Source: Methyloversatilis discipulorum | GTDB taxonomy: Bacteria; Pseudomonadota; Gammaproteobacteria; Burkholderiales; Rhodocyclaceae | Reading direction: 5' to 3' | Assembly (NCBI RefSeq): GCF_000527135.1 | Contig: NZ_AZUP01000001.1 | Coordinates: forward strand, 2,542,001 to 2,606,000 | DNA: 64,000 nt | Shown: positions 1-64,000 of the stretch, in pieces | How positions within the stretch are numbered: position 1 is the first letter of the stretch | Layout: each line of letters starts with the position of its first letter | Notes under the pieces: model-generated | Told to the model about the DNA's origin: nothing | Databases searched by the model: none | The model's input: the letters and a program-made list of their open reading frames with translations, nothing else | Program-made: the position numbers and the translations under genes

Positions 1-1
1 C

Positions 2-88
2 GCCCAGCGCCGGCGCATCGAGGACGTGGCCAAGGACATGATGCAGCCGCTCGGCGGCGGTACGCCGCGAGCTGGCGCCGGTCAGTAG
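2..88 (+). CDS. C-terminal end of an unidentified protein (partial)
   Basis: The window opens inside an open frame that gives 28 residues ending in GGGTPRAGAGQ before a TAG stop. The segment is charged at first (RRRIEDVAKDMMQ) and then Gly/Ala/Pro-rich, as many cytoplasmic proteins end. There is too little to assign a family. It is on the same strand as the following diguanylate cyclase/phosphodiesterase gene, 184 bp away. I saw no convincing hairpin with a U-tract between them. Confidence 0.4.
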   Translation, partial: AQRRRIEDVAKDMMQPLGGGTPRAGAGQ

Positions 89-272
89 CCCTCGATCTCT
101 CGGGAGAGGATCGTGACGATAGGCCTCAAGCAGCCCTGTGCACGAACCGTAAGCAGCAGAAGAAGGCGCGCCACAGAGCGCGTACCAGGGCCTGATCCCC
201 GCCCGATACTCAACGCGGCCTGATCCCGACATCCGGATACGGGACGCTGCCATGTAGACCGGGGGATGCACG

Positions 273-2366
273 ATGGCCGTCGTTTCCGCACTGTTCAGCT
301 GCAGCGCCATGGACATGCCATGCACGCAGCACGTTTCCTTCCCTGATGCCTTCAGCGTCGCCGTCGGCGACGCGCCGCAGGCTGCAACGACGGCATTGCT
401 CAGGCTTTCCCACGATGGCCGGATCATCGACCACACCGGCTGGCCCGACACCCTGACCGAAGTCCGTGGGCAGCCGGTGCACCGTGTGTTCCGCGAACTC
501 GACAACGACGGCCAGTCGGGCTGGCCGACCTTCCGGGCGGGTTGCGGCAACGCGGTGAGCCGGCAGATCTGGCATCTGCATGAAGGAGGTCGTCCGGTCT
601 GTGTCGAGTGCGCCCCGCTGCCCGGCGACGCGAGCGGTCACTGGCTGCTGCGCGTCAGCCACGGCACGCCCGAGGACGCCGTGCAGCGCGAGCTGCGCCT
701 GCTGGCGCGCGCGGCGCACCAGGCCGGCGATGCGGTCATGATCACCTGTGCCGGCGGCCTGATCGAGTACGTGAACCCCGCCTTCGAACGCAGCACCGGC
801 TACACCGCCGAAGAGGTACTGGGTCGCTCGCCCGGTCTGTTGAAGTCGGGCGTGCACGGGCCGGACGTCTATGCTCGGCTGTGGCGCACGCTGCGCAGCG
901 GCGAGGTGTTCCGCATGGTGTTCACCAACCGGCGCAAGAGCGGCGAGCTCTATCACGAAGAGAAGACGATCAGCCCGATCCGCGACGCGCAGCAGAAGAT
1001 CAGCCATTACGTCGCCACCTCGCGCGACGTCAGCGAGCGCATCCGCGCACAGGACCAGCTGGAGTATCTGGCCGGCATGGACGTGCTGACCGACCTGCCC
1101 AACCGCCGGCTGTTCACCGACCGTCTGCGCCAGGCCATGCGCCGCGCCATGCGCACCGAGTGCCCGCTGGCCGTGCTGTTCATCGACCTCGACCGCTTCA
1201 AGGTGATCAACGACACGCTGGGCCACAGCGTCGGCGACGCATTGCTGACCGAGGTGGCGGCACGGCTGCGCGGCTGCGTGCGCGCCTCCGACACGGTGGC
1301 GCGACTGGGCGGCGACGAGTTCACCGTGCTGCTGGAAGAGACCGGCGACCGCGCCGCCGTCACCGAGATCGCCGAGAAAATACTGGCGGCCCTTGCCGAC
1401 GGCGTGCGCGTGCAGGGGCGCGAATTCTTCGTCAGCGCCAGCGTCGGCATCGCGCTCTACCCGGAGAACGGCCACTCGGTCGACGAACTGCTCAGCCGGG
1501 CCGACCTGTCGATGTACCGCGCCAAGGCTGCCGGCCGCAACACGCTGCGCTTCTACGACCAGAGCATGGACGCGCACGCGCACACAGAACTGTCGGCGGA
1601 GATCGCGCTGCACGGCGCGCTCGAACGGCGTGAGTTCTTTCTCGTCTATCAACCCATCATCGACACCCGCACCGGCCGCGTGGCAACGGTGGAGGCGCTG
1701 TTGCGCTGGAACAGCCCGACCGAGGGCGTGGTGCCGCCGGACCGCTTCATTCCGCTGCTGGAGGAAACCGGACTCATCGTGCCGGTCAGCCGCTGGTCGC
1801 TGCGCGAAGCACTGCGCGATCTGCGTATGCTGCAGGCGACACAGCCGCAGGTGCACCTGGCCTTCAACCTGTCGGGCAGACAACTGCGCGACGACGACCT
1901 GGTCAGCGACATCGCCGGCGCGCTGCAGGAAGCCGGCGTCGACCCACGCATGCTGGAACTGGAAATCACCGAAAGCACGCTGATGGAGGACATCCCGCGC
2001 ACCACCGACATTCTCGGTGCGCTGGACACGATGGGTATCAGCCTCGCCATCGACGACTTCGGCACCGGCTACTCGTCGCTCGCTTACCTGATGCGCTTCG
2101 CCGTGCGCACGCTGAAGATCGATCGCAGCTTCGTCAGCCAGCTGCGCAGCAGTTCCGACGCCGTAACCATCGTGCGCGCCATCACCTCGCTGGCCGACAG
2201 CATGGGACTGGAAATCGTCGCGGAAGGTGTGGAAACGCCGGGGCAGCTGGCGCAGCTGACCGAGCTCGGCTGCCACCGCCTGCAGGGCTATCTGTTCAGC
2301 CGACCGGTGCGCCCGGAAGAGCTGCTGTGCCTGAGCTGTTTCAACCCGGCCACCCCGCAGACCTGA
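273..2366 (+). CDS. PAS-GGDEF-EAL cyclic-di-GMP signalling protein
   Basis: Predicted cytoplasmic enzyme that makes and/or degrades cyclic di-GMP. It has 697 residues and no membrane segments. An N-terminal region (about 40-125) may be a divergent PAS domain. A clear PAS with its PAC follows at about 140-255 (NPAFERSTGYTAEEVLG), then a GGDEF domain at about 265-430 with intact GGDEF near residue 346. The inhibitory I-site RxxD (RASD) lies five residues before GGDEF. The C-terminal EAL domain (about 445-690) has EALLRW and DDFGTGYSS, so both catalytic halves look competent. ATG codons at 273, 309 and 315 are all possible starts; the first is used here. The signal sensed by the PAS domains cannot be told from sequence. 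The gene ends just before the tail of the oppositely oriented candidate small RNA. Confidence 0.93.
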   Translation: MAVVSALFSCSAMDMPCTQHVSFPDAFSVAVGDAPQAATTALLRLSHDGRIIDHTGWPDTLTEVRGQPVHRVFRELDNDGQSGWPTFRAGCGNAVSRQIWHLHEGGRPVCVECAPLPGDASGHWLLRVSHGTPEDAVQRELRLLARAAHQAGDAVMITCAGGLIEYVNPAFERSTGYTAEEVLGRSPGLLKSGVHGPDVYARLWRTLRSGEVFRMVFTNRRKSGELYHEEKTISPIRDAQQKISHYVATSRDVSERIRAQDQLEYLAGMDVLTDLPNRRLFTDRLRQAMRRAMRTECPLAVLFIDLDRFKVINDTLGHSVGDALLTEVAARLRGCVRASDTVARLGGDEFTVLLEETGDRAAVTEIAEKILAALADGVRVQGREFFVSASVGIALYPENGHSVDELLSRADLSMYRAKAAGRNTLRFYDQSMDAHAHTELSAEIALHGALERREFFLVYQPIIDTRTGRVATVEALLRWNSPTEGVVPPDRFIPLLEETGLIVPVSRWSLREALRDLRMLQATQPQVHLAFNLSGRQLRDDDLVSDIAGALQEAGVDPRMLELEITESTLMEDIPRTTDILGALDTMGISLAIDDFGTGYSSLAYLMRFAVRTLKIDRSFVSQLRSSSDAVTIVRAITSLADSMGLEIVAEGVETPGQLAQLTELGCHRLQGYLFSRPVRPEELLCLSCFNPATPQT

Positions 2367-2377
2367 GCGCAGACCTG

Positions 2378-2428
2378 AAAAAAGAAACCGGCAGGTGCTG
2401 ACCAGGAGGAGCTGGCTGCACGTGCCGG
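2378..2428 (-). terminator. Intrinsic terminator of the candidate small RNA
   Basis: On the minus strand a 41-nt hairpin has outer arms CCGGCA/TGCCGG, an inner GTGC/GCAC helix and a CCAG/CTGG helix. It is followed directly by TTTCTTTTTT. It lies only 11 bp beyond the stop codon of the convergent EAL gene and has no U-tract on the plus strand. Confidence 0.85.
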
Positions 2429-2549
2429 TGAAGGTGAGGAGAGTTGGTGGTCCCGACGCTCACGCCGGGACCTGCGCATCCGGCAGGAATGCACCCCGCA
2501 TTCCCGCTTGCTCCGCCTGAGTGCGTCATTCAACGATTCAGGCAGGGCA
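2378..2549 (-). ncRNA. Candidate small RNA of the methylamine regulon, four hairpins and a terminator
   Basis: The minus strand carries the same promoter architecture as the tmm, dmm and porin units (see 2555-2613). About 7 nt after its -10 element a compact structured stretch begins and no plausible gene follows. Read on the minus strand it has four successive hairpins. H1 (2543-2515) has 6-bp arms GCCTGA/TCAGGC. H2 (2504-2486) has 7-bp arms GGAATGC/GCATTCC. H3 (2472-2449) has a 10-bp stem closed by UGAG. H4 (2428-2388) is a terminator hairpin with arms CCGGCA/TGCCGG followed by TTTCTTTTTT. CU-rich stretches lie in the linker before H4 and in the H4 loop (CUCCUCCU); both could pair with Shine-Dalgarno sequences. 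Start and length are predictions. A leaderless peptide cannot be excluded, but the short frames here look random. Confidence 0.6.
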
Positions 2550-2554
2550 GAGCG

Positions 2555-2613
2555 ATTATCTGCAAGCGCCATCGGCCGGACAATTCTCAAGAGGGAGTAA
2601 GCCATTCTGGGTA
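2555..2613 (-). promoter_or_regulatory. Methylamine-regulon promoter, site A (drives the small RNA)
   Basis: Read on the minus strand: a degenerate 16-bp palindrome TACCCAGAATGGCTTA (2613-2598), 14 bp including CCCTCTTGAGAA, then TTGTCC (2583-2578), a 17-bp spacer and GATAAT (2560-2555). The spacing equals that of the other three sites. The palindrome is the weakest of the four, while the CCCTCTTGAGAATTGT block is fully conserved. It sits between the permease terminator and the candidate small RNA. Confidence 0.72.
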
Positions 2614-2645
2614 GGCGCGCGCCGACGGCGCCGAGGCCGCGACGC

Positions 2646-2693
2646 CAAAAGAAAACCGGCACCGACAACTCCCGCAGGAGTGGCCGATGCCGG
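2646..2693 (-). terminator. Terminator of the porin-permease unit
   Basis: On the minus strand, 56 bp after the permease stop, outer arms CCGGCA/TGCCGG enclose an inner ACTCC/GGAGT helix and are followed by TTTTCTTTT. Its outer arms and tail closely resemble those of the small-RNA terminator about 270 bp further on. Confidence 0.88.
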
Positions 2694-2748
2694 CAAGTGC
2701 GGACATCGTTCCGCGGCCGTCACGCGAGCGCGCGACGGCTCTGCTGCA

Positions 2749-4449
2749 TCAATACACCGCCATGTTGTGCGCGATGATCACCACCGCGACGCCAGCAGCC
2801 AGCGTGATGTAGGGCAGGACGCCAGCACGCTTGCCGCCCTCCGCCAGCTGGTCGTTCAGGTGCATGTCCTCCAGCATCGCGTCCGGGAACTTGCCCTTGT
2901 CCTGCACGTAGTGGCGGTACAGGAAGACCGGGATGATCAGCGACGCGAACACCAGACCGGCGGTCAGCGTACCGGCGCCGTAGATGTCTGCACCGAGGCC
3001 CATCAGCGCGAGGTTGACGAAGCCGAGCACGACGCCGATGGCGAGAATGATCTTCGGCGCCTTGAACGGACGCTCCCAGTCCGGACGGTCGATGCGATGG
3101 ATCCAGCCGGAATTCAGGTTCAGGAAGTTGAACATGATGTAGCCGACGTTGGAGCAGGCCAGTACGAACACGTAGTCCGACATCAGCAGCAGGATCAGGT
3201 TGAAGCCCAGATCCGTCCACATCGCGCGGGTCGGCGCGCCATGCTCATTGACGTGCGACAGGTAGCGCGGAAGCCAGCCATCGACCGAAGCCTGGTACAG
3301 CGTGCGCGACGAGCCTGCCATCGAGGTCATGATGGACAGCAGCACCGCCAGCACCAGCATGACGACCAGCACATTGGCCACCACTTCGCCGCCGCCGACC
3401 ATGTGCGACATCACGTTGGCCACGCCCATGCCGCTGTAGACATCGGGTGCCAGCATGCCGCTGTAGACCGCCGGCGAGCTGACCGTTCCGTCCGCTTCGA
3501 CCACCGGCGGCGTCACCACCTCACCCAGGCCGAGATGGCCTTGGAAGGCGAGCGGCACCAGCGTGAACACGACGATGCACAGCAGACCCGAGTAGAAGAT
3601 GGCCTTGAAGGTGTCCTTCTTCGGATCCTTGAACTCGCGCGTGTAGCAGACCGCGGTCTCGAAACCGTAGGTCGACCACGCCGCGATGAACAGGCCGCCT
3701 GCCATCAGCGTGACGCCCGCCATGTTCCAGGTGCCATCGACCACCAGACCGTTCTCGTAGGCGATGGGCACCATCGGCGAGAAGTGGGTCGACGGCATGT
3801 CGCCGGACAGCAGCGGCACCAGCGCGATCAGCATCAGCGGAATCAGCGCCGTGACGCCGAGCACCATGGTCGTGCGAGCCGAGCGCAGGATGCCGCCGTG
3901 CTGGATGCCGAACACCGCCAGCAGCAGCACGACGCCGACCAGGAAGGTCGCGTTGATGCGCAGTTCGAGCCCGGACTTGATGAAGCTCAGGTCGAGCAGC
4001 GTCAGCTGCCAGGTGTTGATCGCCGCATCGGCCGGGAACAGCGCACCGAGGATGTAGCCGGCCGCCAGACCGGAACCGATGGCGAGCACCGGCGACCAGG
4101 CGAACCAGTTACACCACACCGACACCGGCGCGATGATCTTGCTGTAACGCACCCAGGCGACCGCGCCATACACCGAAGCGCCACCCGACTTGTGCGGGAA
4201 CAGGCCGGCGATTTCGGCATAGGTGAAGGCCTGTATGAAGCCGAAGCCGATCGACAGCGCCCACACCATCCACGACGGCTTGCCGACCGTGGCGGCGATG
4301 GCGCCGATGGAAAACAGCACCAGCGCAGGTACGCCGCTGGCCACCCAGAACGCACCGGTCCAGTCGATCTTCCGGTGCAGTGAAGCATTTTCGGCGCGGC
4401 TGGCCGACCGTACCGGCGCCGCTCCGATCACATCCGCATTGCTGCTCAT
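2749..4449 (-). CDS. APC-superfamily permease of the methylamine cluster
   Basis: A 566-residue inner-membrane permease of the amino acid-polyamine-organocation superfamily. The N-terminal 30 residues are polar. About 12-14 hydrophobic segments follow, starting with the GAFWVASGVPALVLFSIGA helix, and the family-like stretch EIAGLFPHKSGGASVYGA occurs near residues 100-115. The start is ATG with GGGGGA about 6 nt upstream. It lies 51 bp downstream of the porin gene, probably in the same transcript, with a 12-bp hairpin between them. Substrate is not shown by sequence. From the neighbours (tmm, tdm, dmm) I infer uptake of trimethylamine, its N-oxide or another methylated amine. No TMAO ABC transporter genes are present in the window. 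Confidence 0.85.
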   Translation of the reverse strand: MSSNADVIGAAPVRSASRAENASLHRKIDWTGAFWVASGVPALVLFSIGAIAATVGKPSWMVWALSIGFGFIQAFTYAEIAGLFPHKSGGASVYGAVAWVRYSKIIAPVSVWCNWFAWSPVLAIGSGLAAGYILGALFPADAAINTWQLTLLDLSFIKSGLELRINATFLVGVVLLLAVFGIQHGGILRSARTTMVLGVTALIPLMLIALVPLLSGDMPSTHFSPMVPIAYENGLVVDGTWNMAGVTLMAGGLFIAAWSTYGFETAVCYTREFKDPKKDTFKAIFYSGLLCIVVFTLVPLAFQGHLGLGEVVTPPVVEADGTVSSPAVYSGMLAPDVYSGMGVANVMSHMVGGGEVVANVLVVMLVLAVLLSIMTSMAGSSRTLYQASVDGWLPRYLSHVNEHGAPTRAMWTDLGFNLILLLMSDYVFVLACSNVGYIMFNFLNLNSGWIHRIDRPDWERPFKAPKIILAIGVVLGFVNLALMGLGADIYGAGTLTAGLVFASLIIPVFLYRHYVQDKGKFPDAMLEDMHLNDQLAEGGKRAGVLPYITLAAGVAVVIIAHNMAVY

Positions 4450-4468
4450 GTCATATCCCCCTTGTGCG

Positions 4469-4496
4469 CAGGGGGCCGCATTGCTGCGGCCCCCTG
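4469..4496 (-). other. Stem-loop between porin and permease genes
   Basis: A near-perfect 12-bp GC-rich stem with a 4-nt loop lies between the porin stop and the permease start. There is no U-tract, so it is more likely an mRNA-stability or partial read-through structure that sets porin above permease expression than a full terminator. Confidence 0.6.
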
Positions 4497-4500
4497 GTCA

Positions 4501-5295
4501 TCAGAACGTGCGCTTCACGTAGATCAGCCACTTGCTGTCGCCGGTGTCCTTGCAGCGTGTGGACACCCCGCCCGCCGTATCGCAGATCGTGTAGAAGTTC
4601 TTGTCCGCGTTGGTGTCCACATACGCCACCGCCGCCTGCCAGCCCCCTTCGAAGTTCTTCGTCACGCCCACCTTCCAGTCGGTGAAGTCGTAATCGTCGT
4701 AGTTCTTCACCTTCTGGTGACCGACGTGAACGTTGGCGATCCACGACGGCATGAACTCGTAGTTCGCGTTCAGCTCGATGTAGTCCGATCCGTCCGAATC
4801 CGCACCGAAGGACTTCTTGCTGAAACCGAAGTAGTCGGTCACCGCGTACGAGTACTTCAGCTGGATGAACTTCCACGTCACCGCCGCGTTCAGTTCCAGC
4901 GTGTTCAGGCTCTCGCCGGACGGATCGTACTTGCCGCCCGGGAAAATGAACTGCAGGAAGCCGACGTCGAAGGTCCAGTCATCGATGGTCTTGGCAAAGC
5001 CGCCATAGACGTCGATCTCGCCGGTCGCGTTCGACAGCGCCAGGTCGCTCACATTGGTACCCCAGATGCCCAGGTAAGCGCCACTCGAATGCGCGAGGTC
5101 GAAACCGCCCTGCACCGCCGGATTTTCCTGCGTGTAGCTGATGCCGCGGAAGATGTACTGCGAGAACAGGCCCACGTTCGCGCTGATCGTGTAGGCCGGT
5201 GCGGCGGCTTCTTCTGCCTGGGCACAGAACGGTACGGCGAGCAGGCCCAGCAATACGGCGCTCAGGGTGTTGCGATGACGTCGGTGGTTAAGCAC
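4501..5295 (-). CDS. TorF/Gcw_chp-family putative outer-membrane porin
   Basis: A 264-residue predicted beta-barrel protein. A signal peptide (LSAVLLGLLAVPFCAQA, cleaved before EEAA) is followed by the family-typical FSQYIFRGISYTQENPAVQGG and alternating hydrophobic strands. The chain ends in an aromatic residue (KRTF), as outer-membrane proteins do. I chose the GTG start at 5295 because GAGGGAG lies 5-11 nt upstream and it places the signal peptide at the N-terminus; the frame is open much further upstream. Family members are annotated as putative porins and their substrates are mostly unknown. Being first in a unit with the APC permease and having the regulon promoter 310 bp upstream suggests entry of methylated amines into the periplasm (inference). 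Confidence 0.85.
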   Translation of the reverse strand: MLNHRRHRNTLSAVLLGLLAVPFCAQAEEAAAPAYTISANVGLFSQYIFRGISYTQENPAVQGGFDLAHSSGAYLGIWGTNVSDLALSNATGEIDVYGGFAKTIDDWTFDVGFLQFIFPGGKYDPSGESLNTLELNAAVTWKFIQLKYSYAVTDYFGFSKKSFGADSDGSDYIELNANYEFMPSWIANVHVGHQKVKNYDDYDFTDWKVGVTKNFEGGWQAAVAYVDTNADKNFYTICDTAGGVSTRCKDTGDSKWLIYVKRTF

Positions 5296-5613
5296 GGTGT
5301 TCTCCCTCTGTTGATCCACGGTTTCGGGCGATCTGAAAAAGCGGACGGCCTGCCCATAGCTGTCCGGTTGTGAGTCGGCGCGCGACCTGGCGTCGTTGCC
5401 GGATGCGACCCTGATACTCGGAAACGGGTGTGGCGAAGAATCTGCACCGGCCGCAACGCTGCGACTGGCGGGAGTGCTGAAGGAAGAAGTGCGGAAGGGG
5501 TCCGGAGAGGCGTGTCCGTGATCGGCGTCAAAACGGCAGCTGCACTGCGTCACCCTGATCTCCCCGCACTTCGCGACCGGCGAACGTTGCGCGGTCGTCT
5601 CGATGTGGGTCCG

Positions 5614-5673
5614 ATTATTGGAAGCGGGCCGCCGTCGGAACAATTCTCACAAGGGATTACCTCTTTGGGGGTA
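5614..5673 (-). promoter_or_regulatory. Methylamine-regulon promoter, site B (porin-permease)
   Basis: Minus strand: 16-bp element TACCCCCAAAGAGGTA (5673-5658), 14 bp with CCCTTGTGAGAA (one block variant), TTGTTC (5643-5638), an 18-bp spacer and AATAAT (5619-5614). The predicted transcript start near 5607 leaves a leader of about 310 nt before the porin GTG, unusually long for this cluster. I found no riboswitch class in the leader. Confidence 0.75.
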
Positions 5674-5686
5674 AGGGGCGGGTGAG

Positions 5687-5795
5687 TCGAGGAGCTAGGG
5701 ACTAGGGATCAGGGGCTAGGGAACAGGTGTGGCTGCGCCACACGAGGTCAGGGCGCGGCCCTCTAGCCCCCAGCCCCTAACCCCTGGCCCCTGCT
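5687..5795. repeat. Imperfect inverted CTAGGG-type repeat between divergent promoters
   Basis: The left arm has tandem CTAGGGA units (around 5693-5727). The right arm (around 5761-5791) is a degenerate inverted copy rich in AGCCCC and ACCCCTGG. The centre holds a hairpin GTGTGGC-tgc-GCCACAC (about 5727-5743). The whole lies between the two divergent regulon promoters (sites B and C). It could form a large cruciform or be a decayed intergenic repeat; no coding potential is seen. Confidence 0.55.
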
Positions 5796-5854
5796 TACTC
5801 CTTAAGAGGTAATCCCTCTTGAGAATTGTGGGCATTGATCCGCCTTCGCATCAT
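5796..5854 (+). promoter_or_regulatory. Methylamine-regulon promoter, site C (tmm-tdm)
   Basis: Palindrome TACTCCTTAAGAGGTA (5796-5811), 14 bp with CCCTCTTGAGAA, TTGTGG (5826-5831), a 17-bp spacer and CATCAT (5849-5854). The predicted start near 5861 gives a leader of about 100 nt before tmm. The 7-2-7 layout of inverted TAC-type heptamers resembles sites of NarL/FixJ-type regulators (known for that family); the actual regulator is not in the window. Confidence 0.75.
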
Positions 5855-5962
5855 TCGCCGCACCTGAGACGCGGCGAATGCACGACGTCCAGCGACCGAC
5901 CGGGCGGCCGAGAGCATGCCGCGGTCGTATCCAGAACGGACCACACAAGAGGGATACAGATC

Positions 5963-7324
5963 ATGAAGAAGCGCGTTGCCATCATCGGCGCCGGCCCCAG
6001 CGGCCTGGCCCAGCTCCGGGCCTTCCAGTCCGCCCAGGCCAAGGGCGCCGACATTCCGGAAATCGTGTGCTACGAAAAGCAGTCGGACTGGGGCGGCATG
6101 TGGAACTACACCTGGCGCACCGGCCTGGACGAGCACGGCGAGCCGGTGCACGGCAGCATGTACCGCTACCTCTGGTCCAACGGTCCGAAGGAATGCCTGG
6201 AATTCGCCGACTACACCTTCGACGAGCACTTCGGTCGCCCGATGGGTTCCTACCCCCCGCGTGAAGTGCTGTGGGACTACATCAAGGGCCGTGTCGAAAA
6301 GGCCGGTGTGCGCAAGTACATCCGCTTCAACACCGCCGCCCGCAACGTCACCTTCGACGACAAGACGAAGAAGTTCACGGTCACCGTGCACAACTACGAC
6401 CAGGACGTGACCTACTCGGAAGAGTTCGACTACGTCATCGTCGCCAGCGGCCACTTCTCTACGCCGAACGTGCCCTACTTCCCGGGCTTCGAAACCTTCG
6501 GCGGCCGCGTGCTGCACGCGCACGACTTCCGTGACGCGCTCGAATTCAAGGGCAAGGACGTGCTCATCGTCGGCGCCAGCTACTCGGCGGAAGACATCGG
6601 CTCGCAGTGCTACAAGTACGGCGCCCGCTCGATCACCAGCTGCTACCGCACCAACCCGATGGGCTACAAGTGGCCCGACAACTGGGAAGAGAAGCCGCAG
6701 CTGCTGCGCGTCGAGGGCAAGACCGCCCACTTCGCCGACGGCACCAGCAAACACATCGACGCCGTCATCCTGTGCACCGGCTACAAGCACCACTTCCCCT
6801 TCCTGTCGGAAGAGCTGCGCCTGAAGACCGACAACCGTCTGTGGCCGCTCAATCTGTACAAGGGCATCATGTGGGAGGAGAACCCGCAGCTGATGTACCT
6901 CGGCATGCAGGACCAGTGGTACAGCTTCAACATGTTCGACGCCCAGGCCTGGTATGCGCGCGACGTCATCCTCGGCCGTCTGCCGGTGCCGTCGTACGAA
7001 GAGATGCACGCCGAGGACATGAAGTGGCGCGAAGAGGAACTGACGCTGGAAGACGCGCAGCAGATGTTCGAATTCCAGGGCAAGTACATCCAGCACCTGA
7101 TCGACGCCACCGACTACCCGAGCTTCCCGATTCCTGAGGTCAACCAGACCTTCCTCGAATGGAAGAAGGACAAGTACGAGGACATCATGGGCTACCGCAA
7201 CAAGTGCTACCGCTCGCTGATGACCGGCACCATGGCCACGCCGCACCACACCTCGTGGCTGGAGGCGCTGGACGACTCGCTCGAGGCCTACCTGAACGAG
7301 CCGGCCTCGACCGAGCAGGCCTGA
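5963..7324 (+). CDS. tmm: Trimethylamine monooxygenase (flavin-containing monooxygenase)
   Basis: Oxidises trimethylamine to trimethylamine N-oxide with NADPH and O2; cytoplasmic FAD enzyme. It has 453 residues, the usual size of bacterial Tmm. Visible motifs are the FAD-binding GAGPSG near residue 10, the FMO signature [11 protein letters not shown] near 170, the NADPH-binding [10 protein letters not shown] near 198 and the late [10 protein letters not shown] motif. The start is ATG at 5963 with AAGAGGGA 8 nt upstream; a longer in-frame extension lacks a ribosome site. Other FMOs share these motifs, but the next gene is tdm, whose substrate is the product of this reaction, which makes the Tmm assignment strong. 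Confidence 0.93.
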
Positions 7325-7371
7325 CGGCCCGGTGCCCACGGGTGACACGCCCGTGACCGACCAACCCTGAT

Positions 7372-7413
7372 GCGACCCGACGTGCCCGGCCACCACCGGG
7401 CACGTCGGGTCGC
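7372..7413 (+). other. 18-bp perfect stem-loop between tmm and tdm
   Basis: GCGACCCGACGTGCCCGG (7372-7389) pairs without mismatch with 7396-7413 across a 6-nt loop CCACCA. It ends 15 nt before the tdm ATG, has no U-tract, and would sit just upstream of the tdm ribosome-binding region. It may protect the tmm mRNA 3' end or lower translation of tdm. Confidence 0.75.
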
Positions 7414-7428
7414 GGGTGCTTCCATGAC

Positions 7429-9711
7429 ATGAACACGATCGTCGAACCTTCGCTGAATCCGGCGACTGCCGCGCGAACGCGTGCGCGCCACGTCCGTCAC
7501 GTCGCCCCCGGCGGCGCGGCGGTGTCCTTCGACCTCGCCGCTGGCGACCGCCTCACGCTGACCGACCCCGAAGGCCTGCAGCCGGGGCTGCTCTACGTCG
7601 CCGGCCCGACCGGCATCGCCGCGGCCATGCTGCCTGGCCTGCCCGTCACCACGCCGGCCGACGTGCCGGCCTTCGCCCGCGCGCTGCTCAGCGGCGCACC
7701 GGCCGGCTGGAGCCTGGTCTGTGCCGAAGTGTTCGGCAGCGACGGGCTGCCGGGCAGCCAGCGCGTCGTCACCGCACCGGGCACCGTGCGCTGCGCGCTG
7801 CACGCACCGGGCGAGGACATGCAACCGGACGCGCAGAACGCACCGACCGAACTGATCGCCGACATCGAGTGCGCCGAACCGGTGGCCGGCGTCGCGCCGC
7901 CGCCGCTGGCACCGCCGGTGCTCGACCTGCGCATCGCGGCCGGCACCGCGCAGGCCTACCGCGTGAGGGCCGGCGACTACATACAGGTGATCGACGTCGA
8001 CGGCCGCCAGTGCTCCGACTTCCTCGCCTTCGACGCCGCCGCACTGGCGCAGGGCCAGGAGTACGACCTCGACCCGACCACCACGCGCACGCTGATGGGT
8101 TCGGCCAGCCCCGGCCCCGGCCTGCTGAACAAGTACTACGACGAGCGCCAGGTGCCGCTGGTCGAGGTGGTCCGCGACACCGTCGGCCGCCACGACACCT
8201 TCATGCTGGCGTGCAGCGCGAAGTACTACGACGACATGGGCTACCCCGGTCACGCCAACTGCAGCGACAACTTCAACAACGCGCTCGAACCGCACGGCGT
8301 GGCGCGTCGCGCGGGCTGGCCGGCGATCAACTTCTTCTACAACACCATCGTCAACCACGACGACAGCATCAGCCTGGACGAACCGTGGTCGCGTGCCGGC
8401 GACTACGTGCTGCTGCGCGCGATGACCGATCTGGTCTGCGCCTCTTCGTCCTGCACCGACGACATCGACCCGGCCAACGGCTGGAACCCGACGGATATCC
8501 ACGTGCGGGTCTATGACGCCTCGAACAACTTCTCCAAAGGGATCGCACACCGCATGACGCCCGACGCCGCCCCCAAACTGACCCGCGAGACCGGCTTCCA
8601 CGCCCGTACCTCCGCGCTCACCCGCCGCATGGTCGAGTACCGCGGCTTCTGGCTGCAGGACTCGTTCTCGTCCAACGGCCCGATCGACGAATACTGGGCC
8701 TGCCGCGAGCGCGCGGTGATGATCGATCTGTCCGCGCTGCGCAAGTTCGAAATCACCGGCCCGGACGCCGAACAGCTGCTGCAGCTGGCGACGACCCGCA
8801 ACATCCGCAAGCTGGCCGTCGGCCAGATCGTCTACACCGCGCTCTGCTACGAGCATGGCGGCATGATCGACGACGGCACCGTGTTCCGGCTCTGCCAGAA
8901 CAATTTCCGTCTGGTGTGCGGCGACGACTACTGCGGCGTCTGGCTGCGCGAACTGGCGGCCAAGCACAACCTGCGCGTGTGGGTGAAGTCGTCCACCGAC
9001 CAGCTGCACAACCTGTCGGTGCAGGGCCCGAAGTCGCGCGACATCCTGCGCGAAATCGTCGTCACGCCGCCGGGCAATGCGTCGATGGACGAACTGAAGT
9101 GGTTCCGCCTGACCGTGGGCAAGATCGAGGGCCTGCCGGTCGTCGTGTCGCGCACCGGCTACACCGGCGAGCTGGGCTACGAGGTGTGGTGCCACCCGAA
9201 GCACGCGGTGCAGGTGTGGGACGCCATCGCCAAGGCCGGCGAGCCGCACGGCATCGCGCCGATGGGTCTGGCGGCGCTCGACATGCTGCGCATCGAAGCG
9301 GCGCTCATCTTCGCCGAGTACGACTTCTGCGATCAGACCGACCCGTTCGAAGCCGGCATCGGCTTCGCCGTGGCGGCCGACAAGGAGGATGACTACGTCG
9401 GCAAGGCCGCGCTGGAACGCCGCAAGGCCCACCCGGCGCGCGTCATGGTCGGCCTCGACATCGAAGGCACCGAACTGGTGGCGCACGGCGACCCGATCTT
9501 CAACGGTCGCGCGCAGATCGGCCAGATCACCAGCACCACCCGTTCGCCCATCCTCGGCAAGACCATCGCGCTGGCGCGACTGGACGTGTCGGCGGTCGAG
9601 CTGGGCGCCACAGTCGAGATCGGCAAGCTGGACGGCCACCAGAAACGCATCAAGGCCACCCAGGTGAAGACCTCGCACTACGACCCGACCAAGGCGCGCG
9701 TGCGCGCCTGA
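7429..9711 (+). CDS. tdm: Trimethylamine N-oxide demethylase (TMAO aldolase)
   Basis: Cleaves trimethylamine N-oxide to dimethylamine and formaldehyde. It has 760 residues with the two-domain layout known for Tdm: an N-terminal DUF1989-type domain, and a GcvT/aminomethyltransferase-like tetrahydrofolate-binding region over about residues 390-750. The first contains GRQCSDF near 192 and HANCSDNFNNAL near 277, Cys/Asp candidates for the metal site. The second contains SRTGYTGELGYEVW, typical of GcvT relatives. The C-terminal domain may capture the released formaldehyde (known proposal for the family). It is 104 bp downstream of tmm, separated by a strong stem-loop; no clear Shine-Dalgarno precedes the ATG. 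A terminator follows at 9732-9765. Confidence 0.92.
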   Translation: MNTIVEPSLNPATAARTRARHVRHVAPGGAAVSFDLAAGDRLTLTDPEGLQPGLLYVAGPTGIAAAMLPGLPVTTPADVPAFARALLSGAPAGWSLVCAEVFGSDGLPGSQRVVTAPGTVRCALHAPGEDMQPDAQNAPTELIADIECAEPVAGVAPPPLAPPVLDLRIAAGTAQAYRVRAGDYIQVIDVDGRQCSDFLAFDAAALAQGQEYDLDPTTTRTLMGSASPGPGLLNKYYDERQVPLVEVVRDTVGRHDTFMLACSAKYYDDMGYPGHANCSDNFNNALEPHGVARRAGWPAINFFYNTIVNHDDSISLDEPWSRAGDYVLLRAMTDLVCASSSCTDDIDPANGWNPTDIHVRVYDASNNFSKGIAHRMTPDAAPKLTRETGFHARTSALTRRMVEYRGFWLQDSFSSNGPIDEYWACRERAVMIDLSALRKFEITGPDAEQLLQLATTRNIRKLAVGQIVYTALCYEHGGMIDDGTVFRLCQNNFRLVCGDDYCGVWLRELAAKHNLRVWVKSSTDQLHNLSVQGPKSRDILREIVVTPPGNASMDELKWFRLTVGKIEGLPVVVSRTGYTGELGYEVWCHPKHAVQVWDAIAKAGEPHGIAPMGLAALDMLRIEAALIFAEYDFCDQTDPFEAGIGFAVAADKEDDYVGKAALERRKAHPARVMVGLDIEGTELVAHGDPIFNGRAQIGQITSTTRSPILGKTIALARLDVSAVELGATVEIGKLDGHQKRIKATQVKTSHYDPTKARVRA

Positions 9712-9731
9712 TCGCCGTACGCAGGCAGCGG

Positions 9732-9765
9732 GGCGCGGAGCGGCGAAAGCCGTTCCGCGCCTTTT
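9732..9765 (+). terminator. Terminator of the tmm-tdm unit
   Basis: Stem GGCGCGGA...TCCGCGCC with an inner CGGC/GCCG helix and GAAA loop, followed by TTTT, 20 bp after the tdm stop. Confidence 0.85.
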
Positions 9766-9817
9766 CATTTCCGGAATGCAGTCCGCACCGCCTCAGTCGC
9801 GCGGTGACCGTTCGCCC

Positions 9818-10216
9818 CTACCAGGCGTCGCTGCGCGGCAGCTCGTCGTCGATGTCGTAGTAGTCGGCGCGCGAGCCGGCGAAGATGTGGGCCGACAGCT
9901 TCAGTCCGGTCGGCCTATCCAGCGTGCCGGCGGTCACGTAGGTAACGTCGGATCCGGCGTCCTTCCAGAACAGGTTGCCGCCGCACCGGGCGCAGAAGCC
10001 GCGTTTCACGCTGGGCGACGAGGCGTACCAGCGCAGGGTGTCGCCCGCCATGATGTCGAGGTCGGCGTCGGCGCAGCTCGCCATCACCGCGTGGTGTCCA
10101 CTGGTGCGGGCGCACTGGCTGCAATGGCACGCCACCGGTGCGCTCAGCGCTCCCCGCACGCGGTAGCGCACGGCACCGCACAGACACGCACCTTCACCTC
10201 CACCGGCCTTCGCCAT
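9818..10216 (-). CDS. GFA-family (CENP-V/GFA) zinc protein
   Basis: A 132-residue protein of the GFA family, named after a glutathione-dependent formaldehyde-activating enzyme; most members have no proven activity. Zinc-ligand patterns are clear: CLCGAVRY near residue 11, CHCSQC near 30 and FCARCGGNLFW near 75. The start is ATG with GGGGAGG 5-6 nt upstream. It is transcribed against both neighbouring units, between tdm, which releases formaldehyde, and dmmDABC, which releases more. A role in handling formaldehyde or a related adduct is tempting, but rests only on location. Its own promoter must lie between 10217 and the regulon element at 10275; none is obvious. Confidence 0.82.
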   Translation of the reverse strand: MAKAGGGEGACLCGAVRYRVRGALSAPVACHCSQCARTSGHHAVMASCADADLDIMAGDTLRWYASSPSVKRGFCARCGGNLFWKDAGSDVTYVTAGTLDRPTGLKLSAHIFAGSRADYYDIDDELPRSDAW

Positions 10217-10274
10217 CGCTCGCCTCCCCTGTTCGTGATGCGCGCAGCGTACGCAGCAGGCGCCACTGAGCACA

Positions 10275-10333
10275 TACCACCTAGGGGGTAACCCCTCTTG
10301 AGAATTGTCCCGACCTCCCCCGGACAACAGAAT
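10275..10333 (+). promoter_or_regulatory. Methylamine-regulon promoter, site D (dmmDABC)
   Basis: The best palindrome of the four: TACCACCTAGGGGGTA (10275-10290), a 7-2-7 inverted repeat with one mismatched pair. It is followed by 14 bp with CCCTCTTGAGAA, TTGTCC (10305-10310), a 17-bp spacer and CAGAAT (10328-10333). The predicted start near 10340 leaves about 48 nt before dmmD. Confidence 0.77.
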
Positions 10334-10387
10334 CAGTCCCAGATCGACCGCGCAGCGCGGCGACGCCCACGACAAGGAGATCCGGGA

Positions 10388-11506
10388 ATGCAGAGGAATT
10401 CGGTACTGAACGAGCGGCACCGCCAGCTCGGTTCTAAGCTCGACGGCGATACGTGGAACAACATGCCGATCCCGTGGAGCTACAACAGCTGCCCGCACGA
10501 CGAAGTCGTCGCCACGCGCACCCGCGCCGGCCTGTACGACGTGTCGGCGCTGAACATCGTCAACGTGTCCGGCCCGGACGCCGAAGCCGTGATCGACCGC
10601 CTGGTCACCATCGACGTGACCAAGCTGAAGCCGGGCACCGCCCGCCTCGGCGGCGAAGTGAACGAAGCCGGCGCGCTGGTCGACGACATCATGATCATCC
10701 GCGACAGCGCCGACAAATTCCGCATTTCGCACGGCAGCGGCGCCACGCCGAAGACGCTGGCCGCACTGGCTGCCGGCAAGAACGTGAAGATCGAGGCCGA
10801 CCTCGACGTGCACATCCTGTCGCTGCAGGGCCCGGTGTCGCTCGACGTGCTGGCCCCGCATACGCCGACCGACCTGGCCGCGCTGCCCTACTTCAACCAC
10901 GTCGAAACCACGCTGTTCGGCAAGAAGGTGACGCTGGGCCGCGGCGGCTATTCCGGCGAGCGCGGCTACGAGGTGTACTGCAGCGCGGCCGACGCCGTGT
11001 TCCTGTGGGACACCATCCTGGAAGCCGGCAAGCCGCAGGGCGTCATCCCCTGCTCGTGGACGGCTCTGGACCTGACGCGCGTCGAAGGCGCGCTGCTGTT
11101 CTTCCCGTTCGAAATGCCGGAAGGCGACACCACGCCGTGGGAAGTGAACATGGACTGGGCGGTCGACCTCGACAAGAAGGGCGACTACATCGGCAAGGCT
11201 GCCGTGCTCGCACTGAAGGGTCGCGAACGCGCCAAGCAGGCCGGCATGACCGTGCTGCACCACGAAGCGGTGGAAGCCGGCGCCAAGATCTATGACGGCG
11301 AGAAGGAAGTCGGCGTGGTCACCTCGGCTTCGTACAGCCGCCTGCTGATGCAGTCGCTGGCCATGGTGCACCTGAAGCCGTCGTACTCGAACATCGGCAC
11401 CCGCCTGACCATTGCCAGCAAGGCCGGCAAGCTGGCCGCGCTGGTGGTGCCGACGCCGTTCTACGACCCGCTGCGTCAACGTACCCATCCGGACAAGAAG
11501 CGCTGA
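10388..11506 (+). CDS. dmmD: Dimethylamine monooxygenase subunit, GcvT-like
   Basis: A 372-residue GcvT-like (folate-binding aminomethyltransferase fold) protein, first gene of dmmDABC. It has the family pattern RTRAGLYDVSALNIVNVSGPD in the N-terminal part and GGYSGERGYEVYC near residue 190. In known dmm clusters this subunit accompanies the heme oxygenase and may pass the methyl-derived formaldehyde to tetrahydrofolate (family knowledge, not shown here). The start is ATG at 10388 with AAGGAGA 7 nt upstream; upstream in-frame starts lack a ribosome site. It is related to the C-terminal half of tdm nearby, consistent with shared handling of formaldehyde. Confidence 0.9.
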   Translation: MQRNSVLNERHRQLGSKLDGDTWNNMPIPWSYNSCPHDEVVATRTRAGLYDVSALNIVNVSGPDAEAVIDRLVTIDVTKLKPGTARLGGEVNEAGALVDDIMIIRDSADKFRISHGSGATPKTLAALAAGKNVKIEADLDVHILSLQGPVSLDVLAPHTPTDLAALPYFNHVETTLFGKKVTLGRGGYSGERGYEVYCSAADAVFLWDTILEAGKPQGVIPCSWTALDLTRVEGALLFFPFEMPEGDTTPWEVNMDWAVDLDKKGDYIGKAAVLALKGRERAKQAGMTVLHHEAVEAGAKIYDGEKEVGVVTSASYSRLLMQSLAMVHLKPSYSNIGTRLTIASKAGKLAALVVPTPFYDPLRQRTHPDKKR

Positions 11507-11576
11507 TCGCGCATCGAACCCGACCCGCCGCGCGCTCCGGCGCGCGGCATGTCTGCAACTCGCATCGAGACGCCGC

Positions 11577-12173
11577 ATGAGCACCCCAGCCATCAAAAGC
11601 CAGCCGGTTTACGCAGAGCTCGAATGGGATCGCGCCGGTACGCATCACATCCTGTTCGTTGCCGCCGAGGACGCCGCTCTGGCGCAGCGCCTGCTCTCCA
11701 ACCCGCCCGCCGGCACCATCACGCTGATCCACCTGGGCAGCACGTCGGCCGAGACGCGCAGCTGCTGGTCGCAGGGTCTGCCCGACAGCGCGCTCTATCT
11801 CGAAACGCACTCGCTGGCCGAGGCGCTGGAAGTGCTGCGTGACGCGCTCTACGTCGCGCAGATGGGCACGCGCATCTATCTCGCCGGCCCCGAGGACGCG
11901 GTGTGGCAGGCGTCGCGCGTGGCCGACGGCTTCGGCGTCGGACGCGACGAAGTTCGCTACGCACAACTGGGCAGCAAGGCACGCCCGGTGTTCTGCGTGC
12001 ATTGCCGCACCATCACGCGCGGCGTGCACACCAACATCGTTTCATGCAGCGGCTGCGGACGATCGCTGTTCGTGCGCGACCACTTCTCGCGCCGGCTGGG
12101 AGCCTACATGGGCTTCCAGATCGACGCCGAAGTGCCGGGCGAGGTCCCCGCTGCGGAGGTGGTCTACCCATGA
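11577..12173 (+). CDS. dmmA: Dimethylamine monooxygenase subunit DmmA
   Basis: A 198-residue protein matching the DmmA family in position and in its C-terminal cysteine pairs, FCVHC near residue 142 and SCSGCG near 158, which form a probable zinc or metal knuckle. A conserved-looking RRLGAYMGFQ follows. The N-terminal two thirds resemble a Rossmann-like domain (HHILFVAAEDAAL, IYLAGPEDAVW), so it may help electron transfer or assembly. Start ATG at 11577; the preceding 70 bp hold no clear Shine-Dalgarno. The stop overlaps the dmmB start by ATGA, indicating translational coupling. The function inside the complex is not known from sequence. Confidence 0.88.
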   Translation: MSTPAIKSQPVYAELEWDRAGTHHILFVAAEDAALAQRLLSNPPAGTITLIHLGSTSAETRSCWSQGLPDSALYLETHSLAEALEVLRDALYVAQMGTRIYLAGPEDAVWQASRVADGFGVGRDEVRYAQLGSKARPVFCVHCRTITRGVHTNIVSCSGCGRSLFVRDHFSRRLGAYMGFQIDAEVPGEVPAAEVVYP

Positions 12174-13129
12174 GCAGTGCATCCCTCAATGTAGAAATCC
12201 GCCGCATCCGCGAACTGGCGCCGGGCATCCGCGAATTCAGCCTGTCGCGCACCGACGGCGAGGACTTTCCGGTCTACTCCGGCGGCAGCCACATCGTGCT
12301 GTCGCTGCCGCTGGGCGATCGCCCGCACCGCAACCCGTACTCGCTGCTGGGCGACCCGACGGTGCGTGACACCTGGCGCGTGGCGGTGCGCAAGCAGGAA
12401 GAGTCGCGCGGCGGTTCGCGCTGGCTGCACGAGCAGGCGCGCGAAGGCATGCGCATCGACATTTCGGCGCCGGTGAACCTGTTCCCGCTGATCCGCACCG
12501 GCCGTCGCCACATCCTGGTCGCGGGCGGCATCGGCATCACGCCGATTCTTTCGCAGGCGCGCGAACTGGCCCGCCTGGGCGCGGACTTCGAAGTGCATTA
12601 CGCCTACCGCGGCCCCGAATTCGGCGTGTTCTCCAACGAGCTGGAGGCGCTGGCGCCGGGCCGCGTGCATCACTACGTGCAGTCGCGCCGCGAACAGATC
12701 GAGTTCGGCTCGCTGCTGGCCGGTCGCCCGCTGGGCACCCACTTCTACATCTGCGGTCCGGCCGGCATGGTGGCCGCCAGCATGAACGCCGGCAAGTCGC
12801 TGGGCTGGCCGGAAAGCCATCTGCACAGCGAACAGTTCCTGGCGCCGACCGGTGGCGAACCGTTCGACGTGAAGCTGGCGCTGAGCGGCAAGGCCTTCAC
12901 CGTGCCGAGCGATCTGTCGCTGCTGGAAGCGATCGAGCAGCAGGGCGTCGACGCGCCCTACCTCTGTCGCGGCGGCGCCTGCGGCCAGTGCGAACTGGAA
13001 GTGCTCGGCGCCGAAGGCGAGCTGATCCATCACGACCTGTATCTGAGCGCCGACGAGCGCGCGTCGGGCAAGAAGATCATGCCCTGCGTGTCGCGCCTGA
13101 AGGGCGGTTGCCTGACCCTGAACCTGTGA
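12170..13129 (+). CDS. dmmB: Dimethylamine monooxygenase reductase subunit
   Basis: A 319-residue flavin- and 2Fe-2S-containing reductase of the phthalate dioxygenase reductase type. Its layout is a flavin-binding barrel (HRNPYSLLG near residue 60), a pyridine-nucleotide domain (LVAGGIGITPILSQ near 115, YICGPAGM near 195) and a C-terminal plant-type ferredoxin with CRGGACGQC near 265 and the fourth Cys in MPCVSR. It passes electrons from NAD(P)H to the heme oxygenase subunit DmmC. Its start overlaps the dmmA stop. The spacing to dmmC is 10 bp. Confidence 0.93.
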   Translation: MSSASLNVEIRRIRELAPGIREFSLSRTDGEDFPVYSGGSHIVLSLPLGDRPHRNPYSLLGDPTVRDTWRVAVRKQEESRGGSRWLHEQAREGMRIDISAPVNLFPLIRTGRRHILVAGGIGITPILSQARELARLGADFEVHYAYRGPEFGVFSNELEALAPGRVHHYVQSRREQIEFGSLLAGRPLGTHFYICGPAGMVAASMNAGKSLGWPESHLHSEQFLAPTGGEPFDVKLALSGKAFTVPSDLSLLEAIEQQGVDAPYLCRGGACGQCELEVLGAEGELIHHDLYLSADERASGKKIMPCVSRLKGGCLTLNL

Positions 13130-13139
13130 GGAAGACGAC

Positions 13140-14183
13140 ATGAGCATCGCATTCAAGCCGGACGAAACCTTCCGCGACGACTACACCTACCGCAACTCGC
13201 TGGCGGCCATCCGCCGCTTCCCCTTCCCCTTCCATCAGGACCAGTACATGTACTCGGTCAACATGGAACCGCACACCAAGGGGCCGGCCGGTTCGGTGTT
13301 CGAGAACGCCTTCGACATCGACGAGCACTACATCGCCGAAATGCGCGACCGCGCGATCACGCTGGAGCGCGACCCGGGCCGCTGCGTGTCGCTGCCGCAC
13401 ATGATGGACGCGGAGTGGGACACGCTCGAACTGATCATGGAATCGCTGTCGCGCGACTACCCGGACATGTTCACGCTGGCCCGGGACGGCACGCGCTGGA
13501 CCTGGACCAACAAGCCGCTGGGCATCGAGCAGGCCTTCACCTTCGGCGACGCCGCCACGCTGCCCTGCCCGCCCTTCGAGTACATCACGCGGCAGACCCA
13601 GGGTGACTTCGTCATCATGGACCAGCGTGACAACGACCTGTTCGCCGACGCCGGCATGATCACCTCGCAGGCCGACTGGTCGCTGATGTTCGACGCCGGC
13701 ATGAGCTTCATGGAATGGCACGGCCCGGTGCCGCTGGCGCATGAGCTGGGCGTGTTCGAGCGCGCGCTGAAGTACCTGCTGATGCTGCAGCAGGGCCGCC
13801 CGGTGCGCCGCCTGAACTGGACCATGACCATCAACCCGCGCCTCGACACCTCGCCGGAAACCTATCCCGAGTGGGGTCCGGACCGCGCCAGCGTGACGCC
13901 GGACAACGTCGGCGACAAGGTGCACCTGCGGGTCGAACTGCAGGCCCTGTTCCGCCTGCCGCGCAGCAACGGCATGCTGTTCTCGATCCGCGGCTATCTG
14001 GCCAGCATGAACGAGCTGGCCACCTATCCGCGCTGGGCCAAGCGTCTGCATCGCGTGCTGAGCACGCTGCCGAACGAGCTGGCCGAGTACAAGGGTCTGG
14101 TGCGCTACAAGCCGACCACGCTGGACTGGCTGTCGAAGTTCGACGACGGCGAAGTGCTGCCGGCCGGTACGCAACCGGAGTAA
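13140..14183 (+). CDS. dmmC: Dimethylamine monooxygenase heme subunit (HDOD/DUF3445)
   Basis: A 347-residue member of the heme-dependent oxidative N-demethylase family (DUF3445), the catalytic subunit that converts dimethylamine to monomethylamine and formaldehyde. Family-like stretches are FPFPFHQDQYMYSVNMEP near residue 24, RDGTRWTWTNKPLG near 118 and the C-terminal RGYLASMNELATYPRWAKRL. No signal peptide; cytoplasmic. The start is ATG with GAGGAAG 5 nt upstream. Last gene of the unit, followed by a hairpin and GTTTT. Enzymes that would act on the monomethylamine product are not in the window. Confidence 0.92.
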   Translation: MSIAFKPDETFRDDYTYRNSLAAIRRFPFPFHQDQYMYSVNMEPHTKGPAGSVFENAFDIDEHYIAEMRDRAITLERDPGRCVSLPHMMDAEWDTLELIMESLSRDYPDMFTLARDGTRWTWTNKPLGIEQAFTFGDAATLPCPPFEYITRQTQGDFVIMDQRDNDLFADAGMITSQADWSLMFDAGMSFMEWHGPVPLAHELGVFERALKYLLMLQQGRPVRRLNWTMTINPRLDTSPETYPEWGPDRASVTPDNVGDKVHLRVELQALFRLPRSNGMLFSIRGYLASMNELATYPRWAKRLHRVLSTLPNELAEYKGLVRYKPTTLDWLSKFDDGEVLPAGTQPE

Positions 14184-14204
14184 GCAGCGCCTCAGCGCGC
14201 TCGC

Positions 14205-14238
14205 GGCGGACATGGGGGGTGCCCGTGTCCGCCGTTTT
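14205..14238 (+). terminator. Terminator of dmmDABC
   Basis: GGCGGACA...TGTCCGCC stem with a G/C-rich loop followed by GTTTT, 22 bp after the dmmC stop. Confidence 0.75.
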
Positions 14239-14293
14239 CGTTCACGGGCCGCAGCGCCGCCTCAATCTGTCCAGCAGCGCGTCGGCCCGCATA

Positions 14294-14478
14294 ATCGCGA
14301 GCAAGCTCGCTCCCACAAAATCTGCGGCAGCGAATCTGGCGTGCTCTTGTGGGAGCGGCCTTGGCCGCGATGCGGCTTCGGCGAGCCGCAGTGTCCGAAT
14401 CAGACCGACATCGCGCCTCGAAGATTGACGGCAGCGGCTGATCTGCGGCCCCGTCGCGGTCAGAGGACCGCTCCCACA
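14294..14478. repeat. REP-type palindromes (three units)
   Basis: Three intergenic palindromes each ending in the tail CTCCCACA or its complement: 14296-14317 (CGAGCAAGCTCG stem), 14348-14370 (GCGGCCTTGGCCGC, opposite orientation) and 14454-14478 (CGGTCAGAGGACCG). They occupy most of the gap between the dmm operon and the PEP-CTERM gene and match the layout of REP elements. Related units are at 28601-28813. No RAYT transposase is in the window. Confidence 0.75.
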
Positions 14479-14651
14479 TTGTCATCGTGCGACGCGCCCC
14501 CTCTATTTGAGGGTGTCGACATGCCTAACAGCGCACAGGCCGTACACTTCCGTTCGCATGCAAACGATTGATTTGAATGCGAACAGCACTCAGGTGGTGC
14601 GCATCTTGCTGCGGGACGGGACTCATTCTTCAACCGCCCCAGGAGGTCACC

Positions 14652-15605
14652 ATGCCGCGCGCCCTTGCCCGTCTTTCCGTGCTCACCCTGTTCGCCACGC
14701 TGCCGCTCCAGGCCCACGCACTGACCCAGGTGCAATGGGTGACGCCATCGGAAAGCCAGATCGTCAGCGGCGGCGGTCTGCAGTCGGTGAACCTCGATGA
14801 AACGCCTTACGTGTCGGCGGGTGGCGTCACCTTCGTCGGCAAGGCACAGGGCGACGATGCGACCGGCACGGTGCGCGTGTTCAGCGAGATCGACAGCCGC
14901 GGCGTCGGCGGTGTCCCCGATCTGCTGATCGGCTCGGCTTTCGCCCAGAACACGAGCAGCGGCGTGCTGGTCGGCACGCCGGGCAGCGGTCCGGTGGACG
15001 TCACCTTCGTATTCACCTTCGACGGCAGCTTCCACACCTACAGCGGCAACGTGTTCCACCAGCTGGTCGGCACGCTGACGCTGGGCGTGCCGTCGAGCAC
15101 CGTGGCCTTCACCAATGTGAACTACCAGTCGCAACTGGTGTTCCGCACCGACCTGCTGGACGACACGGCCGTGCGCACCGAAAGCAAGGGCAACGTCACC
15201 TATTTCGAACCGGGCTTCGTCTATGTGGATGAGCCCTACGCCGGCGCCACCAGCAGCGTCATCAACGACGACATGGACGACCTGATCGGCGAAATCCGGC
15301 TCACCGTCACGATGGCGCCAGGCCAGAACTTCGTGCTGGTGAACAACCTCAGCACCCAGGTCACGCCCGAACCCATCCATCCCGAAGCCGGCCCGCCGTT
15401 CGACTACAGCCAGTCCTGGGGCGCGGTCGATGGTTTCAACACCGGCCGCCTGAGCATCCTGCTGCCGCAGGGCTACACGCTCGAAGGCAATACCGGCCTG
15501 CTGACGGCCGCCGTCGCACCGCCGGTGCCCGAACCCGCCACCTGGGGCCTGATGGCCGCCGGTCTGGCGGTGCTGGGCGCCATTGCGCGCCGCCGCACCA
15601 CCTGA
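14652..15605 (+). CDS. PEP-CTERM sorting domain protein
   Basis: A 317-residue exported protein. The N-terminal signal peptide (LSVLTLFATLPLQAHA) is followed by a beta-rich body without recognised domain. The C-terminal PEP-CTERM signal is VPEPATWGL, a hydrophobic helix and RRRTT. In known systems this tail is processed by an exosortase and the protein is sorted to the outer surface or exopolysaccharide matrix; no exosortase gene is in the window. The start is ATG at 14652 with AGGAGGT 5 nt upstream. A 7-bp inverted repeat TTCGCAT...ATGCGAA (14553-14583) lies about 70 bp upstream and could be an operator. Function of the body is unknown. Confidence 0.85.
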   Translation: MPRALARLSVLTLFATLPLQAHALTQVQWVTPSESQIVSGGGLQSVNLDETPYVSAGGVTFVGKAQGDDATGTVRVFSEIDSRGVGGVPDLLIGSAFAQNTSSGVLVGTPGSGPVDVTFVFTFDGSFHTYSGNVFHQLVGTLTLGVPSSTVAFTNVNYQSQLVFRTDLLDDTAVRTESKGNVTYFEPGFVYVDEPYAGATSSVINDDMDDLIGEIRLTVTMAPGQNFVLVNNLSTQVTPEPIHPEAGPPFDYSQSWGAVDGFNTGRLSILLPQGYTLEGNTGLLTAAVAPPVPEPATWGLMAAGLAVLGAIARRRTT

Positions 15606-15762
15606 TCGAGATACGGCAGCTGCCGCCGGTGCGCGCGAACCGGCGGCGGCGCATCATGCCAAAGTGATGCAGGACCGATGCGATATGGCTAGACTGCGGA
15701 TCGCCGGCATGTCGTGAACGACATCCGGCGCCCCTTTCACACACGGTCCGGACCCTCCCTCT

Positions 15763-16410
15763 TTGCGCACCACACTCACTCTGCGGGAAGCAGGGGTTGT
15801 TTCCCTCCTCTGCTTCGGCCTGCCGATCACGCTGTCACTGCAATCCGCCGCCAGGAATTTTCCGGTCGAGAGCTTCAACGACTCGGGCATGCTCTGGACG
15901 TGCATGTTCGAGATCTCGGCCGCAATCGCCGCCTTCACCTACCTTCGGTGGCAGCAGCAGGACCTGCAACCCGCACTGCCTCGTCCGACCGTGCGCGGCA
16001 GCCTTGTCGGCCTCTTGCTGGCCTTCGTGGCATGGCTTGTGGCCGTGTTCGCCACCGAGCCCTTTGCCGGAAGCTCTGGCGCGGGTCACGTTCAGCAGAT
16101 GATGCTTGCGTCGCAACCGTCGTCGGCCGTCATCGTGCTGACCGCCATGGTCAATGGCACTTTCGAAGAGGTATTCCTGCTGGGCGTACTGACGCGCGGC
16201 CTGCGCGGATTCGGCCTGTCGGTCGCGATCGGCCTTCCGCTGCTGCTGCGCACCTCGTATCACCTTTACCAGGGCCCGGTCGGCATGCTGGGCGTCGCCA
16301 TCATCGGACTGACCTTCGCATTGCACTTCGCACGCAGCGGCCAATTGTGGCCGCCGGTGTTCGCGCACATGCTCTGGGATGTATTGCCCTTCTGCAACGC
16401 CGGCGTCTGA
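15763..16410 (+). CDS. CPBP-family intramembrane protease-like protein
   Basis: A 215-residue membrane protein with about 6-7 hydrophobic helices. Motifs of the CPBP (Rce1/ABI) intramembrane metalloprotease family are visible: FEEVFLLG near residue 138, RTSYHLYQG near 165 and FAHMLWD near 203. These supply the Glu-Glu, Arg-x3-His and His residues expected for catalysis. No ATG fits the N-terminus, so I used a TTG at 15763; the next in-frame ATG would remove the first helix. Substrate unknown. The gene is alone, convergent with msrA. Confidence 0.75.
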   Translation: MRTTLTLREAGVVSLLCFGLPITLSLQSAARNFPVESFNDSGMLWTCMFEISAAIAAFTYLRWQQQDLQPALPRPTVRGSLVGLLLAFVAWLVAVFATEPFAGSSGAGHVQQMMLASQPSSAVIVLTAMVNGTFEEVFLLGVLTRGLRGFGLSVAIGLPLLLRTSYHLYQGPVGMLGVAIIGLTFALHFARSGQLWPPVFAHMLWDVLPFCNAGV

Positions 16411-16425
16411 CCGGCCCCGCAGCGC

Positions 16426-16932
16426 TTACTGACCAGCCTTGCGCGGCAGCACCCAGTTCGGCCGCGGAAAGTGGCAGGTGTAGCCGTTCGGGAAATGCTC
16501 CAGATAGTCCTGGTGCTCCGGTTCCGCTTCCCAGAAATCGCCGACTGGCTCGACCTCGGTGACCACCTTGCCCGGCCAGATGCCGGACGCATCGACGTCG
16601 GCGATGGTATTCAGTGCCTCGTCGCGCTGCGCTTCGCTGGTCCAGTAGATGGCCGAGCGGTAGGACGGCCCACGGTCGTTGCCCTGGCGGTTCGGCGTGC
16701 TCGGGTCGTGGATCTGGAAGAAGAATTCCAGCAGCCGGCGATAGCTCAGCACCGCCGGATCGAACAGGATCTCGATCGCCTCGGCGTGCGTGCCGTGATT
16801 GCGGTAGGTCGCGTTCGGCACGTCGCCGCCGCTGTAGCCCACGCGCGTCGACAGCACGCCGGGCAGGCGGCGGACCAGCTGCTGCATGCCCCAGAAACAG
16901 CCGCCGGCAAGCACAGCGCGTTCGGTGCTCAT
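16426..16932 (-). CDS. msrA: Peptide-methionine (S)-S-oxide reductase
   Basis: Repairs S-epimers of methionine sulfoxide in proteins. The 168-residue enzyme has the catalytic GCFWGMQ near residue 11, plus GYSGG and the [12 protein letters not shown] stretch typical of MsrA. There is no signal peptide, so it is cytoplasmic. Its ATG overlaps the msrB stop (ATGA), so the two are translated as a coupled pair. Confidence 0.95.
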
Positions 16933-17378
16933 CGCACGTCCTCCACCTGATCCAGATAGTCGCCGTAACCCTCGGCCACCATGTCGTCGCGATGCACGAA
17001 GCGTAGCGACGCCGAGTTGATGCAGTAACGCAGCCCGCCGCGGTCGCGCGGGCCGTCCGGGAAGACGTGGCCAAGATGGCTGTCGCCGTGCGCCGAGCGC
17101 ACTTCGGTGCGGATCATGCCGAGCGAGGCATCGCGCAACTCGGTCACGTGCGCCGGCTCGATCGGCTTGGTGAAGCTCGGCCAGCCGCAGCCGGACTCGA
17201 ACTTGTCGCTCGACGCGAACAGCGGCTCGCCGGACACGATGTCGACGTAGATGCCCGGTTCGTGGTTGTGCAGGTATTCGCCGGTGCCCGGGTATTCGGT
17301 GCCGTTCTGCTGCGTAACCCGGTACTGCTCAGGCGTGAGGCGAGCGATCGCCTCGGGTGATTTCGTATAGGTCTTCAT
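16929..17378 (-). CDS. msrB: Peptide-methionine (R)-S-oxide reductase
   Basis: Repairs R-epimers of methionine sulfoxide. It has 149 residues, with GCGWPSF near residue 67, [13 protein letters not shown] near 96 and the catalytic Cys in [11 protein letters not shown] near 120. The CxxC zinc pairs of the metal-bound MsrB form are absent, so this is the zinc-free type. The start is ATG with AGGAGG 4 nt upstream. First gene of the msrB-msrA pair. The msr pair lies with no visible link to the methylamine genes. Confidence 0.95.
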
Positions 17379-17524
17379 GCGTCCTCCTGTGGCGTCGTAG
17401 ACCGCGCCCCCGCGGGCGCGTTCTGCGTTTCTTGTCATCGCCGAGGATAGCGCGAACGGCTCGGCTCATCGTGCGCCCGCATTCAGGGTCCGAGGCCGTT
17501 CTGCCGTGCTCGGTACAGACCGCT

Positions 17525-18013
17525 TCAAGGCGCCGTCGGAACATGCGGAGATGGCAGTGCGCCCTCCATGCGGAAGCGGCGCAATGCCTCGCCCTGACGC
17601 AGCACGACCTCCTCGGCAACGACGGCCAGCCCGTGGCGCTCGAAGAATGGGCGCGCCGCCAGACTGGACTCGGCAAAGACGCGCTCGGCGCCGGCGCGGC
17701 GGAGGTCCGTACAAGCCGCACGGAAGAGTGCGGACGCCACACCCCGGCGCGCATGCTGCGGCGCCGTGAACAGCAGATCGACGTGACCCTGTTGCGTGTA
17801 GCCGATAAAACCGGCCACCTCATCGCCGTCGCACGCGAGCCGGGCATGCAGACGCGCCAGGCGGGCGCGCCAGACTTCCGGATCCGGCGGCAGCGGTGCC
17901 CAGGCGCAACACTGTTCGCGGGTGTACGCGCGACCCGCAAGATCGTGAACCGCCGCGGCAAACACCGCCATCAGCGCATCGAGGTCGGATTCAAGCGCTT
18001 CACGTATCTGCAT
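17525..18013 (-). CDS. GNAT-family N-acetyltransferase
   Basis: A 162-residue acetyltransferase of the GNAT fold. The acetyl-CoA loop appears as APQHARRGVASAL near residue 85, and the C-terminal motif SSLAARPFFERHGL near 122 is typical. The substrate cannot be predicted. ATG at 18013 gives the natural GNAT N-terminus MQIREALESDLDALMAVF. Its ribosome site is poor (a T-run and GAAA), so a start slightly upstream is possible. Single gene between msrB and the small membrane protein genes. Confidence 0.85.
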   Translation of the reverse strand: MQIREALESDLDALMAVFAAAVHDLAGRAYTREQCCAWAPLPPDPEVWRARLARLHARLACDGDEVAGFIGYTQQGHVDLLFTAPQHARRGVASALFRAACTDLRRAGAERVFAESSLAARPFFERHGLAVVAEEVVLRQGEALRRFRMEGALPSPHVPTAP

Positions 18014-18115
18014 TTCAAAAAAACTGATTCGGTTGAACCCTGCGGTCGGGCGGATCGTGCTTGACGGCCCTATCAAGCAACGGCGGTGCGCAGGCGACCC
18101 GCGCGGCATTGCAGA

Positions 18116-18313
18116 CTATTCGCTGCGCCCCCGCGCCGGCCACTCCGCAAAGGCGAACACCCACAACGCGATCACGTTGACGAAGGGCACGAGCAGCAGC
18201 AGTGAGAACGCTCCGTTGTACCCGGCCTTGCTGACGATGCGCCAGGCCGGAATGACGAAGATCACCAGAAAGGGCAGGAAGAACAGCCCGTGATTCATGC
18301 CAGGAAATCCCAT
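18116..18313 (-). CDS. Small two-helix membrane protein
   Basis: A 65-residue hydrophobic protein with two transmembrane helices, FFLPFLVIFVIPAW and FSLLLLVPFVNVIALWVF, separated by RIVSKAGYNG. The start is ATG with GAGAGGAG 6-7 nt upstream. Similar short proteins are widespread and of unknown function. It ends close to the acetyltransferase and is co-directional. Confidence 0.7.
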   Translation of the reverse strand: MGFPGMNHGLFFLPFLVIFVIPAWRIVSKAGYNGAFSLLLLVPFVNVIALWVFAFAEWPARGRSE

Positions 18314-18373
18314 GGAACGCTCCTCTCAAACGGCTGCTGCGTCCCGCAGCGCGCCGGTCAAGCATACGCCGGG

Positions 18374-18790
18374 CTAGTGCTCACACTCGAGCGCCGTATG
18401 CACCCAGCGGCCACCCCTGTCGACACAGGCATCGATCATGATCTCGCGCGCAACCAAGGGGGCAAGCGCCAGACCGGCCGCCACCGCGAGCAGAAGACAG
18501 GCCAGCGTGCCGATCCGCGGAAGGCGACCCAGCGCCCGAAACATGCCGACCGCCGCCACAAAGGCGGCGAGCGACCAGAGGAACGAAGCGAGGGAACGTC
18601 GTTCCCAGCCCAGCTTGTGAGGCCCCGGCGGTCCGCCCGCGACCCAGGCACTGAAGACGGCGTCGTTCAGATACAGCAGGCCAACCAGACCGAGGCCAAG
18701 CAGCGCTGCGCACCGCGCAATGCCGAGCATCACGCCCGTTGCAGACACGATCGAACGGCGTGCACCGTGCTCAGGACGCGGTGCGCTCAT
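18374..18790 (-). CDS. Hypothetical membrane protein
   Basis: An unrecognised protein of 138 residues, or 118 if it starts at the ATG at 18730. It has three hydrophobic segments (ALLGLGLVGLLYLNDAVF, LWSLAAFVAAVGMF, LACLLLAVAAGLALAPLVA) and a C-terminal soluble tail with two cysteines (DACVDRGGRWVHTALECEH). The longer start overlaps the upstream zinc-ribbon gene by 20 bp, which would couple them; the shorter has a weak ribosome site. No family assigned. Confidence 0.5.
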   Translation of the reverse strand: MSAPRPEHGARRSIVSATGVMLGIARCAALLGLGLVGLLYLNDAVFSAWVAGGPPGPHKLGWERRSLASFLWSLAAFVAAVGMFRALGRLPRIGTLACLLLAVAAGLALAPLVAREIMIDACVDRGGRWVHTALECEH

Positions 18791-19088
18791 GTGCCTTGTT
18801 CGCCATCGAAACGGTGCTGAAAGTGCCCACGACAACACAAGCGATGGTATAGCCGATGCCGAGGCTCGCACTCGCCCTCACGGCAACACCGAGAAGCGCC
18901 CCAGCGCCCTCGGCCACCGGCATCGCCATCCGGAGCGGGATATCCGCAAGCGACCAGAGCCCGATGGTCGCAAGCCAGGGCCAGAACGTCCTCGCGGCGA
19001 GATCGGAGCCACACGAGGAGCAACGGAAAGCGCGCTTCAAGCTCAGCCAGGACAGTCGTGCATTGCAGTGTGGGCAGCGCGCAGACAT
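18771..19088 (-). CDS. Small zinc-ribbon membrane protein
   Basis: A 105-residue protein with an N-terminal zinc ribbon, CPHC near residue 5 and CSSC near 24, followed by two hydrophobic segments. The layout resembles small inner-membrane zinc-ribbon proteins of unknown function. ATG at 19088 is preferred over a TTG 12 nt upstream; neither has a strong ribosome site. It overlaps the next gene. From here the sequence grows less GC-rich toward the cassette cluster. Confidence 0.6.
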   Translation of the reverse strand: MSARCPHCNARLSWLSLKRAFRCSSCGSDLAARTFWPWLATIGLWSLADIPLRMAMPVAEGAGALLGVAVRASASLGIGYTIACVVVGTFSTVSMANKAHERTAS

Positions 19089-19391
19089 GAATGATCTCAA
19101 CGTGGGACGGGCGGCGACCGCGCTGCCTCATCGCGCGACGGTCAGGCGAAACAGGAGCAACCTAGTGGTCACGCTTTCATGCTTCCTCGTTCAATCAGTG
19201 TTCGGTCCCCATTGACTGCATGGACTCTGTCCGGCCCCCTCTTTACTGATTTGGAGGATGTCCCGACGCCACGCAAGCGCGGAGTGCAGTCAACTTCAAT
19301 CTCGCTGACCGTTGCACTCGCTGCTTCGTGCACAGCACGCCGAACTCCGCCGCCCAAAGGCGTTTGCGGGCACACCGGGACAGAGCGTCCG
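19089..19391. other. Gap at the distal end of the cassette cluster
   Basis: There is no supported gene in these 303 bp. A weak short frame exists on the minus strand but has no ribosome site or recognisable protein features. No attC core pair is visible downstream of the phosphatase gene, so the last cassette has probably lost its recombination site here. Confidence 0.5.
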
Positions 19392-19760
19392 CTATTCGAG
19401 CCCAAGAATCGCCCCCACCGACTTTTCAATCAGCTCGACCAACTCGGCGTCCATGTACCGGTACTCGTCCGGAATATCCAGGACGTGAATCGGCTTGTTT
19501 TCGAGAACTCGCCTGTACTCAGTCATTAGCCGGGACTTGTGCTTCTCTTCCATTACGAAGACCACATGAGCCCATGAAAGGTCGGCAGTGGTGACGGCGT
19601 GCCTCGCATTCGGACTTGTTCCGCCAGACCTGACCAAGAGCGATGGATGCTTACGCCACACCTGCTCCGCCGTCGGGCTTCGCCACTGGTTTCGGCTGCA
19701 AACAAACAGGACATTTGTTCGGACGGAAGCTTTCACGCTTGCTTCATGCGCTTGTTTCAA
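19392..19760 (-). CDS. Low-molecular-weight protein tyrosine phosphatase-like protein (cassette)
   Basis: A 122-residue protein with the phosphatase P-loop CSRNQWRS near residue 21 (CX5R-S pattern) and a possible general-acid region DIPDEYRYMD near 95. It is shorter than classic LMW-PTPs (about 150) but similar to the short bacterial members. Predicted cytoplasmic. It starts at a TTG whose TTGA overlaps the stop of the 39-residue gene ahead; an alternative GTG start is at 19736. Substrate unknown; may act on phosphoproteins or small phosphates. Last gene of the cassette cluster. Confidence 0.72.
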   Translation of the reverse strand: MKQAHEASVKASVRTNVLFVCSRNQWRSPTAEQVWRKHPSLLVRSGGTSPNARHAVTTADLSWAHVVFVMEEKHKSRLMTEYRRVLENKPIHVLDIPDEYRYMDAELVELIEKSVGAILGLE

Positions 19761-19876
19761 ACCTGAACCTCGATGACCCGCGAGTAGTCGATTCCAAACT
19801 GCTTTGATCGATCAAGCTTGGTTGACCGGATGTACAGATGTTTCCGGTTTCCCTCGCGCTTGAAGTCTTCGGGCAT
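19757..19876 (-). CDS. 39-residue cassette protein coupled to the phosphatase
   Basis: A very short basic protein (MPEDFKREGNRKHLYIRS at the start, ending RVIEVQV). It begins 11 nt after the GTCAGGC core of the attC site and overlaps the phosphatase start by TTGA. A longer reading would run back through the attC sequence and is not credible as protein. No family recognised. Its coupling suggests a partner or translational leader for the phosphatase. Confidence 0.5.
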   Translation of the reverse strand: MPEDFKREGNRKHLYIRSTKLDRSKQFGIDYSRVIEVQV

Positions 19877-19886
19877 GGCTTGAAAC

Positions 19887-19964
19887 GCCTGACGTTTGAC
19901 ATGAGGGGCGGCCGGAGGCAGGCGAAGCCTGCTGGAGGACGACCCCTCGATGAAAGGGTTAGAC
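19887..19964 (-). other. attC-like site 1
   Basis: Minus strand: GTCTAAC core (exact RYYYAAC) at 19964, then CATCGAGGGG...CCCCTCATG arms that pair with one extra base, and GTCAGGC (one change from GTTRRRY) at 19893-19887. The inner arms GCAGGC/GCCTGC form the loop stem. 78 bp. Confidence 0.7.
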
Positions 19965-20615
19965 CTCTTCATCGCCGGCGCCAAAACTGTGCTTTGCTTT
20001 CACCCATTGCTTGTAGTCGCTGTAGCCCTGCATGTCGACGATTTGAACCAGCGTGGCATGTGCTCCGACCCAGATATGGAACTTGGGAGTCGCTTTCGCT
20101 CGCTCCAGCATCTCCGTGATGCTCGTAGCCTCCTTCATGCGTAGGCGCTCTTCTTCCGTTTTCAGGGGTAGATCCGGTAGACCGCGAATGATTGATTCGT
20201 ACGGACTGAACGAAAGAGCGAAGTTCTTTAGGGCGGTGGCGTCCAGCACCTCAACATACTGTTGGAGGTCGAACTGGGAGTTCCGGATGTCGTGAACAAG
20301 ATCGTTCCGGAGCTCGGATAGCGCCGAAACGAAGCGCCGATGCTCTTTTCCAAGGAGTCCGATCTTTCCCAGAAAGACGATCTTGCCAACCGTCTTGCCA
20401 CTCAGTTCCAGTCGACTGAAGACGTCAGCAAGGTCAGGCTCTTTAAAGTGAAACATGAGGAGGTGCGTGCACGCGGCCTCTAAAAGGGCGTGCAGCTTGA
20501 TGACGAATGACCAGTCATCCTCGTCGTACAGCGCCTCGAAGAAGCCAGCAGAGACGCCAATCTTTTCTTCAAGCGCCTGAATGCCTTTGTCTGTCACGCG
20601 AAAGGGAAGTGGCAT
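19959..20615 (-). CDS. Cassette protein with HEPN-like motif
   Basis: A 218-residue soluble, mostly helical protein. The stretch SELRNDLVHD near residue 103 fits the R-N-x3-H pattern of HEPN domains, and the preceding helices (WSFVIKLHALLEAACTHLL) are compatible with that fold. Many HEPN proteins are RNases or toxins, but related MltR-type proteins are not, so function stays open. ATG at 20615 lies only 4 nt after the GTTAGAC core of attC site 2, with no room for a normal Shine-Dalgarno. The TAA stop lies in the next attC core. Confidence 0.6.
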   Translation of the reverse strand: MPLPFRVTDKGIQALEEKIGVSAGFFEALYDEDDWSFVIKLHALLEAACTHLLMFHFKEPDLADVFSRLELSGKTVGKIVFLGKIGLLGKEHRRFVSALSELRNDLVHDIRNSQFDLQQYVEVLDATALKNFALSFSPYESIIRGLPDLPLKTEEERLRMKEATSITEMLERAKATPKFHIWVGAHATLVQIVDMQGYSDYKQWVKAKHSFGAGDEEV

Positions 20616-20619
20616 AGAG

Positions 20620-20677
20620 GTCTAACGTAGAAGTGACCGGACGCCGAAGGCGGTCCGGTTGACTGTCGTGTTATAGC
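20620..20677 (-). other. attC-like site 2
   Basis: Minus strand: degenerate left core CTATAAC near 20676, exact right core GTTAGAC (20626-20620), with inner arms ACCGGAC-GCC and GGC-GGTCCGGT (plus-strand reading) that pair leaving one unpaired C, the extrahelical-base pattern of attC. 58 bp. Confidence 0.65.
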
Positions 20678-20682
20678 GCAGA

Positions 20683-21012
20683 CTACACATCGTCCGTGTC
20701 ACTCATTCGCTGAAGAACGCTCGGGAGAAGCCGGTACACATACTCGTGCATCCAAGTGTTCCCGCCTGCGTAAGCGAGTTCTTCATTACCAACTTGGAAA
20801 GTGAGCATCGGCGATATTTCTCCGTCCGCAAAGTCCACAGACGTTGAATCGTCAAGCAAAGCAGTAACTGCAAACGCAATAGACCCAGTAAGTTGCTCGA
20901 TCAATTCGCTCGGCGCGTCCACCTTCCTCAATTCGGCGGCGATGGCCTCCAGGATCGCCACCGTGAGCGCTTGCTGCCGGTCGTCAAATGAGTGATGAGG
21001 CACCAGCTTCAT
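20683..21012 (-). CDS. Unknown cassette protein
   Basis: A 109-residue acidic soluble protein beginning MKLVPHHSFDDRQQALTV. It has an N-terminal helical part and a short beta-like end (MLTFQVGNEELAYAGG). No family recognised. The ATG is 3 nt beyond the attC site 3 end; the stop lies 6 bp from attC site 2. Codon use is less GC-biased than flanking chromosomal genes. Confidence 0.55.
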   Translation of the reverse strand: MKLVPHHSFDDRQQALTVAILEAIAAELRKVDAPSELIEQLTGSIAFAVTALLDDSTSVDFADGEISPMLTFQVGNEELAYAGGNTWMHEYVYRLLPSVLQRMSDTDDV

Positions 21013-21015
21013 TGC

Positions 21016-21087
21016 GCGTTACGTTTGACATGAGGGGTGACCGACCGGCGCAGCCGGTTGGGCATCCCCTCGATGGAAGGGTTAGGC
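21016..21087 (-). other. attC-like site 3
   Basis: Minus strand: exact core GCCTAAC at 21087-21081, arms CATCGAGGGG and CCCCTCATG as in site 1, loop stem ACCGGC/GCCGGT, and a decayed right core GTAACGC (21022-21016). 72 bp. Outer arms are nearly identical to site 1, so the two belong to one attC family. Confidence 0.72.
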
Positions 21088-21735
21088 GTTCTTGCCGGCG
21101 TACAGCGGGCTGCCATAGCGATGACCCTCGAGCCACTCACGGTAGCCCTCCAGCGACCTACCGCCGAGGTTAATTCCAAGCTCAACGCCGAACAGCGAGA
21201 GGACAAGAAATGCTTCTGACCTACTGGTAAGGAGAATATCGAACTCATGCAGCAAGTGAAAAGTTTGATCGTCTTCCACAAACTGTGCATTCACTGGGTG
21301 CAGTGTTCTCGTGGTAAACGGCCAGTCGCTCCCGATGTTGAACCGTGCGTAGTTTCGTAGCTCGTCAAGTTCAACCTTGTCCACTACTTCGTCGTTCCAG
21401 CCGTCGACATCTAGGGTTTTGAATGAGAGAACTTCTAGGCCGACCTTGGCTAGGAAGCGCCCCATCAAACGGTAGTCAGGCTTTGAGGTGCCGTCGCTTG
21501 GCTCCCATTGGGGAACCCGACCGCGTTTGCTTTGCACCTCCATGCTCGCTCGGATAAGCCGAAAGGTGGGCGACTCAAGCACTTGCCGTTCAACCTTGCG
21601 AGCGAAGTACTGATTGCACCAGTCGCAGACAGCGCCGACTGGCAGCACGTGATTCGTGTTGCCCATGGACTCCGGAATGATGTGCTCGACAGCGCGACTG
21701 GACGTTGACTCCGTCTTGCAGAAGATGCAGCGCAT
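21082..21735 (-). CDS. HNH endonuclease-like protein (cassette)
   Basis: A 217-residue protein with an N-terminal HNH-type zinc module: CIFC near residue 3, EHIIPESMGN near 17-26 and CDWCN near 37. This is the CxxC...H-N...CxxC layout of HNH_5-type nucleases found in many accessory genes. The remaining 170 residues are unrecognised. ATG at 21735 is chosen; it lies 9 nt after the attC site 4 core and an earlier in-frame start is inside that core region. Possible role in defence or DNA processing; unproven. Confidence 0.7.
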   Translation of the reverse strand: MRCIFCKTESTSSRAVEHIIPESMGNTNHVLPVGAVCDWCNQYFARKVERQVLESPTFRLIRASMEVQSKRGRVPQWEPSDGTSKPDYRLMGRFLAKVGLEVLSFKTLDVDGWNDEVVDKVELDELRNYARFNIGSDWPFTTRTLHPVNAQFVEDDQTFHLLHEFDILLTSRSEAFLVLSLFGVELGINLGGRSLEGYREWLEGHRYGSPLYAGKNA

Positions 21736-21744
21736 GTTTGGGCC

Positions 21745-21813
21745 GCCTAGCGTGGAGGTCACCGGCCTTGCGCGGCTCTATGCGCAAGGTCCGTGTGGAC
21801 CGCAGGGTTAGAT
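21745..21813 (-). other. attC-like site 4
   Basis: Minus strand: exact core ATCTAAC (21813-21807), arms GGTCC/GGACC and TTGCGC/GCGCAA forming a stem-loop, and GCTAGGC (21751-21745; one change from GTTRRRY). 69 bp. Confidence 0.68.
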
Positions 21814-21829
21814 TGCTTATGGCGCATAG

Positions 21830-22495
21830 CTACTTGAAGCGCAGGACAATGGGGTGTGTTTCCATTGCACTCAGATATCCACCGGACACATCCTTTACCT
21901 TTGTGTAAACCACGACAGGGATGTCGCCGCGATACCCTTGGAGCGGCTTCTCCAAGGTGAGACGCTTGAAGTCCGCGCGTGTCGTGGTGGTGTCGTCCTT
22001 CTCACCGACAAAATTCCAATAGCTTCTATATGCCCGCACCTTTAGCGGACATTTCCCCAACTCAGTGCAGAGGGCCTCATATTCCTTTTTCACGGAGTCA
22101 AAGATTCCCTCGTAGCCGTTAACGAGTCTCGGATTTTCGGACCGCAGGAATAGAACGTCTCTGATCTCATTTCCACCCGCCATGCTGAAGCCGGTCGTAG
22201 TTGCTACCAACGGACTGTCAGCGACGTAATGAAAGTCGGGGAGCGAAAGAAAGACTCCAACACTTGGATTGCATTGAGCCGACGGAACCTCGAAGCGGAA
22301 CGGAGCGCCCTTCAGCTCATAGAACCGAACGCGCCCGTTTTGTTTGCTCTGAATTGTTGTTCCGTCTTGTATCACCGTCACGCCACATGCGGATGCAGAG
22401 GTTTGTGGTTGCGAGGACGACTGCTGAGAAGACTGCTGCGAGGCACAGCCAACTAGCAGGCATATGACTGACACGAGAGTTACACGTTGAATCAT
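21830..22495 (-). CDS. Lipoprotein of unknown function (cassette)
   Basis: A 221-residue predicted lipoprotein: signal peptide with lipobox LVGC at residue 16, then a Ser/Gln-rich linker (SQQSSQQSSSQPQ). The body contains four further cysteines and no recognised domain. ATG at 22495 is chosen because the lipobox then lies at the usual distance. The frame remains open upstream to beyond the cassette edge, but that part crosses the GTTAGAT core. First cassette of the cluster. Confidence 0.65.
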   Translation of the reverse strand: MIQRVTLVSVICLLVGCASQQSSQQSSSQPQTSASACGVTVIQDGTTIQSKQNGRVRFYELKGAPFRFEVPSAQCNPSVGVFLSLPDFHYVADSPLVATTTGFSMAGGNEIRDVLFLRSENPRLVNGYEGIFDSVKKEYEALCTELGKCPLKVRAYRSYWNFVGEKDDTTTTRADFKRLTLEKPLQGYRGDIPVVVYTKVKDVSGGYLSAMETHPIVLRFK

Positions 22496-22519
22496 CGGAG
22501 GGCTCCGGGTAGGTAAGCA

Positions 22520-22526
22520 ATCTAAC
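22520..22526 (-). other. Cassette boundary core at the right end of the cluster
   Basis: GTTAGAT on the minus strand fits GTTRRRY and marks the start of the first cassette. No matching left core or attI-like arrangement is clear in the following 100 bp. Confidence 0.4.
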
Positions 22527-22754
22527 CTGATGTAGACATCAAGATTGATGGATATTCCAGACACCTGCGTGATATTCCAGCGGACAACGCAGCTGATTCC
22601 TTAATTTTTTCATCGCGTTACTGCCGCCGTCCGTTTATCAGAGCCTCTCATCTGCGGTATTACACGGCAATCGACCTTTCGACCGACGCGGATCGCTGTA
22701 CGCCACCGCCCCAGCGACCCGCGATAATGTGCGGCTCACCTTCGCCACCCCGCC

Positions 22755-24464
22755 ATGTCCGCCCCGTCCACCTTCCGCCTGACCGACGTCCCGCGCGCGA
22801 TCGCCTTCTTTCTTGAAGCCGACCGCCGCCGCTACCTGTTCTTCATCTCCGTGCTGGGCGTAGTGCAGTTCTATCCGATGCTGCCGCCCTATCTGATCGG
22901 GCGGGTGGCGGATTTCCTGCTCGGCTGGCAACGCGGCGACAGCCTCGCGCCGCTGTACACGCTGGTGATCACGCTGGGTGTGGCGCATGCCTGCGTGGCG
23001 CTGGTGCGGCTGTCGACCAAGCGGGTGATCGGGCGCATGGCGATTGATGCGCGGATGCGCGCCAAGGTGTGGGGCTTCGAGCGCCTGCTCGATTTCTCGC
23101 TGGCCTGGCATCAGAAGGAGAGCACCGGCAACAAGGCGCAGCGGGTGATCACCGGGGCGGACGCAGTGCGCGACTGGACCAGCGAACTGGTCAATGCGCT
23201 GCTCACCGCCAGCGGCGCCTTCTTCGGCGCGCTGATCGCCTGCATGCTGCTGCACCCGGCGACGGTGCTGTTCTTCCTCTACTACTGCGGCGTGCTCGGT
23301 TTCATCGAGTGGTATTTCTACCGCCGCATCGCGCGGCTGTCCGACCAGATCAACGCGTCGATGGAGAACGCCAGCGGCAGCTTCGTCGAGAGCGCGGCCA
23401 ACATCCTGTCGGTGAAGGCGATGAATGCCGGCGCCGACATGACCGCCCGCGTGGCCGACCGCGAGCGCGCGGCGCGCGATTTCGCCTACCGCCGGCTGCG
23501 CCTTACCAATACGAAGTGGATGCTGTTCCAGCTGCACACCGCGCTGGCCTGGGCGATCTACATCTTCGGCGTGGCCTGGGGCGTGATGGAGGGCGGGCTG
23601 TCGGTCGGGCTGGTGCTCACCTACAGCGCCTACTTCAATACGCTGCGCGAGGCGTCGATGGACATGACCGACCGCGTGCAGACGATGATAGAGCGCACCT
23701 CCAACCTCGGCCGCATGATGCCGCTGTTCGCGCCGCAGCCCAGCCAGCACGGCACGCTGGACTGGCCGGCAGACTGGCGCGCGCTGCAGGCGGAAGCGCT
23801 CACCTTCGCGCACGACGGCCGGCGCGTACTCGGGCCGCTGGACTTCCGCATCGCGCGCGGCGAGCACGTCGGCATCGCCGGCCGCTCCGGTTCCGGCAAG
23901 AGCACGCTGGTGAAGCTGCTGCTGGCGCTCTACCCACCGGAATCGGGCCGGCTCACCGTCGATGGCGTACCGTTGGCCGACATCCGGCACGAGGCGCTGT
24001 TGCACCAGATCGCGGTGGTGCCGCAGGAAACCGAACTGTTCAGCCTGTCGCTGCTGGAAAACCTGACCCTGGGCCGCGAGGTGAGCATGGTCGATGTGCT
24101 GCGCGCCTGCCGCATCGCCCAGCTCGACGACGTGATCGCGCTGCTGCCCGAGGGGCTGGAGAGCCCGGTCGGCGAGAAGGGGCACAGCCTGTCCGGCGGC
24201 CAGCGCCAGCGCGTGGGCATCGCGCGCGCAGTGCTGCGCGACGCGCCGGTGCTGCTGCTCGACGAAGCCACGTCGGCCCTCGACGCCGACACCGAAGCAC
24301 GGGTGATCGACGCACTGATGAGCGAGCACGCGCCCGGCCGCACCGTCATCCTGATCGCGCACCGCCCGCGCGCCTTCGAGCGCATGGGGCGCGTGCTCAC
24401 GATGGACGCCGGCCGGCTGACCGGCGACGGGTCATTCCATGCACATGCTCCGGCGCCGGCATAG
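22755..24464 (+). CDS. ABC exporter, fused permease-ATPase
   Basis: A 569-residue half-size ABC transporter: about six membrane helices over residues 30-310, then an ATPase with Walker A GRSGSGKST near 377, signature LSGGQRQR near 478 and Walker B VLLLDEATSALD near 499. It would work as a homodimer exporting a lipid, peptide or drug; substrate unknown. ATG at 22755; no strong ribosome site. It lies immediately right of the cassette cluster in opposite orientation and has normal chromosomal GC. Confidence 0.9.
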   Translation: MSAPSTFRLTDVPRAIAFFLEADRRRYLFFISVLGVVQFYPMLPPYLIGRVADFLLGWQRGDSLAPLYTLVITLGVAHACVALVRLSTKRVIGRMAIDARMRAKVWGFERLLDFSLAWHQKESTGNKAQRVITGADAVRDWTSELVNALLTASGAFFGALIACMLLHPATVLFFLYYCGVLGFIEWYFYRRIARLSDQINASMENASGSFVESAANILSVKAMNAGADMTARVADRERAARDFAYRRLRLTNTKWMLFQLHTALAWAIYIFGVAWGVMEGGLSVGLVLTYSAYFNTLREASMDMTDRVQTMIERTSNLGRMMPLFAPQPSQHGTLDWPADWRALQAEALTFAHDGRRVLGPLDFRIARGEHVGIAGRSGSGKSTLVKLLLALYPPESGRLTVDGVPLADIRHEALLHQIAVVPQETELFSLSLLENLTLGREVSMVDVLRACRIAQLDDVIALLPEGLESPVGEKGHSLSGGQRQRVGIARAVLRDAPVLLLDEATSALDADTEARVIDALMSEHAPGRTVILIAHRPRAFERMGRVLTMDAGRLTGDGSFHAHAPAPA

Positions 24465-24656
24465 TTCCTGTGGACAGCGCCGACTACCCCCTATGCGGTA
24501 TTGCGCCGGCACCGCCGCGGCGCAATCCTTCGGTCCGTGGACGCGGTGTTCCGACTGTGCCGTCAGAGGGAAAACTGCACTGACCTCCATGCGGCAACGC
24601 GGTGCTTCGCGACGCTGCGTCCACGACCCGCAACGACATCCGTACATGGGAAGAAG

Positions 24657-25064
24657 ATGAACGCCCCGTCGATGAAGCCGCCCAGCATGTTCCAGCAGAT
24701 CGGCGGCGAAGAGCCGCTGCGCCGGCTGGTCAATGCCTTCTACGACATCGTCGAAACCCACCCGGACGGTGAGCCGGTACACAAGCTGCACCAGGAAGGT
24801 TTCGGCGTCGCCCACCTGCGCGAGGCGCAGTTCGAGTTCCTGTGCGGCTTCCTCGGCGGCCCGCGCTACTACGCCGAACGCATGGGCCACTCCAACCTGC
24901 GGCAGATGCACGCACACATCGCCATCGGCCAGGCGGAGGTCGTGTCCTGGCTGCGCTGCATGGTGCATGCGATCGAGGCGACCGACATCCCGACCGACGT
25001 CGGCGTCCGGCTGATGCAGCACTTCACCCGCGCCGCCGAGGCGCTGAAGAACCGCGACCACTGA
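24657..25064 (+). CDS. Group II truncated hemoglobin
   Basis: A 135-residue globin of the 2-over-2 type. The B-helix Tyr in LVNAFYDIV, the GGPRYYAERMGHSNLRQMHAHI stretch containing the proximal His, and the group II Trp in EVVSWLRCM are present. It binds O2 or NO at heme and may help NO detoxification or oxygen delivery; neither is shown here. ATG at 24657 follows GGGAAGAAG; the frame is open upstream but has no better start. Single gene. Confidence 0.9.
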   Translation: MNAPSMKPPSMFQQIGGEEPLRRLVNAFYDIVETHPDGEPVHKLHQEGFGVAHLREAQFEFLCGFLGGPRYYAERMGHSNLRQMHAHIAIGQAEVVSWLRCMVHAIEATDIPTDVGVRLMQHFTRAAEALKNRDH

Positions 25065-25161
25065 GGTCGGCGGCGCAGCAGTACCCCGTTCAGCCTCGAG
25101 TCTCCCGCCCAAGTCGTCAGCGCAGTGCCGTCTCCGCACCGCCGCGATCCGTGCGTGAACG

Positions 25162-25187
25162 AAAAAGGGGCTGCCGCGGCAGCCCCC
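25162..25187 (-). terminator. Terminator of the 26.0-25.2 kb PEP-CTERM gene
   Basis: Perfect palindrome GGGGCTGCCGCGGCAGCCCC followed on the minus strand by TTTTT, about 20 bp beyond the stop codon. Confidence 0.88.
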
Positions 25188-25207
25188 TGAAGCGAGCGCC
25201 GGAGCGC

Positions 25208-26047
25208 TCAGGTGTTGCGACGGCGCGCGAACGCCAGACCGGCCAGGCCGAGACCCAGCAGGCCGAGCACGCCCGGTTCCGGAACGGCCGTCGCTTCTTG
25301 GAAGGTGGTCGACAGACGCAGGTTGTCGATCAGGATGCGATCGCCGCTGTCGATGTTGGCCAGACGGATGCCCACACGATCGATGGCCGAAATGCCGGCG
25401 TTGCCGGTGAAGCTCGCGTCCGGCGACAGGAAGTCGTCAACGGTCGGGTTCAGCCACAGATCGAAGTTCGTGTAGTTGCCGGCGGCATTGCGGTACAGGT
25501 GACCGACCACGAGATAGGTGTCGAGCACGTCGAGATTGCTGCCCGGCGCATAGCTGCCGTTGGTGCCGGTGGTGCGGGCGAAGATGTCGTTGGTGGCGCT
25601 GGTGCTGTCCTGATTGCCCTTGATGCCGATGTTCGGACGATTGCTGCCACCGTTGTTGGCGCCCAGATCCAGCCACAGGCCCATGAAGTCGTTGCGGTCG
25701 ATCGCGCTGCCGCGGTCGGCCTGGACCAGGAAACTGACGAACAGGCTGTTGCCGCTGAAGGACGACGCCAGCGTGCGCACGGCCGCGTTGCTTGCGTTGC
25801 CGGTCAGGGCCAGTGCACGGTTGCCGGACAGATCGGCGGCCGGATCGACGACGTTGGCGTTGCCGGTCGCGCTCCACGCGCCACCCCAGCCCGAACCGCC
25901 GTTGGCGCCGTTCAGCGCGCCGGTCGAATAGGACTGGAAGCCGTCCTGGGCAATCACTGCGGCGCCGGCATGCGACGCAACAAGCGCCAGTGACAGAGCC
26001 GCGGCTGAGCGTGCAATCAGATTCAGGAAATGAGTCGGGAAGGTCAT
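25208..26047 (-). CDS. PEP-CTERM sorting domain protein
   Basis: A 279-residue exported protein. Signal peptide AALSLALVASHAGA; beta-rich body with many Gly/Ser/Asn and a laminin-G or jelly-roll-like look (GFQSYSTGALNG, IGIKGNQDSTSA). C-terminal PEP-CTERM signal VPEPGVLGLLGLGLAGLAF followed by ARRRNT. It is likely sorted to the envelope or matrix by an exosortase encoded elsewhere. Start at ATG 26047. Role of the body unknown. Confidence 0.85.
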   Translation of the reverse strand: MTFPTHFLNLIARSAAALSLALVASHAGAAVIAQDGFQSYSTGALNGANGGSGWGGAWSATGNANVVDPAADLSGNRALALTGNASNAAVRTLASSFSGNSLFVSFLVQADRGSAIDRNDFMGLWLDLGANNGGSNRPNIGIKGNQDSTSATNDIFARTTGTNGSYAPGSNLDVLDTYLVVGHLYRNAAGNYTNFDLWLNPTVDDFLSPDASFTGNAGISAIDRVGIRLANIDSGDRILIDNLRLSTTFQEATAVPEPGVLGLLGLGLAGLAFARRRNT

Positions 26048-26332
26048 CGCTTGTCTCGTTCAGTGTTGTCGTGTCGGCAGGCGGATGCGCTCGTACGTTT
26101 CCGGCCTGCATGTGCGCCCTTCGGCGCGTGACGGCCCTTTCAGCAACCGCTGTGCCAGAAGCCGCGAAACGCTTTCATTTCAATATCTTGTGATTGTCAC
26201 GATGTGTGCGCGAACGATTTGCGCTCATGCTGTAAAGCGCACCGACATGCACGTCAACCGATAAACTGCTCGCCGTTTCCGGCCCTGCGCCGCACACAGG
26301 CAGGCGCCGAGCGCCGGAACGCCCACCTCACG
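26048..26332. other. Divergent intergenic region
   Basis: It separates the minus-strand PEP-CTERM gene from the plus-strand glycosyltransferase gene, so both promoters must lie here. I found no convincing palindromic operator, and no copy of the methylamine box. Confidence 0.4.
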
Positions 26333-27313
26333 ATGAACCAGACCGCCCCGACTCCGCCTGCTGCCGCGCGCAACACCCCACCCGTACTCAGCGTCGTGGT
26401 GCCGGCCTATAACGAGGCCGGCGCGCTCGCCAGCACGCTGGACATGATTGCGCGCCACCTGGCTGCGCTGGTGCCGCACTATGAGATCGTCGTCGTCGAC
26501 GACGGCAGCCGCGATGCCACGGCGCAGATCGCTGCCGACTGCGCACAGCGTCTGCCGGTGACGCTGGTGCGCTTCTCGCGAAATTTCGGCAAGGAGGCGG
26601 CGATCTCCGCCGGCCTGCAGCACGCGCGCGGCGACGTGGTGGTGTGCATGGACGCCGACGGCCAGCACTCGGCCGACCTGCTGGGCACCATGCTGGCGCA
26701 CTGGCGCGAGGGCTGGGACATGGTCTATGCGGTGCGCGCCGACCGCGCGCAGCAAGGGCTGTTCAACCAGATCGGTTCAAAACTGTTCTACCGCATGATG
26801 AATATGGGTGGCCGGCTGGACATTCCGCCCAACGCCGGCGACTTCCGGCTGATGGACCGGCGCGTCGTCGACGCCCTGCTCGCGCTGCCCGAACGCCAGC
26901 GCTTCATGAAGGGCATGTACGCCTGGGTCGGTTTCCGCTCGATCGGCATTCCCTACACGCCGCTGCCGCGCGCCGCCGGCGAAACCACCTTCAACCGGCT
27001 CAACCTGATGCGTCTGGCGTGGACCGGGCTGACCAGCTTTTCCGTGCTGCCGCTGCGCATGGCCAGCCTGATCGGGCTGCTGCTGTCGTCGATCGCCTTC
27101 GCCTACGGCCTGTACATCGTGGTCGAGAAGATGCTGCTCGGCATCGACGTGCCGGGCTGGCCGACCGTGGTGGTCAGCATCATGTTCTTCTCCGGCGTGC
27201 AGTTGCTGTTCATCGGCGTCCTCGGCGAATACCTCGCCCGCGTGTACGAGGAGGTGAAAGGCCGGCCACCCTATGTGGTTGCCGAAATCGTGCGCAACGG
27301 GGACAAGCGCTGA
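26333..27313 (+). CDS. Polyprenyl-phosphate glycosyltransferase (GT2, GtrB/ArnC-like)
   Basis: A 326-residue GT2 enzyme that would load a sugar on polyprenyl phosphate at the inner membrane. Motifs: VPAYNEAGAL near residue 25, VVDDGSRDAT near 54, DADGQHSADL near 104, and RLMDRRVVDALLALP near 175. Two C-terminal membrane helices (LIGLLLSSIAFAYGLYIVV, VVSIMFFSGVQLLFIGVLG) are as in GtrB and ArnC. ATG at 26333; its TGA overlaps the GtrA start (TGATG), so the two are coupled. Sugar identity unknown. Confidence 0.9.
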   Translation: MNQTAPTPPAAARNTPPVLSVVVPAYNEAGALASTLDMIARHLAALVPHYEIVVVDDGSRDATAQIAADCAQRLPVTLVRFSRNFGKEAAISAGLQHARGDVVVCMDADGQHSADLLGTMLAHWREGWDMVYAVRADRAQQGLFNQIGSKLFYRMMNMGGRLDIPPNAGDFRLMDRRVVDALLALPERQRFMKGMYAWVGFRSIGIPYTPLPRAAGETTFNRLNLMRLAWTGLTSFSVLPLRMASLIGLLLSSIAFAYGLYIVVEKMLLGIDVPGWPTVVVSIMFFSGVQLLFIGVLGEYLARVYEEVKGRPPYVVAEIVRNGDKR

Positions 27314-27696
27314 TGCGGGCGTCGGTGCTGCTGTTCCTGATCGTCGGCGGCTGTGCGGCGGCGACGCATTATCTGGTCACGCTGGGCGTGGACTGGGCGA
27401 CCGGCATCGATCCCGCGTGGTCCAATCTGGTCGGCTTCCTGTGCGCCTTCCCGATCAGCTATCTCGGCCACCGCAATCTGTCCTTCGCCGGCACGCAGGC
27501 GCCGCACCGGCAGGCGCTGCCGCGACTGCTGGCGGTGTCCTGTACCGCCTTCGTCGGCAACCAGCTGATGCTCGCCGCGTTGCTGCGCTTCACGCCGCTG
27601 CCGCTGTGGGTCGCGCTGGCCATCGTGCTGGTGTTCGTCGCACTCAGTACCTGGCTGCTCGGCCGCTACTGGGCGTTCGCGCACACTCCCGCATGA
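27313..27696 (+). CDS. GtrA-family membrane protein
   Basis: A 127-residue protein with four membrane helices of the GtrA family, thought to flip polyprenyl-linked sugars across the inner membrane. The family motif NLVGFLCAFPISYLGHRNLSF is near residue 37, with FxNR-like basic residues after helix 2. It overlaps the GT2 gene and is followed 7 bp later by the deacetylase gene. Confidence 0.85.
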   Translation: MRASVLLFLIVGGCAAATHYLVTLGVDWATGIDPAWSNLVGFLCAFPISYLGHRNLSFAGTQAPHRQALPRLLAVSCTAFVGNQLMLAALLRFTPLPLWVALAIVLVFVALSTWLLGRYWAFAHTPA

Positions 27697-27703
27697 GCGC
27701 AGC

Positions 27704-28474
27704 GTGAAGACGGTGTATCTCACCGCCGACGACTACGGCTACAACGCCGCGGTCGACGACGCCATCCTGGCGCTGATGGCCAACGGCCGGCTGTCCGGCG
27801 CCGGCTGCATGACGCGCGCACCCGGCTGGCCGGCGGCGGCGTCGCGCATCGGTGCCGCGGGCCGCTTCGGCCTGCATCTCGACTTCACCGAATTCAGCCC
27901 TCCGCGTCGCGGCCTTTGGCCGCTGATCGGCGCCGCCCTCGCGCGCCGGCTCGACGCGACCGCACTGCGCGACGAAATCGCCACCCAGTGCGCGCTGTTC
28001 GAGGACGCGACCGGCCGTGCGCCGGCCTATGTGGACGGCCACCAGCACGTGCACCAGCTGCCGCAGATCCGCGAAGCGCTGGTCGACGTGCTGGTCGCCC
28101 GCTACGCCGGCCGCCTGCCCTGGCTGCGCATCAGCGGCGCGCGCATCGGCGACGGCGCCAAGCCTCTGTTCATCGCCGCGCTCGGCGCTGCCGCACTGGA
28201 ACGCCTGGCCTTCGCCGCACGCATCCGCACGACACCGCGACTGCTCGGCGCCTATGTTTTCGACGGCGACGCCACCGGCTACCGTCAGCGACTGTCCGGC
28301 TGGCTCGGCAACGCCGCCGACGGCGACGCGGTGATGGTGCACCCGGCCACGCAAGCGCTGCCCGGCGATCCGATCGGCGCCGCGCGTGTGCGCGAGTACG
28401 GCGTGCTGGCATCCGACACCCTGCCGGCTCTGCTTGCCGCCAATGCCGTGGAGCTGGGCGCGCTGGGCGCCTAA
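27704..28474 (+). CDS. ChbG/HpnK (YdjC)-family carbohydrate deacetylase
   Basis: A 256-residue YdjC-fold protein. The metal-site pattern TADDYGYN is near residue 7 and DGHQHVHQLP near 109; both match the Asp and His ligands of the family. Members remove acetyl groups from chitin-type sugars or hopanoid N-acetylglucosamine. GTG at 27704 gives the family N-terminus. Being coupled to GT2 and GtrA suggests it trims the lipid-linked sugar (inference). Confidence 0.85.
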   Translation: MKTVYLTADDYGYNAAVDDAILALMANGRLSGAGCMTRAPGWPAAASRIGAAGRFGLHLDFTEFSPPRRGLWPLIGAALARRLDATALRDEIATQCALFEDATGRAPAYVDGHQHVHQLPQIREALVDVLVARYAGRLPWLRISGARIGDGAKPLFIAALGAAALERLAFAARIRTTPRLLGAYVFDGDATGYRQRLSGWLGNAADGDAVMVHPATQALPGDPIGAARVREYGVLASDTLPALLAANAVELGALGA

Positions 28475-28600
28475 GTCCCAAGTCGGTGCCCGACGCATCA
28501 GCACCTGACATCAAACGCCTTGCACGCTGATGCCCCTTTGGAAGGATTCTTGTCACCCGACAGCGTCCTGCATCGAGGCCTGCGGGCGGCAGCGGCCGCG

Positions 28601-28813
28601 TCGCGGTCAGAAGACCGCTCCCACAGGGGTGGTGCACTCGATCGACGACCCGAGCCCGGACCGGAATTCTGTGGGAGGGGTCTTCTGACCCCGACTGCAG
28701 CCTGTATCGAAGCCGGCATACGGCGACGGCTGTGTCGCGGCCAAGACCGCTCCCACAGGGCGTGCGACCGATCCTCTGCTGGAGCCGGGATTCTGTGGGA
28801 GCTTGCTCGCAAT
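28601..28813. repeat. REP-type palindromes (four units, alternating orientation)
   Basis: 28601-28625 (CGGTCAGAAGACCG-CTCCCACA), 28670-28694 (TGTGGGAG-GGGTCTTCTGACCCC, inverted), 28735-28757 (CGGCCAAGACCG-CTCCCACA) and 28794-28813 (TGTGGGAG-CTTGCTCG, inverted). The units form two converging pairs and share tails with those near 14.3 kb. They fill most of the 455-bp gap between the deacetylase and the GT39 gene, with a terminator at its end. Confidence 0.8.
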
Positions 28814-28834
28814 TGCGGTCTTGAACGAAACCGA

Positions 28835-28863
28835 CGCCCCGCAAACGCGGGGCGTTTTCTTTT
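28835..28863 (+). terminator. Intrinsic terminator downstream of the GT2-GtrA-deacetylase unit
   Basis: Stem CGCCCCGC/GCGGGGCG with AAAC loop followed by TTTTCTTTT. It lies after the REP elements, 67 bp before the GT39 start. Confidence 0.88.
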
Positions 28864-28929
28864 GCGCGCGCTGTCAGCGCAGCAGGCGGTCGCGCGTTAT
28901 CCGGCGGCCGCCCACAGCCCGCAACTGTC

Positions 28930-30507
28930 GTGACCTCTGCCGCCCTCCGCCGCAACGCCCCTGCCCTCCTGCTGTTCGCCCTGATCACCGTCTATCTGCT
29001 GCTGTGCTTCGACCAGCACGGCCTGAGCAACGACGAGGAGGTGCAGCACGTCTATGGCCGGCTGCTGCTCGATTACTACCGCTCCGGACTGACCGATCTT
29101 TCGGCCTTCCAGTACAAGAACCTCTACCTCTACGGCGGTCTGTTCGACCTGCTCGCCGCGTCGGCCGAACGGCTGCTGCCGACGATGAATGTGTGGGATC
29201 TGCGGCATCTGCTGACCGCGCTGTTCGGTCTCGGCGGTCTGTTCGCGGTGTATCGCACGGCGCGACTGCTGGCCGGTGAGGCGGCGGCGCTGAGCGCGGT
29301 CGGGCTGCTGATGCTGACCGGCGCCTGGGGCGGCGCGCTGTTCACGCATACCAAGGACATCCCCTTCGCCGCCTGCATGGCGTGGGCGACGCTGTGCATC
29401 ATGCGGCTGGTGCCGTTGATGCCGCGCCCGCCGCTGGCGCTCGTGCTGCAACTGGGTGCGGCCATCGGCTGTGCGTTCGGGTTGCGCGTCGGCGCGGTGT
29501 TCGCGGTGATGACGCTGGGACTGACCGTGTTCGCGGTCAGCGCGCTGTCGGCCGGTGATCTGCGCACGCGGGCGGCTTACCTGCTGCGCTCGATCGCCAG
29601 CCTGCTGCCGGCCGTACCGGTCGCGCTGGCACTGATGGCGCTGTTCTGGCCCTGGTCGATGCAGGCGCCGGGCAATCTGTTCAAGGCGCTCACCACCTTC
29701 TCGCACTTCACCTTCGACCTGTACACGGTGCTCGACGGCGAGGTGATGAAGATAGGCGACGTGCCGCGTCACTATCTGCCGCTCTACCTCGGCGCCCGGC
29801 TGCCCGAGCTGGCGCTGGCCGGCCTGCTGTTCGCCGCCGTCGGTGCGCTGACAGCCGGGCGACGCATCGACTGGCTGCGCTGGCTGCCGGTGCTGCTGGC
29901 CGCACTGCTGCCGCTGGCGCTCGCGCTGGCCACCCGGCCGACGCTGTACAACGGCATCCGCCACTTCACCTTCCTGCTGCCGCCGCTGGCGGTGATCTCG
30001 GCCGCCGGCCTGTGCGCCGCCGGGCGGGCCGCGCGCGCGCGACCCGCCACAGCCACCGTCTTCGCGCTGCTGTGCGCGGCCGGCGTCGCCGTGCCGCTGT
30101 ACGACATGGCGCGGCTCGCCCCCTATCACTACGTGAACTACAACAGGCTGGCCGGCGGCTTCGCCGGCGCACCGGACCGCTGGGAAACCGATTACTGGTC
30201 GGACGGCGTACGCGAAGCGGCGGCTCTGCTGCGCGCGCGCATCGACGCCGAGCCGGCACCGGCCGAACCGTGGCAGGTGGCGGTGTGCGCCGAATCGCTG
30301 CAGGCGCAGGCCTGGCTGCCGACCGACCGCTACCTCGTCACCCGCGACTGGGTGCGCGCCGACTTTTTCATCTCGACCACGCACATGCGCTGCGACGAAG
30401 TGCTGCGCGGCGACGAGATCGCGCGCGTCGAGCGCGCAGGACTGACGCTGACCGTGGTAAAGGACCGCCGCGCGCTGCCGCCTGAACTGCGCCGCCCGCT
30501 GCGCTGA
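28930..30507 (+). CDS. GT39-like membrane glycosyltransferase
   Basis: A 525-residue inner-membrane protein with about 10-12 helices. Its first periplasmic loop has the acidic motif LSNDEEVQHVYG near residue 33, as in GT39/ArnT-like enzymes that use polyprenyl-phosphate sugars, and a HTKDIPFAACMAW stretch near 138. The C-terminal 100 residues form a periplasmic domain. GTG start at 28930. With the GT2-GtrA pair upstream it probably transfers the lipid-linked sugar to an unknown envelope acceptor. Confidence 0.8.
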   Translation: MTSAALRRNAPALLLFALITVYLLLCFDQHGLSNDEEVQHVYGRLLLDYYRSGLTDLSAFQYKNLYLYGGLFDLLAASAERLLPTMNVWDLRHLLTALFGLGGLFAVYRTARLLAGEAAALSAVGLLMLTGAWGGALFTHTKDIPFAACMAWATLCIMRLVPLMPRPPLALVLQLGAAIGCAFGLRVGAVFAVMTLGLTVFAVSALSAGDLRTRAAYLLRSIASLLPAVPVALALMALFWPWSMQAPGNLFKALTTFSHFTFDLYTVLDGEVMKIGDVPRHYLPLYLGARLPELALAGLLFAAVGALTAGRRIDWLRWLPVLLAALLPLALALATRPTLYNGIRHFTFLLPPLAVISAAGLCAAGRAARARPATATVFALLCAAGVAVPLYDMARLAPYHYVNYNRLAGGFAGAPDRWETDYWSDGVREAAALLRARIDAEPAPAEPWQVAVCAESLQAQAWLPTDRYLVTRDWVRADFFISTTHMRCDEVLRGDEIARVERAGLTLTVVKDRRALPPELRRPLR

Positions 30508-30549
30508 GCACGGCGCTACACTCGGCCACCCGCAACCGGCGCCATCGTC

Positions 30550-32247
30550 ATGAGTGCATCCACCCCACCCGTTGCCCGTCATTTCCGCCAGATCCTGATG
30601 TGGCCGCTGCGGCTGATGCCGATGCGCGCCGGCGACGAGGTGCAGCGGCATTCCGAAGCGCTGGCGGCGATCACCGAGAACAACCCCTGGCGCGAACAGC
30701 GCGACGAATTCACCGGCGCGCCGACTGACTTCCACGAGCGCCATTACCGCGAGTTCGTCACCTTTCTGCCGCACGTGCAGCGCTTCCTCTACGGCCAGGG
30801 GCGTTCCAGCGCCACCTTGCGCGGCTACGGCGAATCGCCGATCCGCGTGTTCCGCCGGCACGACATCGCCGCCGTCCGCCTCGGTTGTGAGGACGGCAGC
30901 ACGCTGGATCTGACGGTGCAGCACATCGACCTCTATTTCTTCTATGACGTCGATGTGGTGCTGCTGGTGCTTGAGGTGTATGCCGACGACCTGCCGCTGC
31001 CGCGGGTGCAGGAACTGCTGTTCCGTTTCGGCCGCGCCTTTCCGGCGAAGTGGACGAACGGCGGGAGCGAGGACGGGCGCGCCGCGCAGTGCATGCGCAG
31101 CGTGCAGTGGCTGGGCCGCGACGGCCAGGTGCTGGCCGAATCCGACTACGGCGATCGCGAGCGCTATCTGCGCCATGTGTGGGAACACCGCGCGTCGGCC
31201 ATCGGCAAGCACTGGGAATACCTGCTCAGCCCGATGGTGCTGCACCACTCGGAAGCCGACGGCGACATCCGCTACCGCCAGCTCGAGTATCACCGTCAGC
31301 CGAAGATGACCTTCCTGTCCTTCGACGATCCGTTCGCGCTGACGCGCGAGGACTTCGTCCGTCTCGGCCAGGCGACGCAGCCGGACGACGGCCGGCCGCT
31401 GCCGTATTCGGAAGAGGTGATGTCGGAGTTCGAACGCACCGCCTGCTACGACCGCTTCTGGGTGCCCGGGCGGCGCAGCGAGAACGCGAGCACGCGCGTC
31501 ATCTGCACCGGGCCGTCGATGGTGATGGTGGGCATGCACGGACTGAGCGGCTATTCAGATCCGCAGAACGGCCTGCTGGCCGAGTTCCGTCACCAGTATT
31601 TCCTGATCGGCCTGATCGCCCACTTCCACCGCGCCTCGCTGCTGATGCTGATGGACCGTCTGGTGGTGGCGGTGAGCCTGCTCGACGCCGACGACGCGGA
31701 CTCGCGCCGGCGATTCAAGCGCGGCATCCGCCAGACCATGGAAATTTTCCTGCGCTTCAACCACCGCTACTGGTTCGGCGAGGTATCGAAGCAGTCGATG
31801 GCCAAGGACCTGTTCGACATGTGGAGCCGCAACCTCGGCAACGAGGCGCTGTACAACGAGCTGCGCGCCGAAATACTCGACATGGACAACTACCTGGAAG
31901 CGGACGACAGCCGCCGCCAGAACGAGACGCTGCTGCGGCTGACCGTGGTGACCATCTTCGGTCTGGTCGGCACTATCGTCACCGGTTTCCTCGGCATGAA
32001 CATTTTCGACGGCCCGCCGGCCACGCTGCTCGGCAAGATTGGCGCCGTCGTCGTGGTGGCGATCCCGACGCTGGTGCTCACCTTCTATACGCTGAAGAAA
32101 TCGAGCGCGCTGTCGGAGTTCTTCGACGCGGTGTCGGACGACACGCTGACGCCGCGACAGAAGGTGCGCGCCTTCCTGCGCATCTGGCGACCGCGCAGCA
32201 GCGCCGCCGGCCGGCGTCGCAACGACCGCGCGCGCACGCGCCCCTGA
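30550..32247 (+). CDS. Divergent CorA-like membrane protein
   Basis: A 565-residue protein with a long cytoplasmic N-terminal region and two C-terminal membrane helices. Helix 1 (VVTIFGLVGTIVTGFLGMNIF near residues 472-492) ends in GMN, the signature of CorA-family Mg2+ channels, and helix 2 is IGAVVVVAIPTLVLTFYTL. Preceding residues form long helices (FRHQYFLIGLIAHFHRASLL). It is much longer than CorA (about 320), and the first 350 residues match no domain I recognise. It could be a cation channel with a novel regulatory part. ATG at 30550. Confidence 0.65.
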   Translation: MSASTPPVARHFRQILMWPLRLMPMRAGDEVQRHSEALAAITENNPWREQRDEFTGAPTDFHERHYREFVTFLPHVQRFLYGQGRSSATLRGYGESPIRVFRRHDIAAVRLGCEDGSTLDLTVQHIDLYFFYDVDVVLLVLEVYADDLPLPRVQELLFRFGRAFPAKWTNGGSEDGRAAQCMRSVQWLGRDGQVLAESDYGDRERYLRHVWEHRASAIGKHWEYLLSPMVLHHSEADGDIRYRQLEYHRQPKMTFLSFDDPFALTREDFVRLGQATQPDDGRPLPYSEEVMSEFERTACYDRFWVPGRRSENASTRVICTGPSMVMVGMHGLSGYSDPQNGLLAEFRHQYFLIGLIAHFHRASLLMLMDRLVVAVSLLDADDADSRRRFKRGIRQTMEIFLRFNHRYWFGEVSKQSMAKDLFDMWSRNLGNEALYNELRAEILDMDNYLEADDSRRQNETLLRLTVVTIFGLVGTIVTGFLGMNIFDGPPATLLGKIGAVVVVAIPTLVLTFYTLKKSSALSEFFDAVSDDTLTPRQKVRAFLRIWRPRSSAAGRRRNDRARTRP

Positions 32248-32259
32248 GCGGGGCGTCGG

Positions 32260-33906
32260 TCAGAAGTTGTAGCCGGCGCTGACCCAGACGCGCGGCAGGC
32301 GGTCCTTGGTGTCGGACTGCGGCGCGCCACCGGACAGACGCCAGGCGAACGAGGCATCGAAGGTCCAGCCGCTGTCCTGGGCGCGCAAGCCGAAACCGGC
32401 GCCGCTGATCGACCGGCTGTTGTCGATGGCCTGCCAGCGGCGGGCGTCGGTGCGGACGCGGCCGATGTCATAGAAGCCGTAGGGGCTCAGCGCGCCATGC
32501 GTCCAGCGCAGTTCGACCTGCGCCAGCGCGCCTTCGTCGCCGTAGCCCTCGCCCACCGGGTAGGCGCGCACGCCATTCGGCCCGCCGAGGCCGAAGCCTT
32601 CCGACGAGTCGAGATTGCGGCTGGCCCACTGCGCCGACAGCCGGCCGAACAGGTTGAAGCCGGCCGGCAGCAGCTGCAGGCGGGCGACATCGAGGTTGTA
32701 GCGGCTGAAACCGCCCTCGGTACGCGCGGTGGTGCGATCAAACGCGGCGAGGCCGCTGTCGAGATCGAGCCGGCCGGGCGTCCAGGCCAGCGCGCCGTAG
32801 GTCATGCCACCGCCACCCAGACCGTCGCGCAGATCGAAACCCAGCGTGACCGGCAGCGCGTGGCTGGACTTGTCGCTGCTGCTCTGCGTGGCGCCCTGCC
32901 TGTCGTTCAGGTCCTTGTACTGCAGGCTGACCGACAGATTGACGTTGGCGCGCTGCGAGCGCAGCAGCGGATAGCTCAGCCCGGCGCTGGTGGTCTTCGC
33001 CGTGCCGCTGGCATCGAGCGCCGCGAAATCGCGTTCGAGCTGATAGTAGGTGTGTGCGTAGGCGAACTGCGCGCGCAGGCCGGACACGCCGACCGGCAGG
33101 CTGTAGCCGGCGTGACCGAACCACATGCCCTCCTGCGTCAGCAGGCCGCGCAGCAGAAACTGGTCACCCAGCATGAAGGGGCTGTCGACGCCCAGATTGA
33201 CGCGCGCGCGGCCCTGTCCGGTGTAGCGGTTGCCGTGGTTGTCGGCACCCACTTCGAGTGCATAGCGACGCTCGCGCTCGACGCGCACGATCATGTCGCC
33301 GGTGCCGAGTTCCTGCCCCGGACGGATGATGGGCACCGCGCGGACACCGGGCAGATCGTCGAGCAGCAGGGCGGTGCGTTCGAGCGCCCCGCCTTCGATC
33401 ACGTCGCCGGCCTGCAGCGACCCCAGGAAACGCTGCGCCCCGGCGGCCAGATCGGCTTCGCCGTCGGCGCGCACCTGGCCGTAACGCCCTTCGATGACCT
33501 CGATGCGCAACGCGCCGTCGCGCATCGCCTGCGCCGGCAGGAAGGCGCGCGCGAACGGGTAGCCCGCACCGCGGTAGAAGGCCGACACGCGAGCGGCCAG
33601 CTCGCGCAGGCCTGCAAGATCGAACTCGCGGCCGACGACATCGCCGAGCGCGGCCTGCAGGGTCGCCTCGTCGAACACGGTATTGCCGCTGAAACCGACC
33701 GACTGCAGCGTGACGCGGACGCCGCCCTCGGGCGCGACGGCGGCGTCCGACGGCGGTTCTATCGTGATCTCGGGTGAGGGCCGGGGCGGCTGCACCGGCG
33801 GCACGGTTTCCTGCAGCGTGCGGCCGGCGTCAGGCGCGACCTGGGCATGGAGCGGAAAGGAGAGCACAAGCGCGCTGGCGAGCGCTGTGGTACGGATCAA
33901 AGCCAT
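32260..33906 (-). CDS. TpsB-family outer-membrane transporter (ShlB/FhaC type)
   Basis: A 548-residue outer-membrane protein of two-partner secretion. Signal peptide LASALVLSFPLHAQ, then POTRA domain(s) about residues 60-200 (GNTVFDEATLQAALGDVVGREF, RDGALRIEVIEGRYG), and a C-terminal 16-strand barrel ending in YNF. Conserved-type patches are GADNHGNRYTGQGRARVNLG near 222 and GFGLGGPNGVRAYPVGEGYG near 440, containing the VRGY-like loop motif as VRAY. It would export the TpsA-type protein encoded immediately upstream. Confidence 0.9.
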   Translation of the reverse strand: MALIRTTALASALVLSFPLHAQVAPDAGRTLQETVPPVQPPRPSPEITIEPPSDAAVAPEGGVRVTLQSVGFSGNTVFDEATLQAALGDVVGREFDLAGLRELAARVSAFYRGAGYPFARAFLPAQAMRDGALRIEVIEGRYGQVRADGEADLAAGAQRFLGSLQAGDVIEGGALERTALLLDDLPGVRAVPIIRPGQELGTGDMIVRVERERRYALEVGADNHGNRYTGQGRARVNLGVDSPFMLGDQFLLRGLLTQEGMWFGHAGYSLPVGVSGLRAQFAYAHTYYQLERDFAALDASGTAKTTSAGLSYPLLRSQRANVNLSVSLQYKDLNDRQGATQSSSDKSSHALPVTLGFDLRDGLGGGGMTYGALAWTPGRLDLDSGLAAFDRTTARTEGGFSRYNLDVARLQLLPAGFNLFGRLSAQWASRNLDSSEGFGLGGPNGVRAYPVGEGYGDEGALAQVELRWTHGALSPYGFYDIGRVRTDARRWQAIDNSRSISGAGFGLRAQDSGWTFDASFAWRLSGGAPQSDTKDRLPRVWVSAGYNF

Positions 33907-34011
33907 GGGTCGGTCCGGTCAGATTGCAAATGACGATGTCAGTGTACTGCGATACCGGCTCGCATTCGACCCGCGTGCCGGCTTCGTTCGCCTGCCTCGG
34001 CGGTGTGCGCT

Positions 34012-36684
34012 CTATTCGCGCTCGCCCCCGGCCGCATCGGGCAGCAGCACACCACCATCGACGACAAAGACCTTCAGCATGCCGAGCGCGTCGACAGACT
34101 GCGACACCTGGGCCAGCAGCGCGCTGTCGCCGCCGTCCTGCTCCTGCACCTCTCCGCTCTGCGATGTGCCGCCCCCCTGCGTATCGCTGCCGGTCTGCTG
34201 CGAACGGATTTCCGTCACCTGCAGACTGCCGATGGAGCCGACGCGGTTGCCCGCTGCCGGCACGTTGCTGGCAGCGACGGCCGGCAGCACCGGTGTTGCC
34301 GAGGGCAGCGCGGTCACGGTCTGCTGCTGGGCGTTCTGCACTGCGGCCTCGAGCGGCGGGCGCGTATTGCCGGGCGGCGTCGGCGCCGGCGGACGCACGC
34401 CGGCCGAGGTCGATACCTGGCTCACGATGTCGTCGAGCAGTGCGACCGGGCCGGCCGCGTAATACCAGGTCATGCCGTTGCTCTGCCCCGGCGCGAGGTC
34501 CTGCAAGCGGATGAACAGCGCGTACGAACCGTCCTCTGCGCGTGGATTGCCGCTGCCATCGACGCCGCGGGCGATCAGCGAGGTACGCGGATCGATGCCG
34601 GTCGCATTGGAGAAACTGCAGCAGGTCGAGATCGACGTATCGGCGCCGTCGGAGGTCGAGTAGAACAGCACGGCGGCACCGGTGAGGCCGTCGTTGAATT
34701 CGGTGATCTTCAGCGCCTTGGACTGGGTGTTCTGCGTGGCGATCTGCTCGAAGCCATCGGCGGTCAGGTTGCCCTTGAACTTGAACTGGCTGTCGCGGGT
34801 GGCGATGTAATCGTCCTGCGTGCCCACCCACAGCCGCACATTACCCAGCGAACCGACCATGTCGAGATTGGTGACCGCGGTATCGGCCTTCAGGAAGGAG
34901 GCGGTTGCACCCAGCGTGTAGGTGTTGGTCACGCGCACCGTACTGCCGCCACCCGGGTACAGGATGTCGATCGCCGACACGATGACACCGCTGCCTTCGC
35001 GGTAGCCGCTGATGTCCAGGCTGTGCGTGGTGACCGCCGGCAGCAGGTTGTTGTTGGAGCCGAGTATCTCGCCGTTGCGGTTCCAGCTCGACGTGCCGTC
35101 GCCGCCGACGCCCAGTTCGAGATTGAGCGGATAGCTGCTGAACGTGAGCTTGAACCAGCCGTTGCGGGTGACGCCGCTGACCACCGAGGTATTGTCGAAA
35201 TACCAGGGCTGCAGCAACTGCCCCTCGTCGTTGATCGACGCCTGCGTGCCGTTGCCGAAACGCAGCAGTCCGTTGTCGAACACCAGGTTGCGAACGGCCC
35301 CGGCGGAACCCTTCTGCCAGGTGAACGCGGAGGCGGCCGGAATCAGCACCTGCGAGCCGCTCGCCACCTGGTAGCTGCTGCCGGCGCCGTCGCTGCTGGC
35401 CTGTCCGTAGGCGAAGTGCAGAGAACCGGTGCCGGTCGCTTCCAGTGTGGCGTTGATCAGGATGTTGTTGTGTGCGCTCAGCGACAGCTTGTTCGAACTC
35501 CAGCTGATCGGCGCATTGACCGTGATGTTGCCGGCCTGACCGCCGGCCGCTGCGGTGGCAATGCTGACATCGGTGCCGCCGTTCAGCGTGGTCGCTATCG
35601 TGTCGGCGGCAATGCAGTTGGTGCCGGTGCATGTGCTGGCCGCAATCGTGATGTCGGTCGGATCGATCAGCCACAGGCCGGATGCGCCGGAGGGCGCCGC
35701 CGCGGTGACGACGAGGTCGGGCGCCAGATCGATCTGTGCGGCGCTGGTTTCGATGAAGCCGCCGTCGCCACCGTCCGGCGCGCTGGCGTCGAGCCGGCCG
35801 GACACCGCGATGCGGCCGTTCTGCATGTCGCCGAGCAGCACGATTTCGCCGGATTCGCCGGTCGCCAGCGTGCGGGCTTCGATGATGCCGCTGTGGTTGA
35901 TCACCGTGGACACCAGGTCGCCGGCGGCGCGGGCGGTCAGCATGACCTGCCCGCCGTCGGCGCGGATGGCGCCGCCATTGACGACGAGCGCATCCAGCGC
36001 GGCCTCGTTCACTTCCAGCTTGACCGGACCGCCCAGATCCAGCGTGACGGTCGCGCCGGCACCGAGCAGCACGCGGCCGGCGTTGGCGGTCAGCGTGCCT
36101 TCATTAATCACCCGCGCAGCAACCAGCGCGATCGTGCCGCCGTCCGCGGCGCGGATGTTGCCCTGGTTGATGACTGCATTCGCACTGTTGCCGGAGAGGC
36201 GGTAGCGGTCCGGTCCCTCTTCGCTCATGTCCAGCGTCGAGGCGACGATGCCGCCGACGTTCACCTGGGCACTGGGCGAGAACAGCACGCCGTTCGGATT
36301 GATCAGGAACACCTGACCATTGGCGTTCAAGGCGCCCTGGATCACCGACACCTCGCCGCCGGTCACGCGGTTCACCGCGACCGACGCTGGCGACGGCTGC
36401 ACGAAATTGACGGTATGGCCGGCGCCGATCGAGAAACCCGACCAGTCGATGGCCAGTCGCGCGCTGTCCTGCTGCACGGTCATCGTGCTGCCCGACTGCG
36501 TGACGGCGCCGCTTCCCGACACGATCTGGCCGCCGGTCGGCAGATCGGCAGCGGTCGCCTGGGCGCAGTACCAGACCCCGGCGATCAGCAGGAGACCGGC
36601 TGTCAGCCGGGTCAGCGGCAGCGGCGGGCGAGCCGCAACGGGGGCGGCGATGGACGTTACGCGAGCGGGGGCTGGGCTGGGCAT
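34012..36684 (-). CDS. TpsA-family secreted exoprotein
   Basis: An 890-residue secreted protein of two-partner secretion. After an extended signal region (LTAGLLLIAGVWYCAQATA), the TPS domain follows with the hallmark NPNGVLFSPSA near residue 132 and repeated beta-helix units rich in GG-I and N-G turns. The C-terminal 250 residues are less repetitive, with a Pro-rich tract (PPAPTPPGNTRPP near 765) and a Gln-rich end. It is short for an adhesin (often over 2,000). Gene order tpsA-tpsB with a 105-bp gap. Role: adhesion, biofilm or cargo protein; not determined. Confidence 0.88.
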   Translation of the reverse strand: MPSPAPARVTSIAAPVAARPPLPLTRLTAGLLLIAGVWYCAQATAADLPTGGQIVSGSGAVTQSGSTMTVQQDSARLAIDWSGFSIGAGHTVNFVQPSPASVAVNRVTGGEVSVIQGALNANGQVFLINPNGVLFSPSAQVNVGGIVASTLDMSEEGPDRYRLSGNSANAVINQGNIRAADGGTIALVAARVINEGTLTANAGRVLLGAGATVTLDLGGPVKLEVNEAALDALVVNGGAIRADGGQVMLTARAAGDLVSTVINHSGIIEARTLATGESGEIVLLGDMQNGRIAVSGRLDASAPDGGDGGFIETSAAQIDLAPDLVVTAAAPSGASGLWLIDPTDITIAASTCTGTNCIAADTIATTLNGGTDVSIATAAAGGQAGNITVNAPISWSSNKLSLSAHNNILINATLEATGTGSLHFAYGQASSDGAGSSYQVASGSQVLIPAASAFTWQKGSAGAVRNLVFDNGLLRFGNGTQASINDEGQLLQPWYFDNTSVVSGVTRNGWFKLTFSSYPLNLELGVGGDGTSSWNRNGEILGSNNNLLPAVTTHSLDISGYREGSGVIVSAIDILYPGGGSTVRVTNTYTLGATASFLKADTAVTNLDMVGSLGNVRLWVGTQDDYIATRDSQFKFKGNLTADGFEQIATQNTQSKALKITEFNDGLTGAAVLFYSTSDGADTSISTCCSFSNATGIDPRTSLIARGVDGSGNPRAEDGSYALFIRLQDLAPGQSNGMTWYYAAGPVALLDDIVSQVSTSAGVRPPAPTPPGNTRPPLEAAVQNAQQQTVTALPSATPVLPAVAASNVPAAGNRVGSIGSLQVTEIRSQQTGSDTQGGGTSQSGEVQEQDGGDSALLAQVSQSVDALGMLKVFVVDGGVLLPDAAGGERE

Positions 36685-36829
36685 GATTCGGGGTCCTCGA
36701 AAGTCGGCCTACCCCCGACTTAACGTCGCCCGCCCCTCGGGCTTGAGCACAGGACACCGAATGAATCAATGCAATCCGCCACACCCTTGATCGGAGTCAA
36801 GCGGCGGCGACGCGGCGACCGCCGCGCGC

Positions 36830-38845
36830 TCAGTCCGCCTCGCCACTCTCCGGCGGGGTCACCGGCAGCTCAGGCACCGGCGCCTCGGCGGCCGGCGTCT
36901 CCGGCGGCAGTTCGGCTTCGGCGATTTCCTCCGCCAGCTCCTCTTCCGACACCGCGGCCGCACCGGCCAGCGCCGCCAGGTCGCCAACCCAGCGGGCGCG
37001 CGCGTCGTTGTCGAGCAGATGGATGTGCTCCACCTCGACCTCGACGCGCGAACGCGGATCGCGTGCCGGCAGGCTGGGGCAGCGCAGTACCAGCGGAATC
37101 TGCTCGAGACGGATGAGTGACTCGCGCAGCACGATGGCCGGCAGCGGCGAAGTGTCGCCTGCCGCCGCCCGCTGGCGCAGCCAGCGCAGGCACCAGTAGC
37201 GCTCCATCGCGCGCTGGAAATCGGCGTAGGCGGCGTACACCAGTTCGAAGTCGCGCAGCGCCGCCAGCAGCGCTTCAGACTTCGGCGGGAACACCGGCGG
37301 CTCGCCACGCAGCAGCGTGATCATCTGCCACTGGTTTACCAAGTCGACATAGCGGCGCAGCGGCGAGGTCGACCAGGCGTAGCAGTCGACGCCCAGACCT
37401 TCGTGCGGGGCCGCCACCGTGGTCATGCGCACCTTGCCGGCACCCTGGGCGCGGTACAGCGCCGGGATGCCGGCGTCGCGTAGATCGGCGCCCCAGGTGT
37501 TGTTGGCGACGATCATCAGTTCGGCCACCAGCTTGTCCAGCGGGCTGCCGCGCGCACGGCGCAGGATGTCGACGCGGCCCTCGCCGTCTTCGGTCGTCTG
37601 TTCCCAGTCGACATAGAAGTTGAAATCCATCTGCCCGCCGTTGGCCGACGGCTTGCCGCGACCGGCCTCGAGCACCTCGGCCAGACGCCACAGCAGCAGC
37701 AGTTCGTCTCGCCACTCGAACTCAGGCAGATCGCCAGCGGCCAGCGTGTCGTCGTTGAACAGCGGCTCGATCTCGTGGTGACGCAGGTTGGCGACCACGG
37801 CAACGCGTTCGATGCGGGTTTCCTTCGCCGTCACCCGCAGATCGGTCTCGACGTCGAGATAGAGCGACAGCGCCGGGCAGTCGCGCCCGGCGGCCAGCGT
37901 GTAGGCGTCGACCGCCTCGTCCGGCAGCATGGTGATCTTGCGACCCGGGAAATAGACGGTGGACAGACGGCTGCGCGCGATGTCGGCCAGCGCGCTGCCG
38001 GGCTGTATCGCCAGCGACGGCGCCGCAATATGTATACCGATGCGCCACCCGCCGCCCGCTTTCGGACGCACCGAAAAGGCGTCGTCGATTTCGGTCGTGG
38101 TGGCGTCGTCGATCGAGAAGGCGCGCACGCCTGCGTCCGGCAGTTCACCGACCGGCGGCACCTCGTGCGTCGGGAAATCGGTGCCCTTCGGGAAGTACTC
38201 GAACAGGAAGCGTCCGAGGTGGTAGTCGTGACTGGACGCGAAGGCGCCAGCCTTCGCCATCAGCCCCACCACCGACAGGCCGGCGGCCGCGGCGGCGGCT
38301 TCGACCGCCTTGGTTTCGAGGCGATTGCGGTCCGGCTTGTACAGGATCTGCGTCGCGCAGGCCGCGATCTCCGGCGGCGTACGGCCGGCCAGCAGCTCGG
38401 CGCTCCAGTGCTCGATCTGCTCCTGCTGCAGGCGCTTCTTTTCCAGCCCGGCGAGCGCGGCTTTCAGGATGTCCGGAGGCGCCTTGCGGAAGCGGCCGCG
38501 GCCCTTGCGATGGAAGTAGATCGGGGCGGCGTGCAGGCACAGCAGGATGGCGGTGGATTGCACCGCGTCCGGTGCGGCGCCGTGGTATTCGCGGGCCAGT
38601 TCCTCGAAGGCGAATTCGTCGTCGCCGCACACTTCCCACAGAAAGGGCGCGTCGAGATCGGCCGCCTGCGTTTCGGCGGCCGCCAGCAGCGCAGACGGCT
38701 CGGGGTTGGCGAAGCGCAGCAGCACATTGGCCGCCTTCACCTTTGAGCGCTTGCCGCTCGGCAGTTCGACCTGCAGCGAGGACACGCTGTCGGTCATCAC
38801 GGAGCCGGCGCGGAAGTGGCCGTCCTCTTCGAAAAGAACATTCAT
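36830..38845 (-). CDS. RNase II/R-family exoribonuclease-like protein
   Basis: A 671-residue protein with a central RNB domain. The catalytic acidic cluster appears as SIDDATTTEIDDAFSV near residue 245 (four Asp-type ligands) and the later GKPSANGGQMDFNFY and AWSTSPLRRYVDLVNQW stretches match RNase II and R. The N-terminal region (FRAGSVMTDSVSSLQVELPSGKRSKVKAANVLLRF) would be an OB-like RNA-binding part. The C-terminal tail is Glu/Pro-rich (EEELAEEIAEAELPPETPAAE). It would degrade RNA from the 3' end. Confidence 0.88.
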   Translation of the reverse strand: MNVLFEEDGHFRAGSVMTDSVSSLQVELPSGKRSKVKAANVLLRFANPEPSALLAAAETQAADLDAPFLWEVCGDDEFAFEELAREYHGAAPDAVQSTAILLCLHAAPIYFHRKGRGRFRKAPPDILKAALAGLEKKRLQQEQIEHWSAELLAGRTPPEIAACATQILYKPDRNRLETKAVEAAAAAAGLSVVGLMAKAGAFASSHDYHLGRFLFEYFPKGTDFPTHEVPPVGELPDAGVRAFSIDDATTTEIDDAFSVRPKAGGGWRIGIHIAAPSLAIQPGSALADIARSRLSTVYFPGRKITMLPDEAVDAYTLAAGRDCPALSLYLDVETDLRVTAKETRIERVAVVANLRHHEIEPLFNDDTLAAGDLPEFEWRDELLLLWRLAEVLEAGRGKPSANGGQMDFNFYVDWEQTTEDGEGRVDILRRARGSPLDKLVAELMIVANNTWGADLRDAGIPALYRAQGAGKVRMTTVAAPHEGLGVDCYAWSTSPLRRYVDLVNQWQMITLLRGEPPVFPPKSEALLAALRDFELVYAAYADFQRAMERYWCLRWLRQRAAAGDTSPLPAIVLRESLIRLEQIPLVLRCPSLPARDPRSRVEVEVEHIHLLDNDARARWVGDLAALAGAAAVSEEELAEEIAEAELPPETPAAEAPVPELPVTPPESGEAD

Positions 38846-38988
38846 GAAACGGGTCGGCAGGGATACGGCCCGTGATTATCGTTGAAAGCGCGCAGCCGCT
38901 GTCGCATCGCGGCAAAAAGCCTCGGGCCGGTCATCGGGGGCGGCTACAATCGCCTGCCAGCCCGCCGCCCGGCAGGCCCGACCCGGAT

Positions 38989-40440
38989 GTGCTGCACGTG
39001 GCCGACGCCGACGAAATCCTTCACCACGACGCGATGCAAGAGCGCCTGCAAGAGGTGAGGACGCTGCTCGACCGCCAGAAGCGGGTCGAAAGCCTGGTGC
39101 ATCGGCAGGAGATGCCGCGCCACGAGCTGGTCGAGACGCTGGTCGCCAAGCAGCATCACAACGAGCTGACCAAGAAGCTCGACGCGATGCACCCGGCCGA
39201 CATCGCCTACATCCTCGAAGCGCTGCCGCCGGACGACCGCCTGCTGGTGTGGGACCTGGTGCGCGCCGAGCGCGACGGCGAAATCCTGCTCGAAGTGTCG
39301 GACGCGGTCCGCGAGACGCTGATCGACGCGATGGAGCCGAAGGAGCTGGTGGCGGCGGTTGAACAGCTCGACGCCGACGAACTGGCCGACCTCGCGCCCG
39401 ACCTGCCGACCGAGGTCATGCAGGACGTGTTCAGCTCGCTCGACCACGAGGAGCGCGAACAGCTGCGTGCGGCGATGTCCTACCCGGAGGATTCGGTCGG
39501 CGCGCTGATGGATTTCGACATGGTCACGGTGCGCGAGGACGTGACGCTGGAAGTCGTGCTGCGCTACCTGCGCCTGTTCGACGAACTGCCGGACCACACC
39601 GACCAGATCTTCGTCATCGACCGCGACGACAAGCTGCGCGGCTCGCTGTCGCTGAACACGCTGCTGGTGAATGACGTCGATGTCGATGTGGCCAGCGTGA
39701 TGCACGACCACCCGCTGGTGCTGCGCGCCTCGGACAGCGCCGAATCGGCCGCCCAGGCCTTCGAGCGCTACGATCTGGTGTCGGCGCCGGTGGTCGATCA
39801 CCACGACCAGTTGATCGGCCGGCTGACGGTGAACGAGGTGATGGACTTCATCCGCGAACAGTCGGAAGAGGAATTGCTGGCGCACGCCGGTCTGCGCGAG
39901 GAAGAGGACATCTTCGCGCCGATCATGGACTCGGTGAAGAACCGCTGGGCCTGGCTGGCGATCAATCTGGTCACCGCCTTCTTCGCCTCACGCGTGATCG
40001 GCGCCTTCGAAGGCTCGATCGAGAAGCTGGTGGCGCTGGCCGCGCTGATGCCCATCGTCGCCGGCATCGGCGGCAATTCGGGCAACCAGACCATCACGAT
40101 GATCGTGCGCGCGATCGCGCTCGGCCAGCTGCAGCCGGAAGCGGCGCGTCGCCTCTACCGCAAGGAAATGGGCGTGTCGTTGATCAATGGCATCGTCTGG
40201 GGCGGTCTGCTCGGCCTGCTTGCATGGTGGCTGTACGATTCGTGGGCGCTGGGCATGGTGATGACCGGCGCGATGACGCTGAACCTTCTGCTCGCCGCCT
40301 TTGTCGGTGTATCGGTACCGATGCTGCTGGCACGCTACGGACGCGACCCGGCTGTGGGCTCTTCGGTGCTGATCACCGCGGTGACCGACTCCGGCGGCTT
40401 CTTCATCTTCCTCGGGCTGGCCACCCTGTTCCTGATCTGA
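38989..40440 (+). CDS. mgtE: MgtE-type magnesium transporter
   Basis: A 483-residue Mg2+ channel. N domain about 15-140 (MHPADIAYILEALPPDDRL), two CBS domains about 140-265 (YPEDSVGALMDFDMVTV, VVDHHDQLIGRLTVNEVMD), and five membrane helices with the pore motif MPIVAGIGGNSGNQTITMIVR near 367. The frame is open to 38872, but a TACAAT -10-like hexamer at 38945-38950 implies a later start. I used GTG 38989; GTG 38998 and ATG 39034 are alternatives. No good ribosome site helps the choice. Confidence 0.9.
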   Translation: MLHVADADEILHHDAMQERLQEVRTLLDRQKRVESLVHRQEMPRHELVETLVAKQHHNELTKKLDAMHPADIAYILEALPPDDRLLVWDLVRAERDGEILLEVSDAVRETLIDAMEPKELVAAVEQLDADELADLAPDLPTEVMQDVFSSLDHEEREQLRAAMSYPEDSVGALMDFDMVTVREDVTLEVVLRYLRLFDELPDHTDQIFVIDRDDKLRGSLSLNTLLVNDVDVDVASVMHDHPLVLRASDSAESAAQAFERYDLVSAPVVDHHDQLIGRLTVNEVMDFIREQSEEELLAHAGLREEEDIFAPIMDSVKNRWAWLAINLVTAFFASRVIGAFEGSIEKLVALAALMPIVAGIGGNSGNQTITMIVRAIALGQLQPEAARRLYRKEMGVSLINGIVWGGLLGLLAWWLYDSWALGMVMTGAMTLNLLLAAFVGVSVPMLLARYGRDPAVGSSVLITAVTDSGGFFIFLGLATLFLI

Positions 40441-40450
40441 AGGAATTGCC

Positions 40451-40966
40451 ATGCAGATGCGCCTGTTCGCCTTCGGCCTCGCGATGATGATCGCCGGCGC
40501 CTGCGCCGAAGCGGCGGACCGCATCGTTACCGTGCCCTGCGCCGAGGCCGGCACGCTTGAATTCGACGTCCCCGAGGACTGGGCGGTGGACATCAGCCGG
40601 CACGACGCCCGCATGCCGCCGACCGTGACCGTCGCCGCGCCGGACGGTCAGGCGCAGTGGGTGGTGACCGCGGTGTGGAAGGCCGCCGACCGCAAACCCC
40701 CGGCGACACCGGACGAAATCCGCGCCCGCGTCCGCCGCACCGCCGAAACGGTGGGCGCCGCGGCGGCCCCGCTGCAGGCGACGGCGACCGGTTTCTACTT
40801 CGACGCGGGCGGCAGCATCACGCCGGAACCCTATACCCGGCTGCGCCAGGGCATGCTGCGCGTCGGCGAACTGACGGTGAGCTTTACCGCGATGAGCGCC
40901 GAAGCTCGCGCGGGCGACCAGCAGATTGCGGTCGAACGGCTATCGGCGGCGCGCCACCGTCCGTGA
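40451..40966 (+). CDS. Small exported protein of unknown function
   Basis: A 171-residue protein with signal peptide LFAFGLAMMIAGACAEA. Its body contains a pattern of beta strands (GTLEFDVPEDWAVDISRH, TVTVAAPDGQAQWVVTAVW) as in many periplasmic proteins of unknown function. AAGGAA 6 nt before ATG. It begins 10 bp after mgtE and is probably cotranscribed. No family assigned. Confidence 0.65.
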   Translation: MQMRLFAFGLAMMIAGACAEAADRIVTVPCAEAGTLEFDVPEDWAVDISRHDARMPPTVTVAAPDGQAQWVVTAVWKAADRKPPATPDEIRARVRRTAETVGAAAAPLQATATGFYFDAGGSITPEPYTRLRQGMLRVGELTVSFTAMSAEARAGDQQIAVERLSAARHRP

Positions 40967-40975
40967 AGCGGCGGC

Positions 40976-41806
40976 TCAGGCCGCCCACAGCTTCCACAGC
41001 ATGCGCGCGCACAGCACGACCAGCAGCGCCGCGAACACGCGCTTGAGCAGCGTCGCCGGCAGGCGGTGCGCCGCGCGCGCGCCCCACGGCGTCGTGAACA
41101 CGCTGGTGCACAGGATGGCCGCCAGCGATGGCAGGTGTATATAGCCCAGCACCTGCGCCGGCATGCCCTGCACACCCCAGCCATTGACGATGTAGCCGAC
41201 CGTGCCGCCGAGCGCGATCGGCAGTCCGAGCGCGGCGGATGTACCGATGGCGTTGCGGATGTCGCGGTTGCACCAAGTCAGGAAGGGCACCGTCATCGCG
41301 CCGCCACCGACCGCCACCAGTGCAGAAACGGTACCGATGCCGCCACCCACCGCAATGAGACCCGCCGGTCCGGGCAGTTGCCGCGAGGGCTTGGGCTTCA
41401 GGCCGACCAGCATGTTGATGGCGATGTAGGCGATGAACACCGCGAAGAACACCGACAGCGTCTGGGTCGAGACCAGACGAGCGATGAAGGTACCGAGCGC
41501 CGTACCAATCAGCACGCCGACCGTCATCAGACGGACCACCGGCCAGTCGACCGCACCGTGTGCGTGATGGGTACGCAGGCTGACGAAGGCGGACACGACG
41601 ATGGCGGCCATCGAGGTGCCGAGCGCCAGATGCAGGATGTGATCCGGCGTGACCTGCTGCTGCTCGAACAGCATCACCAGTATCGGGACCAGCAACGTGC
41701 CGCCGCCGATCCCCAGCATGCCGGCGAAGAAGCCGGCGAGAGCACCGAGCGCGAGACAGGCGAGGACGAAGTCGAAGCTGGGGAAGAAGTCCGGTATCAA
41801 CATCAT
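40976..41806 (-). CDS. TauE/SafE-family permease
   Basis: A 276-residue inner-membrane protein with eight helices in two repeats. The first has GALAGFFAGMLGIGGGTLLVP near residue 18; the second has AVGGGIGTVSALVAVGGG near 150. Glycine-rich GIGGG and GVGGG-like turns are typical of TauE/SafE permeases that move sulfite, sulfoacetate or other organic anions. Substrate unknown. ATG at 41806 or the adjacent ATG at 41803; no ribosome site is clear. It follows the ketopantoate reductase-like gene but a strong terminator lies between them. Confidence 0.85.
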   Translation of the reverse strand: MMLIPDFFPSFDFVLACLALGALAGFFAGMLGIGGGTLLVPILVMLFEQQQVTPDHILHLALGTSMAAIVVSAFVSLRTHHAHGAVDWPVVRLMTVGVLIGTALGTFIARLVSTQTLSVFFAVFIAYIAINMLVGLKPKPSRQLPGPAGLIAVGGGIGTVSALVAVGGGAMTVPFLTWCNRDIRNAIGTSAALGLPIALGGTVGYIVNGWGVQGMPAQVLGYIHLPSLAAILCTSVFTTPWGARAAHRLPATLLKRVFAALLVVLCARMLWKLWAA

Positions 41807-41871
41807 GGTGCAGCGCAAAAGGCGCTATCTGAACACAGCACGTGCCCTTGCTGCAAAAGCGGCGTGGCGTG

Positions 41872-41908
41872 AAAACAGAACGGGGCGCCCGAAGGCGCCC
41901 CGTTCTGT
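41872..41908 (-). terminator. Terminator of the carboxylate-uptake operon
   Basis: A 15-bp perfect stem with a 4-nt loop (plus strand CGAA), followed on the minus strand by TTTTC, 18 bp after the stop of the last operon gene. Confidence 0.85.
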
Positions 41909-41925
41909 CATGCGGTCGCGGAAGT

Positions 41926-42930
41926 TCAGCCGGCGATGGCCAGCTTGCCCTTCTTGTCCGACAACGTGCGCGCCAGCAGCGAAACCAGCGCGTAGACGGC
42001 GTCGATGTTCGGCGTCGGGATGCCTGTAATGCGGCCCAGTTCGCGCACCGAACCGACCAGCGCCTCGAACTCCAGCGGGCGACCGGCTTCGACGTCCTGC
42101 AGCATCGAGGTTTTGTGCGCGCCGACCGCCTCGGCACCGGCGATGCGCTTGTCGAGGCCGATCTTGAACTCGACGCCCAGCTTCTCGCCGACCGCCTGCG
42201 CCTCGCGCATCATGTTGGCGGCCAGCTCGCGCGTCAGCGGGAAGCGGCAGATGTCTTCCAGCGTGGCGTGGGTCAGCGCCGAGATCGGATTGAAGCTCAG
42301 GTTGCCCCACAGCTTCACCCACATTTCGGAGCGGATGTCCTTCGACACCGGCGACTTGAAGCCGGCGGCGATCATCGCCTGCGACAGCGCCTCGATACGC
42401 GGCGAGCGCGAACCGTCCAGTTCGCCCAGCGTGAAGCGGTTGCCTTCGATCAGCTTGATCACGCCCGGCTCGACCAGTTCGGACGCCGGATAGACGACCG
42501 AGCCGATCACGCGCTCGACCTCGATGTTGGCGGCGACGATGCCGTCCGGATCGACCGAGGTGACCGGCGTGCCTTCGTACTCGCCGCCCAGCTTGTGGAA
42601 ATACCACCAGGGGATGCCGTTCTGCATGGTCACCACCATGGTGTCCGGACCGAACAGCGCGCGCATATCGGCCGCCACGTCCTTTACCTGGTGCGCCTTC
42701 AGCGTCAGCAGGATGACGTCCTGCACGCCGGCTTCGCTCATCTTCTGCACGCCGCGGATGTTCGGGGCGTCCTCGACCGTGCCGTCCTCCAGGATGAGCG
42801 ACATGCCCTTGGCCTGGATGGCGGCGAGGTTGGGGCCACGCGCGATGCAGGTCACTTCATTGCCGGCACGCGACAGCTTCACCGCCAGGTAACCACCGAT
42901 GGCGCCCGCGCCAACGACTGCGATCTTCAT
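41926..42930 (-). CDS. Ketopantoate reductase (ApbA/PanE)-family dehydrogenase
   Basis: A 334-residue NADP-dependent reductase of the ApbA/PanE family. The Rossmann motif GAGAIGGYLA is near residue 7, TMQNGIPWW near 100 and the catalytic-Lys region SEMWVKLWGNLSFNPISALT near 207. True PanE reduces ketopantoate; this longer paralogue lies in a transporter and CoA-ligase operon, so another 2-oxo acid is likely (inference). It is the last gene, 97 bp after tctA with an intervening hairpin. Confidence 0.85.
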   Translation of the reverse strand: MKIAVVGAGAIGGYLAVKLSRAGNEVTCIARGPNLAAIQAKGMSLILEDGTVEDAPNIRGVQKMSEAGVQDVILLTLKAHQVKDVAADMRALFGPDTMVVTMQNGIPWWYFHKLGGEYEGTPVTSVDPDGIVAANIEVERVIGSVVYPASELVEPGVIKLIEGNRFTLGELDGSRSPRIEALSQAMIAAGFKSPVSKDIRSEMWVKLWGNLSFNPISALTHATLEDICRFPLTRELAANMMREAQAVGEKLGVEFKIGLDKRIAGAEAVGAHKTSMLQDVEAGRPLEFEALVGSVRELGRITGIPTPNIDAVYALVSLLARTLSDKKGKLAIAG

Positions 42931-42989
42931 CTTTTCATCTCCTTCAATGGCGCGGCGGGACGGCGCTCACGCGCCGGCCCGCCGTCGGC

Positions 42990-43016
42990 TCCGTCCGCCA
43001 TCGTGTGGCGGACGGA
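42990..43016 (-). other. Stem-loop between tctA and the reductase gene
   Basis: A 10-bp perfect stem (TCCGTCCGCC/GGCGGACGGA) without U-tract, 11 bp after the tctA stop; probably mRNA stability or partial termination. Confidence 0.55.
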
Positions 43017-43027
43017 ATCAGTTCATG

Positions 43028-44524
43028 TCACGAACGGCCGCGCAGATAGTGCTTCAGCGCCGGCACGATGGGCCACAGCAGCATGGTGAAGGACAGCAGC
43101 ATCAGACCGGCCACCAGCGGGTTGGCCCAGAAGATGTCGAGACTGCCCTGCGACAGCAGCATGGACTGGCGGAAGCTCGATTCGGCCATGTCGCCGAGCA
43201 CCAGCGCCAGCACCAGCGGCGCGAGCGGGTAGCGCAGCTTCTTGAACAGGTAACCGAACACGCCGAACACCAGCATCATCACCACGTCGAAGATCGAGCT
43301 GTGCACCGTGTAGGCGCCAATCGCGCAGATCACGATGATGACCGGGCCGATCACCGAGAACGGGATGCGCAGGATGGCCGCCCACCAGGGCACCGTGGTC
43401 AGCACGACGATGAGGCCGACGATGTTGCCGAGGTACATCGACGCGATCAGGCCCCAGACGAAATCGGGCTTCTCGGTGAACAGCAGCGGACCGGGCTGCA
43501 GACCCCAGATCAGCAGGCCGCCCAGCAGCACGGCGGCGGTCGGCGAACCGGGAATGCCCAGCGTCAGCATCGGCAGCAATGCCGAGGTGCCGGCCGCGTG
43601 AGCCGCGGTTTCCGGCGCCACCACGCCTTCGACATTGCCCTTGCCGAACGAGTCCTTGTCCTTCGCGCCCCGGCGGGCCAAACCGTAGGCCATGAAGGAG
43701 GCCGGCGTCGCGCCACCCGGGGTGACGCCCATCCAGCAGCCCACCAGCACCGAGCGGATCGAGGTCTTCCAGTAGCGCAGCAGTTCCTTCCAGGTCTGCA
43801 GCACGACGTTGAGCTGGATCTTCGCGCTCTTGCCCTTGAACGCCAGGCCTTCTTCCATCGTCAGCAGGATTTCGCCGATGCCGAACAGGCCGATCACCGC
43901 GATCAGGAAATCGAAGCCCTTGAGCAGTTCGGTGGTGCCGAAAGTCATGCGCAGCGTGCCGGTCACCGTGTCCATGCCGACCGCCGCCAGCGCGAAGCCG
44001 AGCGCCATCACGGCCAGCGTCTTGGCCGGCGGCTCCTTGCTCATGCCGACGAAGGAGCAGAAGGTGAGCATCTGCACCGCGAACATTTCCGCCGCCCCGA
44101 ACTTCAGCGCGAACTTCGCGACCAGCGGCGCGAGGAAGGTGATCAGCAGCACGGCGAAGAAGGCGCCGACGAAGGACGAGGTGAACGCCGCCGTCAGTGC
44201 GGCACCCGCCCGGCCCTGCTGCGCCAGCGGGAAGCCGTCGAAGGTGGTGGCCACCGACCACGGTTCGCCCGGAATGTTGAACAGGATGGACGTGATCGCC
44301 CCGCCGAACAGCGCGCCCCAGTAGATGCAGGACAGCATGATGATGGCCGAGGTCTGGTCCATCGAAAAGGTCAGCGGCAGCAGGATGGCGATGCCGTTGG
44401 CACCGCCCAGGCCCGGCAGCACGCCGATCAAGATGCCCAGCGTGATGCCGAGCACCATGAAGCCCAGATTGGGCAGGGTCAGCGCAACGCTGAACCCGTG
44501 CATGAGGTTGTTGAGTTCTTCCAT
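43028..44524 (-). CDS. tctA: Tripartite tricarboxylate transporter, large permease
   Basis: A 498-residue TctA-type permease with about 11-12 membrane helices. Family patches are ITLGILIGVLPGLGGANGIAILLP near residue 28 and GAITSILFNIPGEPWSVAT near 75, plus TLGIPGSPTAAVLLGGL near 320. With TctB and the TctC-like binding protein it would drive uptake of a carboxylate using an ion gradient. Start ATG at 44524, 26 bp after tctB. Confidence 0.93.
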   Translation of the reverse strand: MEELNNLMHGFSVALTLPNLGFMVLGITLGILIGVLPGLGGANGIAILLPLTFSMDQTSAIIMLSCIYWGALFGGAITSILFNIPGEPWSVATTFDGFPLAQQGRAGAALTAAFTSSFVGAFFAVLLITFLAPLVAKFALKFGAAEMFAVQMLTFCSFVGMSKEPPAKTLAVMALGFALAAVGMDTVTGTLRMTFGTTELLKGFDFLIAVIGLFGIGEILLTMEEGLAFKGKSAKIQLNVVLQTWKELLRYWKTSIRSVLVGCWMGVTPGGATPASFMAYGLARRGAKDKDSFGKGNVEGVVAPETAAHAAGTSALLPMLTLGIPGSPTAAVLLGGLLIWGLQPGPLLFTEKPDFVWGLIASMYLGNIVGLIVVLTTVPWWAAILRIPFSVIGPVIIVICAIGAYTVHSSIFDVVMMLVFGVFGYLFKKLRYPLAPLVLALVLGDMAESSFRQSMLLSQGSLDIFWANPLVAGLMLLSFTMLLWPIVPALKHYLRGRS

Positions 44525-44550
44525 CTCGGTCTCGGGAATTTCGCGTTATG

Positions 44551-45063
44551 TCAGAAACCGAGCATCAGCTCGATCGGACCTTTGGGCAGCGGCACGAGGA
44601 ACCAGCGCTCGAACAGCATGAAAGCTGCGAGCGGCACGCCGACTGCGGTCAGGGTGGTGGCGATGAGGCCGAACTTGCCGTGCACCTTCATGAAGAAGGC
44701 GATCAGCACCAGCGACGACACGTAGATGCCAAGATAGACGACAGCCACGATGTAGATGGTGAGCGGCACCAGCATCTGCATCACCGACTTCAGCTCGACC
44801 CAGGACGCGAACTGCGGCTGTGCCTTCTTGAAGCGTGTCAGCGCGCCGAACAGGATCCAGCCGCTGGATATGAGCAGGATGCAGCCGATGTAGAAGGGGA
44901 AATAGCCGGCGCGCGGGCCTTCGCCCTCTTCCCAGCCGATGCCGACTCGGATGCTGTCGTTCACCACGATGATGCCGATGGCGAACAGGAAGAGCGCGAC
45001 CAGGATTTCCGGCCAGCGGTTGGACATGCCGGCTTCAGCGGCGTCCTCGGATCGCTCCATCAT
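44551..45063 (-). CDS. tctB: Tripartite tricarboxylate transporter, small permease
   Basis: A 170-residue TctB-type protein with four membrane helices (ILVALFLFAIGIIVV, FYIGCILLISSGWILFG, MLVPLTIYIVAVVYLGIYV and a C-terminal one). ATG at 45063 with GGAGA 5 nt upstream; a neighbouring frame extension upstream lacks membrane features. It lies between the tctC-like and tctA genes. Confidence 0.85.
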   Translation of the reverse strand: MMERSEDAAEAGMSNRWPEILVALFLFAIGIIVVNDSIRVGIGWEEGEGPRAGYFPFYIGCILLISSGWILFGALTRFKKAQPQFASWVELKSVMQMLVPLTIYIVAVVYLGIYVSSLVLIAFFMKVHGKFGLIATTLTAVGVPLAAFMLFERWFLVPLPKGPIELMLGF

Positions 45064-45118
45064 GAATCTCCAGAAACTAAAAACAGGAAGTGAACATCTT
45101 CGCGGCACATCGAAACGA

Positions 45119-45144
45119 ATACGGGCGGGATGACCCGCCCGTAT
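45119..45144 (-). other. Stem-loop between tctC-like and tctB genes
   Basis: An 11-bp stem (ATACGGGCGGG and complement) with a 4-nt loop, 21 bp after the binding-protein stop. Poor U-tract. It would let the abundant binding protein be made above the permease subunits. Confidence 0.6.
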
Positions 45145-45165
45145 TCGCACACTGCTACAGGCTGA

Positions 45166-46170
45166 TTACTTGGCGAGGAAGCCTGCGTCCTTCATCAGGC
45201 CGTAGTGCATCGCTTCCGACTTACCGACCCAGTCGGCAAATTCCTTGCCGCTCATGAAGGTCTGCTTGAACGCGCCCTTCTTCATGAAGTCGGCCCACTC
45301 CGGCGTCTCGCGCACCTTCTTGAACAGATTGACGTAGAAGTCGACCTGCTCCTGCGTGACGCCTGGCGCCAGGAAGACGCCGCGCAGCATCAGGTACTCG
45401 ATCGGCACGCCGGCGCTCTTGCAGGTCGGGATGTCGCCCCAGGCCTGGGTCGCGGTCACCTTCTCGTTGTACGGCAGCTTTTCGCTGTCCATGATGCACA
45501 GCGGGCGCAGCTTGCCGCCACGCCAATGGGCTTCCGCCTCGATCGGGTTGTTCACCGTCGAATTGACGTGACCGCCGACCAGTTGCACCGCCACGTCGCC
45601 ACCGCCCTTGAACGGCACGTAGGTCATCTTCTTGCCGGTCGCCTTGTCGATCATCGCGGTGATGATCTGGTCTTCCTGCTTCGACCCGGTGCCGGCCATC
45701 TTGAAGGTGTTGGCGGGCTTGGCCTTGATGTCGTCGATGTATTCCTTGGCCGTCTTGTACGGCGCATCGGCATTCACCCACAGCACGAACTGGTCGAGCG
45801 CCAGCATCGCGCCCGGGGTCAGGTCACGCCAGTTGAACGGGACACCGGTCGCCAGCGGCGTGGTGAACAGGTTCGACAGAGTGATGATGATCTTGTGCGG
45901 GTCGCCCTTGGCGCCCTTCACTTCGAGGAAACCTTCCGCGCCTGCGCCGCCCGACTTGTTCACGACGACCAGCGGTTGGGCCATCAGCTTGTTCTTGGCC
46001 ACGACGCCCTGGATGAAACGGGCCATCTGGTCGGCGCCACCGCCGGTACCGGCCGGCACGACGAACTCGACCGGCTTGGTCGGTTCCCAGGCATGCGCGG
46101 CACCGGTCAGACCGATGGTCGCGATCGCGGTCACGAGGGCACGGCCGGCCCACTTTCCGAGTTTGGTCAT
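45166..46170 (-). CDS. tctC: TctC/Bug-family periplasmic binding protein
   Basis: A 334-residue periplasmic solute receptor of the Bug family. Signal peptide ALVTAIATIGLTGAAHA; then WEPTKPVEFVVPAGTGGGADQMARF near residue 28, which forms the typical ligand loop, and the QLVGGHVNSTVNNPIEA stretch near 190. It binds a carboxylate for the TctAB permease. AAGGAG 7 nt before the ATG at 46170. Specific ligand unknown; the upstream enzyme suggests oxalate or a similar dicarboxylate. Confidence 0.92.
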   Translation of the reverse strand: MTKLGKWAGRALVTAIATIGLTGAAHAWEPTKPVEFVVPAGTGGGADQMARFIQGVVAKNKLMAQPLVVVNKSGGAGAEGFLEVKGAKGDPHKIIITLSNLFTTPLATGVPFNWRDLTPGAMLALDQFVLWVNADAPYKTAKEYIDDIKAKPANTFKMAGTGSKQEDQIITAMIDKATGKKMTYVPFKGGGDVAVQLVGGHVNSTVNNPIEAEAHWRGGKLRPLCIMDSEKLPYNEKVTATQAWGDIPTCKSAGVPIEYLMLRGVFLAPGVTQEQVDFYVNLFKKVRETPEWADFMKKGAFKQTFMSGKEFADWVGKSEAMHYGLMKDAGFLAK

Positions 46171-46219
46171 GTGCAAGTCTCCTTTATTGTTGATGCGGTA
46201 GTGCGCGGAAGGGGATGGC

Positions 46220-47746
46220 TCAGCCACCCAGACCCAGCTTCTGGGCGAGACCGATGCGTTGCAGCTTGCCGGTCGCACCCTTGGGGATTTCATCCATGAA
46301 CAGGATCTTGCGCGGAACCTTGAAGTCGGCCAGCCGCGTCGCGGCGAAGGCGGTAATTTCCTTGTCGGTGGCCTGCTGACCTTCACGCAGCACGACCACG
46401 GCACCCACTTCCTCGCCCAGCTTGGGGTGGGGGATGCCGAAGGTGACGACTTGCGCCACAGCCGGGTGATCCATCAGCACTTCGTCGACTTCGCGCGGCG
46501 AAATCTTCTCGCCGCCGCGGTTGATGATTTCCTTCAGGCGGCCGGTCAGCGACAGATAGCCCTCGGCATCCTTGCTGCCCTGGTCGCCGGTGCGGAACCA
46601 GCCGTTGGTGAAGCCTTCCTTGTTGGCCTTTTCGTTGTTCTCGTAACCCGGCGTGACGTTGGCGCCGCGGATGACGATTTCGCCGATCTCGCCGGCCGGC
46701 AGGATGTTGCCGTCGTCGTCCATGATCTCGACTTCCGGACCGGCGGCCAGACCGACCGAACCCGGCTTGCGGGCGCGCGGCGGCAACGGGTTGGACGCCA
46801 TCTGGTGCGACGCTTCGGTCATGCCGTAGGCTTCGATCAGCGGCGCGCCGAAGGTTTCCTCCAGCTCGCGGATCACCTGCGGCGGAATCGACGACGACGA
46901 CGAGCGCATGAAGCGCAGCGGGTTGCGTTCGATGATTTCCTTGTTGCGCGAAGCGCGCGACAGGATGGCCTGATGCATGGTGGGCACCGCCGTGTACCAG
47001 GTCGGGTGCGCTTCATCCATCAGCGAGAAGAACTTCAGGGCGTCGAAGCCCGGCGTGCAGAACACCGACGAACCGGCCGACAGCGGCGCCATGATGCCGG
47101 CGATCAGGCCATGAATATGGAACAGCGGCATGATGTTGAGGCCGCGATCCTTCTCGGTGAAGGCCAGCGTGGCGCGGATGTTCTGCGCCGAGGCGGACAC
47201 GTTGCGCTGGGTCAGCGGAACGATCTTCGGCCGCGAGGTCGTGCCCGAGGTGTGCAGCACCAGCGCAACGTCGTCGGCCTGGGCGGTACCGCCGTTCGCG
47301 GCCGGGGCGACGGCCGCGGCTTCACGCGGCTCCAGCGAGAAATCGCCGGCGGCTTCGTTCGCCACCAGGTCGATCACGCGCACGCCCAGCTTCTTCGCGA
47401 CCTCGATCGCCGGCGACACGCTGCCGCGCTCGACCACCAGGGCCTTGGCATTCAGGTCGGACAGGTAGAACTCGAATTCCTCGGCGCGATAGCCCGGGTT
47501 CAGCGGCGCAGCGGTGGCACCGGACGCGATGCTGATGAAGGCGCTGGCCATGTCCGGTCCGTTCGGCAGGACGATGGCGACGCGGTCGTTGCGACCCACA
47601 CCCAGTTCATTCAGACGTGCGACGGTGCGCGTCATCAGTGCGCGCAGATTGCCGAAACTCAGATCGGTGCGCGCAGGCGCGGACAGCGCCACTGCCGAAT
47701 CGGCACCGGTGGAAAACAGCTCGGCAAGCGTGGAAATACCGGACAT
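46220..47746 (-). CDS. Acyl-CoA synthetase, oxalate-CoA ligase-like
   Basis: A 508-residue AMP-forming CoA ligase. ATP-binding motif LHTSGTTSRPKIVPLTQRN near residue 165, FHIHGL near 208, EAYGMTEASHQMASNPLP near 310, GWFRTGD near 395 and the Lys region KGATGKLQR near 493. The TSRPK variant and the AYGMTEASHQMASNPLP block closely resemble oxalate-CoA ligases of the AAE3/Pcs60 type from memory; other short-chain acyl ligases are possible. ATG 47746 with CGGAG 8 nt upstream; the frame is open beyond but without membrane or start signals. First gene of the transport operon. Confidence 0.85.
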   Translation of the reverse strand: MSGISTLAELFSTGADSAVALSAPARTDLSFGNLRALMTRTVARLNELGVGRNDRVAIVLPNGPDMASAFISIASGATAAPLNPGYRAEEFEFYLSDLNAKALVVERGSVSPAIEVAKKLGVRVIDLVANEAAGDFSLEPREAAAVAPAANGGTAQADDVALVLHTSGTTSRPKIVPLTQRNVSASAQNIRATLAFTEKDRGLNIMPLFHIHGLIAGIMAPLSAGSSVFCTPGFDALKFFSLMDEAHPTWYTAVPTMHQAILSRASRNKEIIERNPLRFMRSSSSSIPPQVIRELEETFGAPLIEAYGMTEASHQMASNPLPPRARKPGSVGLAAGPEVEIMDDDGNILPAGEIGEIVIRGANVTPGYENNEKANKEGFTNGWFRTGDQGSKDAEGYLSLTGRLKEIINRGGEKISPREVDEVLMDHPAVAQVVTFGIPHPKLGEEVGAVVVLREGQQATDKEITAFAATRLADFKVPRKILFMDEIPKGATGKLQRIGLAQKLGLGG

Positions 47747-48077
47747 ACGAACTCCGAAAAACTCAGGAAACAAAGGAATGGATGGGTGCATCCGCTTCCG
47801 CGACGGAGCCACGTGCATCGTATGGACGCACGGGACGAACGGCAGCTGAGTCTTTCCCAGATCGAACGGGTGTTCAAGACGCGCTGCCGCAAAACAGCCG
47901 CGCACAGCAAAGCTGACGCAGCAGATCTCTACGACGGAGCAATGTGTAACAGATGCGTTACACAGCAAAGACCGCGGCTTGTATGGCCGCGGCCGGAGGA
48001 GGGAGGCCACTTCTGGTGACCGGCCCGTACCCGGGGTAGTGGGCGTAGGGCTTGCAACGTTCTACGGTACAGCCTTG
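47747..48077. other. Gap upstream of the ligase gene
   Basis: Holds the promoter region of the CoA-ligase operon and the downstream flank of 6S RNA. No further gene is supported and no repeated element is seen. Confidence 0.4.
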
Positions 48078-48264
48078 TAGGGGACCCCCGCGCATGTCGC
48101 TAGGCCGGCATCCTGAACCGAGGGTTCAGAGCGGCCGCGTCCCTGCCGCATCAGGCGCATCCCCGAGAGGTGCGCACAACAGCGGCGTCCATGGTTCGCG
48201 ACCTTATGCCAATGAGACATTGGTTCAAGGAATCTATGACCTTGGCGAACACCGCAGGGGATTG
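48078..48264 (-). ncRNA. ssrS: 6S RNA
   Basis: On the minus strand, 35 bp after zapA, is a sequence of about 187 nt with the 6S layout. The 5' strand begins near TCAATCCCCTGCGG and contains TTCCTTGAACCAATG. The 3' strand has CTGAACCCTCGGTTCAG followed by GATGCCGGCC and ends with GCGGGGGTCCCC, which can close against the 5' CCCCTGCG. The downstream position next to zapA is the usual site of ssrS in beta- and gammaproteobacteria. 6S RNA binds RNA polymerase carrying the housekeeping sigma factor. Ends are approximate. Confidence 0.8.
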
Positions 48265-48298
48265 ATACGCAAGGTCTTTCACCTTGCTGCAACCGCCT

Positions 48299-48604
48299 CT
48301 AGAAGAGCTTTTCCTGTGCGGAAAGCGCTTCATCGATGCGCGACTGCATGGCGTTGATTCTACGCCGCAGCGGTACCAAATCAACACCGCCCGTCGCCTG
48401 CATCTGAAAAATTTCGTGTGCCAGGTTCAGCGCGCACATGACGGCGAGGCGTTCGCCGGAGGCGCGCGTGGCCTCGGCAAGATCGCGCATGCGCCGCTCG
48501 ACCAGCTCGACCGATGCGTTCAGCGCATCGCGTTCGCCCTCGCGGCACTGCACCCGATACTCGCGACCGAGTATGGTGATTTCGACGAGATTCGATTCGC
48601 TCAT
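48299..48604 (-). CDS. zapA: Cell division protein ZapA
   Basis: A 101-residue FtsZ-ring stabiliser. N-terminal ITILGREYRVQCREGERDAL is the typical ZapA head, followed by a C-terminal coiled coil (RRRINAMQSRIDEALSAQ). ATG at 48604 overlaps the stop of the coiled-coil gene upstream (ATGA). Confidence 0.92.
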   Translation of the reverse strand: MSESNLVEITILGREYRVQCREGERDALNASVELVERRMRDLAEATRASGERLAVMCALNLAHEIFQMQATGGVDLVPLRRRINAMQSRIDEALSAQEKLF

Positions 48605-48795
48605 TCCTGGGGCAGCCTTTCGAGCAGACCGCTCACCTTGTCACGCGCTGCCGCGACCTTGTCGCCGAGCACCTTGTTCTCGCCTTCGAGCGCCGCGACG
48701 CGGTTGCGCAGGACGATGTTTTCGTCATGCAGCGCGCGGAAGCGACCGAGCAGGATGTCGAGCCGGTCGCCGAGCTGGTTGATGTCATGATCCAT
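48601..48795 (-). CDS. ZapB-like coiled-coil protein
   Basis: A 64-residue protein that is almost all coiled coil (LGDRLDILLGRFRALHDEN, VAALEGENKVLGDKVAAA). It matches in size and location the short proteins upstream of zapA thought to act with the Z-ring. ATG 48795; an upstream in-frame ATG adds a non-coiled extension and is less likely. Confidence 0.8.
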   Translation of the reverse strand: MDHDINQLGDRLDILLGRFRALHDENIVLRNRVAALEGENKVLGDKVAAARDKVSGLLERLPQE

Positions 48796-48898
48796 CGGCG
48801 AACTATAGGTGGGCGCCGCCGGGCCGGTCAAGACAGCTCAGCGCCCGCCACGCGGCCGACCTACAATCTTCGGCCAGCAAGTAATGGAGCGATACGCA

Positions 48899-49435
48899 GT
48901 GCACGAACTGATTCTGGGCGGCGCCCGCAGCGGCAAGAGTGCCTATGCCGAAGCGCAAGCCGCCGAAAGCGGTCTGGCAGTGACCATGGTGGTCACCGCG
49001 CACGCCGGCGACGGTGAGATGGCGACGCGCATCGAACGCCACCGCGCCAACCGGCCGGCGCACTGGCCGGTGGTCGAAGCGCCGCTGCACCTGGCGGCAG
49101 CGCTGCGCGAAGCCGCCTTGGCTGACCGCTTCATCGTCGTCGACTGCCTGACGCTCTGGCTGTCCAACCTGCTGATGGATATGGACGATGCGCCGGGCGC
49201 AGCGCTGCCCGGAATCTTCGTGCGCGAGCGCGCGGCGCTGCTCGACACACTGCCCGCGCTGCCCGGCCGGATCGCACTGGTATCGAACGAGGTCGGCAGC
49301 GGCGTGGTGCCGATGGGGCGGCTGTCGCGCGTGTTCGTCGACGAAGCCGGCCGCCTGCATCAGGCGCTGGCCCGCCTCTGTCCGCGGGTGACGCTGGTCA
49401 CCGCCGGGCTTCCGCTGGCGTTGAAGCGGCCGTGA
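48899..49435 (+). CDS. cobU: Adenosylcobinamide kinase/guanylyltransferase
   Basis: A 178-residue bifunctional enzyme of cobalamin nucleotide-loop assembly. P-loop GGARSGKS near residue 6, the guanylate-binding region with RHRANRP near 42, and VSNEVGSGVVPMG near 120. GTG at 48899 has GGAG 9 nt upstream; ATG at 48884 is an alternative, though a TACAAT element at 48861-48866 would leave it a very short leader. Its stop overlaps the cobC start (GTGA). Confidence 0.93.
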   Translation: MHELILGGARSGKSAYAEAQAAESGLAVTMVVTAHAGDGEMATRIERHRANRPAHWPVVEAPLHLAAALREAALADRFIVVDCLTLWLSNLLMDMDDAPGAALPGIFVRERAALLDTLPALPGRIALVSNEVGSGVVPMGRLSRVFVDEAGRLHQALARLCPRVTLVTAGLPLALKRP

Positions 49436-49998
49436 GCGCGCGCCGACTCTGGCTGGTGCGGCATCCGCCGGTCGCAGTGGAACGCGACATCTGTTACGGG
49501 CGGTCCGACGTGGCGCTGGCAGCACCGGTTGCCGCTGCCGCAGCGACGCTGCGTGGCGAGTTGCCGGTCGGTGCGACGATCCTGAGCAGTCCGCTGCGCC
49601 GCTGCGCCGAGCTCGCGCGGGCGCTGTCGGATACGGTGATCTTCGACCATCGCCTGCAGGAGATGGATTTCGGCGACTGGGAAATGCGGCGCTACGACAC
49701 GCTGCCGCGCGCCGACATCGATCTCTGGTCCGCCAACGTGTGGGACTTCCGCATTCCGGGCGGCGAATCGGCAGCGGACATGGCGGCGCGCGCCTGGGCC
49801 GCCTGGGAGGAATGGGGCGCTGCGGTGAGCGGCGACCTCGTGGTGGTCGCGCACGGCGGTCCGCTCCGGGTGATGGCCGGCCGGCTGCTCGGCCTGCCGC
49901 AGAACGACTGGCTCGACATCGCCTGTCCGCAGGGTGCGTGCATCAAGCTGGAATCGGCCGCGGACGGTAGCTGGCGTCGCAGCGAGACTACAAAATGA
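49432..49998 (+). CDS. cobC: Histidine phosphatase, CobC-like
   Basis: A 188-residue histidine phosphatase-fold enzyme; in cobalamin clusters this removes the phosphate of alpha-ribazole phosphate. Motif LVRHPP near residue 7 (phosphohistidine LVRH), DFGDWE near 78 and VVAHGG near 137. GTG start at 49432 overlaps cobU. The terminator at 49998 follows. Confidence 0.88.
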   Translation: MSARRLWLVRHPPVAVERDICYGRSDVALAAPVAAAAATLRGELPVGATILSSPLRRCAELARALSDTVIFDHRLQEMDFGDWEMRRYDTLPRADIDLWSANVWDFRIPGGESAADMAARAWAAWEEWGAAVSGDLVVVAHGGPLRVMAGRLLGLPQNDWLDIACPQGACIKLESAADGSWRRSETTK

Positions 49999-50024
49999 AA
50001 AAGCCACCCTTGCGGGTGGCTTTT
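49998..50024. terminator. Bidirectional intrinsic terminator after cobC
   Basis: AAAAA-GCCACCC-TTGC-GGGTGGC-TTTT: 7-bp stem with A- and T-tracts at either end, between convergent cobC and the small exported protein gene. Confidence 0.9.
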
Positions 50025-50047
50025 CCGGTGCGGCACTGAAACTTCGA

Positions 50048-50308
50048 TCAGCGGGTCGCTTCAGCCTTCTCGACGCGCTTCTCGGCGGACGATTCGGCGA
50101 CGCGGGCGCTGTCCACCTTGCGGGTGAACACCCAGCGCGACGGCGTCTTAACGAAGGCGTAGCCAGTGGGCGCGTCGATGAACACCTTGTAGTCTTCGGG
50201 GTGTCCGACGGCAGCGGACGACACCGAAGCTTCGGTGGCGGCCGATGCGCCAAGCGTGGCGATCGCAAGACTGGTCGCGAGAGCGATGCGGATTGCAGTG
50301 GTTTTCAT
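50048..50308 (-). CDS. Small exported protein
   Basis: An 86-residue protein with signal peptide IALATSLAIATLGASA, then a short mature part of about 60 residues with a charged C-terminus (SAEKRVEKAEATR). AAGGAG 7 nt before ATG 50308. Function unknown. The 212-bp upstream region is AT-richer than its surroundings and holds its promoter and that of the opposite phosphatase gene. Confidence 0.7.
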   Translation of the reverse strand: MKTTAIRIALATSLAIATLGASAATEASVSSAAVGHPEDYKVFIDAPTGYAFVKTPSRWVFTRKVDSARVAESSAEKRVEKAEATR

Positions 50309-50520
50309 GGTGATGCTCCTTGCAAGTTAAAAAGCTGTCGTTGAGTTCAATGTAGTGCACCGCAACAAACCTTTCAAGCCCGCATACGCGCTTGTTTGTG
50401 ACGTAATACGTAATCATTTTTTGCGGCGCAGCACAGTGACGTGAGTGCACCACACTGTGTTCCAAACGGGTCACCGGCTCCGTTTGGCCGAATCCGATGT
50501 CATTGCATGAATGCAACACG

Positions 50521-51102
50521 ATGAACGAACTGTTCCGTCTGACTGATCCACTTGACCTGTATCTGGTCCGTCACCCGAAGCCGGCCGTCGACCCGGCGCT
50601 GTGCTACGGCGCTGCTGATCTGCCGGTGGCCGAGGACGTGGCCGCCTGCGCTGCACGGCTTGCGCCGCTGCTGCCAACCGACGCGCGTGTCGTCAGCAGC
50701 CCGCTTACGCGAGCCCGTCTGCTGGCCGAAGCGATGTCGCCGACGGTGCACCTCGACGCGCGCCTGCGCGAGCTTGATTTCGGTGACTGGGAACTGAAGC
50801 CCTTCGCCGACATTCCGGCGGAAGGTTTCGAGGTGTGGGGCAGTACGCTGATCGACTTCCGCGCGCCCGGCGGCGAGCTGTATGCGGACATGGCAGCGCG
50901 CGTCTGGGACGCTTTCGAGGCGCAGCGCGCGGGTGCCAGCGCGCTGGTCGTGGTCGCGCACAACGGGCCGATGCGGGCGCTGACCGGCACCCTGCTCGGC
51001 CTGCCGCCGAGCCGCTGGCTCAATCTGGAGTTCGAGTTCGGCCGCGTCACCCATCTGGCCATCGGCCCGCTCGGGCCCAAGCTGCGCAGCTTCAATCGCT
51101 GA
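50521..51102 (+). CDS. Histidine phosphatase, cobC paralogue
   Basis: A 193-residue enzyme related to the CobC-like protein about 520 bp upstream. LVRHPKP near residue 15, DFGDWELKPF near 87, RAPGGELYADMAARVWDAFE near 115 and VVAHNGPMRALTG near 145 align with it, including VWDFR/STLIDFR. The start is uncertain: ATG 50521, or ATG 50497 in the same frame. It may act on another phosphate ester or duplicate the cobalamin step. Confidence 0.82.
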   Translation: MNELFRLTDPLDLYLVRHPKPAVDPALCYGAADLPVAEDVAACAARLAPLLPTDARVVSSPLTRARLLAEAMSPTVHLDARLRELDFGDWELKPFADIPAEGFEVWGSTLIDFRAPGGELYADMAARVWDAFEAQRAGASALVVVAHNGPMRALTGTLLGLPPSRWLNLEFEFGRVTHLAIGPLGPKLRSFNR

Positions 51103-51183
51103 CGTCGGCGTGCAGAGCAAGCACGGATGAACAGAGCCAGGCCGGATCAAGGATAATCCGCGCTTCTCCGCCTGACGCCCGCC

Positions 51184-52935
51184 ATGAATTCACCCCAGGT
51201 TTCAAGCCGCGCGCTGTATATGCGTCTGCTCGGCTACGTGCGCCCGTACTGGATCGCCTTCGCCGTCTCCATCGTCTGCATGGCGCTGACCGCGGCGGCG
51301 GAACCGGTCTTTCCGGCGCTGATGAAGTCGCTGCTGGACGGCGGCTTCGGCGGTCAGGACCCGCAGGCAGTCTGGTTCTACCCGCTGGCCATCGTGCTGC
51401 TGTTCGCCGTGCGCGGCGTGTTCGGCTTCATCGCCGACTACGCATTCGCCTGGGCCGCCAACAACGTGGTGCTCGATCTGCGCCGCGCGATGTTCGGCCG
51501 CCTGCTGGCACTGCCGACCGACTTCTTCGACAACAACTCGTCCGGCGCGCTGATTTCCAAGGTGGCCTACGACGTACAGGGCGTGACGCAGGCGGCGACC
51601 AACGTGATCACCGTGTTCGTGCGCGACACGCTCACCGTGGCCGGCCTGCTGGCCTGGCTGCTGTGGCTGAACTGGAAGCTCACGCTGATCGTGCTCGGCA
51701 TGCTGCCGCTGATCGCGCTCATCGTGCGCCTCAGTTCGCGTCGCATCCGCGAATCGGCGCGCGGCGCACAGACGGCGATGGGCAGCATCGCGCACACGCT
51801 GGAAGAGACCATCGAGGCGCACAAGGTGGTGAAGATCTTCGGCGGACAGGACTACGAAATGGGCCGCTTCGATGCGGCCTGTCGCAAGCAGCGCCGGCAG
51901 AACATGCGCAACATCGTCGCCGCCTCGCTGGTGTCGCCGATGACCCAGGTGCTCACCGCGGTGGCGCTCGGCATCGTGATCGCGGTCGCGCTGGCCGACT
52001 CGGCGGCCAACCGCACCACGGTCGGCGGCTTCATGGGCTTCGTCACCGCCATGCTGATGCTGCTGGCGCCGCTGAAGCGTCTGACCGACGTGAACGCGCC
52101 GCTGCAGCGCGGGCTGGCGGCCGCTGAAAGCGTGTTCCAGCTGATCGACCAGCAGGCCGAACGCGACAGCGGCACGGTGGAACTGGAGCGCGCGCGCGGC
52201 CGCATCGATTTCGATCAGCTCGGCTTCGGCTACCCCGGCCGCGAACTGCGCGTGCTGCAGCACTTCGATCTGTCGATCGCGCCGGGCGAGACGGTGGCGC
52301 TGGTTGGCGCATCCGGCTCCGGCAAGACCACGCTGGCGCATCTGCTGGCCCGCTTCTACACGCCGACCTCGGGCCGCATCCTGCTCGACGGGCACGACAT
52401 CCAGAACGTGAAGCTGGCCAGCCTGCGCGCCAATATGGCGCTGGTGAGCCAGGACGTGGTGCTGTTCAACGACACGGTGGCGGCCAACATCGCCTACGGC
52501 GCGCTGCGCGGCACCGACCGCGCCGACATCGAGGCGGCGGCGCGCGCCGCGTACGCGCTGGATTTCATCCAGGCGATGCCGGAAGGCTTCGACACGATGA
52601 TCGGCGAGAACGGCGTCAAGCTGTCGGGCGGCCAGCGGCAACGGCTGGCGATCGCACGCGCGCTGCTGAAGGACGCGCCGGTGCTGATACTGGACGAAGC
52701 CACCTCGGCGCTGGACACCGAATCCGAGCGTCAGGTGCAGGCGGCGCTGGAAGTGCTGATGAAGAACCGCACGACGCTGGTGATCGCGCACCGGCTGTCC
52801 ACGATCGAGCGCGCCGACCGCATCGTCGTGATGGACCGGGGCCGCATCGCCGAGATCGGCAAGCACGCCGACCTGCTGGCGGCGGGCGGCATGTACGCGG
52901 GTCTCTACAACTCGCAGCTGGGCGGCAGCGAGTAA
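51184..52935 (+). CDS. msbA: MsbA-type lipid A exporter
   Basis: A 583-residue half-size ABC transporter, the size of MsbA. Six membrane helices over residues 20-310; ATPase with GASGSGKTT near 375, LSGGQRQR near 481 and VLILDEATSALD near 501. The EETIEAHKVVKIFGGQDYE stretch near 210 is like MsbA coupling regions. It would flip lipid A-core to the outer leaflet of the inner membrane. ATG at 51184. Confidence 0.9.
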   Translation: MNSPQVSSRALYMRLLGYVRPYWIAFAVSIVCMALTAAAEPVFPALMKSLLDGGFGGQDPQAVWFYPLAIVLLFAVRGVFGFIADYAFAWAANNVVLDLRRAMFGRLLALPTDFFDNNSSGALISKVAYDVQGVTQAATNVITVFVRDTLTVAGLLAWLLWLNWKLTLIVLGMLPLIALIVRLSSRRIRESARGAQTAMGSIAHTLEETIEAHKVVKIFGGQDYEMGRFDAACRKQRRQNMRNIVAASLVSPMTQVLTAVALGIVIAVALADSAANRTTVGGFMGFVTAMLMLLAPLKRLTDVNAPLQRGLAAAESVFQLIDQQAERDSGTVELERARGRIDFDQLGFGYPGRELRVLQHFDLSIAPGETVALVGASGSGKTTLAHLLARFYTPTSGRILLDGHDIQNVKLASLRANMALVSQDVVLFNDTVAANIAYGALRGTDRADIEAAARAAYALDFIQAMPEGFDTMIGENGVKLSGGQRQRLAIARALLKDAPVLILDEATSALDTESERQVQAALEVLMKNRTTLVIAHRLSTIERADRIVVMDRGRIAEIGKHADLLAAGGMYAGLYNSQLGGSE

Positions 52936-52942
52936 GACCGGC

Positions 52943-54022
52943 TCAGATCTTCAGCGCGGAGGCGTAGCCGGTCAGTTCGAGATAGCCACGGCCGACCCGG
53001 CGCGCACCTTCGAACACGGTCACCGCGCCTTCCCAGTAGATGGCACCGCTGCTGGCGCGACTGTCCAGTTCCTGGTCGTCGAACAGCGGCTTCACAAGAA
53101 AGCGCCGCCCGCCGACGCTGACATCGAGTTCGACCGGATAGGCGCCGCCGCTGCGCGGGCTGCGCCAGACGCGCCGGACTGCGAAACCCACTTCATTCGG
53201 CGCATAGCGGCGATCGCCTGCCGCATCGCGCAAGGTCGCTGCCGCCCACAGTGCATGGCCATCGGCGTCGCGCATGCGGAAGGCCATCAGCGCACCGCCG
53301 TCGTCCAGATTGATGCCCAGCCAGTCCCAGCCCTGCGCGCCCTCCGGCATCAGCGCGCTCGACCATTCGTGATCGAGCCAGGCGCGTCCGCGCACCGCAC
53401 TGCTTGCCGCCGCGATGCGCAGGCGGCCGCTCACGTCCAGTTGCGGCCAGCTCAGGTAGTGGCTGGCATGCGCAGGATCGGGCCCCTTGCGGCTGAAGCC
53501 CTGGTCGCCCTGCCACAGCACCGGCTGCGACGGCGCGAAGGTCAGCGCGTAGTCGAACTCGTCCGCCGCGATGCGCGCGAGCAGACGCTCGGGCGACGGT
53601 TGGCGCGCCAGATGCCAGTCGTCGATGCGGACGTCGAGGTCGTCGACCGCCGCCTCGGCCAGACCGAAGCCGGCGCGCGCGATCTTCTGCGCGTGCAGCA
53701 GGCGGGCACGCGCAGGGTCGGACACCGCAGCGTGCGCGAACAGCAGCTGGCGCGGCGCGAAGCGGCTCGGGTTGGCGTCGTGCGCCGGCTGGCGCACGCG
53801 GAAGAAGGTGAGCTGGAAGCCGACCGCCGCCGCGGCGTCGCGCTCCAGCCAGCCGGTGATGTACCACCACTCGATGCGGTGGCCGGGGTGCGCACCGTGG
53901 TCGCGCGGCAGGCTGCGCGGCGCGGCGGGCAGCACCGGATCGTAGGCGGTCTCGTCCGCGCGGGCAGGCAGCACCGCCAGCAGCGGCAGGTGCAACAGCA
54001 GTCGGCGCAGCGCGGAATTCAT
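52943..54022 (-). CDS. AttH/CrtC-type lipocalin-like secreted protein
   Basis: A 359-residue protein with a short signal peptide (LLHLPLLAVLPARA). The typical patch HPGHRIEWWYITGWLE near residue 43 and WLDHEWSS, WDWLGINLDDGGALMAF near 215-240 match the AttH/CrtC lipocalin-like family (COG5621-type secreted hydrolases, related to carotenoid hydratase). No pigment genes are nearby. Activity unknown. Ends 8 bp from convergent msbA. Confidence 0.82.
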   Translation of the reverse strand: MNSALRRLLLHLPLLAVLPARADETAYDPVLPAAPRSLPRDHGAHPGHRIEWWYITGWLERDAAAAVGFQLTFFRVRQPAHDANPSRFAPRQLLFAHAAVSDPARARLLHAQKIARAGFGLAEAAVDDLDVRIDDWHLARQPSPERLLARIAADEFDYALTFAPSQPVLWQGDQGFSRKGPDPAHASHYLSWPQLDVSGRLRIAAASSAVRGRAWLDHEWSSALMPEGAQGWDWLGINLDDGGALMAFRMRDADGHALWAAATLRDAAGDRRYAPNEVGFAVRRVWRSPRSGGAYPVELDVSVGGRRFLVKPLFDDQELDSRASSGAIYWEGAVTVFEGARRVGRGYLELTGYASALKI

Positions 54023-54058
54023 GTTGCGCAGAGCGCGCCCACGGCAGGAGGTTCCCGC

Positions 54059-55252
54059 TCAGCGCAGCAGCGCTTCGAGCTCTTCGGCGATGCAGGCGCC
54101 GGTCTTCGTCGGGTCGGCGCCGGCGTGGCGCTGTGCCAGCGCGCGTGCCGCAGCGGCGAAGCGCGGTTCGTCGAGCAGCCGACGCAGCAGCGCCGGGTAA
54201 TCGGTGTTCCGGCTGCCCGGCGGCACGGCCAGACCGAAGCCGCCATCGACGATGCGGCGTGCCACCATGTACTGCTCCATGTGATTCGGCAGCACCAGTT
54301 GCGGGCATCCGGCGAGCGCAGCGGCGCTCACGGTGCCGATGCTGGCGTGCGAAACGACCAGATCGGCTGCGCGCACGGCCGGGTCCATCTGCACCGGCGC
54401 CGATTCGAAACGGATGGACGGCCCACCGAGCCGTCGCGCGGCGTCCGGCGACAGCCCTTTGGCATGCACCAGCGTGCGCATGCCGGACTGCCGCAGCGCC
54501 TCCATCAGCGCATTGAAATCGGCGTGTTCGGGCGACAGATAGACGAATACGCGCGCGCCCTCGCCCGCCGGCCACTGCGGCGCCACGCCGCTGTCGCCGA
54601 CGTAGCTCGGGCCGACCATCCGCACGCGCTCGTCGTAGTCGGGATAGTGCGCCAGCTCCGGCAGACTGGCAGCGATGCAGCGCACGCCGCCGAACAGTTC
54701 GGTCAGGCGCGGCAGGGCGCTATCGCCGAGCAGCGCCAGCGCCTGGTTGACCGGCGCCAGCAGCAGCGCATCGCTGCGTGCGCACTGGGCAACGTCGCCC
54801 TTGTCCCAGTAGTTCATCGCCGGAAACACGTCGCGATGCGGTGGAATCTCGAAACAGTTGCCGATCGCCGCGATCGGCGTGCCGCGGCCGCGCATCGCCA
54901 GCATGGCGGTCGGCGCGTGGTCGCAGACCAGAAGATCGGGGCGGTGCAGTTCGAACAGCCCGCGCCAGGCCGACAGCAGTCCAGCCAGCCCGCCCGGGTC
55001 CAGCCATCCGGCCGCCGCCAGCACCGCCGAGAAATTGACCAGCTTGGGCGGGTTCACCATGCGCGGCAGCCACAGCGGCGACTGCAGCACCGGAAAACCG
55101 TCGGCGACGATGCGGCCGTGCGCGCGCGCCAGATCCTTCAGCGCGAAGGTGACCGCGTGACCGCGTTCGCGCAACGCGCGCGCGGTGATCAGCATGCGGT
55201 CGATGTGGCCCATGTTGGCGCCCAGTTCCCACGCCATCAGTACGCGGCTCAT
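54059..55252 (-). CDS. GT1-type glycosyltransferase
   Basis: A 397-residue enzyme of the GT-B fold similar to UDP-sugar transferases of the MGT/UGT type. N-terminal LGANMGHIDRMLITARALRERGH near 10, and the nucleotide-sugar region ADLVVSHASIGTVSAAALAGCPQLVLP near 300. GGAGCG 6 nt before the ATG at 55252. Acceptor unknown. It lies upstream of the AttH-type gene with a 36-bp gap and is probably cotranscribed. Confidence 0.85.
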   Translation of the reverse strand: MSRVLMAWELGANMGHIDRMLITARALRERGHAVTFALKDLARAHGRIVADGFPVLQSPLWLPRMVNPPKLVNFSAVLAAAGWLDPGGLAGLLSAWRGLFELHRPDLLVCDHAPTAMLAMRGRGTPIAAIGNCFEIPPHRDVFPAMNYWDKGDVAQCARSDALLLAPVNQALALLGDSALPRLTELFGGVRCIAASLPELAHYPDYDERVRMVGPSYVGDSGVAPQWPAGEGARVFVYLSPEHADFNALMEALRQSGMRTLVHAKGLSPDAARRLGGPSIRFESAPVQMDPAVRAADLVVSHASIGTVSAAALAGCPQLVLPNHMEQYMVARRIVDGGFGLAVPPGSRNTDYPALLRRLLDEPRFAAAARALAQRHAGADPTKTGACIAEELEALLR

Positions 55253-55399
55253 TGCTGGCGCTCCTGTCGAGCGGCTTTACACATTGCTCTGTCAAGGCAC
55301 AAAGAGGACATGCAAGTCATTGATCCGATTGAATGAGGCAAGTGGGCACAGTTCTTGTTTGGGGCCGCGGGCGTGTCAATCGTACAGGATAAGAAAACC

Positions 55400-56356
55400 A
55401 TGACCTTCTCACTGCCCTCGCGCCCGACACTGATCGCGGTTTCGCTGTTCGCCTGGTTCAGTCAGGTGCCGCTCGCCCACGCGCTGCCGGTTCTCGGCGC
55501 TTCGTCCGCGGCCAGCAGCAACGGCAGCACCGCCACACCCCTGGAATCGGTGTCGCCGGAATACCGCAACAGCAACAGCTACATCTGGTCGGGCGACAAC
55601 AACTCGGCCAACGGCTACGCCTTCTCGTCCGCGACCGGCGCCTATGCCGTGTCCTCCTCGGCCTACGGCTACAACGGCAGTGCCAGCGCGATGGCCAGCA
55701 TCCTCGCCACCGTCACCAACGCCTCGAACGTGGCGCAGAACTTCAGCCTGACGTTCAAGATCTACGGCGGTTCGATCAGTGCAACGAACTACTACGCGCT
55801 GGATGCGGACGAATACCTCAGCGCGGACTACCTCGCGTCGATCAAGATCGACGGCAATCAGGTCTGGTACTCGTCGGGCAGCATCCAGAACAACGGCGGC
55901 GTCATCACGCACGACAAGGCGGGCACCGACCTGAACAGCAACGACGACGGCAGCGACGGCTATTACAGCTGGGGAAGCCGTTACGTCACCATCGACCTCG
56001 GCGTGCTCGACCCGAACGAGTCGCTCGACGTGCTGGCCGAGCTGTCGGACAGCGCCGCCAGCAACCTCGGCGTCTATGCCTACGACTGTGGCGGCGGTTA
56101 CGAAGGTTACGGCGGCTACGGCGGGTATGGCGGCTATGGCCCGGTGCTGCAGAGCACCTCGGTGTGCACGCAGAGCAAGGGCAATGCCTCGGCCTTCTAC
56201 GGCGATCCGTTCGAGGTCGAAGCGAATCCGGTCAACGCCGACCCGAACAGCCTGCGCGTCACCACGCGCGCCGTGCCTGAGCCGGGCAGCCTCGCCCTGC
56301 TGGCGCTCGCCGCGGGCGCGGCCGGCGTCGCACGACGACGGAAGAAGCGCGACTGA
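55400..56356 (+). CDS. PEP-CTERM protein with GYGG repeats
   Basis: A 318-residue exported protein. Signal peptide AVSLFAWFSQVPLAHA; body rich in Ser, Asn, Gly and Tyr. Near residue 235 is the repeat YEGYGGYGGYGGYG flanked by Cys residues (YDCGGG and SVCTQ). The C-terminal PEP-CTERM signal is VPEPGSLALLALAAGAAGV followed by RRRKKRD. ATG 55400; a longer frame upstream lacks a signal. A bidirectional terminator follows. The third PEP-CTERM gene of the window. Confidence 0.85.
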   Translation: MTFSLPSRPTLIAVSLFAWFSQVPLAHALPVLGASSAASSNGSTATPLESVSPEYRNSNSYIWSGDNNSANGYAFSSATGAYAVSSSAYGYNGSASAMASILATVTNASNVAQNFSLTFKIYGGSISATNYYALDADEYLSADYLASIKIDGNQVWYSSGSIQNNGGVITHDKAGTDLNSNDDGSDGYYSWGSRYVTIDLGVLDPNESLDVLAELSDSAASNLGVYAYDCGGGYEGYGGYGGYGGYGPVLQSTSVCTQSKGNASAFYGDPFEVEANPVNADPNSLRVTTRAVPEPGSLALLALAAGAAGVARRRKKRD

Positions 56357-56378
56357 GTCGCACGTCGGCACCGACAAC

Positions 56379-56406
56379 AAAAAAGCACCGCATGCGGTGC
56401 TTTTTT
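56379..56406. terminator. Bidirectional intrinsic terminator
   Basis: A-tract, palindrome GCACCGCATGCGGTGC and T6, between the convergent PEP-CTERM and ferredoxin reductase genes. Confidence 0.92.
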
Positions 56407-56427
56407 GTTTCCAACGCCCGGAGGCGA

Positions 56428-57204
56428 TCAGCGCTCGACGAAGGCCCGCTCGATCACGTAATCGCCCGGTTCGCCCACCCCCGGAGAGATGACGAAGCCG
56501 CGCGCGTCGAGCAGATCGGCGGTGTCCTTGTTCATGCTCGGGCTGCCGCAGATCATCGCGCGGTCGGTTTCCGGATTGAGCGGCGGCAGGCCGAGGTCGT
56601 CGGTCATCTTGTTGCTGACGATCAGATCGGTCAGACGGCCGCGGTTGCGGTAGGGCTCGCGCGTCACGCTGGGGTAGTACAGCAGCTTGTCGCGCACGAG
56701 CTCGCCGAGGAACTCGTCGTTCGGCAGCTCGTTCTCGATGTAGTCCTGGTAGGCCAGTTCATTCACGTGACGCACGCCGTGGAACAGGATCACCTTGTCG
56801 AAGCGCTCGTAGGCTTCCGGGTCGCGGATCAGGCTGAGGAAGGGCGCCAGACCGGTACCGGTGCCGAACAGGTAGAGGTGCTTGCCCGGCTTCAGGTCGT
56901 CCAGCACCAGCGTGCCGGTGGGCTTGCGGCCGACCAGGATTTCATCGCCCGGCTGCAGGTGCTGCAGCTTGGAGGTCAGCGGGCCGTCCGGCACCTTGAT
57001 GCTGAAGAACTCCAGGTGCTCCTCGTAATTGGCACTGGCGATGCTGTAGGCGCGCAGCAGCGGCTTGCCGCCGGTCTCCAGACCGATCATGACGAAATGA
57101 CCGTTGCGGAAGCGCAGACCGGGGTCGCGCGTGGTCTTGAAGCTGAACAGCGAATCGTTCCAGTGATGGACGCTGAGGACTTTTTCGGGCGCGACGCTGG
57201 CCAT
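56428..57204 (-). CDS. fpr: Ferredoxin-NADP reductase
   Basis: A 258-residue FAD enzyme of the bacterial Fpr type. FAD-binding RAYSIASANYEEHLEF near residue 50, NADP-binding FGTGTGLAPFLSLI near 112 and AMICGSPSMNKD near 216, ending in FVER as in subclass members with a charged or aromatic end. ATG 57204. It passes electrons between NADPH and ferredoxin or flavodoxin. It could supply reduced ferredoxin in oxidative stress; no partner gene is adjacent. Confidence 0.92.
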   Translation of the reverse strand: MASVAPEKVLSVHHWNDSLFSFKTTRDPGLRFRNGHFVMIGLETGGKPLLRAYSIASANYEEHLEFFSIKVPDGPLTSKLQHLQPGDEILVGRKPTGTLVLDDLKPGKHLYLFGTGTGLAPFLSLIRDPEAYERFDKVILFHGVRHVNELAYQDYIENELPNDEFLGELVRDKLLYYPSVTREPYRNRGRLTDLIVSNKMTDDLGLPPLNPETDRAMICGSPSMNKDTADLLDARGFVISPGVGEPGDYVIERAFVER

Positions 57205-57298
57205 GGCAGTGATCCGGTTGAAAGGCGATGGTGCATTTATAGCGCCGCAGCGCACCATAACTCAACAAACCAAATAACAATGTTTCGATAACCTGTGG

Positions 57299-59596
57299 TT
57301 ATCCCGCTTCCGGTGCGCGACGACAGGACAGATGACGCGCCAGCGTCGCCACCAGTTCCCCGGTCTGGAAGGGCTTGCTGATGAAATCGTCCATGCCGGC
57401 GTCGCGGCAGCGGGCGCGGTCCTCATCCAGCGCGTTGGCGGTTATCGCAACGATGGGCACCTGCCACCAGTGCGGATCGGCCAGCGCGCGAATGCGGCGC
57501 GTCGCCTCCAGCCCGTCCATCCCCGGCATCTGCATGTCCATCAGCACCAGATCGAAATGGCGCTCGCGGCAGGCCGCCAGTGCCTGCCCGCCGTCGGCCG
57601 CCTCGGTGATGCGCACGCCGTAGCGCAACAGCAGGCGGCCGAGCAGCACCTGATTGACCGGCGTGTCCTCGGCGATCAGCACCTCGGCATCGCGCAGCGC
57701 CGCTTCGCAGATCGCTTTCGCCACGTCCGGTTGCGCGGCGGCGTCCAGCGTCGCCGCCGCGGGCAGCGGCAGTTCGACGCGGAAGGTACTGCCACGGCCC
57801 GGCGCGCTGTCCAGCGTGATCGTGCCGTGCATCAGCGCCACCAGTCGCGACACGATGGACAGGCCGAGCCCGGTGCCGCCGTAGTTGCGCGTGGTCGACG
57901 AGTCCGCCTGCGAGAAGGGCATGAACACCAACGCCTGCTTGTCGGACGGGATGCCGATGCCGGTGTCGGCGACCGACAGCGCGATCCGTCCCTCGTCCGC
58001 CCTGTCGACGCTCACCGTCACGCCGCCGCGGGTGGTGAACTTCAGCGCGTTCGACACCAGATTGGACAGGATCTGCCGCAGGCGCAGCGGATCGCCGGTG
58101 ACGATGGCGGGCAGCCCCGGCGCCACCTGCCAGCGCAGCGAAATGTCCTTGCCTGCTGCTTGCGACGAGAAGATGGCCAGTGTTTCGGCGACCAGCGCCT
58201 CCAGGCTGAAGTCGACCGCTTCCAGCTGCAATTGGCCGGCGTCGACCTTCGAGTAGTCGAGAATGTCGTTCAGGATGCCCATCAAGCTGTCGGCCGACGA
58301 TTTCACCCAGCCGAGGTGCTCGCGCTGCTCGTCGCTGAGCGATTCGGACAGCACCATGTCGGTCATGCCGATGATGCCGTTCATCGGCGTGCGGATTTCG
58401 TGGCTCATGGTGGCGAGGAAGGCCGCCTTGGCGCGACTGGCCGCCTCGGCCTCGTCGCGCGCGCGGCGCAGTTCGTCGGCCGCCGCCCGCGCCGCCGACA
58501 CGTCCTCGCTCAGCCACATGCAGCCGATCTCGCGGCCGTCGCCGTCGCGCACGGCGAAGCTGCGCTGCGTCAGCGTGCGGCCATCGGCCAGCAGGATTTC
58601 CCGCTCGCCGCGACCGGGGCAGAACACCGGCAGGACGGCGTCGGGCGACAGCCGCGCGGCGCACATCGCTTCGACCACCTGCAGCGGGCAGCCATCCGGC
58701 GGGCGGCCGGCATCGAGCGCCCACACCTGCGCCAGCTTGTCGTTCGCGTACAGCACGCGGTTGTCGTGATCGGCCAGCAGCACGCCGATGTCCATCGCGT
58801 CGAGCAGCGCTTCGAGCCGGCCGTTCGCCTCGGACGCGATGCGCGCCAGACCGTGCTCCTTCTCGTGCAGCGCCTGCAGCTCGCCGATGCGCTCCCGTAT
58901 CGCCGCCGACATCGCGTTGAAGGCGCGACCGAGCTGGCCGACCTCGTCCTCGCCCTCGACGACCGGCGCCGGCGTCAGGGCGCCGTGCGCGACCTCCTCC
59001 GCCGCATGCGTGAGCCGCAGCAACTGGCGTGTCAGCCACAGACCGAGCCCGGTCAGCAACGCGATCGAAAGCAGCAGCTCGCCGCTGGCAATGCCGACGC
59101 CCTGCAGCAGCAACTGGCTGTTGGCGCTGCGCAGCGCCGACATGTCGAGTCCGAAATGCAGCTGACCGAGCGGCTGCCCGGCCAGTGCGACCGGCGTGAC
59201 AAGGTCATAGATCGGTGGATCGTCCTCCACCGACAGGTCGAAGCGCGCGTCTGCCTGAGGCATCGGTCTGTCGCGCGACCAGCCGCTGTGCGCGACGACA
59301 TGGCCGCCGCTGTCGCGCAGGATGAGATAGTCGATGCCCTGACTCGACCGGCTTTCGTCCAGCACCGCCTGCATCGTCGCGTAGTCGCCCTGCGCCATCG
59401 GCGCCACCAGCGCCGCGTTCAGGATGGGCACGATCTGCTGCGCGTGCCGCTCCGCCTGCTCGGTCATGTGGGTGCGCTGCAGGCGCACGCTGTTGCTCAC
59501 CAGCAGCGTCAGCATGACCGCCTCGACGACGATGGCCGCGATCAGCAGGCGGCCGCGCACCGAGCGCCGCAGCCGGAAATCGAACAGCCGGCTCAC
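57299..59596 (-). CDS. Hybrid sensor histidine kinase with receiver domain
   Basis: A 765-residue membrane kinase. TM1 (LLIAAIVVEAVMLTLLVSN near 16-35), periplasmic sensor to about 155, TM2 about 160-185, HAMP about 185-240, coiled coil and PAS-like about 260-380, HisKA with ATMSHEIRTPMNGIIGM near 395, HATPase with NLVSNALKFT, DTGIGIPSDK and GGTGLGLSI, and a C-terminal receiver (VLIAEDTPVNQVLLGRLLLR; phospho-Asp in VLMDMQMPGMDG). GTG 59596 overlaps the stop of the binding-protein gene (GTGA). No separate output regulator is adjacent. Confidence 0.92.
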   Translation of the reverse strand: MSRLFDFRLRRSVRGRLLIAAIVVEAVMLTLLVSNSVRLQRTHMTEQAERHAQQIVPILNAALVAPMAQGDYATMQAVLDESRSSQGIDYLILRDSGGHVVAHSGWSRDRPMPQADARFDLSVEDDPPIYDLVTPVALAGQPLGQLHFGLDMSALRSANSQLLLQGVGIASGELLLSIALLTGLGLWLTRQLLRLTHAAEEVAHGALTPAPVVEGEDEVGQLGRAFNAMSAAIRERIGELQALHEKEHGLARIASEANGRLEALLDAMDIGVLLADHDNRVLYANDKLAQVWALDAGRPPDGCPLQVVEAMCAARLSPDAVLPVFCPGRGEREILLADGRTLTQRSFAVRDGDGREIGCMWLSEDVSAARAAADELRRARDEAEAASRAKAAFLATMSHEIRTPMNGIIGMTDMVLSESLSDEQREHLGWVKSSADSLMGILNDILDYSKVDAGQLQLEAVDFSLEALVAETLAIFSSQAAGKDISLRWQVAPGLPAIVTGDPLRLRQILSNLVSNALKFTTRGGVTVSVDRADEGRIALSVADTGIGIPSDKQALVFMPFSQADSSTTRNYGGTGLGLSIVSRLVALMHGTITLDSAPGRGSTFRVELPLPAAATLDAAAQPDVAKAICEAALRDAEVLIAEDTPVNQVLLGRLLLRYGVRITEAADGGQALAACRERHFDLVLMDMQMPGMDGLEATRRIRALADPHWWQVPIVAITANALDEDRARCRDAGMDDFISKPFQTGELVATLARHLSCRRAPEAG

Positions 59597-60426
59597 AGTG
59601 CGGACTTCTTCAACTGTTCGCGCACCTCGGCGGCGTATGGCGCCATCGCATCGAGTTCGTCAGCGCGCAGCGGACGGTAGCCGTCCAGCTTGTAGCGGGC
59701 GAAGTAATCGACGCCGGCCGGCGTTTCGGCGAACGACCACAACGCCGCCTCGATCACGGCCGCGCGTGCCGCCTCGACGTGATTGAGCAGATAGACGCGG
59801 CCGACCATGGCCGGACTTTCGGTCAACAGCCGCAGTCGCGCACGCACCTCCGGTGCCAGCCCCTGAAAGTTGGCAAGCGACATCGTGCCGGCGCTGACTT
59901 CGCCATTGAGCAGCAGTTGCGCCACGCTGTCGGCGGCGCTGACGTAGCGAACGGTGACGCCGGCCGCACCGTGCTCGTTCATCCAGCGCAGGCCCCACAG
60001 CGTCACCAGCGACGACGGACTGAGCCCGGCAACGGCACTTCCGGCCAGATCGCGCGCCGACTTCGCCCGACTGCCCGCAGCGACGGCGACGACCGCATGG
60101 AAGGGCGCGCGGTAGGTCAGCAGCGGCCGGTAACGCGCATCAGCGCGCAGCAGTTCGGCCTGATGTCCGGTCGTGATGACCAGCGCGTACTCCTGGTTCA
60201 GCGCCCGACGCGCGAACTCGGTGAAGTCCGGCGCGGTGATGATGGCAACAGGCGTGCCGAGCGTCTTCTGCAGATGCTGCCGCAGCGGTTGGTACATTTC
60301 GATGATGACGCGCGAACTGGTGTGCGGCGCGACGCCGATGCGGAACAGCGGCGCGTCCTGCGCGACGGCAAGGGCGGGCAAGAGACAGGCGAAAGACAGC
60401 AGGAAACGGGTGAAGGCGAGGAACAT
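59593..60426 (-). CDS. PhnD-like periplasmic binding protein
   Basis: A 277-residue periplasmic solute-binding protein of the phosphate/phosphite/phosphonate (PhnD-like) type. Signal peptide LLSFACLLPALAVAQ; FRIGVAPHTSSRVIIEMYQPLRQHL near residue 27; TTGHQAELLRAD near 82; SPSSLVTLWGLRWMNEHG near 135. ATG 60426 is chosen for the signal peptide; ATG 60480 is an alternative. It lies directly upstream of the hybrid kinase without any permease, so it probably feeds the kinase a ligand. Confidence 0.85.
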   Translation of the reverse strand: MFLAFTRFLLSFACLLPALAVAQDAPLFRIGVAPHTSSRVIIEMYQPLRQHLQKTLGTPVAIITAPDFTEFARRALNQEYALVITTGHQAELLRADARYRPLLTYRAPFHAVVAVAAGSRAKSARDLAGSAVAGLSPSSLVTLWGLRWMNEHGAAGVTVRYVSAADSVAQLLLNGEVSAGTMSLANFQGLAPEVRARLRLLTESPAMVGRVYLLNHVEAARAAVIEAALWSFAETPAGVDYFARYKLDGYRPLRADELDAMAPYAAEVREQLKKSAL

Positions 60427-60568
60427 CCGGGCAGACGAGACGGCAATGGACACCTCGGCGTTAACGGAACGCGCCGCCACCCCTTGAACGGCTGCTGCAC
60501 CACAACATCCTCACAACACACTGTTTAACAATGATTTTTCCGGAGCGCCGTGGGGACTCGAAGCGCGT

Positions 60569-61642
60569 TCAGCGGCGCAGCCAGGCCATCAGTCCGCCAT
60601 AGCAGGCTGCATGCGAAAAGCGCTCCCGGGCGTAGGCGTAGGCGGCGTGCGCGTGGCGCCGGCGCAGCGGCAGATCGTCGAGCAGCGCGCGACAGGCGTC
60701 GGCAAAGGCAGCGGCATCGTCGGCCAGCAGGAAGGCCTCGCCCGCGCCGTCTTCCAGGCCGCGCGCGCCTTCGCGCGTGGTGACCAGGGGCAGACCGGCG
60801 GCCAGCGCCTCGACCGTCTTGATCTTCAGCCCCGAGCCCCAGCGCACCGGATTGATCGCGACATCGACACCGCTCCACAGCGCCTCGATGTCGGGAACGA
60901 AGCCGCGCGCGCGGATGCCCTCCGGCAACGGCTGCGGCAGCAGCGCGGCGATGTGCCCGGCCACCTGCAGCTCGGCACGGTCGGCGGACAGCGCCGGCCA
61001 TACGTCGTCGATGAACCACTGCAGGCCGTGCCGGTTGGCGATCCACTGGCTGGCCGCGTAACCGACCACGCGCGAATCCGGCCTCACCGGCTGCGCCGGC
61101 AGCACCACCGGGTGCGGCACGCACAGCGCACGCTCGCCGAGCACGGCGGCGACGCGGGCATGATCGTCCGGCTGGATCAGCAGCACGCGGTCGTAGTGAC
61201 GCAGAAAGCCCAGCTCGCGCTCGAAATCCAGCGCCTCCTCGACTGCCACGCCGGCGCGCGCACGCGACGCGGCGTTGTCGCTGACCAGGTCGTGCGTGTC
61301 CATCACCAGCCGGATGCCGGCTGGCACCGCCAGCCGCAGGAAATCGAGCTGCAGCCGCGACAGCAACACGCAGTCCGGCGCGATCTGCTGGCACATCGCG
61401 CGCAGCCCGCTCACCAGCGCTGCGCGTTCCGGCCTCGCGGTGTCGCCGACCGCGAGGCGGTAGCGATGCCGGCTGCGCTCGACGAAGGGCCGCGTGGCTG
61501 CGTCCGGCTGCTCGGGGAAGAACACGGTGAGGTCGCACACCTCGGCCAGCGCATCGATCAGCGCCGCGGTGCGCGCCGCTTCGCCGTTGCCGGGGCGCCA
61601 GTAGCGACTGCGGGTGACGAATATCAGTTTCGGTCGGCTCAT
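60569..61642 (-). CDS. GT4-type glycosyltransferase
   Basis: A 357-residue GT-B enzyme. N-terminal [22 protein letters not shown]; donor-site patches [16 protein letters not shown] near 185, [34 protein letters not shown] near 245-280. Typical of cytoplasmic sugar transferases for polysaccharide or glycolipid. ATG at 61642. Substrate not evident. Unlinked to other polysaccharide genes; next to divergent ilvD. Confidence 0.85.
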
Positions 61643-61726
61643 CGAGGGCGCATCGGGGAAGATGGAAGGACGGAAGGTGAAGGGACGGATAGAATTCCGC
61701 TTTTACCCGATTCTGCAGGAGCTTCC

Positions 61727-63580
61727 ATGCCCGCCTACCGTTCCCGTACCTCGACCCACGGCCGCAACATGGCCGGCGCCCGCGCGCTGTGGCGCGCCAC
61801 TGGCATGAAGGACGGCGATTTCGGCAAGCCCATCATCGCCATCGCGAACAGCTTCACCCAGTTCGTGCCGGGCCACGTGCACCTGAAGGACCTCGGCCAG
61901 ATGGTCGCCCGCGAAATCGAGAAGGCCGGCGGCGTGGCCAAAGAATTCAACACCATCGCCGTCGACGACGGCATCGCGATGGGCCACGGCGGCATGCTGT
62001 ATTCGCTGCCGTCGCGCGACCTGATCGCCGACAGCGTCGAATACATGGTGAATGCCCACTGCGCCGACGCACTGGTGTGCATCTCCAACTGCGACAAGAT
62101 CACCCCGGGCATGCTGATGGCGGCAATGCGCCTGAACATCCCGACCGTGTTCGTGTCGGGCGGCCCGATGGAAGCGGGCAAAGTGAACTGGGGCCAGAAA
62201 ATCATCGCCGTCGATCTGGTCGATGCGATGGTCAAGGGCGCCGACAGCAACTGCTCGGACGAAGAGGCGGAAGCCTACGAACGCAGCGCCTGTCCGACCT
62301 GCGGCTCCTGCTCCGGCATGTTCACCGCCAATTCGATGAACTGCCTGACCGAGGCGCTGGGCCTCAGCCTGCCGGGCAACGGCTCGGTGCTGGCGACGCA
62401 CGCCGACCGCAAGGCGCTGTTCCTGCGCGCCGGTCAGCTGGCGGTGGAACTGTGCCGCAAGTACTACGAAGGCGACGACGCCTCGGTGCTGCCGCGCTCG
62501 ATCGCCAGCTTCAAGGCCTTCGAGAACGCGATGACGCTCGACGTGTCGATGGGCGGCTCGACCAATACCGTGCTGCACCTGCTGGCCGCCGCCAAGGAAG
62601 CCGGCGTGCATTTCACGATGGCCGACATCGACCGCATCTCGCGCCACGTGCCCTGCCTGTCCAAGGTGGCGCCGGCCAAGTCGGACGTGCATATGGAAGA
62701 CGTGCACCGCGCCGGCGGCATCATGGCCATCCTCGGCGAACTGGACCGCGCCGGCCTGATCCACCGCGACCTGCCGACCGTGCACAGCGCCACGCTGGGC
62801 GAGGCGCTCGACAAGTACGACATCATGCGCACCCAAGACGAGGCCGTCCGCACCTTCTACCGCGCCGCGCCCGGCGGCATCCCGACCCAGGTCGCGTTCT
62901 CGCAGGACCGCCGCTACCCGGAGCTGGATCTCGACCGCGAGAACGGCGTCATCCGAAACAAGGAACACGCCTTCAGCCAGGACGGCGGGCTGGCCGTGCT
63001 GTACGGCAACATCGCCGAGCGTGGCTGCATCGTGAAGACGGCCGGCGTCGATGATTCCATCCTGAAGTTCTCCGGCACCGCCAAGGTGTTCGAAAGCCAG
63101 GACGATGCGGTCGCCGGCATCCTCGGCGACCAGGTCAAGCCGGGCGAAGTGGTGGTGATCCGCTACGAAGGTCCGAAGGGCGGCCCGGGCATGCAGGAAA
63201 TGCTGTATCCGACCACCTATCTGAAGTCCAAAGGTCTGGGCAAGGCCTGCGCACTGCTGACCGACGGTCGCTTCTCCGGCGGCACCTCCGGCCTGTCCAT
63301 CGGCCACGCCTCGCCGGAAGCGGCCCAGGGCGGCCTGATCGCGCTGGTCAAGGACGGCGACGTGATCGAGATCGACATCCCGAACCGCACCATCCACCTC
63401 GCGGTCGATGACGCCGAACTGGCGCACCGCCGCGAAGCGGAAGAGGATCGCGGCGCCGCCGCGTACACGCCGCATGCGCGCGAGCGCGTCGTGTCGGCTG
63501 CGCTGCAGGCCTACGCGCTGATGACCACCAGCGCCGACACCGGCGCCGTGCGCGACCTGAGCCAGCTGCGCCGCTCTTGA
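61727..63580 (+). CDS. ilvD: Dihydroxy-acid dehydratase
   Basis: Third common step of valine, leucine and isoleucine synthesis. It has 617 residues, like the usual enzyme. Fe-S ligands are in [12 protein letters not shown] near residue 122 and [18 protein letters not shown] near 190; the active Ser is in the C-terminal [20 protein letters not shown]. The ATG at 61727 has AGGAGCT 6 nt upstream. The frame is open far upstream, but that extension is the shadow of the neighbouring gene. The stop overlaps the next start (TTGA). Confidence 0.97.
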
Positions 63581-64000
63581 GCGCAGGCCCGACGCCGGGC
63601 CGCATCGCCGCGCTGACCGCGGCGGCGATGCTGGCCTTCGCCGCCAATTCGGTGCTGAACCGGCTGGCCCTGGCCGACACCGCGATCGACGCCGCCAGCT
63701 TCACGCTGGTGCGCATCGCCGCCGGCGCGCTGGTGCTGTGGGCGCTGGTGCGTCGCCAGCAGGATGGTCGACTGGCCGGCGACTGGGCGGGCGCAGCCGC
63801 GCTGTTCGTCTATGCCGCCGCCTTCTCCTACGCCTACCGCGAACTGGCCGCCGGCACCGGCGCGCTGCTGCTGTTCGGCACCGTGCAGGTGACGATGATC
63901 GGTACCGGTCTGCTGAAAGGCGAACGGCTGCGCGCGCTGCAGACCGTCGGTCTGCTGCTGGCGCTGGCCGGGCTGGGCGTGCTGCTGGCACCCGGCGTCA
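63577..64000 (+). CDS. EamA/DMT-family transporter (partial, 3' end beyond window)
   Basis: The first 141 residues of a membrane protein with paired helices ([22 protein letters not shown] near residue 11; [20 protein letters not shown] near 43; [24 protein letters not shown] near 92). This is the EamA/DMT drug-metabolite transporter pattern. A TTG start overlaps the ilvD stop (TTGA). Substrate unknown; co-expression with ilvD is possible. Confidence 0.8.

Follow-up and report, generated by a model that had tools for sequence, protein, structure and literature searches.

Within the window, by which we mean the whole 64,000-nt stretch of Methyloversatilis discipulorum DNA analysed here (from genome G000, 4,306,529 bases), a gene-less unit on the minus strand lies between a trimethylamine N-oxide (TMAO) permease gene and a converging PAS-GGDEF-EAL gene. 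Its parts and neighbours, in window coordinates unless marked otherwise, are as follows.

273-2366 (+): converging PAS-GGDEF-EAL gene, stop at 2366 (domains from a profile scan)
2378..2548 (-): putative small RNA transcript, ~171 nt, its start inferred from the -10 element
2378..2443 (-): conserved 66-nt module, linker plus terminator (covariance models R1 and R2)
2378..2386 (-): most of the U tract (UUUCUUUUUU), for termination; from its sequence a likely Hfq site
2387..2429 (-): terminator hairpin with covarying stem of 7+4+5 bp and CUCCUC hexaloop, followed by UUUCUUUUUU
2406..2411 (-): CUCCUC hexaloop (seed 2), within GCUCCUCCUG, kept in 10/10 copies
2431..2443 (-): CU-rich linker CUCUCCUCACCUU (seed 1), from sequence and unpaired probabilities
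2449..2472 (-): hairpin 3, 10 bp, directly 5' of the linker
2483..2507 (-): hairpin 2, 10 bp
2509..2549 (-): hairpin 1, 8 bp and short extensions, in a region without conservation in M. universalis
2555..2583 (-): hexamers TTGTCC and GATAAT, resembling -35 and -10, with a 17-nt spacer (hexamer scan)
2581..2599 (-): regulon operator TACTCCCTCTTGAGAATTG, site A, 0 mismatches
2646..2706, about (-): the permease's own terminator
2749..4449 (-): TMAO permease gene (NF053774, 864 bits, cut-off 690)
G000 genome 2668036-2668100: second copy of the module, flanked by a short gene (by eye) and a TorF-family porin (TIGR02001, 160.6)
G000 genome 3362348-3362366 (-): fifth and only distant operator, preceding a UspA-like gene (locus L138; gene type by eye)

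The gene-less unit and its operator

Along the minus strand, the end of the permease gene at 2749 is followed by the permease terminator, site A and the gene-less unit, which ends at 2378 and so does not overlap the converging gene. The initial annotation had placed this unit under regulon promoter site A, as a distinct transcript of about 170 nt set off by the terminator of the permease. These points hold: the operator is intact and one of five sites in the genome, the distance from the predicted start to the end (2548 to 2378) is ~171 nt, and a terminator is recognized by eye, together with a weak R1 match (17.5 bits), at the expected place. The latter may be a decayed copy of the module that has lost its seeds. 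As in anti-Shine-Dalgarno small RNAs, the unit appears from its sequence to combine an independent promoter and an intrinsic terminator with the absence of a reading frame.

The hexamer-pair scan is by itself at chance level (1 found vs 1.2 expected), and ATAAT recurs at a roughly equal position in G001, G002 and M. universalis EHg5 (G012, locus L026), three of the 13 genus genomes compared. The operator motif TNNTCCCTCTTGAGAATTG has 4 window sites at ≤3 mismatches, against 0.04 expected by shuffling, and 5 sites in the whole genome at ≤2 mismatches, against 0 in the reversed control; the small RNA unit thus shares its operator with the porin/permease, with genes that we take to be tmm and dmm (as we do dmmD below), the site lying ahead of the dmm genes, and with the UspA-like gene. 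In Methylotenera and Zoogloea, too, sequences of the GAGAATTG type stand ahead of the gene that follows the permease (L033, L034, L035; by eye), so that the regulator may be widespread. Elsewhere in the window, a low-complexity inverted repeat (CTAGGGACTAGGGATCAGGGG and a near-complement; by eye) occupies 5690-5800, between the divergent porin and tmm promoters, and a 6S RNA is found at 48081-48263 (-) (RF00013, 50.2 bits).

Predicted fold and the conserved module

The stretch 2550-2378 folds with a predicted energy of -83.4 kcal/mol (z = -4.21), a value that 0 of 200 shuffles equal. Four hairpins, of 6, 7 and 10 bp plus a terminator, had been counted initially; three hairpins and a terminator are indeed present, with stems larger than counted. 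In the predicted fold the CUCCUC loop is fully unpaired (1.00), as are the last seven bases of the CUCUCCUCACCUU linker, UCACCUU (0.97-1.00), and largely its first three (0.72-0.86); the middle UCC is unpaired at just 0.19-0.23, owing to a predicted 3-bp pairing. The earlier proposal that exposed CU-rich stretches could pair with ribosome sites is thus borne out at the level of the model, in that the loop and the 3' half of the linker, which carry the anti-ribosome-site sequence that RF02278 RNAs hold in unpaired regions, are predicted to be open and the middle mostly paired. When the modules are folded alone, the loop is open in 10/10 and the whole linker in 8/10; folded with its preceding hairpin, the G012 module is predicted to have a partly paired linker.

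Full-length homologues with 93% identity over 246 bases occur in G001 and G002. These are the 2 full-length hits of a DNA search that matched 10 of the 13 genus genomes, own genome included; the partial matches in the remaining genomes cover the promoter or the module alone or, in G012, both, apart. Between G000 and G001, 14 of 173 positions differ, 10 of these being paired, and the 55 pairs divide into 47 unchanged, 5 changed on one side, 1 changed on both and 2 broken; in hairpin 3, one pair is switched from C-G to G-C and another is broken. Synteny, which had been asked of relatives, is seen in M. universalis EHg5, where permease, terminator, promoter, body and module follow each other in the same order; there, 29 of 33 promoter columns and 51 of 68 module columns are conserved with respect to G000, and the body, at 54 of 133, is barely above shuffles (27/500 reach its alignment score). 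Among the permeases found, the one of M. discipulorum MAG_31 is nearest (98%).

A covariance model, R1, was built from 7 copies of the module, this one included, and 150 candidates were scored per genome. It gives 93.0 bits to the copy at 2378..2443, itself part of the model, and recovers ten strong hits, at 55.3-94.4 bits, from 5 of the 13 genomes (two each in G000, G001 and G012, one in G002 and three in G006); the three copies not used in building R1 score 55.3-56.6 bits. The other 8 genomes, close relatives among them, have no R1 match above 27.9 bits, and the match with that score falls in a coding-looking stretch (by eye). All ten copies retain CCUCA (linker) and GCUCCUCCUG (loop), with stems that differ; in the 9-row alignment A4, CCUCA and the final U of the linker are invariant. 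In every copy, at least four consecutive T come after the stem on the strand of the module.

The compensatory changes whose absence in relatives was to count against the RNA are present. In alignment A3 (10 rows, 8 distinct; 500 shuffles of the distinct rows), which leans towards structure because it was fitted to the model, 90% of the stem cells are paired and 13 cells are doubly changed (each reached by 0/500 shuffles), 6 pairs carry double changes (21/500), and the further pair types are ordinary (339/500); slid-structure controls leave 31-50% of cells paired. The MAFFT alignment A2 of 7 copies has double changes in 5 of 15 pairs. A conserved seed is thus joined to covarying stems, the combination looked for in anti-Shine-Dalgarno RNAs.

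Four of the ten copies are promoter-bearing and gene-less, and six end permease gene runs, coming after a permease gene or after a short gene that itself follows one (order read by eye). The short gene before the paralogous second copy in G000 lies downstream of an ethanolamine-permease-like gene (TIGR00908, 183.7 bits, below the cut-off of 381.75), in the vicinity of genes for the quinohemoprotein amine dehydrogenase alpha subunit and its maturation (TIGR03908, 727.8; TIGR03906, 799.8; both over cut-off) and of a EutR-like regulator (NF007522, 148.9, below the cut-off of 319). In G006 the module stands close after the stop codon of each of two tandem TMAO permeases (L133), the second being a deep paralogue in the permease tree (NF053774, 827 bits), and, on another contig, close behind a 104-aa gene that follows an ethanolamine-permease-like gene. 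The full module of G006 has the position that is occupied in M. discipulorum by the R1-weak permease terminator. That the RNA always lies near tmm/dmm, as had been asked, is not supported: the family is also found at clusters for ethanolamine-type permeases and quinohemoprotein amine dehydrogenase, and 8 of the 13 genomes are without a strong match. XJ19-49, C4 and MAG-175, which have no module downstream of the permease, fall among the carriers in the permease tree, at forks that are weakly supported; this suggests that they lost it.

Beyond the genus, a pattern search found the module in 5 of 297 family genomes, all Methyloversatilis. Model R2 gave 14 places in 8 of 249 family genomes: the known members account for the 10 strong ones, and the 4 weaker ones (25.3-30.9 bits, 3 genomes) resemble terminators or other GC-rich hairpins, one of them (L152) with AGCTCCTCC in its loop; in the order it gave 4 places in 3 of 349 genomes, namely the two copies of the own genome and two plain terminators without seeds. 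Because both searches used strict filters, with 20 (family) and 14 (order) candidates scored per genome, weak members can be missed. Plasmids yielded no match. As far as searched, the small-RNA family is apparently restricted to the genus.

Candidate targets

The gene proposed initially as an example of a target, dmmD with its AAGGAG site, is not supported: its best duplex has -8.7 kcal/mol, close to the background of the window's 1682 ATGs (-7.0, sd 2.7). More generally, the regulon's own genes pair moderately or poorly with the RNA, and the amine-cluster genes of the window were rejected as targets, with best duplexes of -7.4 to -12.5 kcal/mol at 7 start sites (that at 12116 guessed). The best-pairing start in the window, at 17378 (-) with ACAGGAGGACGCATG (-17.3 kcal/mol), belongs to an msrB-type gene (SelR, PF01641), which the duplex model makes a candidate target; 0.65% of window ATGs reach -15 kcal/mol. 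The only exact AGGAGGAG of the window is the complement of the small RNA itself.

Genome-wide, AGGAGGAG-N2-10-ATG is found 27 times in G000 and 7 times in the reversed control, an excess mainly explained by such sites being Shine-Dalgarno sequences; AAGGTGAGG-N2-10-ATG is found 5 times and once, respectively. From the 27 sites, 24 stretches were read and 23 proteins scanned. The genes include two sodium/substrate symporter small subunits, two PQQ alcohol dehydrogenases, FadL/OmpP1, DUF1302 and DctP proteins, a EutR-like regulator and an SsuA-like binding protein (both below cut-off), a Na+/H+ antiporter subunit, a CoA transferase and a molybdopterin oxidoreductase. Off this theme are two VOC, one CBS, two BNR and one PNPOx protein, a short-chain dehydrogenase and a Crp-type regulator.

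Another string, AAGGAGGAGAGCAAGATG, belongs to a 117-aa gene in the permease cluster of the second copy; it is identical in G012 and similar in G006, and the gene has no Pfam match. Its core with the ATG, AGGAGGAGAGCAAGATG, is also present in G004, a genome without the RNA, so that the targets are candidates only. Long complementary targets were rejected for G000, where full complements are not commoner than in the reversed control (linker 37 vs 46, loop 59 vs 71). G012 has slightly more of them than its control (linker 47 vs 33, loop 63 vs 55), and 10 of its 47 linker complements are the single string ATGGTGAGGAGAA.

Interpretation and relation to known small RNAs

Building on the observed sequence, predicted structure, covariation, paralogy and operator sharing, we consider it likely that the unit specifies an anti-Shine-Dalgarno small RNA that acts in trans, probably in dependence on Hfq, and belongs to a new family restricted to the genus. 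The shared operator suggests that the promoter of the trimethylamine/TMAO regulon would turn the RNA on alongside the genes for amine uptake and oxidation, yielding a primary transcript of ~171 nt that ends at the intrinsic terminator. Its working part would be the 3' 66 nt, in which the CUCUCCUCACCUU linker and the CUCCUC loop both complement strong Shine-Dalgarno sequences; translation would then be blocked by duplexes at ribosome sites, probably formed with the help of Hfq (whose gene is in the genome: TIGR02383, 97.6 bits, cut-off 61.7). Likely targets would be genes with AGGAGGAG-type sites outside the own regulon, such as those for transporters and PQQ alcohol dehydrogenases, and the copies that end permease gene runs would be released by processing.

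That the module is just a conserved efficient terminator, acting also as a roadblock between converging genes and without trans activity, is unlikely: although six of ten copies follow a permease gene or the short gene behind one, and plain terminators reach 38.6 bits with R2, a terminator does not need an invariant loop and linker directly before a changing stem, and four copies have a promoter of their own with no gene. A 3'-UTR element acting in cis on the stability or feedback of the permease mRNA, with the promoter-driven copy as a by-product, would suit the modules just behind the stop codons of permease runs in G006 and in the b copies; given that in two lineages, the M. discipulorum type and M. 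universalis EHg5, the module belongs to a separate unit that comes after a permease terminator and a regulon promoter, we regard it as very unlikely.

CsrA/RsmA-type proteins recognize GGA motifs in hairpin loops, and the reverse complement of the module presents AGGAGGAG and GUGAGGAG in loop-like positions; the opposite strand could thus be the functional one, binding such a protein through CCAGGAGGAGCUGG. This is scarcely credible, since the T runs after the stem and the promoter are on the module's strand. Highly improbable, too, is a small protein: the transcript is spanned by open frames of ~50 codons in G000, G001 and G002, but these extend through the stem of the terminator and the U tract, the G000/G001 differences are mostly amino-acid changing (by eye), and G012 has no counterpart in the same frame. 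A coding function was accordingly rejected, in agreement with the original view that no credible gene lies here.

The trans-acting small RNA would thus belong to what, from its sequence, is apparently a real, uncatalogued family of a known functional kind, tied to amine uptake. A more speculative extension, to which we assign a low probability, is that it sets a hierarchy of substrates: the amine-linked copies (in the trimethylamine regulon and the ethanolamine-type permease run) share their seeds and, during amine use, would shut down the routes by which competing substrates are taken up and oxidized (sodium/substrate symporters, FadL and TRAP transport, PQQ alcohol dehydrogenases), having arisen from a permease 3' UTR that acquired the regulon promoter. 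If active, the RNA would add a post-transcriptional layer to trimethylamine use and offer a clear case, within one genus, of a permease 3'-UTR small RNA becoming a stand-alone, regulon-controlled gene.

Small RNAs derived from 3' UTRs form a general class, which the six copies ending permease gene runs resemble and from which the four with their own promoter differ. At the level of titles and abstract starts, the open-licence papers listed yielded no description of this RNA and no small RNA for methylated-amine catabolism in a methylotrophic betaproteobacterium; no sRNA is mentioned in the available part of PMC13390433. Rfam scans gave nothing at gathering scores for this locus, rows at E ≤10 being weak and unrelated; there was no LhrC row for the region at that threshold, in a library that may be without an LhrC model. 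RF02278 has no row for window 2200-2800 at E ≤10 and, at its gathering score of 50, no match in the window or in L129, L133 and L134, where other copies lie; the 15 rows listed out of 16 for RF02278 in G000 include neither of its two copies. The unit is therefore not filed under RF02278. All 13 genus genomes have an RF02278 match over cut-off elsewhere, and those examined have both CU-rich sites before the terminator. The RF02278/S17-type RNA of the own genome lies at 3426077-3426141 (+) (L145, 67.6 bits), with a second, below cut-off (36.3 bits), at 2219601.

RF02278 comprises, in the available text of PMC5688073, the Betaproteobacteria toxic small RNA or double-hairpin RNAs (NcS27 of Burkholderia and homologues). 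Like the RNA described here, these are short hairpin-plus-terminator RNAs with CU-rich reverse complements of ribosome sites and multiple copies per genome, and the role suggested for them, in uptake and metabolism, is of the kind proposed above. The Listeria LhrC family is likewise multicopy, as far as the accessible portion of PMC4132741 goes; it belongs to an unrelated phylum and is induced by cell-envelope stress rather than by a substrate regulon. Bordetella S17, related to the RF02278 group, is described in the available part of PMC11722255 as a 190-nt primary RNA with a conserved 3' CU-rich site and a terminator, from which RNase E releases a 67-nt form; S17 represses genes, many of them for transporters, by pairing with ribosome sites. 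The present RNA resembles S17 in primary length (~171 vs 190 nt) and in its CU-rich 3' site followed by a terminator; the shared sequence seen is limited to the CU-rich runs, and processing is proposed here. For both LhrC and S17 the anti-Shine-Dalgarno design is reported, in those parts of PMC4132741 and PMC11722255, as working.
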